DNA from: Centipeda periodontii DSM 2778
Lineage (GTDB): Bacteria > Bacillota > Negativicutes > Selenomonadales > Selenomonadaceae
DNA: 43,959 nt
Assembly: GCF_000213975.1 (NCBI RefSeq)
Contig: NZ_GL892076.1
Coordinates: 1,767,507-1,811,465 of the forward strand
Reading direction: 5' to 3'
A model generated the notes under the pieces. That model searched no databases. It was not told where the DNA came from and worked only from the letters and a program-made list of their open reading frames with translations. The translations under genes and the position numbers were made by a program. The stretch's first letter is position 1; every line of letters begins with the position of its first letter. This document shows, one piece after another, positions 1-43,959 of this stretch.

Positions 1-553
1 AACGCTCCTCTATACTACGCCCTTTCAGGCGCTTGTTCTTGCGGTTTCGCTTGCGCTTGCACTTTCGTCCGAGCGCTTGCGGGACATCGAACAGCGTCAG
101 CGGAATCCTACCCGCCCACAGCATATTGTCAAGCGTCTTGGTGCAAGGGATACCATCCTCGTCGAACCGTTTGTTCGCCCTAGCATCCCCGACGCACATG
201 TCGATCGACCACTTGTTCTTACGGATTCTTTCGGTCATCCAACGCAGGAATGGCGCACAGCCTGCGCTGTCAACCTTATACGGTCGTTTGGAGTTCTTTC
301 GATGTTCGAGGTAAGCCCGTTGCCCACGCCTTGCCGTATATTGTGGAGACCGCCCGCGAGCAGATCGGCGTTCAGGCGTCCCACGTGTAATCTCATAGTG
401 GATCGTTGTATGCGAGCATCCAATCCGTGCGGCTATGGCGCGAAGCGAGAATCCCTCACGGTGGAGTGCCTGTATTTGCCCTCTTTCATCAAGGGTAAGG
501 TGCTTTCCCGATTTACGAATGGCCTCCGTTGTGGTAGAATAGGCGTAATCCAT
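1..553 (-). CDS. IS30-family transposase, N-terminal part (runs off the window)
   Basis: An open frame of 184 codons starts with ATG at 553 and continues past base 1 without a stop. The protein begins MDYAYSTTTEAIRKSGKHLT and has the N-terminal helix-turn-helix typical of IS30 transposases (LDERGQIQALHREGFSLRAI followed by AARIGCSHTTIHYEI). It then shows the basic linker and the WSID segment that precedes the catalytic DDE domain. The DDE residues would lie beyond the window edge. A match to the transposon terminal repeat lies upstream at 633-653. The family call is from recognised motifs; whether the copy is intact cannot be seen. Confidence 0.85.
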   Translation of the reverse strand, partial: MDYAYSTTTEAIRKSGKHLTLDERGQIQALHREGFSLRAIAARIGCSHTTIHYEITRGTPERRSARGRSPQYTARRGQRAYLEHRKNSKRPYKVDSAGCAPFLRWMTERIRKNKWSIDMCVGDARANKRFDEDGIPCTKTLDNMLWAGRIPLTLFDVPQALGRKCKRKRNRKNKRLKGRSIEER

Positions 554-632
554 AGTGATTGCTCCTTTGCTGATGTTTTGTAGCGGAACCATTATAGCAC
601 GGGATGTCACTATGGATTTTGTTTTTGTTTAG

Positions 633-653
633 CTGTTCAACTTCATTTTACAA
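633..653. repeat. Terminal inverted repeat of the left IS30-type element
   Basis: Read from outside inwards (minus strand) this is TTGTAAAAT-GAAGTTGAACAG. It matches 17 of 21 bases with the inverse-oriented end at 43783-43803 (TTGCAAGAG-CAAGTTGAACAG), including an identical AAGTTGAACAG block. It lies about 80 bp upstream of the transposase start, as expected for the left end of an IS30-family element. The element boundary is therefore near 654, only 50 bp from the last codon of the serine recombinase, so the prophage left end (attL) has been displaced or interrupted here. Confidence 0.65.
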
Positions 654-703
654 CGAACCGATGGAATCTTTTGCGTGAAAGGTGATCTCTTGAATTTATA
701 TCT

Positions 704-2275
704 TCATCCCTCAATTGCAGTCTCAATCCCACCCTTGAAAACAACAACTACCGCGCCATCCTCTTTGACCACGATGTGATCAAGCAGCCCGCCCCATAGC
801 TCCTCATCGAATGCAACCTGCTCCCCGTTGATACCACATACCACTTGAATCATGCCCTCTAGGATATTTCTCTTACTCTCCCTCTCGGCAATTTGCTTGT
901 CTAGCTTCTCCAAAGCTCCCTGCTTTTCCAGATAGAGAGCGCGAATCTCATTCTCCTGTTTCAGATACGTCGTCTGATCCTGTGCCACGCGTGCATTCTC
1001 GCGAATCAGTTTTTCAAGCCGTTCTGTCAAAAGAGTGAGTTCTTGCTCTACTCTACCGTGTTCCTCGACAAGCTCCCCTGTTTGGCAAACGCTATCAATC
1101 AGAGCGCGAAGTTCTGCAATCACGTTCTCTTTGACTTCCATCAAGGAGTTCAGTGCTTTCACGAAAATCTGTTTGATTTCCTCCTCCGTCAAGTGCCTCG
1201 TACTGCACGGCTTGCCCTTGTGGGCATATTTCTTGTTGCAGCGGTAGATCACCCTGCGGTACTTGTCCGTGGAGTGCCATACCTTCGCACCGTAGTAACC
1301 GCCGCAGCAGCCGCATTTGATTTTGTTCGCGAAGATACTCACACCACTGTGCTTGCCGTTCTGCTCTCTGCGTTTTATCTCCAATTGCACAAAGTCGAAT
1401 AAGTCTGGCGGGATAATCGCCTCGTGGTGCTCTTCCACATAGTACTGTGGAATCTCGCCCGTGTTCTTCCGTCGCGTCTTATCGAGGAAGTCTGCCGTAT
1501 ACTCTTTCTGGATCAGCGCATCACCGCGATACTTCTCATTCGTGAGGATGGAGCGCACCGTGGAAATGTACCACTTGTCCTTTCCCGACGGGGATTTGAT
1601 GCAACGCGTCTCCAGTTCCTTAGTGATGGCATAGAAGGATCGCCCGCCAAGGAAGAGTTTGTAGATGAGCCTTACGATTTTCGCCTGTTCTTCGTTGATT
1701 TCGAAGTCCTTGTCATAGCCGAGAAAGGCACTGTAGCCCACACTGGTTTTGCCCTCGGCGAACTGCTTCCGCTTGCCCCATGTGGTGTTCTCCGAGATGC
1801 TGCGGCTTTCCTCCTGAGCTAGGCTGGACATAATCGTTATAAGGAGTTCTCCGCGCGTGTCGAACGTCCAAATGTTCTCTTTCTCAAAATAGATCTCTAC
1901 ACCGTTTTCCTTGAGTTTGCGGACGTTCTGCAGAGAATCCACAGTGTTTCTCGCAAAGCGGCTGACCGACTTTGTAATGATGAGGTCGATCTTGCCGGCA
2001 AGGGCATCCTCGATCATTTGGTTGAAGCCGTCACGCTTCTTTGTGTTGGTTCCACTGATCCCTTCGTCCGAATACATGCCGACGAAATCCCAGTCAGCGC
2101 GGCTTTCGATGTAGTTCTTGTAATGCGCCATCTGCATTTCATAACTGGAAGCCTGTTCTTCATGGTCGGTCGAAACTCTGGCGTACCCTGCCGTCCTGCG
2201 CCGTCTTGGTTCTGCCGTAACCTCCGACCGAAAGATTTTAGGGCTTGCAGGAATGACTCTCACTGTCTTTGCCAT
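704..2275 (-). CDS. Large serine recombinase (site-specific integrase family), second of a pair
   Basis: This 523-residue protein has the resolvase fold at its N-terminus: AGYARVSTD carries the nucleophile Ser at about residue 35. Further catalytic-domain motifs are YSDEGISGT, KSVSRFARNT and LAQEESRS. Next come the Recombinase domain (about 170-290), a zinc beta-ribbon (KCGCCGGYYG with paired Cys near 320-360) and a long C-terminal coiled coil (about 385-480). The ATG at 2275 follows GAAGGAGG and overlaps the end of the upstream recombinase by 16 bp, so the two are translationally coupled. Large serine recombinases insert and excise prophages and conjugative elements; the position at the phage end fits. 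Which of the two does which job cannot be told from sequence. Confidence 0.93.
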   Translation of the reverse strand: MAKTVRVIPASPKIFRSEVTAEPRRRRTAGYARVSTDHEEQASSYEMQMAHYKNYIESRADWDFVGMYSDEGISGTNTKKRDGFNQMIEDALAGKIDLIITKSVSRFARNTVDSLQNVRKLKENGVEIYFEKENIWTFDTRGELLITIMSSLAQEESRSISENTTWGKRKQFAEGKTSVGYSAFLGYDKDFEINEEQAKIVRLIYKLFLGGRSFYAITKELETRCIKSPSGKDKWYISTVRSILTNEKYRGDALIQKEYTADFLDKTRRKNTGEIPQYYVEEHHEAIIPPDLFDFVQLEIKRREQNGKHSGVSIFANKIKCGCCGGYYGAKVWHSTDKYRRVIYRCNKKYAHKGKPCSTRHLTEEEIKQIFVKALNSLMEVKENVIAELRALIDSVCQTGELVEEHGRVEQELTLLTERLEKLIRENARVAQDQTTYLKQENEIRALYLEKQGALEKLDKQIAERESKRNILEGMIQVVCGINGEQVAFDEELWGGLLDHIVVKEDGAVVVVFKGGIETAIEG

Positions 2276-3753
2276 CGGTATGCGCCTCCTTCTTTGAGTT
2301 GAAATATGACCTCATCGTCGGATATGACAATCCGCTTTACGTTCTGTACGATCTTGCCCTCGTAGCCATCGCCGAAAAAGGATTCTGCCGCTTCCTTTAG
2401 TTCGGATTCGGGCAGCCGCTTCAGTCGGCATTTCGTACGCGGCTGACTGCAAGACCACACCTTAGTTCCCTTCGTCCAAGTATCGCGCTCACATTTGCTG
2501 CCGCATGAAGCACAGTACACTTTGTTCGTGAAGGGATTGCTGCCACGCTGCCCGCTGTAGATTCGGGCAGTCTTTTTTATGCGACCATTGGTTAGGTGAA
2601 ACTCTACGCAATCAGCGTGAATCACAATTTTTGAGACTTTGCGTCTGAGTTCTGTGGCATCGAAATTGTTCTTCTCCATGACGGCTCTGACCGCAGCCAC
2701 AAGCTCCTCCTCCTTGATCGGACGACTGTCACAGGATTCTCTGCCTTTCCGCTCTCTTGTGTTGCAGCCCCATCGTCTGTACTTCCCGGCGGTTCTTCTG
2801 CTGAAGCCGCCTCCGCAACATCCACATTTCACCACTCCGGAAAACGGCATCAGCACAGGATTCCGATTGCTAGACTGCGCGGCTCTCCGTTTCCGTATCT
2901 CCTGTGCCTTGTCGAAATCTACCTTTGACACGAGTTGCTCGAACATCCCCTCCACCAGATACATGGGAAGTTCTCCTTTATTCCGCTTGCGGATATGCCC
3001 CTCACTGATGTAGTTCTTCTGCAGCGCCATCGTCCCCGTGTAGGAGATGTTAGAGAGGATATCCTTTACCGTGGTCTGCTCGATGGGTCTCCCCTGCCGT
3101 CCTGTGATTCCACGTCCCGCAAGTGTCTTGGCGATAGCGTATGCGGATTCCCCGGTAAGGTATCTCCGGAAGATTTCCTTTACGATCTCACTCTCGGCAG
3201 GGATAATACGGAACATCTCTCCGTCCCATGTGTAGCCGTAAGGCGCTTTGTGTCCGTTCGGAATCCCCTCGGCGAATCGTCGCCGCACACCCCACCGAAT
3301 GTTGTCACCGATGCTCCGACTCTCCTCTTGGGCGAAGGATGCGAGCAGCGTCAAGAGGAGTTCTCCGTCCTCGGATGTGGAATCAATGTTCTCGCGTTCG
3401 AAGCGGACGGCAATCCCCTTCTCTTTCAAGCAACGGACGGTATGAAGGCAATCCACGGTATCTCTGGCAAAACGGCTGATGCTTTTGACAAGCACCAAGT
3501 CGATCTTCCCGGCATTGCAGTCGGCGATCAGCCGCTTGAACTCCGTCCGATGCGTGGTGCTTGTGCCTGTGATTCCCTCGTCCGCATACACGCCTGCGTA
3601 TTCCCATGCGGGATTATTCTGGATGCGATTGCTGTAGTAACTGACCTGCGCCGCAAGGGAGTGGTGAAGCGTATCCACAGAGACGCGGGCGTAGGCAGCC
3701 ACACGCAGCTTTTTCTGCAATATAGGGCTTGGTTGGACTCTTCGTATCTTCAT
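2260..3753 (-). CDS. Large serine recombinase, first of a pair
   Basis: A 497-residue recombinase. I chose the ATG at 3753 (MKIRRVQPSPI) because AAAGGAGG lies just upstream; a longer open frame exists but lacks a ribosome binding site. The catalytic motif AAYARVSVD has its Ser at about residue 25. YADEGITGT, KSISRFARDT and FAQEESRS follow, then the Recombinase domain and zinc ribbons (CGCCGGGF near 310-350 and a second CASCGSKC pair near 420). It lacks the long C-terminal coiled coil of its partner, so the two are paralogous but not duplicates. Coupled recombinase pairs of this kind are known from Firmicute prophages. It is part of the operon that starts with the SHOCT-like gene. Confidence 0.93.
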   Translation of the reverse strand: MKIRRVQPSPILQKKLRVAAYARVSVDTLHHSLAAQVSYYSNRIQNNPAWEYAGVYADEGITGTSTTHRTEFKRLIADCNAGKIDLVLVKSISRFARDTVDCLHTVRCLKEKGIAVRFERENIDSTSEDGELLLTLLASFAQEESRSIGDNIRWGVRRRFAEGIPNGHKAPYGYTWDGEMFRIIPAESEIVKEIFRRYLTGESAYAIAKTLAGRGITGRQGRPIEQTTVKDILSNISYTGTMALQKNYISEGHIRKRNKGELPMYLVEGMFEQLVSKVDFDKAQEIRKRRAAQSSNRNPVLMPFSGVVKCGCCGGGFSRRTAGKYRRWGCNTRERKGRESCDSRPIKEEELVAAVRAVMEKNNFDATELRRKVSKIVIHADCVEFHLTNGRIKKTARIYSGQRGSNPFTNKVYCASCGSKCERDTWTKGTKVWSCSQPRTKCRLKRLPESELKEAAESFFGDGYEGKIVQNVKRIVISDDEVIFQLKEGGAYRWQRQ

Positions 3754-3787
3754 GGTGATTCCTCCTTTCCAGTCCCATATTCCCGTA

Positions 3788-3973
3788 CTATCCGCACGAT
3801 AGCAAGTCAATATCTGAAAATAGAAGTCCGATGACGGGACGATATTTCTCGCGCATTTTTGCTTCAAACGCAAGATATTCGTCCTCTGACAAAAGCCCGC
3901 TCTGCAGCATTTTCCATGAAGTTCGCATCACCATCTGATACGTCATTTCCCGAAGTCCTTCTTCCTTGCTCAT
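3788..3973 (-). CDS. SHOCT-domain-like small protein of the recombinase operon
   Basis: A 61-residue protein starting MSKEEGLREMTYQMVM. The ATG at 3973 follows AAGGGAGATGTTGAA. The sequence KMLQSGLLSEDEYLAFEAKM resembles the short SHOCT helical hairpin (a hydrophobic helix, a G-x-[IL]-[ST]-x-E-E-[FY] turn and a second helix). Small SHOCT proteins often sit directly upstream of serine recombinases in Firmicute prophages; a regulatory or directionality role is possible but unproven. It is the first gene after the promoter-like element at 3997-4025 and lies 34 bp before the recombinase pair. A longer in-frame start exists upstream but would run through the promoter element. Confidence 0.72.
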   Translation of the reverse strand: MSKEEGLREMTYQMVMRTSWKMLQSGLLSEDEYLAFEAKMREKYRPVIGLLFSDIDLLSCG

Positions 3974-3996
3974 TTCAACATCTCCCTTCATGAAAC

Positions 3997-4025
3997 AGCG
4001 GACAAAAACGGCTCTTGTGGTCACC
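3997..4025 (-). promoter_or_regulatory. GGTGACC-N15-GTCC element, copy D (recombinase operon)
   Basis: On the minus strand: GGTGACCACAAG, nine bases, then TGTCCGCTG. It shares the spacing and both conserved blocks with three other copies (32043-32071, 37083-37111, 38032-38060). It lies between the terminator at 4036-4064 and the ATG at 3973, with the GTCC block about 25 bp before that ATG. A transcript starting a few bases after GTCC would begin just ahead of the ribosome binding site. The layout is that of a promoter with a GGTGACC -35 and a GTCCgC -10. Function is inferred. Confidence 0.6.
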
Positions 4026-4035
4026 TTTTCGGGCA

Positions 4036-4064
4036 TAAAAATAACCCGACGGTAAGCCGCCGGG
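4036..4064 (-). terminator. Rho-independent terminator after the holin gene
   Basis: On the minus strand CCCGGCGG-CTTA-CCGTCGGG forms an 8-bp stem with a 4-base loop (one G-T pair), followed by TTATTTTT. It sits 18 bp after the holin stop codon and closes the long late operon before the recombinase promoter element. Confidence 0.85.
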
Positions 4065-4081
4065 CGTTGAGGTTAAAGCAG

Positions 4082-4474
4082 TTATTTATCTCTGAGGCTG
4101 TGCATCATGTCCTGCAGTTTCTGCGGGACGGGAAGCCCCATCCGTGCTGCGTTCTCGATGATCGAGATTCCTTCATTCGAGATGTAGAAGAAGATCACGG
4201 CGGAGCGCAGGACGCAGCCGCTACCGATAATGTGGGTATCGAGGACATTCGCCACACCAACAAGGGTGAAGATACAGACCTTCTTGCAGATTCCCTTGAA
4301 GCCGATGGCACTCGACAGCTTCTTCTCTACAATCGCACGGAGAACACCTGTGATGTAGTCCGTCGCCACAAACACAACGAGGGCATAGAGCAGATCGTCA
4401 AAGCTGCCGAGGAACTCCCCGACGACGATTCCGATGCCCGCCGCATACAGACGTATGGTTAAAATCTGATCCAT
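4082..4474 (-). CDS. Phage holin, toxin-secretion/phage-lysis family
   Basis: A 130-residue membrane protein with about three hydrophobic segments: IRLYAAGIGIVVGEFLG, LLYALVVFVATDYITGVL and the long stretch KVCIFTLVGVANVL through VIFFYISNEGISIIEN. The central VATDYITGVLRA and the SNEGISIIENAA motif are typical of the Cph1/TcdE-type holin family (Phage_holin_4). Holins make holes in the cytoplasmic membrane and release or activate the endolysin. It is the last gene of the late operon and is followed by a terminator. Unusually, no endolysin gene is adjacent: the only amidase lies 17 kb away at 21609-22148. Confidence 0.9.
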   Translation of the reverse strand: MDQILTIRLYAAGIGIVVGEFLGSFDDLLYALVVFVATDYITGVLRAIVEKKLSSAIGFKGICKKVCIFTLVGVANVLDTHIIGSGCVLRSAVIFFYISNEGISIIENAARMGLPVPQKLQDMMHSLRDK

Positions 4475-4475
4475 A

Positions 4476-5549
4476 TCAAAAACCTCCTGCCTTTTTCCAT
4501 TTTCCGAGATGATTCATCCTGCGCAGACGGTAGTTGTAGCATCCGCGCATAAGCTCTGTAAGCTGACCGTCCTTCCATAAATATAAGGGCGATCCCGTGC
4601 TGACCAGATATTTCCCCTGTCCCAGAGGGCAGAGACTTGTACGGGCAGTCGGATTCGTTTCCAGTTCCATAAGCAGCTCATCCTTTGCACTGTAAATCTT
4701 TGAAATATATTTTTTCCCGGAGATAAGGTAATCCAGATTTGCGGGAAAGCGCATATACATACCGTCATGGAGCGGATAGCGGACACTATAATCCGGTGCG
4801 CTCCATTTGCTTTCCGAAGTATAGGATTCCCCTGTAACAGAGTCTCTTGACGTTGTTTTGGTTTTCTCCATCCAAGATTCCATGTTCTGACCGTCGAAGA
4901 ACACATAACGGTCGGTGCTGACATGACTTCCGTCTCCCCCATGCTCTGATACAGAGTGCCATATCATCACTTTGAAGTTCCCAGCTTTATCCACCCGCCC
5001 GCCTTCTGTTTGACAGCTATAGAGGTCAGTGGGACCGGATACGGCGGGAGCACCAAACATCTGCACAAGATCATATGAGGCGATGATCTCTCCGTTGCGT
5101 TTGACAGAGAGAATACTGTCACGCTGATCTGCCCCGATGAGCGGGAACACGAGAGCATTCACAGCTTCGAGGGTATAGAGATTTCCCCGCTCATCCATTT
5201 CGGCATCGAGCATTCCATAGCCTGAGACATACGCGAAGTGGCGGCTGCTGTTGACCATCCATATATCCTCTTTGGAAAAGCCGAGCGGATGAATCTTTCC
5301 TTTTGCATAGTATGAATGGAGCATCTGGTTTTTTTGATCCTTCCACTTTATCTGGAGGAGCGGTATGCCGGAAAGGACATTCGTCGGAACGTAGCTGCCG
5401 CCGCCCTCGGATTCATGCCCGTAGACGCAACGACCGTCCGTCCAGATCCATTCGCCCGGATAAACAGCATGGTTTCCAATGCAGGTAAGCCACGTACCAT
5501 TCGCAAGAACCCGATTTCCGCTCACAGCTTTCACTCTAGCCCTGTGCAT
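4476..5549 (-). CDS. Phage tail-region protein of unknown function
   Basis: A 357-residue protein in the late operon, next to the holin. I chose the ATG at 5549 (MHRARVKAVSGNR), preceded by GGGAGCG and just beyond the stop of the upstream small gene. A longer frame would overlap that gene completely. The sequence is rich in Trp, Tyr and Gly with short strand-like segments (for example WLTCIGNHAVYPGEWIW, YLWKDGQLTELMRG), suggesting a beta-propeller-like or beta-sandwich surface protein. No signal peptide, transmembrane segment or catalytic motif is recognisable. Position after the tail tip genes suggests a tail fibre, host-contact or accessory structural role; this is inference. Confidence 0.7.
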   Translation of the reverse strand: MHRARVKAVSGNRVLANGTWLTCIGNHAVYPGEWIWTDGRCVYGHESEGGGSYVPTNVLSGIPLLQIKWKDQKNQMLHSYYAKGKIHPLGFSKEDIWMVNSSRHFAYVSGYGMLDAEMDERGNLYTLEAVNALVFPLIGADQRDSILSVKRNGEIIASYDLVQMFGAPAVSGPTDLYSCQTEGGRVDKAGNFKVMIWHSVSEHGGDGSHVSTDRYVFFDGQNMESWMEKTKTTSRDSVTGESYTSESKWSAPDYSVRYPLHDGMYMRFPANLDYLISGKKYISKIYSAKDELLMELETNPTARTSLCPLGQGKYLVSTGSPLYLWKDGQLTELMRGCYNYRLRRMNHLGKWKKAGGF

Positions 5550-5553
5550 CGTT

Positions 5554-5775
5554 TCACGCTCCCACAATGACGGCAGTGCCGCCCTTTGAAATCTGTACCC
5601 ACACAAAACTGCCCTCTGCCGTGTTACAGTCCACTGCCGCACGAAAAGGATACGACCGCTCGCCGATATGGACACGTCCATTCTGAATCCTTCCGCGCTG
5701 AGCCTGTGACTCAACCACCTTCGAGTTCTTTATCCCTGCCCGTATCGCCGCTGCGAGCCCCATAACGCCGTGCAT
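5554..5775 (-). CDS. Small conserved phage tail-region protein
   Basis: A 73-residue protein, MHGVMGLAAAIRAGIKNSKV. Its ATG at 5775 overlaps the stop of the tail protein gene by one base (TGATG) and is preceded by GAGGTGG, so translation is coupled. The second half (IQNGRVHIGERSYPFRAAVD, then VWVQISKGGTAVIVGA) looks like a small beta-barrel, as in short tail tip or baseplate accessory proteins. No defined family is recognised. Confidence 0.65.
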   Translation of the reverse strand: MHGVMGLAAAIRAGIKNSKVVESQAQRGRIQNGRVHIGERSYPFRAAVDCNTAEGSFVWVQISKGGTAVIVGA

Positions 5776-7466
5776 CAAAACCACCTCACCATCTTGATTG
5801 TCTGCCGCAGAAGGCGCGGCGTGAGTTCCACCATATTGGCCTGCAAGAAGTATTCGTGTCCCTCGAAGCGGATGCGCTCGGTGAAATCGACGATGTGGTC
5901 AATGTCGGGAATGCCGCTACGAATCCGTGCGCGAATCTCCACGGTGACCGTCTCCTGTGTCTTGCGATTGAGCCATTCGATTTCTCTCGTCAGCATTCGC
6001 AGATAATCTGCACCCACAACTGGAAACTCAGTGTCGATGAGCGAGGAGTACGGAAGCTCATCATCGCTCGCGTAACTTGCACCAAGGCTGAGATTCGACT
6101 GCTCGACGGTGAACTGACTCGCCTTGCCGCCGGGCTTTCCCTGCGACAAGCTGCTGCCCTCCAATACGCCGTCCACATATACCGTAGTCGCATACCATCC
6201 GTAGCCAAGCGGTGCGTGGTAGGTGATGCGCTCTGTCCCCTTCTCACGACTCCAATCCTCCCAGTCATATTCCGTGTGCTTTTTTCCGTCACCCACCGCC
6301 TCGGTGGTACGCTCCCATTCCTTAAAGAGATACACATCGCGCCCCGTGGAGGCGTAGGCATAATCCGTGCGGCTGGTCGAGCCGTCCACGTTGTGCGTCC
6401 GCTTTTCTGCGAGATACTCCCCATCATAGGAATAAGTGCTGTAGCCATTTTCGTTTGTCTCACGAACGAGAAAGCCGTTGGAGTAGGTGCGGCTGATCTC
6501 TTTGAAGGAAATCGTGCCGGTGAAAGGGATAGGCGCAGTATCCTCCTCGTTGTGCGCTCCACTTTCATGATTGTTGTTCGCACTGTGCCAGACGGAACGC
6601 AGGAGTTTCCGCTCAATGGTCGGCTGTGCGTGCGACCAGTCCGTAATGTCGACAACGGATTCCTCCATACCGCGCTGAATGATGTGGAGCGTATCTCCAC
6701 GAATAAACACATTGATCTGACGCTGCGGCAGTTTCGCTGTCCAGCCGAAGAGCGCGGAGATGAAGTCATGATACGTCATTCCACTCCCCTCGAAGTTCTG
6801 CGACGGTGTGAAATCATCGGTCAGACGGTGTAATTTCAAACCAAGTGCCGCCGCAATCTCGGCAGTATAGCGTGATACCTTTGCCCGCTCCACGTAGATA
6901 TGGATGGGCGTGTAAAGGAGCGTGTCCTTACTGTACGTTCCCTTGACGGACTGCACGATGCCGCGCTGACTTGTTTCCTCCACGAGAAAGCGGAAAGCAT
7001 AATCCAATACGCGCCCCTGAGCGCTGTCGTCGATGGAAAGCGGCTGCACCGTTTCGAGTTGGATCGTGTCGGAAAGAGAGAGTTCTCCAAGAGTTACCGA
7101 GAACGAGCGAATCCCCCGCTCCCTGAACTCTGCATAGATAAGCATATGAGGAATCTCTATCCTCGTATCTGCAAGAATACGCGACTGTTTGACAAGAGTC
7201 CGTTTCGTATCTACCAACGCTGCTTTGCAATGACCGATACGCCGAAGCGCATCCCCTGTCACTCGGATTTTCTTGACGATCCGAATATCGCGCAGGGTAT
7301 CTGCACGCATGGCGATGGATGTATTGAGACGGCGCGACGTATCTCCGCTCACCTGCACGGGCTGACGAAATACGGGAATCACCGTGGCGTATATAATTGG
7401 TTTTAGGTGAATCCGCCCCATCGGCAGCCACGCGATGCAGACGACGGGTTTCAGCTTGATGCTCAT
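5775..7466 (-). CDS. Phage tail tip/baseplate protein
   Basis: A 563-residue late protein. The ATG at 7466 shares ATGA with the stop of the upstream gene (GGAG ten bases before), so I start there rather than at a longer frame. Residues 1-100 are basic with repeated RxxxDTxR patterns. The region around 180-320 (VSRYTAEIAAALGLKLH, TYHDFISALFGWTAKLPQR) resembles Tal/gp44-like baseplate hub folds. The region around 350-430 has tyrosine-rich, YD-repeat-like segments (YSTYSYDGEYLAEKR, TDYAYASTGRD). Order in the operon (after tape measure and tail tip genes) supports a tail tip role, contacting or penetrating the host envelope. The exact homologue is not identified. Confidence 0.72.
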   Translation of the reverse strand: MSIKLKPVVCIAWLPMGRIHLKPIIYATVIPVFRQPVQVSGDTSRRLNTSIAMRADTLRDIRIVKKIRVTGDALRRIGHCKAALVDTKRTLVKQSRILADTRIEIPHMLIYAEFRERGIRSFSVTLGELSLSDTIQLETVQPLSIDDSAQGRVLDYAFRFLVEETSQRGIVQSVKGTYSKDTLLYTPIHIYVERAKVSRYTAEIAAALGLKLHRLTDDFTPSQNFEGSGMTYHDFISALFGWTAKLPQRQINVFIRGDTLHIIQRGMEESVVDITDWSHAQPTIERKLLRSVWHSANNNHESGAHNEEDTAPIPFTGTISFKEISRTYSNGFLVRETNENGYSTYSYDGEYLAEKRTHNVDGSTSRTDYAYASTGRDVYLFKEWERTTEAVGDGKKHTEYDWEDWSREKGTERITYHAPLGYGWYATTVYVDGVLEGSSLSQGKPGGKASQFTVEQSNLSLGASYASDDELPYSSLIDTEFPVVGADYLRMLTREIEWLNRKTQETVTVEIRARIRSGIPDIDHIVDFTERIRFEGHEYFLQANMVELTPRLLRQTIKMVRWF

Positions 7467-8371
7467 GTCCCCGCTCTCCATCCGAACTGCCGTCCCGTGA
7501 GTTCTGCAATCCTCATGGAGACAGTGCGCGTGTCCATAACGGTGGAATTCGGATTCTGCTCTACAATGTGCCTTCCGTATTCCGTAACATTCCCTCCGCT
7601 CTTTTCAAGAGCCGTCAGAGCACACAGTCCTTCTGCCGTGCGATAGGCAGGATTCCCGATGAGGGAAATCCCCGTCACACGCGAGTCCGCACCATACTGC
7701 GCGGACAGTGCGGCAACATCGACCGTTTGCAGAAGCTCCTGATTCGCCGCCGTTGCCTCATAACTTCCATCGCCGCAGTCGGTCATGTTCGTCTGCGTCG
7801 CTTGGACGGGCAGCATAACGACCTGCTCTCTCGGACTAATCGCCTCGTCCGAGAGGATGAGATTCGAGATGAGAATTTCATCCGTTCCGCTGAGGATCGA
7901 TATTGTCTTCGCATCCGAGTTTGTGAGATAACCGACATACGCATCACTTTTATTGCAAACCTCGCGTTCATCAATCACGGCATGAAAAAGACCGTCATTG
8001 TTTTGTCCCGGCTTGATGTGAAACCACACCGTGCTGATTACTTTTACACGAACTTCCTCACCTGCGGCAAGCGTATTATTGTTGTTGTTCCCGCGAATCT
8101 TCCACTTGCTCCAGAATGTTTCTGCTTCCATGATTTTGTAGTCCCCGATAGCGATGGAGAACCTTGCACGGTCTGCATTTTCGGAGTTCTTGATGTACAT
8201 ATCGAATTTACCGTAAAGCTCCGATGGAACCTCGGAAAGATTGAGTCCCTTGTAATAGGTCGGCTGCCAGAATGATACGCCCGTTTTACTGTACTGCTCC
8301 CCTGTTACCGTCGTGCCGCCACGAACCGAAAGCAGCTCCGCATAGCCGGGATTGATGTATTTGAACGCCAT
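7463..8371 (-). CDS. Phage tail structural protein, unknown family
   Basis: A 302-residue protein starting MAFKYINPGYAELL at an ATG preceded by GAGGAGGTTTGT. The N-terminal 180 residues read as a beta-sandwich (YGKFDMYIKNSENADRARFS, then VRVKVISTVWFHIKPGQNND), reminiscent of laminin-G-like/carbohydrate-binding folds in phage fibres. The C-terminal part (YEATAANQELLQTVDVAALS, then VTEYGRHIVEQNPNSTVMD) may be a connector. It is coupled by ATGA to the next gene. A structural or receptor-binding tail role is inferred from position and fold impression only. Confidence 0.65.
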   Translation of the reverse strand: MAFKYINPGYAELLSVRGGTTVTGEQYSKTGVSFWQPTYYKGLNLSEVPSELYGKFDMYIKNSENADRARFSIAIGDYKIMEAETFWSKWKIRGNNNNNTLAAGEEVRVKVISTVWFHIKPGQNNDGLFHAVIDEREVCNKSDAYVGYLTNSDAKTISILSGTDEILISNLILSDEAISPREQVVMLPVQATQTNMTDCGDGSYEATAANQELLQTVDVAALSAQYGADSRVTGISLIGNPAYRTAEGLCALTALEKSGGNVTEYGRHIVEQNPNSTVMDTRTVSMRIAELTGRQFGWRAGT

Positions 8372-8381
8372 ACAAACCTCC

Positions 8382-8795
8382 TCAATTCGAGACTAGGAGT
8401 CCCTCTGCCTGAATGTCCACACTCGTATCCTGTTGCGGCGGCTCATCTGCACTACTGAGTGCCTTGACCCAGAAAATCGTATTCTTATCAGCAACATTGG
8501 ATAATGAGATACTGTCTTTCCACTCGGCGGACTCCAATACCGTTTCGGCAGTGTATCCGTTATGCAGAGCAATTTTCCACTTATCCGCATGATCACCGAC
8601 AAACTTGATCGTCAAGACTCCGTCGATATGGAAGCCGCTCTCGCAACGCACGGCACATTTGACGGCTTTCTGCTCGCCCTTGCCCGCATCGAGGAGGACG
8701 GAGATGGGCGCGAGTTCCGTGCCGGAGCTGACCTCCGTCCCATCCTTGCTGCCCTCGGTTGGATTATTCATATAGATATGCAGCAGTTCTGCCAT
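8382..8795 (-). CDS. Phage tail-region protein, unknown family
   Basis: A 137-residue protein, MAELLHIYMNNPTEGSKDG. I chose the ATG at 8795 because GGAGG lies eight bases upstream; an ATG six bases earlier is too close to that site. The composition suggests an immunoglobulin-like or similar beta fold (VKCAVRCESGFHIDGVLTIK, then WKIALHNGYTAETVLESAEW), as in head or tail decoration domains. It follows the 131-codon gene with almost no spacing and is part of the tail operon. No specific function can be assigned. Confidence 0.65.
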   Translation of the reverse strand: MAELLHIYMNNPTEGSKDGTEVSSGTELAPISVLLDAGKGEQKAVKCAVRCESGFHIDGVLTIKFVGDHADKWKIALHNGYTAETVLESAEWKDSISLSNVADKNTIFWVKALSSADEPPQQDTSVDIQAEGLLVSN

Positions 8796-8797
8796 TG

Positions 8798-9151
8798 TCA
8801 TACCCTCCAAAATTCTAAAGACAGTTTATATACCTTCGGGAAATGCGCCATATACTCGTAGGACTTCACCACAACGCGCATGGAGGGCAGGATATTCCCG
8901 CCCTCGTCGGTCACGGACACCATCACGCGGCTGTCCCAATATGCCTTGATTTTCTCCCAGTCGGTGTCAGTAACCGTGACCGAACAGGAAACACGGTCGC
9001 CCTCCGGGATATGACCGAAATCCTGCACCACAGCACCGCCAACAATCTCCAAAAGCTGCTGGCGATCGTCGGGAGCGATCTGCCAGTTTTCAACGGATAA
9101 TGTCCGTACCTCACCAATGTGAATATGAATTGGAATCACCTCCAAGGGCAT
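8798..9151 (-). CDS. Phage tail protein (DUF6046-like size and position), start uncertain
   Basis: The frame encodes a protein of about 110-117 residues containing VRTLSVENWQIAPDDRQQLL, a VVQDFGHIPEGD segment and a C-terminal KVYKLSLEFWRV. It overlaps the end of the tape measure gene. The first in-frame ATG (9151) has no ribosome binding site. A perfect nine-base anti-16S match, GGAGGTGAT, lies at 9134-9142 and points to an AUU codon at 9130 (MHIHIGEVRTL if initiated there); no other canonical codon has suitable spacing. Position after the tape measure suggests a tail tip or distal tail component. The family label is tentative; the reading frame is well supported. Confidence 0.68.
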   Translation of the reverse strand: MPLEVIPIHIHIGEVRTLSVENWQIAPDDRQQLLEIVGGAVVQDFGHIPEGDRVSCSVTVTDTDWEKIKAYWDSRVMVSVTDEGGNILPSMRVVVKSYEYMAHFPKVYKLSLEFWRV

Positions 9152-11650
9152 TCTCGACGGCGGGACGGATACGGTCGGCAACGTGGTCGGCAAGCATCCG
9201 CATTCCCTCGTTGTCCTCCGTGACAGCGTTCTCGATTTGCACCTGTATGTGAATCTGGCGATTGTCCGTCATGGAGGGAGAACCTTGTGCTTGATTATGA
9301 GAGGACGGCACATTCTGCCCCGCAGTTTGGATGCTCTGCGCCTGTTGTCCAAGCCCTGCCATCATCTGTGCATACGAGAACTCCTGCCCATTCACACGAA
9401 TGCGGGAACTGTCCTCACGCTTCTCGGGAGCGAAATTCGGCAGGAGATTCTCCATCGCCCATTTGCGCCCAGACTGGAACTGCTGCAAGAGTTCCGGTGT
9501 CAGCCCCAGATCCTCTGCCGTGAACTTATTCTTCTTGCGAAGATACTCCATCAGCCCGACCTGCCCAGACTGCTTGAATACCTTCAGTTCCTCTTTCTGG
9601 GAGCGGAGGACTTCCAGAGCGGCGTTGCGTTTGGCATCGAGTTTCTGCTTCTCCGCCCAGCGTGTCGCTTCGACCTCGTCCAGTCCCTTCTGTACCCACG
9701 CATCTTTTTCCCGTTCAATCTCAGCAAGACGATTCTCAAGCTCGGTTTTCCAGATCGAGTCAATATTGGAAGCGACATCCCGCTCCCACTGCTCCATCAC
9801 TCGCGCCTTGCTCTCACTGAGCCACACCTGTGTTTGGAGTTCGTCCAAGCCCCTCTGCCGAAAGGCATCGGCTTCGCGGGCGATGGAGTCCAGCTTGTTC
9901 TGCAGGTCGGTCTTATAGAGCGCATTCGCCTTGTCCACAACGTCCCGCTGAAAGTCGGCGTAAATCTTCGCTTCCTTTGCCAGATGGTATTCGTCGATCA
10001 GATGCGGATCCGCGCCCTTCCGGAAGAACTCGAAGGCTTCACGATCCAAAGCGTGCAAGCTATTCTGAATATCCGTATGCGTGAGCGCATACAGATTGTC
10101 GGTCAGTTGTGCGGTCGCTTTTGCAGATTCGCTGACTGTCTTTGCGGCATCCTTTTCCGCAGCCGCACGGATTTGTGCCGCTTTTGCATTCTGCTCCTGT
10201 GCCTTGGCATTCTTCTCCACTTCGGCACGCGCCTTCTCCTCTGCCGCCGCTTTCTCTTTGGCAAGTTTCTGCTGTTCTTGGTATTGCTTGTATTCGTCCC
10301 CGTAGAGAGCATCGAGAACGCTGCCGCCGAGAAACGGGATCGCAATCAACGGAGATGCCACAGGATGATTCTTCATGAGCCACGAATTCGCTTCTGCGTG
10401 TTCATTGACCTTGTGAATCTGCTCGCCGACAAAGCCTGCAAGCTCCGCGACGGTCTTGAGTGCCTCGCCCCATCCGAGGACGGCGTCCTTGATCTCGTCC
10501 TTATTATCCCGAATCGTCTCGATGAATGTCTGGAATCCATCGTTGATCTCGGGCATCAGCTCCTCGGCGACAGGAAGGAGAGCCGCACCGAGGGCAAGTT
10601 TCAGCTGCCCCGCTTCCATCTCCATCGCACGCCATTTGAGATACGTCTCATGCGCCTGTGCGGGGTCGAGCAGTCCCGTGGTCTTGACGCGCGAGGAAAT
10701 GGTCATAAGGTCTTCATATTGTTCGAGAATCGGGATAAGCGCAGCCCCGCGTGCTCCGAGGACTTCTGCGGTATACGCCTCCTCCATGCCTGCTTCGCTT
10801 GCGGTCTTGTATCCCTTGGCAAGCTGTGCCAGCTGCTCGTTCAGCGGCAGGAGATTCCCTTGCTGGTCTTTGAGCGCAATACCAAAGCGCGAGAGTGCGC
10901 GTGTGGTATCGTTACCGCTATTACCTGCTTGTCGAGACGTGCAATCAGCGGAATAATGCTCTTGATGTCCGTATCCGCAAGCTGAAACATACGCCCCAGT
11001 TCAGCGGCTTCCCCCGCAGAGACGTGAAACCGCTGCGTCAGCTTGTAGACGTTCTCACCCGCAAGCATCGCGTCCTTGGTGATGTTGAACAGCCCTGCGC
11101 CGGTTGCCGCGACGGCCATAACGGCAGCCATCTTCGCGGAGAGTATGTTGAATCCGCTCGTTAGATTCTTGACACCCGCCTGTGCCGCCGTCATCCCTGC
11201 GGAGATACGTCCGCCGACCGTGCCGGAGAGAACGGCACTTTCCTTGAGGCGGTTATTCAGTTTCCGCACCTCGGCTTCGGTCTGTGCGACCGTCCGTTGC
11301 TGACGTAACAGGTTACTTTCAGCACGCCGATAGGACGCACTATCCACGCCGTCATTCTTCTTGGCAGACTGCAAAACCGCCGCAAGAATCTGTTCTTTTT
11401 GCCGCTGTATATCCAGTTCTCGGTTGATCGCCTGATGGCGCACCTTGATCTTATCCAGTTCCGTCCCCACACCGTCAAGTTTGGCAAGGTCGGCATCGAG
11501 TTTCAGATGGATGTTGTTTGCCTTGCTGTTGAGTCGCGCAATGGAATCCGATACGGTTTTCCCCGCTGTGTCAAAGTCCAGCTGCAGCTGTGCGATGTTG
11601 AGACCGATGTCGAGATAGAGTTCATCAATCTTTTGTCCGCGCTTTGCCAC
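9111..11650 (-). pseudogene. Tape measure protein gene, split by a frameshift
   Basis: Two adjacent frames together make one tape measure protein of about 845 residues. The 5' part starts with GTG at 11650 (MAKRGQKIDELYLDIGLN, after GGGAGGGGATAGG). It has a long coiled coil and then hydrophobic segments (MAAVMAVAATGAGLFNITKD). It leaves the correct frame near 10915-10940, in IARLDKQV. The other frame continues with SGNDTTRALSRFGIALKDQQ, then LLPLNEQLAQLAKGYKTA, TAEVLGARGAALIPILEQYE and further coiled coil to the stop at 9111. The junction text is typical of continuous tape measure proteins, so one base seems lost (or two gained). Tape measure proteins set tail length; a real break would abolish tails. 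A sequencing error is equally possible. Confidence 0.85.
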
Positions 11651-11662
11651 CCTATCCCCTCC

Positions 11663-12150
11663 CTACATCACGTCGTCAATATAGCGTTCACATTGCTGCT
11701 GTTCGCACAGTGCCGTTACCACAAGCTGATCGAGCAAAAAAGCGACCTCATGGGAATCAACCTCGTGCATCGTCCACCCGTAAGCGGACTGCAGCCGCTC
11801 GTAGTAGCGCAGTAGATTCTGGTACGGAGAAAGAACTACGCCTCTTTCCCCGTCTCTCCGTTTGGGAGGTTCACCAGTTTGGAAAAGGTCAGCGACTGAA
11901 TCCATCGGAAGAGTGCGCGTGTGAGAGGCACTATGTCCGCAACATCCACATTCTCCTCCACGGATTCCCTCGTCACTTCCTCCCGTCCGAATCCAAGGAC
12001 AATCAGTCGGACGTGCTCGTCCAGAAAATCTTCAAGGCTCAGACCTTCCTTGTCGGCATCAAAAAAGGCAAGAAACTCACGCCAGACCTTCATCTTCGGA
12101 GGGTTCGGCGTAATCTCCCTGCCCGCAATATGCAGTTTCGGTGTATCCAT
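11663..12150 (-). CDS. Tail assembly chaperone gpGT (gpG fused to the T domain by -1 frameshift)
   Basis: Starting at the gpG ATG, a -1 shift at the slippery heptamer C-CCA-AAC (11860-11866) lets ribosomes pass the gpG stop. They then enter the overlapping frame that continues PKRRDGERGVVLSPYQNLLR and ends ERYIDDVM at 11663. The T-frame has no convincing start of its own with a ribosome binding site, and it lies between gpG and the tape measure gene, exactly where lambda-type gpGT frameshifts occur. gpG and gpGT keep the tape measure soluble and recruit the tail tube protein. The frameshift is inferred from the motif and layout. Confidence 0.75.
11836..12150 (-). CDS. Tail assembly chaperone gpG
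   Basis: A 104-residue acidic protein, MDTPKLHIAGREITPNPPKM, downstream of the major tail protein. Two ATGs follow GGGAGGAC; the second, at 12150, has the better spacing. The sequence KVWREFLAFFDADKEGLSLE and the helical FLDEHVRLIVLGFG segment fit the all-helical gpG-like chaperone family (phage_TAC). The frame ends at 11836 after LVNLPNGETGKEA, just beyond the slippery site shared with gpGT. Most ribosomes are expected to make this short form. Confidence 0.78.
   Translation of the reverse strand: MDTPKLHIAGREITPNPPKMKVWREFLAFFDADKEGLSLEDFLDEHVRLIVLGFGREEVTRESVEENVDVADIVPLTRALFRWIQSLTFSKLVNLPNGETGKEA
11860..11866 (-). other. -1 ribosomal frameshift heptamer CCCAAAC
   Basis: Read in the gpG frame this is C-CCA-AAC, an X-XXY-YYZ slippery heptamer with X=C, Y=A, Z=C. 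It lies eight codons before the gpG stop, and the -1 frame is open from here through the tape-measure-proximal gpT domain. Phase was checked: the T frame is two bases downstream of the gpG frame, that is -1. No strong downstream pseudoknot is obvious by eye. Confidence 0.72.
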
Positions 12151-12161
12151 CATGTCCTCCC

Positions 12162-12761
12162 TCAGACCTGCTCGTACCACTTCGAGCCTGTCTCTGCGGC
12201 AAAGCCCGCTGCCTCCTCGTCAGCCTTGGCGTAGGACAGCCCGTCCGAGAGGCGGTAGATCGCCTTTGCCGTGAGCGTCGGCGTGTCGAACTGAATGCTC
12301 TCCTGCTTCGAGTTGCCGCTCTCAGAGGGTTCCGTGAATTGGACTTTGTAGAATTTGGTGAAACGCTTCTTCCCGTTGCGCTTATCCGACTGAAAGAGGA
12401 CGGCGAAGTATGGCGCGACATCGTCCTTGCCCGCCTTCATTACGCCATTCTCGATACTGTGCCCCAAAAGATAGGCCGTGTATTCCAAAGGAAGCGCGGC
12501 GGTATCGAAGGTAAGGTCATAGGATGCAGTATTCGATGCCGTATCCACGGACTGACCGTCGGCAAAAAGCTCCGCCTGATTCGTCTGCGGCTTGATGTCC
12601 ACCTTGCGGAGCAGTTTTCCGAGCGGAATCGGAGCTTCGTAGGTCGCCGCCCCTCCTGCTACATCGGTGAGCATCTTCGCGATATGAAGTTTCTGGATGT
12701 TGATGAACTGCCCGCTTGTCAGATTCGCGGCAGGCTTTCCTGTTGGTGTTGGACTTGGCAT
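12162..12761 (-). CDS. Major tail tube protein, phi13-like family
   Basis: A 199-residue protein, MPSPTPTGKPAANLTSGQFI, starting at the ATG at 12761 behind GGAGGGAGAATAAA. The KLHIAKMLTDVAGGAATYEA then PIPLGKLLRKVDIKP opening and the ELFADGQSVDTASNTA, YDLTFDTAALPLEYTAYLLG and DVAPYFAVLFQSDKRNGKK segments are typical of phi13-type siphophage major tail proteins. These stack as hexameric rings to form the tail tube. The gene sits between the DUF3168-type tail completion protein and the gpG/gpGT chaperones, the canonical position. Confidence 0.9.
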   Translation of the reverse strand: MPSPTPTGKPAANLTSGQFINIQKLHIAKMLTDVAGGAATYEAPIPLGKLLRKVDIKPQTNQAELFADGQSVDTASNTASYDLTFDTAALPLEYTAYLLGHSIENGVMKAGKDDVAPYFAVLFQSDKRNGKKRFTKFYKVQFTEPSESGNSKQESIQFDTPTLTAKAIYRLSDGLSYAKADEEAAGFAAETGSKWYEQV

Positions 12762-12762
12762 T

Positions 12763-13125
12763 TTATTCTCCCTCCATTGCTGTTCTGTAATCTGTGATTT
12801 CAACAAATATATCTTTCTCAACAATCTCCTGCGTCTGCGCCCGCACAAAACCGAGCGGCAGAAGCGCATTCTGCACGGCACGATGAATCTCTCCGAATCT
12901 CCCATCCTTCGTCAGAATATGGATACGCACCGTCACACGGCGTTCCAACTCCGTGCCGTCTGCCGAGAGCGCAGGAACGTCGGAAATGACAGAGTAGACG
13001 AGAATGGGGTATGTCCCCGCATTGGGACTGCGCCCGTGGTAGATGCCCTTCTTTCCGTGAGCGAGAAGCTGCGAGAGTGCCTTGGAGCGCACAAGTGCCT
13101 GATACACCATCCGTGCCGTACTCAT
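12763..13125 (-). CDS. Tail completion/terminator protein, DUF3168-like
   Basis: A 120-residue protein starting MSTARMVYQALVRSKALSQL. The ATG at 13125 overlaps the previous stop as ATGA and follows GGAGGAGAGGGAA. The patterns GRSPNAGTYPILVYSVISDV, RRVTVRIHILTKDGR and a C-terminal VEKDIFVEITDYRTAME fit the DUF3168/gp17-like tail completion family. That family caps the tail tube and joins it to the head. It lies between the HK97 gp10-like gene and the major tail gene, the expected place. Confidence 0.82.
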   Translation of the reverse strand: MSTARMVYQALVRSKALSQLLAHGKKGIYHGRSPNAGTYPILVYSVISDVPALSADGTELERRVTVRIHILTKDGRFGEIHRAVQNALLPLGFVRAQTQEIVEKDIFVEITDYRTAMEGE

Positions 13126-13520
13126 TTCCCTCTCCTCCGAATGGCAGACCTTACGGCATCGACGATGGCAGAACGGATCCCGTCCTTCTTGGCATCGAGC
13201 GCGGGATAGAGAAACGGACGGTTGATGCGTGGGCTGAACTCGACGAGTACGCCATAGGGAACACCATCCTGAGACTCTGCATCCGCTGCAATCCTCCAAA
13301 CAGAGCCGTCCTTCCGGCGCAGACGTTTGTGGATGGAATCCCGCAGCGCACCTTTGACCACGCGCTTATCTGTTCCCATATAGACTGGACAGCGGTTCTT
13401 TGCCTCCGCGACCACATCGTCTGCGCCGTGCGCGAGGGCTTCCTTTGCCGCAGCCGTCGCCTCTGCGCCAAGCTCGGACAATATCTTCTCGGCAGAGACG
13501 AAACCTCGGTATCTAGCCAT
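13122..13520 (-). CDS. HK97 gp10-family head-tail joining protein
   Basis: A 132-residue basic protein, MARYRGFVSAEKILSELGAE, starting at the ATG at 13520 and overlapping the upstream stop by eight bases. The AKNRCPVYMGTDKRVVKGAL-type pattern (a Cys/Val-Pro pair before a basic helix), YGVLVEFSPRINRPFLYPAL and the basic C-terminus are characteristic of HK97 gp10-like proteins. These act at the head-tail interface or as tail completion factors. Coupled to its neighbours on both sides. Confidence 0.85.
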   Translation of the reverse strand: MARYRGFVSAEKILSELGAEATAAAKEALAHGADDVVAEAKNRCPVYMGTDKRVVKGALRDSIHKRLRRKDGSVWRIAADAESQDGVPYGVLVEFSPRINRPFLYPALDAKKDGIRSAIVDAVRSAIRRRGK

Positions 13521-13839
13521 CTTCCACCAACTCCCTGCATTCCAGAACGAGCCATTGTTTTTTCCCGCTGAGTGGATACGGCGGCGCAATGGGTGTGAGC
13601 GTTTTGTCGCCCCAACGGATACGATCCGTCACGCGCACATCCGCACGATAACGGATGACGATGCGGTAATCCACCTCCTGCACCTTCTCCGCATACCCGT
13701 CCGAGATTTTTGCCGCAAACGGAAGAACAAGCGCCCACGCTTTACCGACTTCTTGTGTTGTTTGCACGAGAATATTCCCCTCATCATCCGTCTCCGTTAC
13801 GGGACGCAGGATGGAAATCCGATGACGCAGTTCGCTCAT
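13513..13839 (-). CDS. Phage head closure (head-tail adaptor) protein
   Basis: A 108-residue protein, MSELRHRISILRPVTETDDE, starting at the ATG at 13839. The opening LRHRISI followed by D-x-x-G-N, then KAWALVLPFAAKISDGYAEK and YRIVIRYRADVRVTDRIRWG, is the signature of SPP1 gp16-like head closure proteins (Phage_H_T_join). These form the ring below the connector that holds packaged DNA. The gene directly follows the gp6-like connector, as in HK97-type operons. Confidence 0.9.
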   Translation of the reverse strand: MSELRHRISILRPVTETDDEGNILVQTTQEVGKAWALVLPFAAKISDGYAEKVQEVDYRIVIRYRADVRVTDRIRWGDKTLTPIAPPYPLSGKKQWLVLECRELVEDG

Positions 13840-13851
13840 GGACACCCTCAC

Positions 13852-14127
13852 CTAAAAGACCTCCTTCCGCACACCGAAGAGAAGCGAGCGCAGTGTCAGC
13901 GCAAGCCCTCTGTGATCCGCTTCCTCCCGATGTTCATAGAGATAGGATACGGCGTAGAGTATTGCGACCCGTACAATCGCCTGATCTTCAACCTTGGACA
14001 GCTTCTTCACGCGCAGAAGTGCCGTGCAAATCTGTTCTGCCGTTTCCGCAAAGTGCGTGAGAAGGTCATCCTCCTCATCCCCGTCAATCCTAAGATACTG
14101 CTTGACTGCTGCAAGCGGCACAAGCAT
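13852..14127 (-). CDS. Head-tail connector protein, gp6-like
   Basis: A 91-residue helical protein, MLVPLAAVKQYLRIDGDEED, behind AGGGGAGGTGGTTCT. The opening L-x-x-V-K-x-Y-L-R-I-D-x-D-x-x-D-D is the hallmark of the gp6-like connector family (Phage_connect_1), as are the later VRVAILYAVSYLYEHREEAD and SLLFGVRKEVF. Its ring binds beneath the portal. It lies between the capsid gene and the head closure gene. Confidence 0.9.
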   Translation of the reverse strand: MLVPLAAVKQYLRIDGDEEDDLLTHFAETAEQICTALLRVKKLSKVEDQAIVRVAILYAVSYLYEHREEADHRGLALTLRSLLFGVRKEVF

Positions 14128-14194
14128 AGAACCACCTCCCCTCTTGCCGCAAAACCAATGAAATCGCTGATAAAATGGATAAGTGGACGATTTA

Positions 14195-15370
14195 TCAGCC
14201 CTTCATCTTGAGCGTCTGCACCGCTTCCTCAAGAACGAGTTTGCCGTCCACACGCTCTTTCATAACATAGCCGACCATGCCGTTACCCGCAAACAGCTCC
14301 TTCAGTTCCTGCAGGGAACGTGTCCCACGGTCGCCGATATTGTAGTAGGAGTAGTCACCGAATGCGATGACGGTCTTACCCGCCTCGACAGCAGGCATAT
14401 ACGCCGAGGAATAGACGGGGTAGCCGAGCAGACGGTCGGGTTCGCCCATCTGATACGACGGCTGCCAGAAATACGCCCCATTCGCGTCCTTGAGCTTTCG
14501 GATGCTTGCAAGCGTCTGATCGTTGACGATGAACGATGCATTCTTGCGGTAGGGACGCTTGAGACTGTAGACGAGCGTCACGAGTTCGTCCGCCTTGATG
14601 TCTGCCGCCGCCGTGGTGACGGATGTCTTTGCGGAGGCAAGGAGTCCCTTCGGCTTGTGCGTCCCGTCGCCATTCAGGAACGCATCCTCCTCTGCGTTGC
14701 CCAGTGCCTTGCCGAACTGCTCGATGAGATAGTTCTCAAGGTTGAAGGCGTTGTCATAGAGCAGTTCCTCCGTCACCTTGACCGCGACGTGGAGCTTGTG
14801 CGCATCAAGAACGATTTGGTCAAACGTCGCCTCGCCAAAAGTCAGAGCTGTGCCCTCCTCAATCCACGATGCCGCAGGTTTCGTGGCGGCGATGTTGATC
14901 TTGTGCTCCCCGCTCGTTGTGATGACCGTCGCAAGCGGACGCAGGACGTTCTCCTCATTCAGAACGTCGATGAGACGCTTATCGTATTCCGCAGGAACGA
15001 GATAGCCGCCGTTGGCATCCACGCCTTCCTGCAGGACGTTCTCCACCTGCCGAAAGTTCGTACGGAGAGCTTTGAGCATCGCAGAGCGGTATGCCTCGCT
15101 TGCACGCCCCGTCTTTTCTGCATTGAGAGATGCACCCGGAGTGTTGGTGATTGCCGCCGTCACGGGCTTTGCAAGCTGCGCGTCGAGAATCGCCTGACGC
15201 TCCATGCGCTCGATATCCTTGCCGAGTGCGAGCACCTCATTCTCCATCTGCTCGTATGCCTTAGCATCCTCGGCTGTAAGATGCCCGTCCTTTTCGTGAG
15301 AATCCAGAAACTGCTTCGCCTGTTCCCACATTTCTGCACGCTTCTCGCGCATTGCCATGATCTTATCCAT
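14195..15370 (-). CDS. Major capsid protein, HK97 fold, with scaffold-like N-terminal domain
   Basis: A 391-residue protein. Residues 1-100 are a charged coiled coil (MREKRAEMWEQAKQFLDSHE and QMENEVLALGKDIERMERQA) equivalent to the HK97 delta domain that guides prohead assembly and is cut off by the protease. The capsid fold begins near GVDANGGYLVPAEYDKRLID. It has the typical blocks LRPLATVITTSGEHKINIAA, SWIEEGTALTFGEATFDQI, DAFLNGDGTHKPKGLLASAK and LLGYPVYSSAYMPAV. It starts at the ATG at 15370 behind GGAGGGACAAGAAC and lies next to the protease and portal, the classic HK97 order. Confidence 0.95.
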   Translation of the reverse strand: MDKIMAMREKRAEMWEQAKQFLDSHEKDGHLTAEDAKAYEQMENEVLALGKDIERMERQAILDAQLAKPVTAAITNTPGASLNAEKTGRASEAYRSAMLKALRTNFRQVENVLQEGVDANGGYLVPAEYDKRLIDVLNEENVLRPLATVITTSGEHKINIAATKPAASWIEEGTALTFGEATFDQIVLDAHKLHVAVKVTEELLYDNAFNLENYLIEQFGKALGNAEEDAFLNGDGTHKPKGLLASAKTSVTTAAADIKADELVTLVYSLKRPYRKNASFIVNDQTLASIRKLKDANGAYFWQPSYQMGEPDRLLGYPVYSSAYMPAVEAGKTVIAFGDYSYYNIGDRGTRSLQELKELFAGNGMVGYVMKERVDGKLVLEEAVQTLKMKG

Positions 15371-15393
15371 GTTCTTGTCCCTCCGTTAATTCC

Positions 15394-16083
15394 TTAATGT
15401 GAAATAGAAAAGAGCCGTCTTTTCAGAGGCTCTGCATCGACATTTTGTGTTCCCTGCCCGAATTTCGAGAGCAGAGAGTTCGTGACGGCGGCACGGGAGA
15501 AGATCAGCCCGTCTGCCGCAGCACTTGTGAGATGTTCCCTGTTCTCATAGAGAACGGAATCCGCAAATCCAAGCTCCACCGCCTTCTTTGCATTCATCCA
15601 CGTCTCGGCATCCATCAGCCGTGAAATCTTCGCACGGGACAATCTCGTCTTGATCTCGTATGCGTTGATGATGCTCTCCTTGATTTCAGAGAGGAACGTA
15701 ATTGTCCGCTCCATCTCGTGCGTGTCTCCGATGGAGACGGTCATCGGATTGTGAATCATAATGGTGGCCACGGGCGACATCTCAACCGTCGATCCTGCCA
15801 TCGCGACAACAGATGCAGCAGAGGCTGCAATCCCGTCAATCTTGACGGCGACGTTCCCCTTATACTCCATCAGCATATTGTAAATCTGTGCCGCTGCATA
15901 ACAGTCCCCGCCCGGCGAGTTGATCCAGAGGTCAATATCTCCCTCGACGGCATTCAATTCCTCTCGAAACATCTGAGGTGTGACCTCATCGCCCCACCAC
16001 GTCTCGTCTGAGATTTCACCGTCAAGAAGCAAGACACGCTTCTCTCCTTCGTTCCGTACCCAGTTCCAAAATTTACGTTTCAT
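15394..16083 (-). CDS. ClpP-type prohead maturation protease
   Basis: A 229-residue serine protease, MKRKFWNWVRNEGEKRVLLL. The ATG at 16083 is six bases after GGGAG; a GTG just upstream is too close. ClpP-like motifs are clear: DLWINSPGGDCYAAAQIYNM (substrate-binding glycine loop), DGIAASAASVVAMAG (nucleophile Ser in the ASAAS segment, near residue 95) and ATIMIHNPMT (catalytic His near 120). A catalytic Asp is likely in the DAETWMNAKKAVELGFAD helix region. It cleaves the capsid delta domain after prohead assembly. It overlaps the portal stop. Confidence 0.93.
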   Translation of the reverse strand: MKRKFWNWVRNEGEKRVLLLDGEISDETWWGDEVTPQMFREELNAVEGDIDLWINSPGGDCYAAAQIYNMLMEYKGNVAVKIDGIAASAASVVAMAGSTVEMSPVATIMIHNPMTVSIGDTHEMERTITFLSEIKESIINAYEIKTRLSRAKISRLMDAETWMNAKKAVELGFADSVLYENREHLTSAAADGLIFSRAAVTNSLLSKFGQGTQNVDAEPLKRRLFSISH

Positions 16084-17326
16084 CACTTACTCCCTTCTGC
16101 CTTCCGGCAAACAGCCCCGCATCCTTTAGCGTCGTCATATTCCCATTGATAAGGTACAAATCACCGCCCTCTGCGGATTCAATCGGATTCATGTCCTCAA
16201 GGCTGCGGATGTCGTTCGCCGACAGCCATCCGTTCTGTCGCCCGATGGCATAGCCCTCCATGCGGCTCTTGTAATCTCCGCGCAGAAGCCCGTCCACGTT
16301 GAAGCGGATGAAGTAGTCCTTCCGCTCCTTGTCCGTCAGCAGTGCTTTCTGCAGCGACTGCTCCCAACGGACTACCCACGGATTCAGTGTGTACTTCACG
16401 AACTCAAGCGACTGCTGCTCGATGTTTGAAAACGAGGATTTCTCCAAGTCTCCTACCATATGCGGCGGCACACGATAGAGCCGTGCGATCTCGTCGATCT
16501 GGAACTTTCTCGTCTCTAGGAACTGCGCCTCCTCGGGCGGTATGGCAATCTGCTGATACTTCACGCCTTCCTCAAGGACGGCAATCCTGCCCGTGTTCAT
16601 CGTACCGCCGTAGACGGCGTGCCAACTCTCACGGAGCTTTGACGGGTCTTTGAGAACACCCGGATGTTCCAGAACACCGCCCGGACGCGCCCCATTCTTG
16701 AAGAAGGCGGCACCATATTCCTCTGTGGCAAGCGCAATGCCGATGGCATTCTTTGCCATAGCGATAGGTGAATATCCCACAAGTCCGTCAAATCCAAGCC
16801 CCGGAATATGTAGCACATCCTCACATCGCAGACGAATCTGCCCCTTGTCCGAAAAATTTGGATTCTCCTCCGTGGTTCTCGTGTAGGTGTAGTAAAGCTC
16901 ACCCGTGCGGCTATCGCGACTCACCTCCATTTTGTCCGGGAGGAGCGGATAGAGTCCAAGGACACGCCCTCTGCCATCCCGCAAAATTTGTGCGTAGGCA
17001 TTCCCCCACAGGAGGAGATGCGCCATAAGCGTCTCACGAAAGACAAAACTCGTCATCTCGGGGTTCGGCGCATCGTGGAGCAGGAAGTACAGAGAATGCT
17101 CCGGCACGCGCTCCTTGCCCTGCCCTTGGTAGACGTAGACGTGAAGCGGCAGCCCTGCGATGGATTCTGCGAGGATGCGGACACAGGCATAGACTGCCGT
17201 CGTCTGCATTGCCGTTCGCTCGTTGACCGCCTTGCCCGCCGCCGTCTGTCCAAACAAAAAGGACAAGCCGCCAAGATGATTCATAGGCTTGTCCCGTGAA
17301 CGGAAGAGTTTGCTGAATAGGTTCAT
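16073..17326 (-). CDS. Portal protein, HK97 family
   Basis: A 417-residue protein, MNLFSKLFRSRDKPMNHLGG, starting at the ATG at 17326 behind GGAGGTTTCC. Family features are NERTAMQTTAVYACVRILAE, SIAGLPLHVYV, HLLLWGNAYAQILRDGRGRV, LYPLLPDKMEVSRD, LHIPGLGFDGLVGYSPIAMA, GARPGGVLEHPG and FQIDEIARLYRVPPHMVGDL. The dodecameric portal is the DNA entry and exit ring of the head and the docking site for terminase. It lies between terminase large subunit and protease in the standard order. Confidence 0.95.
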   Translation of the reverse strand: MNLFSKLFRSRDKPMNHLGGLSFLFGQTAAGKAVNERTAMQTTAVYACVRILAESIAGLPLHVYVYQGQGKERVPEHSLYFLLHDAPNPEMTSFVFRETLMAHLLLWGNAYAQILRDGRGRVLGLYPLLPDKMEVSRDSRTGELYYTYTRTTEENPNFSDKGQIRLRCEDVLHIPGLGFDGLVGYSPIAMAKNAIGIALATEEYGAAFFKNGARPGGVLEHPGVLKDPSKLRESWHAVYGGTMNTGRIAVLEEGVKYQQIAIPPEEAQFLETRKFQIDEIARLYRVPPHMVGDLEKSSFSNIEQQSLEFVKYTLNPWVVRWEQSLQKALLTDKERKDYFIRFNVDGLLRGDYKSRMEGYAIGRQNGWLSANDIRSLEDMNPIESAEGGDLYLINGNMTTLKDAGLFAGRQKGVSDET

Positions 17327-17339
17327 GGAAACCTCCATT

Positions 17340-19448
17340 TCAAAATACCAACACCCCACGGCTCTCATACACCGATTCCGACGTATCATTTCCACATCGG
17401 ATCGCACGGTCGAGCGCCATAATGAGTGCGATCACACCGTCGATCTTCTCGGTGGATTTTTCCTTATCTGCCTTGATATTCCCCGCAGGGTCGGTGCGGA
17501 TGAAGATGTTGTCTGCCATCCAGCGCATGACGGGATGCCCGCCGTGCGCTATTTTCTTTTCCAGTGTCAGCTTCATCAACTCTTTGGTCGGGGGACTCAT
17601 ATCCTTGAACCCCTGTCCGAAGGGAACGACCGTGAATCCCATGCCTTCGAGGTTCTGTACCATCTGCACCGCGCCCCATCGGTCAAAGGCAATCTCGCGG
17701 ATGTTATACTTCTCGCCAAGTTTCTCAATGAACGCCTCGATAAATCCGTAATGAACAACATTCCCCTCGGTGGTCATAAGAAAGCCCTGCTTCTGCCACA
17801 AGTCATACAGAACGTGGTCGCGCCGCACACGCAGGTCGATATTCTCCTCAGGAATCCAGAAGTACGGAAGCACGGCAAACGGCTCATCCTCCTCTGTCGG
17901 TGGAAACACCAGAACAAATGCCGTAATGTCCATCGTGGAGGAAAGGTCTAGTCCGCCGTAGCAGACACGCCCTTCCAATGCCGCTGCATCCACAGGCAGG
18001 CCGCACGCATCCCATTTGTCCATCGGCATCCACCGCACGGACTGCTTCACCCACTGGTTCAGACGAAGCTGTCGGAAGCTGTTCTCCTCGGCGGGATTCT
18101 GCCGTGCCGAATCGCACGCCGCTTGTACCTTGTCGATGCCGACCGTAATGCCAAGCGACGGATTTGACCGCTTCCAGACCTCGGGGTCTGTCCAATCCTC
18201 ATCTTCCTTCGCTCCGTAGATCACAGGATAGAAGGTCGGGTCGATCTTTCGCCCTTCGAGAATGTCCTTCGCTTTCTGATGCGTCTCATAGCAGATGGAC
18301 TGGGTATCCGTCCCCGCTGTGGTGATAAGGAAGTAAAGCGGCTGCATACGCGCATCACCAGAGCCCTTCGTCATAACGTCAAAGAGTTTGCGGTTCGGCT
18401 GCGTGTGAAGTTCGTCGAATACCACGCCGTGGATATTGAAGCCGTGCTTTGAGTATGCCTCTGCCGAGAGCACCTGATAGAAGCTGTTCGTTGGCAGATA
18501 CACCATCCGCTTCTGCGAGGCGAGGATCTTTACTCGCTTACCGAGTGCAGGACACATCCGCACCATGTCGGCAGCGACCTCGAATACGATGCTCGCCTGT
18601 TGACGGTCGGCAGCACATCCATACACCTCGGCACGTTCCTCACCGTCTCCACAGCAAAGGAGCAGTGCGACAGCGGCCGCAAGTTCGCTGTTGTGCGTCG
18701 GCACGAAGGATTCTCCTACCAGATAACAATGACTTGCGCTGTCTACTTGAATGCACTGCATGGGGACTCTCTCTGAGAGCGGTTCCATATCTGCCAAATA
18801 ATGAAAGCGGGAGCGAGCAACGGGTAGGTTTCTTTTCTCGATCTGCAGTTTCTTTGCCACAGGGATTCGGATAATGGAGCGGCGGACTTCTTTCTCGTTA
18901 TCTGCATACCGCTGTCGGTGCTTCATTGTTCGGCGATAGATTTCGCCCGTTGTCCAAAGGACGGAGCGCGGCTGTCCGATGATGTACTCCACATTCCAGA
19001 GATGCCGCTCCCCTGCCACGATGGACGATCCGTCGCGGAAGGTCAATCGATAGGCTTGCTCCGTATCATCCACATCGCTCTTGGCGACAACTCGGCAGGG
19101 CTGTCCGTTTTCGTCAAAAACGGTATCTCCCACACGAATATCACCCATTGTAGTGAATCCGTTCGGTGTCGGGATTTTCGTATTGAGTGCCAACTGTTTT
19201 CCCTGTTTCTTGGGAATCTCAACATACGCCGTGTTGAACTGGCGATACCCGCTCGGCTTCAAAATTCCGAAAATGTCTCGGATAATGCGCTCCTGCCAGT
19301 CGATGAGTTCGAAGGGCTTTCCTGCCCACGTCCCCTTCGTATGGCACAGGCACTCGATAAAGCCCACAGCATAGTCCGCAGCGGCTTTGTCATAGTGCGA
19401 TTCCTCTGCCATGAACTTTGTCGGCTTGTAGTCCGTCAGTTTCCGCAA
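17340..19448 (-). CDS. Terminase large subunit with an intein in the Walker A motif
   Basis: A 702-codon frame, TTG start at 19448 behind GGGGGTGATTGC. Removing residues 85-253 (the intein) leaves a 533-residue terminase. It has the ATPase Walker A VEIPKKQGK-SELAAA rebuilt at the splice junction, the Walker B GVVFDELHTQPNRKLFD, a coupling motif LYFLITTAGTD, and a nuclease domain with acidic motifs in YGGLDLSSTMDITAF and a C-terminal DGVIALIMALDRAIR region. TerL pumps DNA into the head and cuts it at the ends. Without splicing the P-loop is split between K84 and S254, so packaging must depend on splicing. The small subunit gene lies 4.6 kb upstream rather than adjacent. Confidence 0.95.
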   Translation of the reverse strand: MRKLTDYKPTKFMAEESHYDKAAADYAVGFIECLCHTKGTWAGKPFELIDWQERIIRDIFGILKPSGYRQFNTAYVEIPKKQGKQLALNTKIPTPNGFTTMGDIRVGDTVFDENGQPCRVVAKSDVDDTEQAYRLTFRDGSSIVAGERHLWNVEYIIGQPRSVLWTTGEIYRRTMKHRQRYADNEKEVRRSIIRIPVAKKLQIEKRNLPVARSRFHYLADMEPLSERVPMQCIQVDSASHCYLVGESFVPTHNSELAAAVALLLCCGDGEERAEVYGCAADRQQASIVFEVAADMVRMCPALGKRVKILASQKRMVYLPTNSFYQVLSAEAYSKHGFNIHGVVFDELHTQPNRKLFDVMTKGSGDARMQPLYFLITTAGTDTQSICYETHQKAKDILEGRKIDPTFYPVIYGAKEDEDWTDPEVWKRSNPSLGITVGIDKVQAACDSARQNPAEENSFRQLRLNQWVKQSVRWMPMDKWDACGLPVDAAALEGRVCYGGLDLSSTMDITAFVLVFPPTEEDEPFAVLPYFWIPEENIDLRVRRDHVLYDLWQKQGFLMTTEGNVVHYGFIEAFIEKLGEKYNIREIAFDRWGAVQMVQNLEGMGFTVVPFGQGFKDMSPPTKELMKLTLEKKIAHGGHPVMRWMADNIFIRTDPAGNIKADKEKSTEKIDGVIALIMALDRAIRCGNDTSESVYESRGVLVF
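18690..19196 (-). other. Mini-intein in terminase large subunit (169 residues, Gln at position 1)
   Basis: Codons 85-253 interrupt the P-loop between GK and S. Intein features are block A (LALNTKIPTPNGFTTMGDI, then RVGDTVFDENGQPCRV), a block B-like segment with a conserved His (DGSSIVAGERHLWNV), and a block F/G end SHCYLVGESFVPTHN followed by Ser as the first extein residue. No homing endonuclease domain fits in 169 residues. The expected first residue is Cys or Ser but here Gln occupies it. Noncanonical first residues are known in a minority of inteins; a class with direct attack by the +1 Ser is possible. Alternatively splicing is impaired. Confidence 0.88.
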
Positions 19449-19508
19449 GCAATCACCCCCATCAAAAAAGAGCCGCCGTCAGCGACTCAAAAACACAGAA
19501 ACGAGAAG

Positions 19509-19524
19509 CAGCCCCGAAGGGCTG
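19509..19524. terminator. Hairpin CAGCCC-CGAA-GGGCTG, possible terminator
   Basis: A perfect 6-bp stem with a CGAA loop lies between the end of the 92-residue gene and the terminase large subunit. On the plus strand it is followed by TTTTGTTGTT; on the minus strand a run of T appears only about 15 bases later. It is nearly identical to the hairpin at 19942-19961 on the other side of the small gene. Terminator function is plausible but not certain. Confidence 0.4.
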
Positions 19525-19543
19525 TTTTGTTGTTCGGCGTGGC

Positions 19544-19822
19544 TTAGATGCGCTTCATGCACCAAGCCATCGCGTGACCGCCGTCCTCGAAAAGCTCGGT
19601 GGCGGCTTCGACAAGGTTCAAGCGGCATTCAATGTCCGCGAAGCCTGTCTCCTCTGGCGTTTCGACCATCTCGTAGACGGCTGCGTGGAAGCCCCAGCAT
19701 TCCATCCCGACGACAAGGATCTGCTCGCCGTAGCGAAGGATCGCGCCGCTCGTTCCGAACCGCATCTCATCGAGGTGCTCCATCGTGGTGGTCTTCGGCC
19801 ATCTTGCTTCTGCGTTTCTCAT
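19544..19822 (-). CDS. Small hypothetical phage protein, possibly a separate transcription unit
   Basis: A 92-residue protein, MRNAEARWPKTTTMEHLDEM, starting at the ATG at 19822 behind GAGGAACACAAA. It has Trp and Met/Cys-rich segments (FGTSGAILRYGEQILVVGME, then CWGFHAAVYEMVETPEETGF) and no known domain that I recognise. The gene is bracketed by two near-identical hairpins (19509-19524 and 19942-19961). An extended -10-like TGCTATATT lies on the minus strand at 19892-19900, so it may be expressed on its own as a moron. Similar small proteins occur beside terminase genes in Firmicute phages; function unknown. Confidence 0.6.
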   Translation of the reverse strand: MRNAEARWPKTTTMEHLDEMRFGTSGAILRYGEQILVVGMECWGFHAAVYEMVETPEETGFADIECRLNLVEAATELFEDGGHAMAWCMKRI

Positions 19823-19941
19823 TTTGTGTTCCTCGCTTTCTGTGTGTAGGTTGTTCCCTTTGGTCATGTACATATATGCCTCTAAACGCAGAATATAGCA
19901 AGTCGTATTTTGAATAAACTACACTTATTTTTCGAGAGAAA

Positions 19942-19961
19942 CACAGCCCCGAAAGGCTGTG
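19942..19961 (-). terminator. Hairpin CACAGCC/GGCTGTG downstream of the DUF5049-like gene
   Basis: A perfect 7-bp stem with a 6-base loop, 21 bp after the stop of the 58-residue gene on the minus strand, followed by TTTCTCTCG. The T tract is weak. It closely resembles the hairpin at 19509-19524. Probable weak terminator or RNA processing site. Confidence 0.45.
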
Positions 19962-19982
19962 CTAAATCCCTAGAATCGTAAG

Positions 19983-20159
19983 CTATTTTTCACCCGTGAG
20001 GATAAATCGTACATACGTCGCACGGTCTTCCTCGATGAAGCAGACCAGTTCGTAGAACCCCATCTCGAACGCCATCCGCTGAACTCTGGGGACGTCGAAC
20101 ATATTCACCCGCCCGGAGTTGCGGATGTCCATGATCTGGGAAACAACCTTCTCGTTCAT
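19983..20159 (-). CDS. DUF5049-like small phage protein
   Basis: A 58-residue protein, MNEKVVSQIMDIRNSGRVNM, starting at the ATG at 20159. The pattern of an N-terminal helix with I-R-x-[ST]-G, then NMFDVPRVQRMAFEMGFYEL and a conserved end VRFILTGEK matches the DUF5049 family often found beside DUF4314 genes in prophages. Function unknown. The start overlaps the end of the DUF4314-like gene by four bases, showing coupling. Confidence 0.75.
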   Translation of the reverse strand: MNEKVVSQIMDIRNSGRVNMFDVPRVQRMAFEMGFYELVCFIEEDRATYVRFILTGEK

Positions 20160-20392
20160 GATCTGTCGCCTTTCTGCACGATGTGGAAAGAGTCCACACC
20201 GGGGATCAGGCTCAGTGACGATCCTGTCTCCCATCGGACAAGAAGTTGCCCCGCGTCATCAACGCCCATGACCTCGCCCATCGTTCCTGTCGGAGGGGCT
20301 TGCGGATCGTCCATTCCGAGGAGTTCCACTCTCGTCCCGCGCGGGTACCGCTCTCGAAGTGCGGCGATCTGCTCCCTACTCGGAAATCGCAT
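20156..20392 (-). CDS. DUF4314-like small phage protein
   Basis: A 78-residue protein, MRFPSREQIAALRERYPRGT, behind GGAGG. The sequence RVELLGMDDPQAPPTGTMGE, then VMGVDDAGQLLVRWETGSSL, is the DUF4314 signature: an SH3-like small beta domain with D-D-P-x-A-P-P-x-G. Common in Firmicute phages near terminase and methylase genes; function not known. It overlaps both neighbours by a few bases. Confidence 0.82.
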   Translation of the reverse strand: MRFPSREQIAALRERYPRGTRVELLGMDDPQAPPTGTMGEVMGVDDAGQLLVRWETGSSLSLIPGVDSFHIVQKGDRS

Positions 20393-21206
20393 GATCCTCA
20401 GCCTCCTTCCGATGTCTGCTCTTAAACGCGCTGCTGCCCGTGAGGTTCTGCAGGAGAATCTTGCGCGACTCTTTGTAGGCGTTTCCGATCATGCCAAGGC
20501 GCAGGAGAAAGCAGCGGAATGCGTATTTCTCGTTGTCCACAATCTTCTCCTTTGCCGTGACGCGCTTTTGCATCCGTGCCATCTGGCAGAGTTTGCTGAT
20601 GAACTCGGCGTATGCCTTTGCCGTCTCGTCGGTGACCGTGCCGTGCAGCCATGCAAAGGTGATGCGGTCATCGATCAGCGTGTAGGTCGCTTCCCCGATG
20701 TCAAAGGCATGGCAAATCAGCCGTCCCTTGCTCAGGAGGAGCGCGTCCAGATTCTGCAGCGCCGTCTCCGTGAAAAGGGTGCGCGGGAGGCTGATCGAAA
20801 GGCAGTCCTCATCGGTTGCTGCGACAGCTTCCTCCATCGCAGTAACTTCTGCCGGCGTTTCTGTTGGTGTCAGCTTATCCTCTGCCGGATCAACTTCGCT
20901 AGGCTCTTCCACCGCCGCTTCCGGTCGGCTCGGCTCATTCGCCCCTGTGTCCCCGCAGAAAGCCTCGTTCTCGCCGTCCTTGGACGTGAAACCCGCCTCG
21001 CGTAGTGCCGTGCGCACACGCGTAACAGTCGCTTCGTCTGCGGCATCGTCGAAGCAAAGGATGCCCGCCTTTGTGATCTCAAATGCGCCGACCTTGTAGG
21101 AAAAGCTCGGTGCGCCGCAGTAGGTGGGCTTCATCTCGAGCACTTTTCCCACAATCCCGACCATCGCCTTGCGCTCTTCCTTCTGGATGTCGTAATTGAC
21201 CTTCAT
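20376..21206 (-). CDS. Conserved phage protein (annotated elsewhere as virulence protein)
   Basis: A 276-residue protein, MKVNYDIQKEERKAMVGIVG, starting at the ATG at 21206 behind AAAGGAGG. Residues 1-75 form a conserved domain with Y-x-G-x-P-[ST]-x-x-Y-x-V (YCGAPSFSYKVGAFEITKAG). An acidic, Pro/Glu-rich linker follows (about 85-125). The C-terminal half is highly conserved in Firmicute phages (ISLPRTLFTETALQNLDALL, FAWLHGTVTDETAKAYAEFI, DNEKYAFRCFLLRLGMIGNA, LLQNLTGSSAFKSRHRKEAE). Databases call this family virulence protein without evidence of that role. The biochemical function is unknown. Confidence 0.82.
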   Translation of the reverse strand: MKVNYDIQKEERKAMVGIVGKVLEMKPTYCGAPSFSYKVGAFEITKAGILCFDDAADEATVTRVRTALREAGFTSKDGENEAFCGDTGANEPSRPEAAVEEPSEVDPAEDKLTPTETPAEVTAMEEAVAATDEDCLSISLPRTLFTETALQNLDALLLSKGRLICHAFDIGEATYTLIDDRITFAWLHGTVTDETAKAYAEFISKLCQMARMQKRVTAKEKIVDNEKYAFRCFLLRLGMIGNAYKESRKILLQNLTGSSAFKSRHRKEAEDHAISE

Positions 21207-21324
21207 TTTGAAAACCTCCTTTATGAACTTTGGTCATTACATTCATCACTCGTATGGGAAGAATTAGCAAGCGGATTGTATTGTATACACCCATAGCTTC
21301 AGTGAGATAAACCACAGAGTATCA

Positions 21325-21606
21325 TCATTTCACAGAATAAGGAGTGGTCATGCGCTCGAGCATCTTGCCCGTCATCCAGATCGCACCGTCGATGACGAGC
21401 GGTAGGAAGATGCGGTCGCGGAATCTGCACCATCCCGTCTCCTTCTCCGCGCTCTCCTTCAGTGCCGCCGTATACGCCGCCGACACCTCACGCGCTGCGG
21501 GAAGCCCCTTCTCATGCAGCCAGAGGACGGTCGCCTCTTTTGCCTCCGTCTGCACAAAGTCCCCGATATGGTTCTTCAGTTCGTTTTGAATATGTTCCAG
21601 TTTCAT
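21325..21606 (-). CDS. Small hypothetical phage protein
   Basis: A 93-residue, largely helical protein, MKLEHIQNELKNHIGDFVQT, with the ATG at 21606 two bases after the amidase stop and GGAGAG upstream, so it is coupled to the amidase. The second half (LHEKGLPAAREVSAAYTAAL, then FLPLVIDGAIWMTGKMLERM) holds one amphipathic or weakly hydrophobic helix. No known family is recognised. Its place right after the amidase makes a lysis accessory role possible but speculative. Confidence 0.6.
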   Translation of the reverse strand: MKLEHIQNELKNHIGDFVQTEAKEATVLWLHEKGLPAAREVSAAYTAALKESAEKETGWCRFRDRIFLPLVIDGAIWMTGKMLERMTTPYSVK

Positions 21607-21608
21607 CT

Positions 21609-22148
21609 TCAGCACTCTCCTTCATAATCCGTTACCCCACGCGCAATGGCGCGGGCAAATTCATCCTGCTGCGTCCCAAGAAGCTCTGCATCGCCCGCAT
21701 GGTCGATAAACGCAAGCTCCACAAGCACTGCGACCGCATCCGTGTTGCTCAAAACGTACAGACCGTTGACACCGGGCTTTGCCCCCTTCACGCCGCGATC
21801 CGTTGTACCAAGCGCATCCACAATCTGGTTCTGAATGCAGTTTGCCAGTGTCTCCCCTGCGCCGCTTCCGTAGAAGTGCCAGACCTCCGTTCCGTTCGCA
21901 CTGCCGTTACAGGCATTGCAGTGAATGGAGATGAATACGTCCGCACCGCTGCGGTTGGAAGCGGAGACAACTTCATGGAGGCTATCAGATTGCAGACAGC
22001 CGACTACCTCCACACCTGCGGCAGTGAGATAGGCCGCCACAAGGTCAGCGACGTTCTTTGCCACATCACACTCGCGCAGTCCGTACCCACACGCGCCGGG
22101 GTCGGGATTTCCGTTCGGCGCATGACCTGCGTTTAGAAAAACTTTCAT
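21609..22148 (-). CDS. N-acetylmuramoyl-L-alanine amidase (Amidase_3), phage endolysin
   Basis: A 179-residue enzyme, MKVFLNAGHAPNGNPDPGAC. Amidase_3 zinc-site motifs are visible: the first His in LNAGH, a Glu in YGLRECDVAKNVADL, the second His in VFISIHCNACNG and a catalytic Glu in AVLVELAFIDHAGD near the C-terminus. There is no signal peptide and no cell-wall-binding domain; the enzyme is the catalytic domain alone, as in many Negativicute phage lysins. It cleaves the amide between muramic acid and the stem peptide. The ATG at 22148 overlaps the stop of the HNH/AP2 gene (TAATG). It is the only endolysin candidate. Confidence 0.9.
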   Translation of the reverse strand: MKVFLNAGHAPNGNPDPGACGYGLRECDVAKNVADLVAAYLTAAGVEVVGCLQSDSLHEVVSASNRSGADVFISIHCNACNGSANGTEVWHFYGSGAGETLANCIQNQIVDALGTTDRGVKGAKPGVNGLYVLSNTDAVAVLVELAFIDHAGDAELLGTQQDEFARAIARGVTDYEGEC

Positions 22149-22777
22149 TATGCTGCCTCCTTCGGCATTACGCCACATTCTTTCACAAAATCAATAAACG
22201 ATTCGCAGATTGATAAATCCACGAACCGTTTACATCGGTTGATGACATCTTCTTCTATCCACGGAGGGATTTCTTCCACCTCGTCATATCTTCCGTAATC
22301 CCCGAACATACAAGCCATTCCCACATTCCGCGCCTGAACAGCCTCTTCGAATGTTTGATAATAGCCAAGGTGTATATCATGCTGACAAATCTTGATTCTC
22401 GCACGATATTTCCCGCGAGGTTTATAGAAGCTGACACCCGTCACCCCAGAGGTGTTGTTCCTCTGCCGTGGTTGGTTGCACTGATTCTGTTGATGCGTAC
22501 AAATTCTGAGATTGCATAGGCGATTGTCCAAGGTGTCCAGATTGATATGGTCTACCTCGTAGCCTTTGGGGACATCCACCAGATGTCGATGCAGCTGTTT
22601 TCTGTATCTGTCCATCACATAAAGGATTTTTCCCGTCAAATCACGGTAATTGCGATAAAAGCTGATTCCGGCGATCTTATCCAAAGATGACGTGTCCACC
22701 ATAAAAACGATACCGTCAGGAAGATGCCCATAGGCAATGCTCCCGTCCTCGGAAAACGTATATTTCACATTGCACAC
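22148..22777 (-). CDS. HNH endonuclease with AP2 DNA-binding domain (free-standing homing type)
   Basis: A 209-residue protein starting with GTG at 22777 behind GGAGG. The centre carries the HNH motif VPKGYEVDHINLDTLDNRLC, then NLRICTHQQNQCNQ. It is followed by an AP2 domain (TSGVTGVSFYKPRGKYRARI, then HLGYYQTFEEAVQARNVGMA). Residues 1-80 precede these as in other phage HNH-AP2 proteins (YRNYRDLTGKILYVMDRYRK). Such genes are selfish homing endonucleases that invade phage intergenic sites. It begins four bases after the methyltransferase stop and overlaps the amidase start, so it is fitted tightly into the operon. Confidence 0.88.
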   Translation of the reverse strand: MCNVKYTFSEDGSIAYGHLPDGIVFMVDTSSLDKIAGISFYRNYRDLTGKILYVMDRYRKQLHRHLVDVPKGYEVDHINLDTLDNRLCNLRICTHQQNQCNQPRQRNNTSGVTGVSFYKPRGKYRARIKICQHDIHLGYYQTFEEAVQARNVGMACMFGDYGRYDEVEEIPPWIEEDVINRCKRFVDLSICESFIDFVKECGVMPKEAA

Positions 22778-22781
22778 GTCC

Positions 22782-24092
22782 TCATCCTCCTTTCTTCCGC
22801 CCTTTTTGAATGTCGTTTATCGTGGCATCCTTCATGCCAAGCTCCTCTGCTGTGGGGATATATGCCTCGGAGCAGGGGAGCTTTTTCCCGTCACGGATGA
22901 TATGCACATCCTCTGTATTTCCATGATATGCCACAAAACGGCGCACAATCGCCGAGGCATAAACAGGATCAAGTTCCATCAGATATGCCGTGCGATCCAT
23001 TTGTTCCGCTGCCATCAGCGTCGATCCGCTGCCGCCGAACAAATCCAAGACGATGCTGTTGACCAGAGAGGAGTTTTTCATGGGGTATGCGACGAGCGGG
23101 AGCGGTTTTGTTGTCGGGTGCAGTTTCGACTTACTCGGTCGGTCAAATTCCCAAACGGTGGTCTGCTTTCTGTCTCCGTAGAATTTATGCTTTACGGTGT
23201 CCTTGAATGCATAGATGACAGGCTCATGGCGCATTTGATAATCGAAACGCCCCAGAACAAGAGATTGCTTTACCCAGATACAGGTCGTTGAGTAGTGAAA
23301 TCCGGCAGCAACGACAGCATTGTAGAAATTGACCTTTTCCGCATCCGAGTGAAAAATGTAAATGGCAGCCCCGTCCGCAAGATTCTCATAGGCATTTTTG
23401 AATGCTGAGAGCAGGAACTGATAGAACTCCTCGCCCTTCAGGTTGTCGTTCATGATTTTCATGCCTGTGCCGCCTGTGTAGTTACACGCATACGGCGGGT
23501 CGGTAATGCACACATTCGCCTTTTTGCCATCCATGAGAAGTTTTACATCCTCGGGTTTTGTAGAGTCTGCACAAAGGAGACGATGCTTGCCCAAAAGCCA
23601 CAAATCACCGGTTTTTACGAAAGGCTCTGCCTGCAGGGCGGCATCTTCGTCAAAATCATCTTCCTGCGCCTCGTTATCGTCTGCGGCAAACAGATCGGCA
23701 ATCTCGGCTTCGTCGAAGCCTGTGAGTGAGATGTCGAAGTCCATGCCTTGCAGGGCTTCCATCTCAACGCGCAGCATCTCCTCATCCCAGCCCGCATCGA
23801 GTGCGAAACGGTTGTCTGCGAGGATATAGGCTTTCTTCTGCGCTTCTGTGAGGTAATCCACGAATACGCACGGAACTTGCTCGATGTTCTCTGCCCGTGC
23901 AGCCATAACGCGCCCGTGTCCTGCGAGAATGCCGTAGTCCTTGTCGATTATGACGGGACTGACGAATCCGAACTCCCGCAGACTGCCGCGCAGCTTGTTG
24001 ATCTGCTCGGGCGAATGCGTCCGTGCGTTGTTGGCATACGGAACGAGTTTACTGATCGGAACGAGCTTCATCTCCGATGTTGTTTTGTTCAA
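22782..24092 (-). CDS. DNA methyltransferase with ParB-like N-terminal domain
   Basis: A 436-residue protein, TTG start at 24092 behind AAGGAGGGAAGTCAT. Residues 8-130 are a ParB/Srx-like domain (SKLVPYANNARTHSPEQINK, then IIDKDYGILAGHGRVMAA and PCVFVDYLTEAQKKAYILAD). Residues 160-400 are an N6-adenine/N4-cytosine methyltransferase of the beta class: catalytic DPPY in VCITDPPYACNY, and later the AdoMet-binding LDLFGGSGSTLMAAEQMDRT. The enzyme probably protects phage DNA from host restriction or marks packaging sites. It directly follows terminase small subunit. No partner restriction enzyme is visible. Confidence 0.92.
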   Translation of the reverse strand: MNKTTSEMKLVPISKLVPYANNARTHSPEQINKLRGSLREFGFVSPVIIDKDYGILAGHGRVMAARAENIEQVPCVFVDYLTEAQKKAYILADNRFALDAGWDEEMLRVEMEALQGMDFDISLTGFDEAEIADLFAADDNEAQEDDFDEDAALQAEPFVKTGDLWLLGKHRLLCADSTKPEDVKLLMDGKKANVCITDPPYACNYTGGTGMKIMNDNLKGEEFYQFLLSAFKNAYENLADGAAIYIFHSDAEKVNFYNAVVAAGFHYSTTCIWVKQSLVLGRFDYQMRHEPVIYAFKDTVKHKFYGDRKQTTVWEFDRPSKSKLHPTTKPLPLVAYPMKNSSLVNSIVLDLFGGSGSTLMAAEQMDRTAYLMELDPVYASAIVRRFVAYHGNTEDVHIIRDGKKLPCSEAYIPTAEELGMKDATINDIQKGRKKGG

Positions 24093-24105
24093 ATGACTTC
24101 CCTCC

Positions 24106-24666
24106 TTACTTTCTCGAACGCAGCAGCCGTTCCATCCGATCCTCCTGCGGCGATCCGCTGAACGTGGTGGTACAGTTCTGCTTTACGATGTCGAATATCT
24201 CATACCAGAGCAGATTGGACTGTTTCTGGAATGCCTGCCCCATCTGGACAAAGGGACTTGCAATCGCGCCGCCTGTGGTCGGATGCTTGCCGATGAGCCC
24301 ATATTGACTCATCGCTTCCTCACACTGGATGAAGCGGGCAAATGCCTGCGCGTAGCTTTCAATGAGCCGTGGATTCACAAGCCGCTCACAGCCGCGCTCC
24401 TTCAGCCACAGCCATGTTTCGCGGAAAATCTCATCCGCACCGAGCGGCTTTCCGTTCCGCTGTCGCGCAGACAGGAACTCGCTCGGCGTTGGCATCTCCT
24501 CACCGTAGAGGTCAGCGGCATCCACAAGGTCTGTGCCGTCCAGTTCCGTCATGGGGAACTCCATGATGTGCGCCGTGCGCCCGCCCGCAATCTTATCTGC
24601 CAGTGCCTCGGGCTTATCTCCCGCCCGGATGCGCCGCCCGCCACGATTTGTACCGTCACGCGCCAT
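24106..24666 (-). CDS. Terminase small subunit, P27 family
   Basis: A 186-residue protein, MARDGTNRGGRRIRAGDKPE, behind GGGAAGGGGGCGAGAAG. The arginine/glycine-rich N-terminus with R-A-G-x-K-P, the RTAHIMEFPMTELDGTDLVD linker and helical blocks (RLIESYAQAFARFIQCEEAM, HPTTGGAIASPFVQMGQAFQ) are typical of the P27 small terminase family. It recognises the packaging site and delivers DNA to the large subunit. A GC-rich palindrome upstream (24761-24779) is a cos candidate. The large subunit lies 4.6 kb downstream. Confidence 0.9.
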   Translation of the reverse strand: MARDGTNRGGRRIRAGDKPEALADKIAGGRTAHIMEFPMTELDGTDLVDAADLYGEEMPTPSEFLSARQRNGKPLGADEIFRETWLWLKERGCERLVNPRLIESYAQAFARFIQCEEAMSQYGLIGKHPTTGGAIASPFVQMGQAFQKQSNLLWYEIFDIVKQNCTTTFSGSPQEDRMERLLRSRK

Positions 24667-24760
24667 CTTCTCGCCCCCTTCCCTTAATACCCTGTTTGAA
24701 CCGACGTTTTTTTGCGTGCGCCCCCTCCCCGGTCCAGTAACGGCGCGGTTTTAGAGATTT

Positions 24761-24779
24761 GACCGCCCCCTGGGGGGTC
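24761..24779. other. GC-rich near-palindrome, possible cos region
   Basis: GACCGCCCCC-TGGGGGGTC is a near-perfect inverted repeat in the 112-bp gap between the HNH packaging nuclease and terminase small subunit, within a C-rich stretch (24718-24780). In HNH-associated siphophages the cohesive-end site commonly lies near these genes. The exact nick position cannot be seen. Confidence 0.35.
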
Positions 24780-25135
24780 TAGCGGTCGCCTCTGCTACGC
24801 TGGTGAATTCGCTCATGACAGGACACGCAGAGCGACATCAGATTCTCCGTATCATGCGTGCCACCGTCCGAAATCGGTTGGATGTGATGCACGAGTGTTG
24901 CGTGGATGTATCTGCCCCGCTCTTTGCAGCACTCGCAAAGTGGATGCGCTGCCAAGTGTCGGTCACGGATTTTCTTCCACGAACCTCCGTATCTCTTATG
25001 CTGATCGTAGCCACGAGCGAAGTGGTCATAATGCCTCTGCATCGTTTTTTCGTGCGTCTCACAGTAGCAACTCTTTCGATCCGTGAGGTTCGGACAGCCT
25101 GTCATGCGGCAGGGTCGTTTCGGCTTTCTCGGCAT
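24779..25135 (-). CDS. HNH endonuclease of the packaging module
   Basis: A 118-residue protein, MPRKPKRPCRMTGCPNLTDR, starting at the ATG at 25135 behind AGGAGGTGAAACG. The HNH fold is explicit: HPLCECCKERGRYIHATLVH, then HIQPISDGGTHDTENLMSLC with VSCHERIHQ, with two zinc-binding Cys pairs. HNH proteins of this size encoded just upstream of terminase are established components of the packaging machine and help terminase cut cos DNA. It is the first gene after the terminator at 25159-25192, so it begins the late operon. Confidence 0.92.
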   Translation of the reverse strand: MPRKPKRPCRMTGCPNLTDRKSCYCETHEKTMQRHYDHFARGYDQHKRYGGSWKKIRDRHLAAHPLCECCKERGRYIHATLVHHIQPISDGGTHDTENLMSLCVSCHERIHQRSRGDR

Positions 25136-25158
25136 CGTTTCACCTCCTCGATGGCATG

Positions 25159-25192
25159 AAAAAACCTCCGCTGGGATTGCTCCCATTGGAGG
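25159..25192 (-). terminator. Rho-independent terminator between early and late genes
   Basis: On the minus strand CCTCC-AA-TGGGA-GCAA-TCCCA-GC-GGAGG forms a two-part stem followed directly by TTTTTT. It stands between the early nuclease gene and the HNH gene that opens the late operon. Late transcription must therefore read through it or restart. Confidence 0.85.
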
Positions 25193-25256
25193 TCGAGCCT
25201 TTAAGCATACTTTTCATAACACCATTTTACCATGTCAACACTGGAACTCAAGAGAA

Positions 25257-25895
25257 TTATAGTGAAGTCTTTTTGCGTGATTTCAAAACGGCTTTGATGG
25301 CCGGGACGAGTTTCGTAACATTGGCGTTAATATTGTCTGTATCGATATGGATAATCTCCCAATCCTCGCCCAGCTTCCAAATGATGACTTCATCTCGCTT
25401 TCGCTGCTTATCTGCATGATCCTTGCCATGAAACGGTCTGCCGTCAATCTCTAGGGCGACCTTATATTCTGGGATAACGAAGTCTATGGAATAATTAAAA
25501 ATCTTCACTTGATGACGGATCTTTAATCCTTTACGGACAAGTTCCAACGCAGTCATGATTTCTTCTGTGCTCTGAAACCAACCTGGTCGGTCGATATTTC
25601 TTTTTATTACATCATATGCCCGTTGATATTTTTCTATAGGTGCCACCTTGCTGATTCTTTTGATTGCTTCTTCCAGCTTGCGTCCCTTTTTTTCTGTTGC
25701 AAGAAAGTTGTTGCCGGCTTTTCTTACTGCCGAAAAAAAGCTACGACACTTGGGACAGGTAATTTTCATCCCCTTTTTATACGTCCAAGTCGTGACTGGC
25801 GCTCCGCAAATATGGCACTCTGGGTAATAAACCTCAAAACCATACTTATCCTTACCGATAGAAATATTGTCTTCTAGTGCTTCCTGATAACTCAT
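25257..25895 (-). CDS. Zinc-ribbon protein with a DUF559/Vsr-like nuclease domain
   Basis: A 212-residue protein, MSYQEALEDNISIGKDKYGF, overlapping the upstream stop as ATGA. A zinc ribbon is formed by CHICGAPVTTW and ITCPKCRSFF (about residues 27-52). The C-terminal part has the PD-(D/E)XK nuclease layout of DUF559/Vsr-like enzymes: RHQVKIFNYSIDFVIPEYKV, then ALEIDGRPFHGKDHADKQRK and RDEVIIWKLGEDWEIIHIDT. It probably cuts DNA during replication or recombination, or degrades host DNA; the target is unknown. It is the last gene of the early region before the terminator. Confidence 0.75.
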   Translation of the reverse strand: MSYQEALEDNISIGKDKYGFEVYYPECHICGAPVTTWTYKKGMKITCPKCRSFFSAVRKAGNNFLATEKKGRKLEEAIKRISKVAPIEKYQRAYDVIKRNIDRPGWFQSTEEIMTALELVRKGLKIRHQVKIFNYSIDFVIPEYKVALEIDGRPFHGKDHADKQRKRDEVIIWKLGEDWEIIHIDTDNINANVTKLVPAIKAVLKSRKKTSL

Positions 25896-26320
25896 GACCT
25901 ATCTACCTCCGCTACAAGAATCTTATCCACAGCAGTGAGCGCTTTGGAATGGAGAATATGCACCCAGCGGGAAGTATAGTGCATCTCGCCCGCAATCTCG
26001 TCCCACGACATGAAGCTGAGATACCGAAGTTCCAACAGCATGAGTGCGTTGGTATCCTGCACCTTGCTGATGGTCGCCATAACCTCACGCTTCAAATCCA
26101 CCAAATGGTCGATGTCATCGTTGATTTCATTTTCCAAGTCGACAATCTTGTCGATGGTATCCGCCAAGCGATGGACATTCCTCGTGCCACTGACAGGCTC
26201 CGTTCCCATTGTGGACGTGGCTCTGGTAGCAAGATCACGCAGAGAGTCCACTTGGCGGAGCTTGCTGTTGACCCGTTGGTCAATACGATACGCCTGACTC
26301 AGATACTCTTTTGCCGTCAT
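25892..26320 (-). CDS. DUF1492-like/ArpU-type phage transcription regulator
   Basis: A 142-residue protein, MTAKEYLSQAYRIDQRVNSK, with ATG at 26320 behind GGAGGGGGAATTTGC. Residues 8-100 form a long coiled coil (LRQVDSLRDLATRATS, LADTIDKIVDLENEINDDID). The C-terminus is a sigma-region-4-like helix-turn-helix: MLLELRYLSFMSWDEIAGEM, then HYTSRWVHILHSKALTAVDK. This architecture is that of DUF1492/ArpU/RinA-like late gene regulators of Firmicute phages. Its place at the end of the early genes, next to the terminator guarding the late operon, supports control of late transcription. Confidence 0.78.
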   Translation of the reverse strand: MTAKEYLSQAYRIDQRVNSKLRQVDSLRDLATRATSTMGTEPVSGTRNVHRLADTIDKIVDLENEINDDIDHLVDLKREVMATISKVQDTNALMLLELRYLSFMSWDEIAGEMHYTSRWVHILHSKALTAVDKILVAEVDRS

Positions 26321-26529
26321 GCAAATTCCCCCTCCAACTTCTGAAGCAGCCATTCCCCATCCAGACTGGTCAGCAGCGCGAACCATGCGGAATGGAAGAA
26401 CTGCTCCGTATCAGCACGCATATCAATCGCGTCTGCATTCTTCGCATCTTTAGCAAGAACTGCTCGTGCCCACCGATAGTCTTTCGCCGCCTGTTCGACG
26501 ATGGCGTTTGCCAGAATTTCATAGTTCAT
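26317..26529 (-). CDS. Small hypothetical early phage protein
   Basis: A 70-residue helical protein, MNYEILANAIVEQAAKDYRW, coupled by ATGA overlaps to the helicase upstream and the DUF1492-like gene downstream. It contains LFHSAWF-like aromatic content (EQFFHSAWFALLTSLDGEWL) seen in short phage proteins found beside SNF2 helicases. No function known. Confidence 0.68.
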   Translation of the reverse strand: MNYEILANAIVEQAAKDYRWARAVLAKDAKNADAIDMRADTEQFFHSAWFALLTSLDGEWLLQKLEGEFA

Positions 26530-27869
26530 GATGTTACCTCCACTTTGACGGCAGCAATCAGAGCCGCCTGTGTCTTGTCCTTCTGCTTCAAAGCGCGAAG
26601 GATTCTCTCGTCAATCGTGCCCTCGGCGATGATGTGCTGCACCACCACAGTGTTTGAGTTCTGTCCCTGCCGATAGAGCCGCGCCACGGTCTGTTGATAG
26701 AATTCCAAACTCCATGTGATGCCAAACCACACCAAGCTCGAACCGCCGCTCTGAAGGTTCAGCCCGTGACCTGCGCTCGCCGGATGGATGAGAGCAACGG
26801 GGATCTCTCCGCGATTCCATCGGGCGATTGCGTCATCCGTATCCAGTCGGACGCACGGCACGCGCTTTTCGATGCGCTCCGCATCATGCCGAAACCAATA
26901 TGTCACGAGAAGAGGCTTGCCGTTCATGCTCTCGACGATGTCCTCCAAGGCATCAAGTTTGCGGTCATGGATATGCAGGGTAGTTCCATCGTCCGTATAG
27001 ACTGCACCGTTTGCCATCTGCGCGAGTTTCCCGGACAGGACTCCGGCATTTGCCGCCGTCACCTCGTCGCCCTTCATCTGCAAAACCAACTGCTCGCACA
27101 TCTCGGCATACATTTTCTTCTCTTCCTCATTCATGCGAACACTGTATTCGCTCTCGATCAGCTCCGGCATTCTCAGATGGTCGGCGGCTTTCATGGAGAT
27201 GGTGATGTCGGCAATCTTCTCGTAAATCCGCTCCTCGGCTCCGGGCAAGGGAGCGTAGGAGAAGACCACCTGTCCGTTTCGCTTGTCCGGCACGAAGTAA
27301 TCTTGCCGGTACGTCGTAATGAACCGCCCCAAACGCTGTCCCATGTCGAGCACCTTGAACTCTGCGAACAAGTCCATCAAGCCGTTGCCGGACGGCGTTC
27401 CCGTCAGCCCGATGACTCTCTTTGCCAGAGGGCGAATCTTCATGAGTGCCTTGAAGCGTTTACTGCTCCAATTCTTGAAGGACGAGAGTTCGTCAATCAC
27501 GATGGCATCGTAGGAGAAGTCCGTTTTCTCCACGAGCCACGGCACGTTCTCGCGGTTGATGATGTAGAGGGAGGCTTGCTTGCGAAGCGCATCCCGACGC
27601 TCTTTCTCCGTTCCGACTGCAACGGAATAACGGATATGGTTCAGATGCTCCCACTTACCGATCTCCTGCGGCCATGTGTTCCGTGCCACACGAAGCGGTG
27701 CGATAACGAGAACGCGAGAAATCTCAAAATGGTCAAAGAGCAAGTCATTGAGGGCTGTAAGCGTAATTACCGTCTTTCCAAGTCCCATATCGAGGAGTAC
27801 GGCGGCAGTTTTATGGCTTGCGATAAAGTCGATGGCGTACTGCTGGTAATCATGCGGTATGAACTTCAT
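26526..27869 (-). CDS. SNF2-family DEAD/DEAH-box helicase
   Basis: A 447-residue superfamily 2 helicase, MKFIPHDYQQYAIDFIASHK, behind GGAGGTGATGCCCC. Helicase motifs are in order: Q-like PHDYQQYAIDF, motif I LLDMGLGKTVITL, Ia LVIAPLRVARNTW, motif II VIDELSSFKN (DELS variant of DEAH), motif III RVIGLTGTPSGNGL, motif V HPASAGHGLNLQSGGSSLVW and motif VI QTVARLYRQGQ. SNF2 proteins of this short form are common in Firmicute phage replication modules, where they may remodel protein-DNA complexes. It lies in the early replication operon. Confidence 0.93.
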   Translation of the reverse strand: MKFIPHDYQQYAIDFIASHKTAAVLLDMGLGKTVITLTALNDLLFDHFEISRVLVIAPLRVARNTWPQEIGKWEHLNHIRYSVAVGTEKERRDALRKQASLYIINRENVPWLVEKTDFSYDAIVIDELSSFKNWSSKRFKALMKIRPLAKRVIGLTGTPSGNGLMDLFAEFKVLDMGQRLGRFITTYRQDYFVPDKRNGQVVFSYAPLPGAEERIYEKIADITISMKAADHLRMPELIESEYSVRMNEEEKKMYAEMCEQLVLQMKGDEVTAANAGVLSGKLAQMANGAVYTDDGTTLHIHDRKLDALEDIVESMNGKPLLVTYWFRHDAERIEKRVPCVRLDTDDAIARWNRGEIPVALIHPASAGHGLNLQSGGSSLVWFGITWSLEFYQQTVARLYRQGQNSNTVVVQHIIAEGTIDERILRALKQKDKTQAALIAAVKVEVTS

Positions 27870-27900
27870 GGGGCATCACCTCCAATCTCAACGGAATTCA

Positions 27901-28578
27901 TTACCGAAACACTTCCTGCAGCACATCCACATGATAGGTATTCACCATGCCATATTTGGCATCGTACTCCTTGCCGATGTGGTAGCCCTGCTTTCTGGAC
28001 ATTGCCGAGGCTTTGCGTCCGAGTCTTGCGGCGACATCCCGACCAACGCCACGAACTCCCGTGAGGTTTGCATAGCCGATGATGGTGTAGTGGTGCTCAT
28101 CGATGGTCATCTGCTTGGACTCCACATCGAGAAGCCGTTCATCCACCTTGTCGATACGGGCATTTGCCGCCTTGATTTCCTTCGCCTGTTCCACCATTCG
28201 CTGTGCGCTGAACAGCAGAAATTCCTCGGGTGTCATGTTCCTTATGGGGTTGAAATAGCTTTCTTCCAGCTCATCGAAAACATCCCACGCCCGCTCAGTT
28301 CCGAGCATTTTGCTGTGACGCGCCGCCCCTTGTTTCGTCCAAAGAATCAGAGACGGTGCGCGACTCCCGACAACTGACTCGATATTTTCGAGTGAGTCCT
28401 TGAAAGCCTTGAGATCAGCACCTTCAAGTTTGAAGTAATGCTTCCCCTCAACGAATCGCGCCCTGTTGTTCTTAAAATTCTGCTGGATATGAATTGCCCT
28501 GCATCCATACGCCTCGGCAAGCTGCTCCGTGGTCATGACACGGATGCTGTTGTGTTCCAATACCGTAAGTTCATTCAT
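27901..28578 (-). CDS. Phage antirepressor, ORF6N plus ORF6C domains
   Basis: A 225-residue protein, MNELTVLEHNSIRVMTTEQL, starting at the ATG at 28578. Residues 5-85 are ORF6N (AEAYGCRAIHIQQNFKNNRA, then FVEGKHYFKLEGADLKAFKD). The C-terminal half is ORF6C (YTIIGYANLTGVRGVGRDVA, then YHIGKEYDAKYGMVNTYHVD). ORF6N/ORF6C antirepressors counteract the lysogenic repressor in Firmicute and lambdoid phages. It sits between VRR-NUC and the helicase, inside the early operon, so it would be expressed on induction. Confidence 0.88.
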   Translation of the reverse strand: MNELTVLEHNSIRVMTTEQLAEAYGCRAIHIQQNFKNNRARFVEGKHYFKLEGADLKAFKDSLENIESVVGSRAPSLILWTKQGAARHSKMLGTERAWDVFDELEESYFNPIRNMTPEEFLLFSAQRMVEQAKEIKAANARIDKVDERLLDVESKQMTIDEHHYTIIGYANLTGVRGVGRDVAARLGRKASAMSRKQGYHIGKEYDAKYGMVNTYHVDVLQEVFR

Positions 28579-28852
28579 GGTCGATTTCCTCCAATACGCT
28601 GTCAATTTGATTTATCTCGTCAATCACATACACCTTGAATCCAAGCCGCCGAAGCAGTCTGTGCCGTACCAGTTGAAGTGGTCTCGGCTTTCTGCCCGGT
28701 GCTTTCAGTTCCACAAAACCCATTCTGCCGCCGGGCAAAAGCACCAGTCGATCGGGCATTCCATCGAATCCCGGCGAGGTAAACTTTGGTGCGATGCCGC
28801 CCATCGCTCTGGTTCTTGCTGCAAGTTCCTTCTCAATGTCTTTTTCCCGCAT
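28571..28852 (-). CDS. VRR-NUC domain nuclease
   Basis: A 93-residue protein, MREKDIEKELAARTRAMGGI, with ATG at 28852 behind AGGAGAACAGG. An alternative upstream ATG lies at 28879. The VRR-NUC core is visible: KFTSPGFDGMPDRLVLLPGG followed by RMGFVELKAPGRKP with the catalytic D...ExK, and LQLVRHRLLRRLGFKVYVID. Stand-alone VRR-NUC proteins are PD-(D/E)XK structure-specific nucleases found beside SNF2 helicases in phages, probably acting together on replication or recombination intermediates. Confidence 0.9.
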   Translation of the reverse strand: MREKDIEKELAARTRAMGGIAPKFTSPGFDGMPDRLVLLPGGRMGFVELKAPGRKPRPLQLVRHRLLRRLGFKVYVIDEINQIDSVLEEIDHE

Positions 28853-28993
28853 CCTGTTCTCCTGTTCCACACTCCGTTCCATGTGCTTGTTCCATCCTTC
28901 CATCCAGTCATATCAAGCCTTCCGATGGTTTTTGGAACAACGATGCACAGGAAATTTTGCTTTACACGCGTATGTGTATACCCGCGCGCTCAC

Positions 28994-29032
28994 TATTTAT
29001 TTTTTATATATTTTATTTAATATATAAATATT
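28994..29032. other. 39-bp block of pure A/T between VapE and VRR-NUC genes
   Basis: Every base from 28994 to 29032 is A or T, in an otherwise GC-rich phage. The 240-bp intergenic stretch that holds it also contains GCGCGC and an ACGCGT palindrome just to the left, and a CCGAAG/CTTCGG inverted repeat to the right (minus strand, near 29045-29072). It may be a DNA unwinding element of the replication origin next to the primase, or an AT-rich promoter for the downstream VRR-NUC operon. Confidence 0.4.
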
Positions 29033-29093
29033 GTTCCCTTGTACCGAAGTCTTATACAGCAAGGCTTCGGACGTGGAACAACTCTGGCACAAG

Positions 29094-31403
29094 TCACAAG
29101 CGGCTGTAAATTCTCTGCTTGCCATAGATCGGGATGCGTCTCGGCTCGGGCAGTTTCTGCCATTCGGGGATCTTTGCCATAATGGCAGCGATGGCATAGC
29201 TGTCGATGGGACGCAGATCCTCTTTCCGTCTGCCAAAACATTCACACCAGATCTCCATATTGCTGACGGTCTGCCGCTTTTCTGTCCCTCGTGCGGAAAG
29301 ATCGTCGCCGCTCAGGAAGTCCCGCCGTTCATAAAGCCCCATCTGATTCCAGTTGGCAGGCAGAAGTTCATCCAGATAGAGCCGCACCAATCCTTCACGC
29401 TCATCCTGCTCCGTAACGGCATCCTGCTCGGCTTTCGCCACGGACTCCAACTCTGCGTCAAGGTAGAGGGATTCCCCAGCATCGTATCTTGCGACTGCCT
29501 CTGCCCAAATCTGCTTGATCTCCTCCAAAGAGAGATCCCACGGCTTCCTTTTCCCGCCCGGTGTCTTGACTGTCCAAAAGCGGCGATTTCCTGTACCGTC
29601 ACGGAGATATGCACCCTCGCAGTTGGTCGTGCCAAAGAAAATGCACTGCCTCGGATGCGGGGTAACACGCCGCCCGAAACTGGCTCTGTATTTATCATCC
29701 TGCCGCGAAATGAACGCCTTGACCTTGTCGATGTCGGCTTTCCGCATGCCCGCAAGTTCTCCGATTTCCATGATCCAGTAGCCTTGGAGTTTTTCGGCTG
29801 CGGTCTTGTCGTTCATGTCGGTCAGAGACAGGCTGTCGGAATACCACTCGCCGCCCAGAAGTGCCACAATCGTGGACTTTCCGATACCCTGCGGTCCGTT
29901 CAGAACGAGAATGTTGTCAAACTTGATGCCGGGTTTCCGCACTCTTGCAACAGCGGCGCAGAGTGTCTTTCTCGTGACTGCACGTACATAGGCATTATCC
30001 GGTGCTCCAAGATAATCAATGAGCAGGGTGTCCAGACGCGGGACTTTATCCCACGGCGGCAGACTGTCTAAAAACTCACGGATGGGATGATAGGATCGGT
30101 CGTCGGCGACCTTGGTCACACCAATCTCATAGTTTCGTGCCGAGAACGTTCCATAGTGATCGTCTACATAGCAGATGAGCTGCGCGTCATCTGCATCCCG
30201 CCAGAACCTCCCCGGATGCTTCCACGGGACTTCTCCCCGAATTTCCATATTGTCCGCCAGTTGGTTGAATACGATCCCCTTCAAGACCGAATCATGCTCC
30301 ATGATGAGTTTCAAATTGCGCAGGGAGTTGACCAGTACGCCGTTCTTGTCACGAACGAGTGCCGTCTCCCAATCACTGCCCTCAAAATCCTGTGCCGCCG
30401 TCTCCCTCCGCTCGGCGAGGAGCAAGGAGGAAACGAGTTCATCGCGACTGGCAAGTTCTGCCATCGCCGCAAAGGACTTCTTGGAGTCGTCGTCACCGAA
30501 CTTATGGATTCGAACGAGGTCAAATGCGTTCAGGAGTTTTTCGGAGGCAGGATCGGTTGCATGATGCGAGTATGCGAATTTGCCGTCATAGACGACCACA
30601 CCCGCCGTTCCTTCGCCGGGGATGTAGTCATAACGCCCATCTACCGCCGACGGTGTATAGACATCGGAGAGATGTTTCTCAATGACTTCCTCGATGCTGT
30701 AGGCACGGCAGAAGGCTCCGACGATGCCACTTTTCTGAAGCGGATCTGCCTGTGTGCTGACACTGTGCTTTACGGCTTCGGACTGGCGAGAAGATACCGG
30801 CCATTGCGTCACATCCCGCCAATCATCATATTTGGCAAGATAGGCATCCACATCCAGCGGATCACCGTCCTGCTCCTCAAATATGAACTCGCCGTTGGAC
30901 GGGCAGGAAGCCCAGTACATCATGCGGTTTGCCTGATAGGTGGAGTCATCGAAATACTCCATGCCGATCTGTTTCGCGACCATACGCATGAACGGCGCAT
31001 ATTCTTCCTCACTGACTTCGCGGGAGAACGGCATCACGAGACGATACCGCTGATGCTGCAACGTATGGCTGTGTGTGGAGTAGATGAAGAAACGTACGCC
31101 CGCGAGGACTTCTTTTGCTTTACCGAGAAAATCCTCCCCGTCGGGAATGTGATCAGCATCGAGCGCACCGCACTCCCTGCTGATGACATGACCTTTCTTC
31201 CGAATGCCGCCTCTCAGCCAGCCGCCGACAAAGCCGCCCTGGTCTTTGGCAATATCCCGCTGTGCCTTCGGCAGTTTCGGATACTCTTCCACGGTTTCCG
31301 AGGTACGGATAGGATGACGGTTGCGCTCTTTGATGTCCTCCCAGCTCATTTCTTTGTTTTTGTACCGCTTCTCGGTATTGCGGTTACAGACCGCGATTTT
31401 CAT
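29094..31403 (-). CDS. VapE-family primase/helicase (virulence-associated E)
   Basis: A 769-residue replication protein, MKIAVCNRNTEKRYKNKEMS, with ATG at 31403 behind GGAGGTGCTTGCTCC. The N-terminal 300 residues contain a primase-like archaeo-eukaryotic domain (SRECGALDADHIPDGEDFLG, FFIYSTHSHTLQHQRYRLVM). Residues about 480-700 are the VirE P-loop ATPase: FDNILVLNGPQGIGKSTIVA (Walker A), QGYWIMEIGELAGMRKADID (Walker B) and RQCIFFGTTNCEGAYLRDGT, then NRRFWTVKT. Despite the name it is a replicative primase-helicase of prophages and satellite islands. It is the main initiator candidate of this phage. Confidence 0.93.
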   Translation of the reverse strand: MKIAVCNRNTEKRYKNKEMSWEDIKERNRHPIRTSETVEEYPKLPKAQRDIAKDQGGFVGGWLRGGIRKKGHVISRECGALDADHIPDGEDFLGKAKEVLAGVRFFIYSTHSHTLQHQRYRLVMPFSREVSEEEYAPFMRMVAKQIGMEYFDDSTYQANRMMYWASCPSNGEFIFEEQDGDPLDVDAYLAKYDDWRDVTQWPVSSRQSEAVKHSVSTQADPLQKSGIVGAFCRAYSIEEVIEKHLSDVYTPSAVDGRYDYIPGEGTAGVVVYDGKFAYSHHATDPASEKLLNAFDLVRIHKFGDDDSKKSFAAMAELASRDELVSSLLLAERRETAAQDFEGSDWETALVRDKNGVLVNSLRNLKLIMEHDSVLKGIVFNQLADNMEIRGEVPWKHPGRFWRDADDAQLICYVDDHYGTFSARNYEIGVTKVADDRSYHPIREFLDSLPPWDKVPRLDTLLIDYLGAPDNAYVRAVTRKTLCAAVARVRKPGIKFDNILVLNGPQGIGKSTIVALLGGEWYSDSLSLTDMNDKTAAEKLQGYWIMEIGELAGMRKADIDKVKAFISRQDDKYRASFGRRVTPHPRQCIFFGTTNCEGAYLRDGTGNRRFWTVKTPGGKRKPWDLSLEEIKQIWAEAVARYDAGESLYLDAELESVAKAEQDAVTEQDEREGLVRLYLDELLPANWNQMGLYERRDFLSGDDLSARGTEKRQTVSNMEIWCECFGRRKEDLRPIDSYAIAAIMAKIPEWQKLPEPRRIPIYGKQRIYSRL

Positions 31404-31798
31404 GGAGCAAGCACCTCCTCGCACTTTGTTGTGAAATAGCGGATGTTCTTCCGCAGTCTCTTGGCATGAGCAATCTCCGCTGCCATGCCCTCGGTGATCT
31501 TCTCGCCGAACACCCAGACCTCGCCACACAGCCGCAAAAACTCGAGGTTCAACGACATCGCTTTCCCACGCTCGTTTGTCTCTGACATAAACTGCGGGAA
31601 ATACAGATGCGGGGCAATCGGAATGCGTCCCCTGCTCACCGCGAACTTACAGTACTGCCGCGCCCGCATGACGTTGACGTGCGGGCTGTCCCGATAGGGT
31701 GAGCAGATATAAACAAATCTGCCCTCCCTGCTTACCTTTGTGAGAGCGGCGTGCGCCGTAGGATCGGCATAGCCCTCGTGGTTTCTGCGCTCAATCAT
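31400..31798 (-). CDS. DUF4406/DUF7768-like protein (deoxyribosyltransferase fold)
   Basis: A 132-residue protein, MIERRNHEGYADPTAHAALT, starting at the ATG at 31798, which overlaps the upstream stop as ATGA. FVYICSPYRDSPHVNVMRAR, RIPIAPHLYFPQFM and a C-terminal FLRLCGEVWVFGEKITEGMA, EIAHAKRLRKNIRYF follow the nucleoside 2-deoxyribosyltransferase-like fold: an SPYR loop, a carboxylate in GEKITEGM and a final strand. The family is common in phage replication operons; the substrate is not known. Four-base overlap with VapE. Confidence 0.8.
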   Translation of the reverse strand: MIERRNHEGYADPTAHAALTKVSREGRFVYICSPYRDSPHVNVMRARQYCKFAVSRGRIPIAPHLYFPQFMSETNERGKAMSLNLEFLRLCGEVWVFGEKITEGMAAEIAHAKRLRKNIRYFTTKCEEVLAP

Positions 31799-31998
31799 TT
31801 CTCGCACCTCATCTTCCTGCTGCACTCCGTGCAGCAGATCGCCGTGCCGAAGAGGTCGAACTCCGCATCGCCGAAGAACTCGTTGAAATCGACGGGCACT
31901 TCCGCTCCGCAGCGCGGACAATGGCAAAAGACATTCTCATCGTTGATTTCCACCGTGACCTCCAGAGCGTCATTGATGTTTTCCTTAACATAGAACAT
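31795..31998 (-). CDS. Small zinc-ribbon phage protein
   Basis: A 67-residue protein, MFYVKENINDALEVTVEIND, with ATG at 31998 behind GGAGGAAATCTT. A zinc ribbon of FCHCPRCGAEVPV and ICCTECSRKM gives four or more metal ligands. It is the first gene after the promoter-like element at 32043-32071 and is coupled by ATGA to the DUF4406-like gene. Small zinc-ribbon proteins of this kind are frequent in phage replication modules; function unknown. Confidence 0.75.
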   Translation of the reverse strand: MFYVKENINDALEVTVEINDENVFCHCPRCGAEVPVDFNEFFGDAEFDLFGTAICCTECSRKMRCEK

Positions 31999-32042
31999 AA
32001 GATTTCCTCCCTTTGAAAACTGATTAGTTCCTCTCATCAGTA

Positions 32043-32071
32043 AGAGGACGAACAGGGAGGTTTTGGTCACC
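32043..32071 (-). promoter_or_regulatory. GGTGACC-N15-GTCC element, copy A (zinc-ribbon/VapE operon)
   Basis: Minus strand: GGTGACCAAAAC, nine to ten bases, then CGTCCTCTT. Same spacing as copies B, C and D. It sits in the 106-bp gap between the polymerase stop and the zinc-ribbon gene, with GTCC about 48 bp before the ATG at 31998. In this copy the -35-like block lies inside a longer palindrome TTTTGGTCACCAAAA. Confidence 0.6.
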
Positions 32072-32104
32072 AAAAATCCTCCCAATTTTCTGGGAGGATG
32101 GACA

Positions 32105-34984
32105 TTAGTCTTTCTGATAGAATGCGCACTCGAAACCGTCGGCGTGAAGCAGAAGCCCCTCTGCCCAAGGCGGGGTTCTCGCCATCTGCTCACAAACGGC
32201 AGATAGTGAGGTGCGTTCATCGCATTCGATAATGATTTCATCATGGACGTGAGCGACAATCTCCATGTTCCGCAGCGTCTGCATGGCATAGCAGAGGATG
32301 TCGCGGCTGATGGCCTGCGTGATATTCTCCACGAACTTCGGACCGTAGGATTCGATCCGCGCCCACTTTTTCGAGAGGTCGAGTCCCATGTAAGTAATGG
32401 ATTCGCCACCGAACTGATTCTCTCCGATGCGCGGTTTTACATAGGAGAGTCTGCGCCCGCTCGGAAGCTGAATGAACATCATGCCACTCTGATAAATGAA
32501 CCGAATGTCGTGCGTGACCTTCGTGCTGCGTTCCTTGATGCAGTCTTTTGCGGCTCGGTCGACTGCCCACCAGAAATCCACGATATTTGGATTTGCCGCA
32601 CGCCATGCATCCACGAGCGGCTTTAGTTCCTCTTCCTTCATCCCGGACTCCAATGCACCGAACGCTTTCAGCGCACCGACGGATCCGCCGTAGCCGCAGT
32701 TGTGGACTAATTTTCCCGATACGGTAAAACGGTGATGCTTTCCGGCATTTCTGATGTCATAAAGTCGAGCCGTGCGCTGATGATACGCCAATTCTTCCTT
32801 TTCTCGCTGACAGCTGTCTCCGCAGCTTTGATGATCTCCGAACGAGTCATTCCTGCGGACAGTTTTCTCGTTACCACAGCGCGGCAATAAGGCCAATACT
32901 CCTGATGAAACTCCGACAAAACCGTAATTCTGCGGTTTGCTTGATTTTGCGCTCTGGGTACAAAACGTAGATTCCCTTTGGTGTAATTTCCGTTCGTATC
33001 GATGCGATCCAGTTCCATCGAGCGTGAGGGCAGACCGAATGTTTTTATGAGATACAGACCTGCCTCCGTCACACTCGGAAAATCGAACTTGATCCCTCGC
33101 CCTCCATACAGAGGGTACGCCCTGTCGTTCGGGTTCTCGCAGCGTTGTTTTGCTGCTGTGAGTCGTCTGTCCAACCAAGATGGAATCTGTCTCGGTTGCG
33201 AACAGCTCTGGCAGCCCTTCGATTTCCCGCTGCGAAGATTGTCCAAGTACTGCCACTGGATTGCACCGCATCCCGTACATTTTGTCAGAACGTAGCAATG
33301 ATTCATTGCCGCATTCCATCTCTTTTCCGGGCTGATGATTCTCACCCAGCCGAATTGCCGTCCCACCATCTCCTGTTTGTACGAGATGTGCGCCGCAGGA
33401 GGCGGCATCTCCAAACTGTATCGGCTGCGATTTCCCCTGAACCCAGACGAGATGATCCGGGGTTGCTGTAAGACCTTCATAGGTAATTATCTCCCGTTCG
33501 CCTTTGAAAATGACACCATCATGGCTGACCCAGCTTTCTCCGTCCCAGAGCAAATGCTCCGTGCGAACACGCTCAATAGGAACGAGTCCTTCATTCGTAA
33601 GGACAAGCTGTCCCTCAGCGATACACGCCAGTTCTGCCTGTTTCCCTTTTTGCCTGAGATGCCCGTTCTCTCCATGCTTGACCACATTGCAGTGGAACAT
33701 CCTGCCCGCTGTGGCACAGTAGATGTCGCCGTCATCAGCGAATACATCCATGCGCCATCGCTCCTTCGCAAGCCATGACAACACCCGTGCTTCGATGGCA
33801 GAGAAGTCCGCAACGATGAATCTCCTGCCTTCCTTTGGAATAAAGGCAGTGCGGATCAGCTGCGACAGGACATCCGGTACGGAGTTGTAGAGGATATTAA
33901 GGGATTCAGAATCTCCCTGCCGCACAAGGTCACGGGCATACGCCAAATCTGGGAGATGATTCTGCGGAAGATTTTGCAGCTGCACGATGCGTCCCGCAAA
34001 ACGCCCAGTACGATTGGCACCATAAAATTGAAACATTCCCCGCGCACGGCTGTCCGCACAGACAGCATTTCTCACCGCCTGATATTTCTTCACCGATGAT
34101 TTCGCAAGCTGCTGACGGAGCACCAATACTTCCTTCAATGGAGCGGGAACAGTGGCAAGAAGTGCCGTCACAGACTTCTTGGTAAGCGACTCCGTTTCGA
34201 CACCGTAGTCTCTGAGCCATTCCTTCATCTGCGCCACACTGTTCGGATTCTCAAGCCCGGTCAGAGTTTTCAGCCTGTCCGTCAGTTTTTCCTTGGTGTG
34301 CGCGTCAATCTTGACGGCATTCTCCACGAACGGCATATCCAGACATATCCCACGGTCATTGATCTCCTGGTCGAGTACATACTCCTCCCACACCGACTGC
34401 GGAACAGGATATTTGAAGAGACGCTGCTGAATCGCCATCTCCACTTCGACATCGCGACGGTTGTAAGACTTGAAGAGCTCCCACTTCTCTCCTGTAGGTT
34501 CATGGAACGGCGACACAGAGAAATAGCGGATGAGTGCCTTGCCCTCCGTCATTTTCTGCTCTTCCAGTCCAAGCACACGTCCAACGCCGGCAAGTGAGAG
34601 CGGCAGTCCCATGTAGGCAGACCAGACCATTGTGCATCGCCAACTGCGGGGACTCAGAAAGCGGGCACACACCGTAGAAAGTGGATGATTATCATGGAAC
34701 GGATCGAGGGTCATCCCCAAGTCCGACAAGTAACGCGACAGGCACACACGCTCAAAGTTGGCATTGAATGCCCACTTGATGACGCTCTCATCGGTCAGAG
34801 CATCCAGAATTTCCTGCGGAATCTGCTCACCACCCACGAGGTCGATGACCTCCACCGCGCCTCCATCCACGGCATAGGCGAAGAGCAGGATTGCGAAGTC
34901 CTCTGCCTCGGCGTAACGATATACGCCGCTTTTCCCAATATCCACACTGCTTCGCGTTTCGAGATCGATAGAAATGGACTTCAT
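32105..34984 (-). CDS. Family A DNA polymerase with an intein in motif B
   Basis: A 959-codon frame beginning MKSISIDLETRSSVDIGKSG. Removing the intein (residues 454-762) leaves a 650-residue phage polymerase of normal length. It has 3'-5' exonuclease features at the N-terminus (SIDLET; later SYNRRDVEVE), polymerase motif A in RFIVADFSAIEARVLSWLA, motif B rebuilt across the splice site as RQKGKQAELA-CGYGGSVGALK, and motif C in AHVHDEIIIE near the C-terminus. The intein lies between the two conserved halves of the fingers helix, so activity requires splicing. The gene stands in the early operon behind DUF2800 and DUF2815 genes. ATG follows GAAGGAGAACATAC. Confidence 0.95.
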   Translation of the reverse strand: MKSISIDLETRSSVDIGKSGVYRYAEAEDFAILLFAYAVDGGAVEVIDLVGGEQIPQEILDALTDESVIKWAFNANFERVCLSRYLSDLGMTLDPFHDNHPLSTVCARFLSPRSWRCTMVWSAYMGLPLSLAGVGRVLGLEEQKMTEGKALIRYFSVSPFHEPTGEKWELFKSYNRRDVEVEMAIQQRLFKYPVPQSVWEEYVLDQEINDRGICLDMPFVENAVKIDAHTKEKLTDRLKTLTGLENPNSVAQMKEWLRDYGVETESLTKKSVTALLATVPAPLKEVLVLRQQLAKSSVKKYQAVRNAVCADSRARGMFQFYGANRTGRFAGRIVQLQNLPQNHLPDLAYARDLVRQGDSESLNILYNSVPDVLSQLIRTAFIPKEGRRFIVADFSAIEARVLSWLAKERWRMDVFADDGDIYCATAGRMFHCNVVKHGENGHLRQKGKQAELACIAEGQLVLTNEGLVPIERVRTEHLLWDGESWVSHDGVIFKGEREIITYEGLTATPDHLVWVQGKSQPIQFGDAASCGAHLVQTGDGGTAIRLGENHQPGKEMECGNESLLRSDKMYGMRCNPVAVLGQSSQREIEGLPELFATETDSILVGQTTHSSKTTLREPERQGVPSVWRARDQVRFSECDGGRSVSHKNIRSALTLDGTGSHRYERKLHQRESTFCTQSAKSSKPQNYGFVGVSSGVLALLPRCGNEKTVRRNDSFGDHQSCGDSCQREKEELAYHQRTARLYDIRNAGKHHRFTVSGKLVHNCGYGGSVGALKAFGALESGMKEEELKPLVDAWRAANPNIVDFWWAVDRAAKDCIKERSTKVTHDIRFIYQSGMMFIQLPSGRRLSYVKPRIGENQFGGESITYMGLDLSKKWARIESYGPKFVENITQAISRDILCYAMQTLRNMEIVAHVHDEIIIECDERTSLSAVCEQMARTPPWAEGLLLHADGFECAFYQKD
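32699..33625 (-). other. Intein in DNA polymerase (309 residues) that also encodes a nested endonuclease
   Basis: Codons 454-762 of the polymerase frame. It starts with Cys: CIAEGQLVLTNEGLVPIERV is block A. TYEGLTATPDHLVWVQG is block B with the TxxH motif. RLYDIRNAGKHHRFTVSGKL, ending VHN, is blocks F and G, followed by Cys as the +1 residue. The middle (about residues 530-735 of the polymerase) is open but odd, being rich in Arg, Ser, Gln and Cys without a recognisable domain, as expected for DNA constrained by another frame. Exactly there the +1 frame encodes the HNH-type endonuclease at 32707-33480. Confidence 0.93.
32707..33480 (-). CDS. HNH-type homing endonuclease nested in the polymerase intein (+1 frame)
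   Basis: A 257-residue protein, MKVLQQPRIISSGFRGNRSR, wholly inside the intein in the +1 frame. GGGAG lies ten bases before the ATG; a later start at MVGRQFGWVRI is also possible. It has a zinc ribbon (CTGC near 68, CQSC near 90). Then come the hallmark blocks of phage HNH homing enzymes: KQRCENPNDRAYPLYGGRGI, MELDRIDTNGNYTKGNLRFV and PRAQNQANRR. Such conserved text cannot arise by chance in a shadow frame. Its last codons overlap the DNA of intein blocks F and G. It would cut intein-free polymerase genes so that the intein spreads. Confidence 0.88.
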   Translation of the reverse strand: MKVLQQPRIISSGFRGNRSRYSLEMPPPAAHISYKQEMVGRQFGWVRIISPEKRWNAAMNHCYVLTKCTGCGAIQWQYLDNLRSGKSKGCQSCSQPRQIPSWLDRRLTAAKQRCENPNDRAYPLYGGRGIKFDFPSVTEAGLYLIKTFGLPSRSMELDRIDTNGNYTKGNLRFVPRAQNQANRRITVLSEFHQEYWPYCRAVVTRKLSAGMTRSEIIKAAETAVSEKRKNWRIISARLDFMTSEMPESITVLPYREN

Positions 34985-35052
34985 GTATGTTCTCCTTCCG
35001 TGACAAAGACAGCGAGGAAGAATCCCCGCTGCCCGTGTCGGTCAACTCTTAT

Positions 35053-35613
35053 TTAGCTGAGAAAGTCCTCGTCCTCATCGGCGAAGTCATCCTCGGCGCG
35101 GGTCTTGCCGCCGAGCGGCTCACCGTCGGAAATCTTCTGCAGGTTGTTCAGCCCGCAAGCGATGCCCTTGCTGCCGTTCAAGTTGAATGCGTAGAAGTTG
35201 ATGCTTGCGCGTCCGTAAACGCCGGAGTAGACCTCCGAGTGCTCGATGATCGGATTGCGGGCAGCATCCACGATGCCGGGAGCCGTAGCCGAGTTTGCGT
35301 TGACGAAGTAGCTGTCCTTGTATGCCGCATCATCCGGGCGTTCCACATCGCCGTCACGGAGCGGTGTCTTGATCGCCGTGAGCGCAGGGACGGACTTGCT
35401 GTTTCCCTTGAGCTTTGACTGCCATTCCTCATATGCCGCCTGAATGGCGTTCTTGACTGCCGTCACGGTCTTGGTGTCGGACTTGGGAATAATAAGCGAG
35501 ACACTGAACTTCGGCGTACCGCCGTTGATGGACTTTGCCTGCCAGACGTTGGCATAGCTCCAACGTGTCTTGACTCCCGTGATCACTTTTGTCGGATTGA
35601 TAACTTTTGCCAT
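35053..35613 (-). CDS. DUF2815 protein, probable single-stranded DNA-binding protein
   Basis: A 186-residue protein, MAKVINPTKVITGVKTRWSY. The family pattern is clear: SYANVWQAKSINGGTPKFSV, SLIIPKSDTKTVTAVKNAIQ, DDAAYKDSYFVNANSATAPG, HSEVYSGVYGRASINFYAFN, NGSKGIACGLNNLQKISDGE and an acidic tail ending DFADEDEDFLS. DUF2815 proteins have an OB-like fold with an acidic tail, as in single-stranded DNA-binding proteins. They sit next to DUF2800 nucleases and polymerase A in Firmicute phages. A role at the replication fork or in recombination is inferred from that. Confidence 0.88.
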   Translation of the reverse strand: MAKVINPTKVITGVKTRWSYANVWQAKSINGGTPKFSVSLIIPKSDTKTVTAVKNAIQAAYEEWQSKLKGNSKSVPALTAIKTPLRDGDVERPDDAAYKDSYFVNANSATAPGIVDAARNPIIEHSEVYSGVYGRASINFYAFNLNGSKGIACGLNNLQKISDGEPLGGKTRAEDDFADEDEDFLS

Positions 35614-35625
35614 GATGTGTTTTCC

Positions 35626-36750
35626 TCAACTTTCCTTAAAATCTTCTGCTGCAGTATTCATCACAGGCCGCTTGTCGCTCATGGGAGCGAGGGTTGGTTT
35701 CCCCTGCGGTTTTACGATGAAGCCTCCGAGCAGTTCCTCAAACTTATTTTTTCCGAGCAGACTGGTCATTGCCGTAATCCCGAGCAGTTTCTGTTCATAC
35801 GGCTCGTAGCCCGCTTCTTTGACGGTATTGGCGACCGCCGCCTCATCGGTGTATTTCCGATTCGAGCGACCTTCCACCAGTTTCCAGTCCGTCCACTGTT
35901 TTCCTTGGATTGCCCGCTGCAGGGCGTACTCCTTGATGTCACTGACCCATGCGGCGAGCGTGTCGGCTTTTGCAAGCACCGCCTCCACCTCTGCGTCCTC
36001 CAGTGTCGGCGGCATCTCGAAATCATACCGAGCAAGTTCCAGATTGTATTCCGCCCGCTTACGGCAGGTCGCCTTGATTTTGCAGAACTGGCAGTGCGCC
36101 CCTGCACAGAACTCGCCTTCTCCCGCGTGTGCCAGCTTTGCCGCAGGTACAAGCGTGTCTGCCGCCCATGCCAGAAGGTCGACTTTCGAGATGCTGAACT
36201 CCGAGATGTTGGCGAGACGAGGCTGGAAGATCACCATCCGCACCTCTTCGATGTCGTACAGACCGTCGAACATCTGGATGCATCCGAGCGCGTAGCACAT
36301 CATCTGCGGATTGTGGTCGGCACTGACCTCGATGCCTTTGCCGTGTTTGTAATCCACGATGCAGACGGTCTTACCCGAAATGATAAGCGTATCGGCTGTA
36401 CCGAAGCCATCCGGCACGAACGCCGAGAAATCGACGCGCTGCTCCACCGACACCATCGTGTCCTTGCTCTCGTCACGGAACTGACCGACCAGTTCCATCA
36501 CAAACTGGCAGTACGCCTCAGCGCACTCTTCCATCTCAGTGTCATAGGAAGCGAGGTTCTTGGTCGGATCGCGTACCCGCTCCCCCAGAGCCTTGCAAAG
36601 TTTGTACTCGCAGAGCATATGTGCGTCCGTACCTTGTGCGGCATACTCGCTCGGCGTGTCGGATTTCTCCGCATTGAGCCGTGCCGACGGCGGACAGGCA
36701 ATCCATCGTGCGGCAGAGGATGCGGAGAGAACGGCATGCTTACGTGCCAA
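35626..36750 (-). CDS. DUF2800 family Cas4-like nuclease
   Basis: A 374-residue protein, TTG start at 36750 behind GGAGG. The opening KHAVLSASSAARWIACPPSA and QGTDAHMLCEYKLCKALGE are DUF2800 features. The PD-(D/E)XK core is GFGTADTLIISGKTVCIVDY followed by KHGKG. A four-cysteine cluster in FCAGAHCQFCKIKATCRKR resembles the iron-sulphur cluster of Cas4/AddB-type exonucleases. It probably processes DNA ends in phage recombination together with the DUF2815 protein encoded 12 bp downstream. It overlaps the upstream small gene by 11 bp. Confidence 0.9.
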   Translation of the reverse strand: MARKHAVLSASSAARWIACPPSARLNAEKSDTPSEYAAQGTDAHMLCEYKLCKALGERVRDPTKNLASYDTEMEECAEAYCQFVMELVGQFRDESKDTMVSVEQRVDFSAFVPDGFGTADTLIISGKTVCIVDYKHGKGIEVSADHNPQMMCYALGCIQMFDGLYDIEEVRMVIFQPRLANISEFSISKVDLLAWAADTLVPAAKLAHAGEGEFCAGAHCQFCKIKATCRKRAEYNLELARYDFEMPPTLEDAEVEAVLAKADTLAAWVSDIKEYALQRAIQGKQWTDWKLVEGRSNRKYTDEAAVANTVKEAGYEPYEQKLLGITAMTSLLGKNKFEELLGGFIVKPQGKPTLAPMSDKRPVMNTAAEDFKES

Positions 36751-37030
36751 TGCGCTCAGCCTCCTTCAAGAGTGCCGCATACTGCTCCGGTGCAATGTCG
36801 CTGAGTTTGTTTGCGCCGAACTTTGCGATCAGCGACTTGACGGCGGCACTGTGTCCTTCGACAGAGAGTTTCGCAAGTACGGCGCGTACCTCCTCAAGGG
36901 TCGGTGCTTCTGTCTTCTCCGTTGGCAACGGTTCCTCTCCTTCGGAACTCTGCACGAATTCCTCCAAGACATTAACCAGTCGGTGAAGAACGCCGATAAG
37001 CTCGGCTATTGCTTCATTTTCCTCCCGCAT
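36740..37030 (-). CDS. Small conserved phage protein (annotated elsewhere as rRNA biogenesis protein rrp5)
   Basis: A 96-residue acidic protein, MREENEAIAELIGVLHRLVN, with ATG at 37030 behind AAAGGAAGTGATCTCC. It has an N-terminal coiled coil, a Glu/Pro linker (about 30-45) and a C-terminal conserved block APTLEEVRAVLAKLSVEGHS, KSLIAKFGANKLSDIAPEQY. Databases label this family rrp5 by misassignment; it has no similarity to the eukaryotic rRNA protein that I can see. It often precedes DUF2800 in Firmicute phages. It is the first gene behind promoter-like element B. Confidence 0.75.
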   Translation of the reverse strand: MREENEAIAELIGVLHRLVNVLEEFVQSSEGEEPLPTEKTEAPTLEEVRAVLAKLSVEGHSAAVKSLIAKFGANKLSDIAPEQYAALLKEAERIGT

Positions 37031-37082
37031 GGAGATCACTTCCTTTCGATTGACTGCGGGGATTTTCACCTTCCTATAAAGA

Positions 37083-37111
37083 AGAGGACACCGCCGTATG
37101 TTTTGGTCACC
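37083..37111 (-). promoter_or_regulatory. GGTGACC-N15-GTCC element, copy B (recombination/polymerase operon)
   Basis: Minus strand: GGTGACCAAAAC, nine bases, then TGTCCTCTT. It lies between the stop of the sigma-like gene and the ATG at 37030, about 50 bp before that ATG. Spacing and both blocks are identical in design to copies A, C and D. It would drive the rrp5-like, DUF2800, DUF2815 and polymerase genes. Confidence 0.6.
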
Positions 37112-37116
37112 GATTT

Positions 37117-37773
37117 TTACATAAAATCTTTGAGCTGTGCTTGAAGCCCGGGCATGAACTTATTCATACGCTTGCGGATGCTTTCCTTAGATTTGAAGCC
37201 AACGGCGGTGGCAATCGCACGCTCTGACTCTCCCGCCGCCTTGCGGACGAGAATTTCATGGTCGATGGGATCGAGTTCACCGAGAGCCTCGTACAATTTG
37301 CGATTGCGCTCTCTGCAACTGACGGTCTCGGTGACATCCTCTTGAACGGGAAGCGCGAGATCGTTGACTTCCACCGCACGCTCCAAGGAGATTGTCCGAT
37401 ACACGGGATGTGAGCAGCCATCACAGCTGCGATTGGCGCAGCAGGGTTTTCCTTCATAGATACAGTGCTGCCCACGCTTTTCCCGCTTATCCTCCCGCCA
37501 GATCGGTCGCATGACAGCAGAGTATTGCTCGGCATCGACAGGTGCATAAATTGCCCGCTCCGACGCCTTGAGGAACTTTTCTCCGGCAGCCTTTCGCCGG
37601 ACGAGTTCGTCCATGCCCGTATCCCGAAATCTTCCATTTTCGTGGATCTGAATCGGGGCGGGGACATACACGCCCAGCTTCTTACTGAGCTGAAAAAGAT
37701 GTCCCTGCTGTCGGAGTGCCTTGACCTCCTGCGCGGAGTAGTCTTTGATGATACCGTTGAGCTGGATTTTCAT
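37117..37773 (-). CDS. Sigma-factor-like phage regulator with C-terminal helix-turn-helix
   Basis: A 218-residue protein, MKIQLNGIIKDYSAQEVKAL, with ATG at 37773 behind AAAGGAACGC. Residues 80-130 carry a Cys-rich segment (QHCIYEGKPCCANRSCDGCS, then HPVYRTISLE) that may bind zinc. The C-terminal 70 residues match a sigma region 4-like domain: LYEALGELDPIDHEILVRKA, then AGESERAIATAVGFKSKESI and RKRMNKFM. Similar proteins in Firmicute phages are annotated as sigma-70 family or sigma-like. It is the first early gene after the lysogeny region. The four GGTGACC-N15-GTCC elements, one upstream of this gene, are candidate targets. Whether it binds core RNA polymerase is unproven. Confidence 0.72.
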   Translation of the reverse strand: MKIQLNGIIKDYSAQEVKALRQQGHLFQLSKKLGVYVPAPIQIHENGRFRDTGMDELVRRKAAGEKFLKASERAIYAPVDAEQYSAVMRPIWREDKREKRGQHCIYEGKPCCANRSCDGCSHPVYRTISLERAVEVNDLALPVQEDVTETVSCRERNRKLYEALGELDPIDHEILVRKAAGESERAIATAVGFKSKESIRKRMNKFMPGLQAQLKDFM

Positions 37774-37801
37774 AGTTTTGCGTTCCTTTCGTTCTTGCCG
37801 A

Positions 37802-37923
37802 ACGGCGGGATGCAAAACTACGCACGGGCTTCTATCCGAAAATGGGCATAAAGAAGCACGGTGGGAGCATAGAGATACTGACAAGCTCGTTACCTGTCAG
37901 CATCCCTATTCGCATCCCGCCGT
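37802..37923 (-). other. Structured leader of the sigma-like gene (long inverted repeat)
   Basis: Two 12-base arms, ACGGCGGGATGC at 37802-37813 and GCATCCCGCCGT at 37912-37923, are perfect inverse complements 98 bp apart. Inside is a second repeat, CTGACA (37878-37883) with TGTCAG (37895-37900). Minus-strand RNA would fold into a long stem with an inner hairpin about 30 bases before the ATG at 37773. The leader also holds short reading frames, for example a 10-11 codon frame (MMKTRKSSFPR) with AGAGGAG upstream near 37960-37995 and a 28-codon frame beginning inside the outer arm. No T tract is present, so it is not a simple terminator. Confidence 0.55.
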
Positions 37924-38031
37924 CCTATGGCCATCTTGGACAACAGATTGACTTACCTAGGGAAACTTGATTTTCTTGTTTTCATCATCTCCTCTCACTA
38001 CGTACCGAAGAAGTTACTCCCCTCAACAGAA

Positions 38032-38060
38032 AGCGGACAGTTCGAGCCGTTTTGGTCACC
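38032..38060 (-). promoter_or_regulatory. GGTGACC-N15-GTCC element, copy C (upstream of the sigma-like gene)
   Basis: Minus strand: GGTGACCAAAAC, nine bases, then TGTCCGCTT. Same spacing as copies A, B and D. It stands about 260 bp upstream of the sigma-like gene, leaving a long structured leader. This would make the regulator autoregulated. Confidence 0.58.
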
Positions 38061-38175
38061 ACTTCTGAAGAAACTATTTTGGATATTTTCAGCAGAGGAA
38101 GATCTTCCTCTTAATATCCCACTGGACACATTTAGTCGTGGTGGCCGAACTTTTTAGAAATATTTCCACGAACAC

Positions 38176-38222
38176 AAAAAGGCCGGATGACGATAAAGCT
38201 CTCGCTTTACCATCATCCGGCC
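38176..38222 (-). terminator. Strong rho-independent terminator after the repressor operon
   Basis: On the minus strand GGCCGGATGA...TCATCCGGCC forms a 10-bp stem extended by TAAAG/CTTTA pairs around a short loop (38181-38222), followed by TTTTTGTG. It lies 49 bp after the stop of the zinc-ribbon gene and ends the lysogeny transcript before the early region. Confidence 0.9.
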
Positions 38223-38270
38223 ATTCGGTAGCTCATAGCGGCTCCATTGCTCGGTATGTTGGTGTTATGT

Positions 38271-38471
38271 TCAGACTACCCGTCGCCTCGATAATGTACG
38301 TTGTCCTGAATAGTTGAGTTTCACGATATTATGACAGTTGGGGCACTTGAGGGCCAAATTCACATTACCATTGGCATCGATGTCTGCTGCTCTTTTCCCA
38401 CAAACGGGACATTTGAGCCGTTCCATTGCCTCGCTCTCTGATACTTGAATTTTACTGCCTTTTTGAAGCAC
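38271..38471 (-). CDS. Com-like zinc-ribbon protein of the repressor operon
   Basis: A 66-residue basic protein, GTG start at 38471 seven bases after AAAGGAG. RLKCPVCGKRAADIDANGNV, then LALKCPNCHNIVKLNYSG holds two CPxC pairs, the layout of small phage zinc ribbons such as the Com translational regulator of Mu-like phages. The basic C-terminal tail (LSRRRVV) could bind RNA or DNA. It is encoded 17 bp after the repressor gene and ends before a strong terminator, so it is expressed in the lysogen. The Com analogy is based on pattern only. Confidence 0.72.
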   Translation of the reverse strand: MLQKGSKIQVSESEAMERLKCPVCGKRAADIDANGNVNLALKCPNCHNIVKLNYSGQRTLSRRRVV

Positions 38472-38488
38472 ACTACCACTCCTTTTAC

Positions 38489-39466
38489 TTAAAATGGAAT
38501 CTCGTCAATATCCACTAAATTGTTCACGTCATCATCTAAATCCGAAGGAAATGGAGCAGAAAAAAATTTTTCTGTACTCCCTCCATCTTGACGTGGGAAG
38601 ACAAATTCATTGGTTACCTTTTCTTCCTTTAAATCCACAAGAAGTAACGAAACATAGCCTTGAAATTTCTGCTCACCAAAGTCCTCTAAAATGTCTTCAT
38701 AAGCCTCTGAATTATCAACGACATAAGATATTCTCTGTGGTACTTCATCGGATTTGAAGTAAGTAAGTGCTGCATAACGACGCGTAAAGTTTTCATAGAA
38801 GCGCCGCCCATTTTCAAATTTTCTTCGTTGCTTAACTATTTCATCACTATCAGCATCATCTGTATTTACCCCAAAGCGACGAATAATACGCTCAGAGGAT
38901 GACGTCTGCAAAAACTCAAATCCCCATTGCCCATTGCCCCCAATGATTTCATTTCTATACAAAAATTGTAGAGAAATCACCCTTGTTTTTGAAACTCTGA
39001 CACGATGTAGAGGCGAAAAAATAGTATCAGGAGCTCTTCGCATCAGCTCCTTCATGACACTTCTTGATGCTGTCTGTTTGCGTATAAGCATGTCTTCAAA
39101 TTGTTCAATTTTATTAGGGTCATGTTCCAAGACTTTATGAGCCATGCTCGTAAGTTCTGTAATTGCACCAGTACATTTTTCGGCAAACAGCCGCACCTCC
39201 TCTGCTGAAGCAAAACCGTTTGCATCCATAAGCATTTCAAGCGTGATTCCACTTGTGCGATCTCTATGCTCAAAGATCGAGCGAATAACAGTCTCGGTAC
39301 TGGCACCTCCAAGCTTTTTATTTACTATGCGTGAAAATGTAGATGGGTTTACACCGCATTCCTCTGCAAATTGCTTCATCGTCCGCCCCGGTCCCTTAGC
39401 AGCCTCGAGATACTTGGACATTCGCTCCTTATCCACAGGCTTGACACGGGTGTATTCTTCTTGCAT
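38489..39466 (-). CDS. XRE-family phage repressor with an unrecognised C-terminal domain
   Basis: A 325-residue protein, MQEEYTRVKPVDKERMSKYL, behind ATAGGAGGTGCAAAATC. The N-terminal region contains a helix-turn-helix: MKQFAEECGVNPSTFSRIVN, then KKLGGASTETVIRSIFEH. No LexA-type protease or ImmA/IrrE motif is visible. The remaining 220 residues (for example VISLQFLYRNEIIGGNGQWG, YVSLLLVDLKEEKVTNEFVF) resemble a sensor or effector domain unknown to me. The gene is transcribed from a consensus promoter overlapped by an inverted-repeat operator and is the likely lysogenic repressor. The mechanism of induction cannot be told. Confidence 0.78.
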   Translation of the reverse strand: MQEEYTRVKPVDKERMSKYLEAAKGPGRTMKQFAEECGVNPSTFSRIVNKKLGGASTETVIRSIFEHRDRTSGITLEMLMDANGFASAEEVRLFAEKCTGAITELTSMAHKVLEHDPNKIEQFEDMLIRKQTASRSVMKELMRRAPDTIFSPLHRVRVSKTRVISLQFLYRNEIIGGNGQWGFEFLQTSSSERIIRRFGVNTDDADSDEIVKQRRKFENGRRFYENFTRRYAALTYFKSDEVPQRISYVVDNSEAYEDILEDFGEQKFQGYVSLLLVDLKEEKVTNEFVFPRQDGGSTEKFFSAPFPSDLDDDVNNLVDIDEIPF

Positions 39467-39516
39467 GATTTTGCACCTCCTATGGTATTTCTGACCTGTG
39501 TGATTGATATATCAAC

Positions 39517-39545
39517 ATTATATTGCACAAACAAGCAAATTTCAA
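39517..39545 (-). promoter_or_regulatory. Sigma-70-type promoter of the repressor gene
   Basis: On the minus strand TTGAAA (39540-39545), 17 bp, TATAAT (39517-39522). Spacing and -10 are consensus. It points toward the repressor start at 39466, leaving a leader of about 45 bases with an AGGAGG site. It lies within the operator at 39523-39559. Confidence 0.85.
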
Positions 39546-39559
39546 GCAATTTTGTGCAA
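39523..39559. promoter_or_regulatory. Operator: inverted repeat over the repressor promoter
   Basis: TTGCACAAA (39523-39531) and TTTGTGCAA (39551-39559) are perfect inverse arms. Between them CAAGCAA occurs twice as a direct repeat. The region covers the -35 box and spacer of the repressor promoter, the usual place of an autoregulating phage operator. The arms may bind the XRE repressor; the middle repeats may be second sites. Confidence 0.7.
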
Positions 39560-39748
39560 TTTTTTCAAAAAATGATGATGACTACCATATCTCTGTTTCC
39601 CACCTGTCTTTATCATTTTTTGACATTTAAAGTCCTTCTTAGAGCTCTCAGTATGGATATTGTATATTGTAAAGTTTTTCAATCTGCTTTTAACGCAAAA
39701 TAATGTCCTTGGACATAGCTACTTTCTTAATAGGGCGAGGATTTATGG

Positions 39749-39754
39749 TATAAT
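39749..39754 (+). promoter_or_regulatory. Extended -10 promoter of the rightward accessory gene
   Basis: ATGGTATAAT contains a consensus -10 (TATAAT) with an upstream TGG, in an AT-rich stretch, 150 bp before the ATG at 39905. No good -35 box is seen at the right distance, so the extended -10 probably suffices. It leaves a leader that can fold (39776-39846). Confidence 0.6.
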
Positions 39755-39775
39755 ATATTGTATTATATAGAGTAA

Positions 39776-39846
39776 AAGGGAGATACTAGATTGATGTCTC
39801 CATAAACAGCGTCTTTATTCCCCTTACATCTGACGCGATCTCCCTT
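39776..39846 (+). other. Foldable leader upstream of the AlbA_2-type gene
   Basis: AAGGGAGAT (39776-39784) and ATCTCCCTT (39838-39846) are perfect inverse arms. An inner pair GCGTC/GACGC lies near 39810-39836, and an alternative GGAGA/TCTCC pairing uses the first arm. The transcript from the -10 at 39749 would start with this structure. No T tract follows, so a terminator is unlikely. Confidence 0.4.
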
Positions 39847-39904
39847 ATCATTAGCAAGCTACACGAGATCAGAGAGAAACAATATACTTTGGAGGAAATA
39901 ACGA

Positions 39905-41257
39905 ATGTCCGAAACTCAGAATGTAGAATATAAAGAGTCTTGGCGGGACGAGTATCTGAAATGGCTCTGTGGTTTTGCCAATGCACAGGGCGGCACGATG
40001 TACATCGGAGTGAATGACTCCGGAAATATTGTCGGTGTAAAGAACATCCAAAGACTGCTGGAGGATATTCCGAATAAAATCCAATCCGGTCTTGGAATTG
40101 TTGCGGATGTCAACAAACACACAAAAGATGGTGTGGAATATCTCGAAATCAAAGTAGAGCCTAGCACTTTCCCTATCAGCTATCATGGAGAATTCCATTA
40201 TCGCAGTGGAGCTACGAAGCAGCAACTGACAGGAATTGCACTATCGCAGTTCATTATGCGAAAGACAGGCGTTCGTTGGGAGGATGTAACGGTCGAGGAC
40301 ATTACAGTAGATGATCTCGACGAGGAGAGCTTCAAAATCTTCCGTAGAGAAGCCCTAAGAAGCAAACGAATGGCTCAGGAGGATCTTGATCTTTCTAACG
40401 CAGAGCTTTTAAGTAAGTTGCATCTGATGTCCAACGGCAAACTAAAAAGATCAGCGGTGTTGCTCTTTTACCACGATCCAAGCGTTATACAAAATGGTAG
40501 TTATATAAAAATTGCTAAGTTCGGAGATGGAGCGGATCTGCAATATCATGATGATCTTGAAAATTCGTTGATAAAGAATGCAGATCAAGTAATCGACCTG
40601 ATTTATCTGAAGTATCTGAAAGCTAACGTGTCATATATACATGATCGTCGGGTGGAAACATACCCTTATGCAAGAGCTGCCATCCGTGAGGCAGTATATA
40701 ACGCGATTGCCCACACCTGTTATATGTTTGGGACTCCCGTTCAGATTCGCATTGAGAATGAGTCGTTTATCATAAGCAATCAGTGCATTCTTCCAGATGG
40801 ATGGACGGTTGAGACCCTGATGGAGCCTCATGATTCCATCCCCTACAATCCAGATATTGCAAACGTATTCTACCGTGCTGGATACATTGAACATTGGGGA
40901 CGCGGTATAGAAAAAATCTGTGAAGCCTGTAAGGAGCTGGGGGCAGACCTTCCATTTTATGAACTACGAGGAAATGGACTTCGAGTACATTTCAAGGCAC
41001 TCAAGAGTGCACTTGTTGCTCATCCTAAATCCCCAAACCGACATGATGTCGGTTTAGATGTCGGTTTGGATGTCGGTATAGCGGGTAGGATTCTGGAGTT
41101 GATCATAGATAATCCAACAGTAACAATGGCTGAAATGGCAGAAAGGCTAGGTGTTACAAAAAGAACAGTTGAACGTGAAGTAAAACAGCTTCGTGAGACT
41201 GGTCGGATAGAGCGCGTCGGCAGTAAACGATTTGGACACTGGAAAATCAACGATTAA
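39905..41257 (+). CDS. AlbA_2/Schlafen-type ATP-binding protein with winged helix
   Basis: A 450-residue protein, MSETQNVEYKESWRDEYLKW, behind TTTGGAGGAAATAACG. Residues 5-130 form the AlbA_2 (Schlafen) domain: E-x-K-E-S, KWLCGFANAQGGTMYIGVND, GVKNIQRLLEDIPNKI. Residues 260-375 are an HATPase_c_4 domain (PYARAAIREAVYNAIAHTCY, VFYRAGYIEHWGRGIEKICE). A tandem DVGLDVGLDVG linker (about 379-390) leads to a winged helix (TVTMAEMAERLGVTKRTVER). Such proteins are encoded by many mobile elements as regulators or possible defence factors. It is one of two rightward genes beside the right attachment site and lies outside the lytic operons. Confidence 0.85.
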   Translation: MSETQNVEYKESWRDEYLKWLCGFANAQGGTMYIGVNDSGNIVGVKNIQRLLEDIPNKIQSGLGIVADVNKHTKDGVEYLEIKVEPSTFPISYHGEFHYRSGATKQQLTGIALSQFIMRKTGVRWEDVTVEDITVDDLDEESFKIFRREALRSKRMAQEDLDLSNAELLSKLHLMSNGKLKRSAVLLFYHDPSVIQNGSYIKIAKFGDGADLQYHDDLENSLIKNADQVIDLIYLKYLKANVSYIHDRRVETYPYARAAIREAVYNAIAHTCYMFGTPVQIRIENESFIISNQCILPDGWTVETLMEPHDSIPYNPDIANVFYRAGYIEHWGRGIEKICEACKELGADLPFYELRGNGLRVHFKALKSALVAHPKSPNRHDVGLDVGLDVGIAGRILELIIDNPTVTMAEMAERLGVTKRTVEREVKQLRETGRIERVGSKRFGHWKIND

Positions 41258-41263
41258 ATATTC

Positions 41264-41303
41264 TAGGGTCGAGGCATAAGAAACTCCTATGTTCTCGACC
41301 CTA
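41264..41303 (+). terminator. Hairpin after the AlbA_2-type gene
   Basis: TAGGGTCGAG and CTCGACCCTA pair over 10 bp with an additional inner CATA/TATG, seven bases after the stop codon. There is no T tract, so it may be a factor-dependent terminator or an RNA-stabilising structure. Its right arm is part of a 25-base sequence repeated at 42464-42488. Confidence 0.5.
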
Positions 41304-41383
41304 CTCAAGAAAGTTTGGTTAATTGCTATTCAACAGCAGAATTTGAGATCCCATTTTGGCACCTCAAGAGGAGATAAAGTAAT

Positions 41384-42289
41384 ATGAAAGAAATTCAGCC
41401 TGTGTCCATCTCACCGACCACGGACACTCCAAATATCAGCCGACTTATTTACACCATACGCAATCAACAGGTAATGCTTGCCAGCGACCTTGCTATGCTC
41501 TACCAAGTGGAGACACGAGTTCTGAATCAGGCTGTGAAGCGGAATCAGAAAAGATTTCCCGAAAGATACTGTTTCCAGTTAACCAAAGAGGAAGCGGAAA
41601 ACTTGACATCACAAATTGTGATGTCAAGTTCCTCACATGGCGGGCGGCGAATCCCTCCTTACGCCTTTACCGAACAGGGCATAGCTATGTTGTCAGCAGT
41701 TCTCCGCAGCGATGTTGCTATTGATGTCAGCATCCGTATCATGGATGCTTTCGTAGAGATGCGGCATTTTATCTCGGGCAACGCTCACCTTTTCGAGCGC
41801 ATAGAGCGGGTAGAATTGAAGCAACTCACCTATCAAAAAGAAACCGATGAAAAACTCGAGCAAGTCTTTGACTTTATCCATGCCCATACAGAGTCCAGTC
41901 AAAAGATATTCTTCAACGGACAAATTTACGATGCCTTCAGCTTGTTGGCGAGCTTGATTCAAAAGGCTGCCAAGAACATCATTCTCATTGATGGCTATGT
42001 GGATATAGGGACGCTCAATTTGCTGGCAAAAAAACCAGCTAATGTTTCCGTGGAAATCCACACATTTAGCAATACGAGATTGACGGCAGCAGATGTTGCG
42101 ACCTTCAACCGTCAATATCCAACGCTTACCATCAATCACACCAATGCCTTTCACGATCGTTTCCTTATTCTTGACCACCAAGAGGCATATCACATCGGCG
42201 CATCACTCAAAGATGCCGGAAAGAAATGTTTTGCCATCACACTTTTGCAAGATGAGGCACTCCTACAGGAGCTTCTGGCACATTTGTGA
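41384..42289 (+). CDS. ORF6N-domain protein with PLD-like C-terminal domain
   Basis: A 301-residue protein, MKEIQPVSISPTTDTPNISR, behind AGAGGAGATAAAG. Residues 18-115 are ORF6N (YTIRNQQVMLASDLAMLYQV, VLNQAVKRNQKRFPERYCFQ, RIPPYAFTEQGIAMLSAVLR). A linker helix follows (ERVELKQLTYQKETDEKLEQ). Residues 175-295 look like a phospholipase-D-superfamily fold with HDRFLILD, an HxKxxxxD variant with Arg for Lys, and YHIGASLKDAGKKCFAI. Proteins of this architecture are known from mobile elements and are usually called ORF6N proteins; the role of the PLD part, nuclease or not, is open. It ends before a strong terminator. Confidence 0.85.
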   Translation: MKEIQPVSISPTTDTPNISRLIYTIRNQQVMLASDLAMLYQVETRVLNQAVKRNQKRFPERYCFQLTKEEAENLTSQIVMSSSSHGGRRIPPYAFTEQGIAMLSAVLRSDVAIDVSIRIMDAFVEMRHFISGNAHLFERIERVELKQLTYQKETDEKLEQVFDFIHAHTESSQKIFFNGQIYDAFSLLASLIQKAAKNIILIDGYVDIGTLNLLAKKPANVSVEIHTFSNTRLTAADVATFNRQYPTLTINHTNAFHDRFLILDHQEAYHIGASLKDAGKKCFAITLLQDEALLQELLAHL

Positions 42290-42356
42290 AAAGACATTCA
42301 CAGCCCGGTGAGGCGGCAATACAACAAAAACCACCGAAACCATGAAGATAAACCGA

Positions 42357-42389
42357 ACGGCGTGCAGCTAAAAGCTACGCGCCGTTTTT
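42357..42389 (+). terminator. Rho-independent terminator after the ORF6N-PLD gene
   Basis: ACGGCGTGCAGCT-AAA-AGCTACGCGCCGT forms a 13-bp stem with one mismatch and a G-T pair, followed by TTTTTG. It lies 67 bp after the stop at 42289 and ends rightward transcription before the attachment site. Confidence 0.88.
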
Positions 42390-42450
42390 GAGTGTGAATT
42401 CTATGGGTAAATTGTTCCCCATAAATCATCCTATAATTTCCCCAAGAAAT

Positions 42451-42498
42451 AAAAATCTGTAAAGGAACTTCTATGTACTCGCCCCTACAGTTTCCTTT
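42451..42498 (-). terminator. Probable terminator downstream of truncated comM
   Basis: On the minus strand AAAGGAAACT...AGTTCCTTT forms a stem of 9-10 bp with one bulge around a 20-base loop, followed four bases later by TTTTTATTT. It lies 36 bp beyond the new stop codon of the truncated comM. The loop contains the second copy of the direct repeat found at 41280-41304. Confidence 0.5.
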
Positions 42499-42533
42499 AG
42501 TTCCCTCCGCAATTCGTATAATTCGATGGAGTA

Positions 42534-43631
42534 TCAAGTTGCCTCTCGTTCATCATTACATTGTATCGTTATCGACGTTACGTCGTTCATTGCGGCTACC
42601 AAAATAATACTAGAGGGAAACGTCAGTGTTGCGTTCGCACGCGACACCGTAATCTGGCGATCCTCAATCGGCTCACGCAGCACCTCAAGCGTCTTCTTGC
42701 TGAACTCCGGCAACTCGTCAAGAAAGAGCACGCCGTGATGCGCAAGCGTCACCTCGCCCGGACGCGGGATGCTGCCGCCGCCGATCATCGCCACCGTCGA
42801 GGACGTATGATGCGGACTGCGAAATGGACGAGTCGTCACAAGTCCCGTATCCTTGCCGAGCAGCCCCGAGATACTGTAAATCTTCGTGATCTCGATGGCT
42901 TCTTCCTTCGTCAGCTCCGGCAGGATCGAACTCATGCGGCGTGCCAGCATCGTCTTGCCCGAGCCAGGTACACCGACCATCAGGACATTATGACCTCCCG
43001 CCGCTGCAATCTCAAGCGCACGTTTCGCCTGATACTGCCCCTGTACGTCCGCAAAGTCATCGGTGAAGGCAGCATCTTTTTGTGTTTCGATATGATTCGG
43101 TATGGCAGGAGTCAGCACCTCTGTGCCAGTCAAATGACGCACAAGCTGCGCCAGATTCTCGACCGCATAGACCTTTAGTCCGTCAATCAGGAGTGCCTCG
43201 TCTGCATTGGACGGTGCAACGTAAAACTCTGTGAGACCATGTTCCCGCGCCGTGATTGCCATCGGGAGAATACCGCTGATCGGACGGCAGTTTCCATCGA
43301 GAGAGAGTTCTGCCGAGAACAGTGTACTCTGCACCGCCGTCTCCGGAACCATACCGTAGGATGCAAGGAGACCAACCGCAATCGGCAGATCAAGCCCCGA
43401 GCTGTCCTTTCGGACATCGGCAGGTGCGAGATTCACCGTCACCCGCTCCTGCCGCAGCTGAATGCCGGAGTTGCGAATCGCCGTCCGTACCCGCTCCTTC
43501 GACTCCTTCACCGACGTATCGGGAAGCCCCACCAGCTCAAACCCTGGCAGCCCCGGCGACACATCCACCTCAACGTCGATAATCCGTCCATCAATCCCGA
43601 GGGTCGTCGCACCATAGGTCTTTGCAAACAA
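42534..43631 (-). CDS. comM: ComM/YifB-type Mg-chelatase-like ATPase, truncated by the prophage
   Basis: A 365-residue frame, TTG start at 43631 behind GGAGGGAAGGCCG. Residues 1-170 are the ChlI/Lon-like domain ([60 protein letters not shown]). The AAA+ part follows ([20 protein letters not shown] Walker [21 protein letters not shown] Walker B). Normal ComM is about 500-510 residues and continues AAMNPCPCG; here it reads ILVAAMN and then [16 protein letters not shown], encoded by prophage DNA, and stops. The lost part contains the rest of the AAA+ module and the C-terminal domain. ComM is a branch-migration helicase that extends heteroduplex in natural transformation, so the lysogen should be impaired in that. 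Confidence 0.92.
42565..42605. other. Prophage right attachment region (attR) inside comM
   Basis: ComM text is normal up to the codons for AAMN (minus strand, ending at 42585) and foreign from the next codon. The junction contains a 13-bp perfect palindrome CGACGT-T-ACGTCG (42573-42585) next to it. Serine integrases use palindromic attachment sites about 40-50 bp long with a central dinucleotide crossover. The matching attL and the comM 3' end are not in the window, being displaced beyond the left IS30 element. Confidence 0.65.
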
Positions 43632-43664
43632 CGGCCTTCCCTCCTACGTTTCAAATATAAGAAA

Positions 43665-43670
43665 ATTATA
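43665..43670 (-). promoter_or_regulatory. Probable -10 box of comM
   Basis: On the minus strand TGTGTTATAAT gives a consensus TATAAT with an upstream TG-containing extension, 34 bp before the comM start. No clear -35 box is seen. Confidence 0.55.
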
Positions 43671-43782
43671 ACACAAGAGAGGGCTTGTTGCCTAATGATT
43701 CTTTGCAATAAAAAAGAGATTCCAAACGCCAAAGGTGACGAATGGAATCTATGTTGTGTAGGGTTTTAGAAACATTCGTGAA

Positions 43783-43803
43783 TTGCAAGAGCAAGTTGAA
43801 CAG
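43783..43803. repeat. Terminal inverted repeat of the right IS30-type element
   Basis: TTGCAAGAGC-AAGTTGAACAG on the plus strand, reading inward. It matches 17 of 21 bases to the inverse-oriented repeat at 633-653, and lies nine bases before the stop codon of the IS30 transposase end. The IS boundary is therefore near 43782, about 150 bp upstream of comM. Confidence 0.65.
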
Positions 43804-43811
43804 TGATTTAA

Positions 43812-43959
43812 TTAAGAAACATTTTCAATAGCGTATACTTCATCCAAGAAGGTGTTAAACAGTTCTGCTGGTGTTTGATAGTCGAGCACTCGACGAGGGC
43901 GGCTGTTTATCTCATCCGCTATGTTTAGGATGTCCTCGTCACGGTATCCGTCGATGCCC
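43812..43959 (-). CDS. IS30-family transposase, C-terminal end (runs in from beyond the window)
   Basis: 49 codons read GIDGYRDEDILNIADEINSR, then PRRVLDYQTPAELFNTFLDE and VYAIENVS before TAA. The LN..ADEINSRPRR.L.YQTP.E.F pattern is the signature end of IS30-family transposases, containing the region just after the last catalytic Glu. The 5' part lies outside the window. It may be a second copy of the element seen at the left edge. Confidence 0.85.
   Translation of the reverse strand, partial: GIDGYRDEDILNIADEINSRPRRVLDYQTPAELFNTFLDEVYAIENVS

Follow-up and report, generated by a model that had tools for sequence, protein, structure and literature searches.

The right end of a prophage in Centipeda periodontii DSM 2778 carries two rightward genes beside its attachment site, which raises the question of whether they act together, whether they are defence cargo, and how they are controlled. 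The stretch of 43,959 nucleotides that was analysed is called the window below. Both open reading frames, 39905-41257 (+ strand, 450 aa, gene 1) and 41384-42289 (+ strand, 301 aa, gene 2), are intact and adjoin the junction of the prophage with comM, as in the preliminary description of this DNA, which had placed them near the attachment site; the domains it gave for both also agree with Pfam and a predicted model. The attR that it named corresponds to this junction (42586-42593), where the 5′ part of comM (codons 1-349, 42586..43631, - strand) is cut at the attachment site, but comM is not lost, a full copy (open frame of 513 aa) being present roughly 7 kb to the left of the window (G000 C1:1759258-1760745). 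A conserved element-side arm, TTGTATCGTTAT.GACGTTAC (42561..42585), adjoins the junction and was present in 13 of the 15 junctions matched by pattern (19 ends examined). At the opposite end of the element are two neighbouring large serine recombinases (704-2275 and 2260-3873, i.e. 704..3873, - strand). comM holds related elements in tandem, and a literature search for comM arrays gave no relevant title among the matches listed. It may also be noted that a second ORF6N gene (27901-28605) lies within the same prophage.

The genes had also been credited with their own promoter and terminator, which holds for the hairpins. One follows gene 1 (41264..41303, + strand, -21.7 kcal/mol, z -5.4) and the other, a hairpin terminator flanked by a T-run on the 3′ side, follows gene 2 (42355..42387, + strand, -20.4 kcal/mol, z -3.6), and neither was picked up by a simple terminator scan. 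The promoter-like site for gene 1 (TTAATA, 16 nt, TATAAT, with TG before the second hexamer; 39727..39754, + strand) is a consensus match only, and such sites show only a mild excess in the region (11 against 6.3, sd 3.0, in shuffles). That the first hairpin belongs to a genome-wide repeat was rejected, since its exact pattern occurs once in the genome. Homology to prophage L007 stops at 41304, directly after this hairpin, where an ORF6N-PLD cassette of leader, gene and terminator begins (41304..42459, + strand). The cassette is also found beside comM in genome G012, and locus L071 is 96.0% identical to the window across 41304-42459; a second comparison placed the limits at -80 and +170 of gene 2, in agreement with these coordinates.

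The two genes had been described as an accessory pair, and this is not borne out, as they are not kept together across 250 genomes of the class. At E <= 1e-40, relatives of gene 2 were found in 20 and relatives of gene 1 in at least 100 of these genomes, and among the matches listed G227 and this genome are the only ones where the two lie within 5 kb of each other. Gene 1 adjoins comM without gene 2 in L007 and in G010 C30, and gene 2 adjoins it in G010 C26 and in G012 (no gene 1 found there), while in G003 and G013 gene 2 lies beside comM with merely a C-terminal piece of gene 1. On this distribution a two-gene defence or toxin-antitoxin system was rejected for the matches listed, and the genes behave as two independent cargo genes.

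Gene 1 has the bacterial Schlafen layout, as seen by Pfam, PHROG and fold search: SLFN_AlbA_2 (PF04326, 1.4e-16, residues 3-108, 61.5 bits against a cut-off of 25.3), HATPase_c_4 (PF13749, 3.8e-15, residues 276-363, above cut-off) and a winged helix (HTH_11, 1.2e-8, residues 396-439; HTH_11 and HTH_24 both above their cut-offs). It matches phrog_12156 (1.2e-137), the name of which would make it a RecG-type helicase; this was rejected, the sole RecG-related family among the best 25 of 33 Pfam matches being the C-terminal HATPase_c_4. The fold search gave 3lmm first and then SLFN. Within the gene-1 family E3 is conserved in 18 of 19 sequences, position 8 is E in 13 and D in 6, K10 is present in 19 of 19 and D38 in 17 of 19. 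Three catalytic carboxylates, E205, E210 and D248, are described for rat SLFN13 (PMC5862951), and the spacing of E3 and E8 equals that of E205 and E210 in a comparison at the level of sequence. The most likely role of gene 1 is that of a metal-dependent RNase effector of the Schlafen type, which its HATPase and winged-helix parts would restrain.

In the slot that both genes occupy, defence-type genes were found in 10 of 13 other right ends of related elements, an excess that carries no P value as no matched control set was scanned, and the gene content varies from element to element. The cargo sample comprised 20 proteins from nine right ends, chosen by eye (one without its first 77 residues), 10 of which were covered by the Pfam scan. 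One 371-aa protein (G001_C14a) had no PADLOC match and its AbiH-like label is unconfirmed; together with G007_a and G007_b it makes up the 3 of 15 junctions with no confirmed defence-type gene. Away from comM, the genes closest to gene 2 (137 listed, the first 45 residues of each being judged by eye) look mostly unrelated to defence, so a defence island around gene 2 in general was rejected and the defence argument rests on the comM slot and PADLOC. In Treponema, one relative has a DNA methyltransferase/wHTH pair on one side and a restriction subunit S gene on the other. Of the earlier proposal of defence or host-altering cargo, the accessory position by the attachment site stands and the paired arrangement falls; the Schlafen layout of gene 1, the PDC-S05 match of gene 2 and the defence genes in the slot make it plausible that both genes are defence cargo. 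The slot is also a compact place to seek further anti-phage genes in this genus.

Gene 2 joins an ORF6N domain through a long helix to a PLD-like part, according to Pfam, PADLOC, a predicted model and a fold search. ORF6N (PF10543) matches residues 21-106 at 2.9e-35 (120.9 bits against a cut-off of 27.8), while no Pfam model was reported for the PLD-like part, the fold of which (residues about 165-301) was assigned from the predicted model (mean pLDDT 78.7, pTM 0.43) and Foldseek. The model resembles TrmBL2, PLDs, NucT and Zucchini with E values of 4e-6 to 3e-3 and modest TM-scores, and with this caveat the PLD-like fold with HDRFLILD noted earlier is confirmed. In HDRFLILD an R stands where the canonical HxKx4D has K, and because of this replacement gene 2 is filed as 'HKD-like' and not as an HKD enzyme. 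The family motifs HxRx4D and GxSxKD are nearly invariant; H257, D258 and R259 are present in 107 of 107 and D264 in 106 of 107 sequences holding the region. The whole protein matches the PADLOC profile PDC-S05 (6.6e-129 over residues 12-300). Such ORF6N-PLD genes are common, at least 583 of at least 590 candidate stretches in a scan of bacterial and archaeal genomes encoding a relative.

It is possible, though on balance doubtful, that gene 2 is instead an ordinary phage-type regulator related to antirepressors, that gene 1 regulates transcription and that neither has a role in defence, which would be compatible with the operator reading given below. The ORF6N part matches antirepressor PHROGs (best 4.7e-26), the top fold match TrmBL2 is an archaeal chromatin protein and not a nuclease, and the same prophage has its second ORF6N gene at 27901-28605. 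Yet the catalytic-type motifs of gene 2 are nearly invariant, PDC-S05 is matched over the full length, and the cargo slot is rich in defence genes and varies in content between elements.

A feature of gene 2 whose conservation lay beyond the reach of the preliminary description, as did the comM array and the domain shuffling, is a palindrome in its ORF6N coding region, AACTTGACATCACAA-A-TTGTGATGTCAAGTT, with perfect arms of 15 bp (41600..41630, codons 73-83). Unique full-length homologues carry it at the same place in the alignment in 110 of 110 cases and form 11.05 of 12 pairs on average; the runner-up among the 1,766 centres scanned averages 6.17. The 89 unique sites average 10.96 of 12 pairs against 5.10 after synonymous resampling, and in 88 of the 89 at most 5% of the resamples attain the observed score. 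In Segatella and in an ORF6N fragment of L195 this core DNA is read in a different frame, and the encoded loop (residues 76-87) has pLDDT <50. The arms covary, with 142 compensatory cells (0 of 500 shuffles) and a score of 0.426 against 0.140 (sd 0.011) in 500 shuffles that keep the relatedness among sequences, and at most 0.096 when slid; further pair types were not in excess (21 against 19.4, 123 of 500 shuffles). The arm alignment used 75 of 78 unique 25-nt sites, L213, L214 and L222 being excluded for expected ambiguity. Among more distant ORF6N genes the palindrome is less pronounced, with P <= 0.01 in 4 of 11 genes (a motif filter having excluded 7 of 18), and 9 of 11 antirepressor relatives score 9 to 11 of 12, L269 scoring 7 and L271 scoring 8 in the scanned stretch. 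That the palindrome is kept while its letters change suggests a control site built into gene 2. Template-switch correction of quasi-palindromes would also yield covarying arms without any reader, so that mutation bias and not selection might keep the palindrome; this is very improbable, as the bias alone would neither choose one position in 110 of 110 genes nor place sister sites in leaders, and no comparable peak arises in AlbA_2, the control family, whose 19 sequences reach 6.53 at most.

Sister sites lie outside the coding sequence. In the window a leader dyad, TTGAGATCCCATTTTGGCACCTCAA (41343..41367), is present directly upstream of the ribosome-binding site of gene 2, which at 9 of 12 pairs is weak and fails the filter applied to the 88 loci. 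By this filter 28 of the 88 have upstream sites, in one case (L195) inside an ORF6N remnant. Of the upstream sites, 28 of 34 lie 257-352 nt before the internal centre, and their arms resemble the internal site of the same locus (likeness 0.763 against 0.663, sd 0.019, shuffled), a correlation that kinship among loci inflates. The window and G003 have similar leader sites and different internal ones. Sites after the stop codon occur in 13 of 88 loci, and the arms of 16 such sites do not track the internal site (0.688 against 0.683, p 0.42). Elsewhere the sites are scarce: in the window's genome the pattern (<=2 mismatches) occurs twice, both times at gene 2, and whole genomes matched it in 16 of 17 with gene 2 and 0 of 3 without, where the reversed pattern had no match in any of the 17 or the 3.

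The palindrome may conceivably act in RNA, as an mRNA hairpin for the protein, ribosomes or an RNase, for example in autoregulation that involves Zucchini/NucT-like cleavage. As RNA, the internal site forms a strong fold (-19.1 kcal/mol, z -7.6), and leader dyads lie near the start of gene 2. But of the mismatched pairs in the palindrome 34 are A.C and 16 are G.T, so G.U wobble is not favoured on the coding strand, and the leader dyad of the window folds no better than shuffles (z -0.29), which makes this reading improbable. We also consider it unlikely that the palindromes serve mobility, with the PLD-like domain nicking or breaking DNA at sites of its own type in a homing-like or REP/RAYT-like manner. 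Cutting at such sites would account for a gene that moves alone with sites before, inside and after itself; some pairs that are 87-97% identical share little beyond the gene, their flanks differing (L166/L169, 897 nt; L162/L225, 961 nt), the nearest neighbours are diverse (137 listed, by eye), and half of the external palindromes in 84 loci (21 of 42) are no more than 260 nt from the gene, each of these 21 having a CAA.TTG core. The exchange of ORF6N parts against PLD parts among the relatives argues otherwise, since its breakpoints fall 100-300 nt to the 3′ side of the palindrome in 33 of 44 pairs and come within 30 nt of it in no pair, the pairs behind these and the motif and flank counts not being independent; cassette or domain exchange at the palindromes was therefore rejected. 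The window cassette, moreover, begins about 40 nt before the leader dyad and not at it, and elsewhere in the searched genomes such sites are few.

The explanation we prefer, to which we give about even prospects of being right, is that each gene is a single-gene cargo cassette in the variable slot at the right end of a comM-integrating element, with gene 2 controlling itself through leader and internal sites and acting in a nuclease-like way on infection. Its product would be a PLD-superfamily protein that dimerises, binds palindromic DNA via ORF6N and represses itself from two sites, one in the leader and the other some 260 bp away in its own ORF6N coding stretch. Infection would lead to release or titration, the protein would rise, and its nuclease-like domain would then act on nucleic acid, presumably by cutting it, with phage resistance as the outcome. 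More tentatively, ORF6N genes may in general carry their own target within the coding stretch of their DNA-binding domain, so that the site and its reader would form a single self-labelled specificity module that evolves and is exchanged as a unit and can be attached to different effectors, a PLD-like nuclease here and an antirepressor elsewhere. To our knowledge no ORF6N protein has a described DNA target. Searches for ORF6N with palindrome or operator, and for intragenic operators, gave no title pointing to such a site among the matches listed, the sole co-mention of a palindrome concerning CRISPR, which is weak evidence of novelty as preprints were outside their scope. If the coding palindrome is the target, each protein's DNA site could be read straight from its gene, the whole family would be testable by simple binding assays, and PDC-S05, a putative defence candidate, would gain a concrete regulatory mechanism.

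Among known systems, gene 1 has the three-domain layout of the bacterial Schlafen RNases with a minimal histidine-kinase ATPase and wHTH, which are described as BREX-linked effectors in BREX and related loci of at least 1017 taxa (PMC12839542); unlike these it is a lone prophage gene with a putative RNase activity and no BREX gene noticed alongside. The closest solved structure to its model is DIP2311 (PDB 3lmm, Foldseek 4.3e-23), at 17% identity and with an entry title that states no function. Gene 2 matches PDC-S05 at full length, a candidate from guilt-by-embedding for which the pertinent sections of two papers give counts and a tree, note that most such candidates are without experimental validation, and report neither phage protection by this candidate nor a palindrome (PMC12988326, PMC13356809), whereas gene 2 carries one. 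Its fold resembles TrmBL2/TrmB, NucT and Zucchini with modest TM-scores, but it has HxR in place of HxK and its N-terminal domain is ORF6N. The operators lac O2 and gal OI lie inside coding sequence and are paired with an operator near the promoter, which is the arrangement proposed here; the gene-2 site differs in lying inside the gene of its own presumed reader, within the DNA-binding domain, and in being kept while its letters change.

The second of the two rightward genes at the right end of the prophage (gene 2, 41384-42289, + strand, 301 aa) carries a Pfam ORF6N domain and a C-terminal domain that is PLD-like by its predicted model and fold matches, which bears out the joining of these folds proposed in the preliminary description. 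Residues H257, D258 and R259 are kept in 107 of the 107 sequences holding this region, and D264, G272 and K276 in 106 of the 107, the PLD-like motif reading HxRx4D and not HxKx4D. Among the matches listed in a genome scan, its nearest named relative (L146, 87%) belongs to the genome of an uncultured Veillonellaceae. In a Treponema locus (L274:1020-6057) the ORF6N-PLD gene has a DNA methyltransferase/wHTH pair on one side and, on the other, a gene for restriction subunit S and then Fic.

An inverted-repeat search of 41000-42700 gave a single repeat, AACTTGACATCACAA-A-TTGTGATGTCAAGTT, which has perfect 15-bp arms and lies inside gene 2 in its ORF6N-coding part (41600-41630). At the aligned codon of the gene 2 relatives, 9 to 12 of 12 pairs are formed in 110 of 110 unique full-length sequences (mean 11.05), while the next best mean among the 1,766 centres scanned in this alignment is 6.17 and the maximum mean in a control family, AlbA_2 (n=19), is 6.53. 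When codons were resampled synonymously according to the codon use of each gene, 89 unique sites averaged 5.10 instead of 10.96, and at most 5% of the resamples reached the observed score in 88 of the 89. In 75 of the 78 unique 25-nt sites, the set analysed, the arms also covary, with both-side changes in 10 of the 12 pairs (142 such cells). Their covariation score is 0.426 against 0.140 in shuffles, a test that is inflated by relatedness, and against 0.058 to 0.096 in slid versions, which retain relatedness. Further pair types, taken alone, show no excess over shuffles, as 123 of 500 shuffles reach the observed number. The internal palindrome folds well as RNA, as the rival reading of control at the RNA level would have it, but among the mismatched pairs G.T (16 cases) is not commoner than A.C (34 cases), so that G.U-type wobble is not favoured and the palindrome is likelier to be a DNA site than an mRNA hairpin. 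In Segatella and the ORF6N fragment of another locus, L195, a different reading frame is used for the same core DNA, giving the peptide LVANCDR or LVTNCDR in place of the LRSQIVTS or similar of the others; thus the proteins differ and the DNA symmetry stays.

Several gene 2 relatives have a palindrome of the same kind 3′ of the stop codon. Of 88 loci tested, a similar dyad is present upstream in 28 (one, L195, within an ORF6N remnant), after the stop in 13 and in either position in 36, and 12 of 13 sites inspected in the 650 nt upstream lie outside ORF6N remnants. Arms in the leader are more like the internal site of their own locus than shuffled ones are (0 of 5000 shuffles, by a statistic that ignores relatedness), and no such likeness was found for the downstream arms (p 0.42). 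When whole genomes were searched with the pattern, allowing up to 2 mismatches, sites turned up in 16 of the 17 that carry gene 2 and in 0 of the 3 that lack it, and the reversed pattern gave no match in the same search. Both pattern sites of this genome belong to gene 2 (41343-41367 and 41603-41627); a few in other genomes are on a different contig or some 8-10 kb distant. We favour the palindrome as a self-encoded operator of gene 2, for which binding, repression and cleavage are activities that we infer. The ORF6N domain would bind the dyads as a dimer and, with one site in the leader and another about 260 bp further on, inside the gene, the protein would limit its own expression, with the PLD-like domain as the effector or the dimeriser. 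The prophage's other ORF6N gene (27901-28605, - strand) also holds a palindrome at the corresponding coding position, of a different sequence and less strongly supported (P 0.014), and three palindrome sequence types occur among 9 of 11 of its relatives. Outside the main set, P <= 0.01 was obtained in 4 of 11 testable ORF6N genes (two of the 11 being of the 27901-28605 type); short palindromes in the Legionella (P 0.20) and Haliovirga (P 0.11) genes did not reach significance. A Parabacteroides plasmid carries three ORF6N genes in tandem (L283:1504-3237).

The ORF6N and PLD parts of gene 2 are exchanged between relatives. Compared with the type found in genomes G003, G008, G010 and G013, the ORF6N part is 64% and the PLD part 96-97% identical; compared with L146, the values are 97% and 84%. 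Among 5,995 pairs, 44 are recombinant-like; the best breakpoint falls 3′ of the palindrome by 100-300 nt in 33 of these and within 30 nt of it in none, so the palindrome moves along with the ORF6N part. In the same four genomes gene 2 is directly preceded by a displaced, partly broken ORF6N fragment (residues 1-115 or 14-115) that differs from the gene's own ORF6N part, a picture that replacement of the domain would give. Outside the comM hotspot, the genes next to similar gene 2 copies are diverse (137 neighbours, judged by eye), and in some close pairs hardly anything but the gene itself is shared, so that gene 2 seems to move on its own. Homing-like mobility is the rival that comes in here; the self-encoded operator remains our preferred reading.

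Both genes are on the + strand next to the attachment site, as had been described, but their description as a pair did not hold. Homology of the window to the related prophage L007 runs through gene 1 up to 41304 and starts again from 42554 adjoining comM; that to genome G012, in which gene 1 was not found, spans 41304-42459. In G003 and G013 an ORF6N fragment is followed by gene 2, then by a C-terminal piece of gene 1 and then by comM. Of 250 class genomes, 20 have a gene 2 relative and at least 100 a gene 1 relative at E <= 1e-40, and among the places listed the genes lie within 5 kb of each other only here and in G227. On these comparisons we regard them as two cassettes. Upstream of gene 1, 38195-39594 is 99.5-100% identical to L007 as against only 72-92% at 36001-37394, a contrast that recent exchange of a module would produce. 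The more alike stretch holds genes for a 66-aa protein, in which CxxC pairs were noted by eye, and for a 325-aa protein (phrog_1337, DNA binding protein), both on the - strand within 38271-39466 and 100% identical to their L007 counterparts while the adjoining backbone is far less alike; together with gene 1 they look like part of that module.

A comM-like match is present in 14 of 14 genomes of the genus examined and full-length comM in 11, of which 8 also have a copy cut near codon 349. In this genome the full comM is found some 7 kb to the left of the window, whose right end holds a cut 5′ copy (42586-43631), part of a tandem array. The repeating units, here and in G012, consist of two large serine recombinases (some broken), a body and cut comM. 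Over C1:1756000-1905000 of this genome such elements stand in tandem with cut comM 5′ copies, the one intact comM leftmost; at 704-3873 of the window, as in relatives of the element, two different large serine recombinases adjoin. On the simplest reading, the element would carry a comM 5′ part with it; by integrating it would regenerate comM and displace the old 5′ part, and tandem arrays would build up. The junction pattern was seen in 15 of 19 right ends examined, with the arm TTGTATCGTTAT.GACGTTAC common to 13 of the 15, and the slot immediately inside this arm differs in gene content between elements. Twenty slot proteins were chosen by eye at nine of the right ends, and 13 of them gave PADLOC matches at 1e-5 or lower (type III and type II restriction-modification, LmuB, AbiH, PDC-S02, PDC-S06, PDC-S09 and a kinase), and Pfam adds AbiU2, HepT-like and NACHT. 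At least one defence-type gene is present at 10 of 13 junctions (window and L007 left out, genes 1 and 2 uncounted), a count of by-eye picks at right ends alone, without a control set, in which 4 of the 10 share a HepT/nucleotidyltransferase pair (1 scanned, 3 judged by likeness). Gene 2 itself matches PDC-S05 over its full length (6.6e-129); PDC families are termed candidates in passages of PMC12988326 and PMC13356809. From the slot contents and this match, phage defence by the cargo genes is plausible, a purely regulatory role being the rival.

Gene 1 (39905-41257, + strand, 450 aa) has the SLFN_AlbA_2, HATPase_c_4 and winged helix domains in Pfam, in agreement with the AlbA_2, ATP-binding and winged helix assignment made earlier, and matches phrog_12156 along its full length (1.2e-137, PHROG search). 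A palindrome, CCGACATGATGTCGG, lies at 41030-41060 in the linker preceding the winged helix, where GATGTCGGTTT-like DNA in tandem copies encodes DVGLDVGLDVG; the G001 copy of the gene has a similar one. The predicted model (mean pLDDT 82.6) is closest to PDB 3lmm, with Schlafen proteins next. In a diverse alignment (n=19), E3 is conserved in 18, position 8 is E in 13 and D in 6, K10 is invariant, and position 38 is D in 17 and N in 2. The catalytic glutamates of SLFN13 include, in a passage of PMC5862951, E205 and E210, and E3 and E8 of gene 1 have the same spacing.
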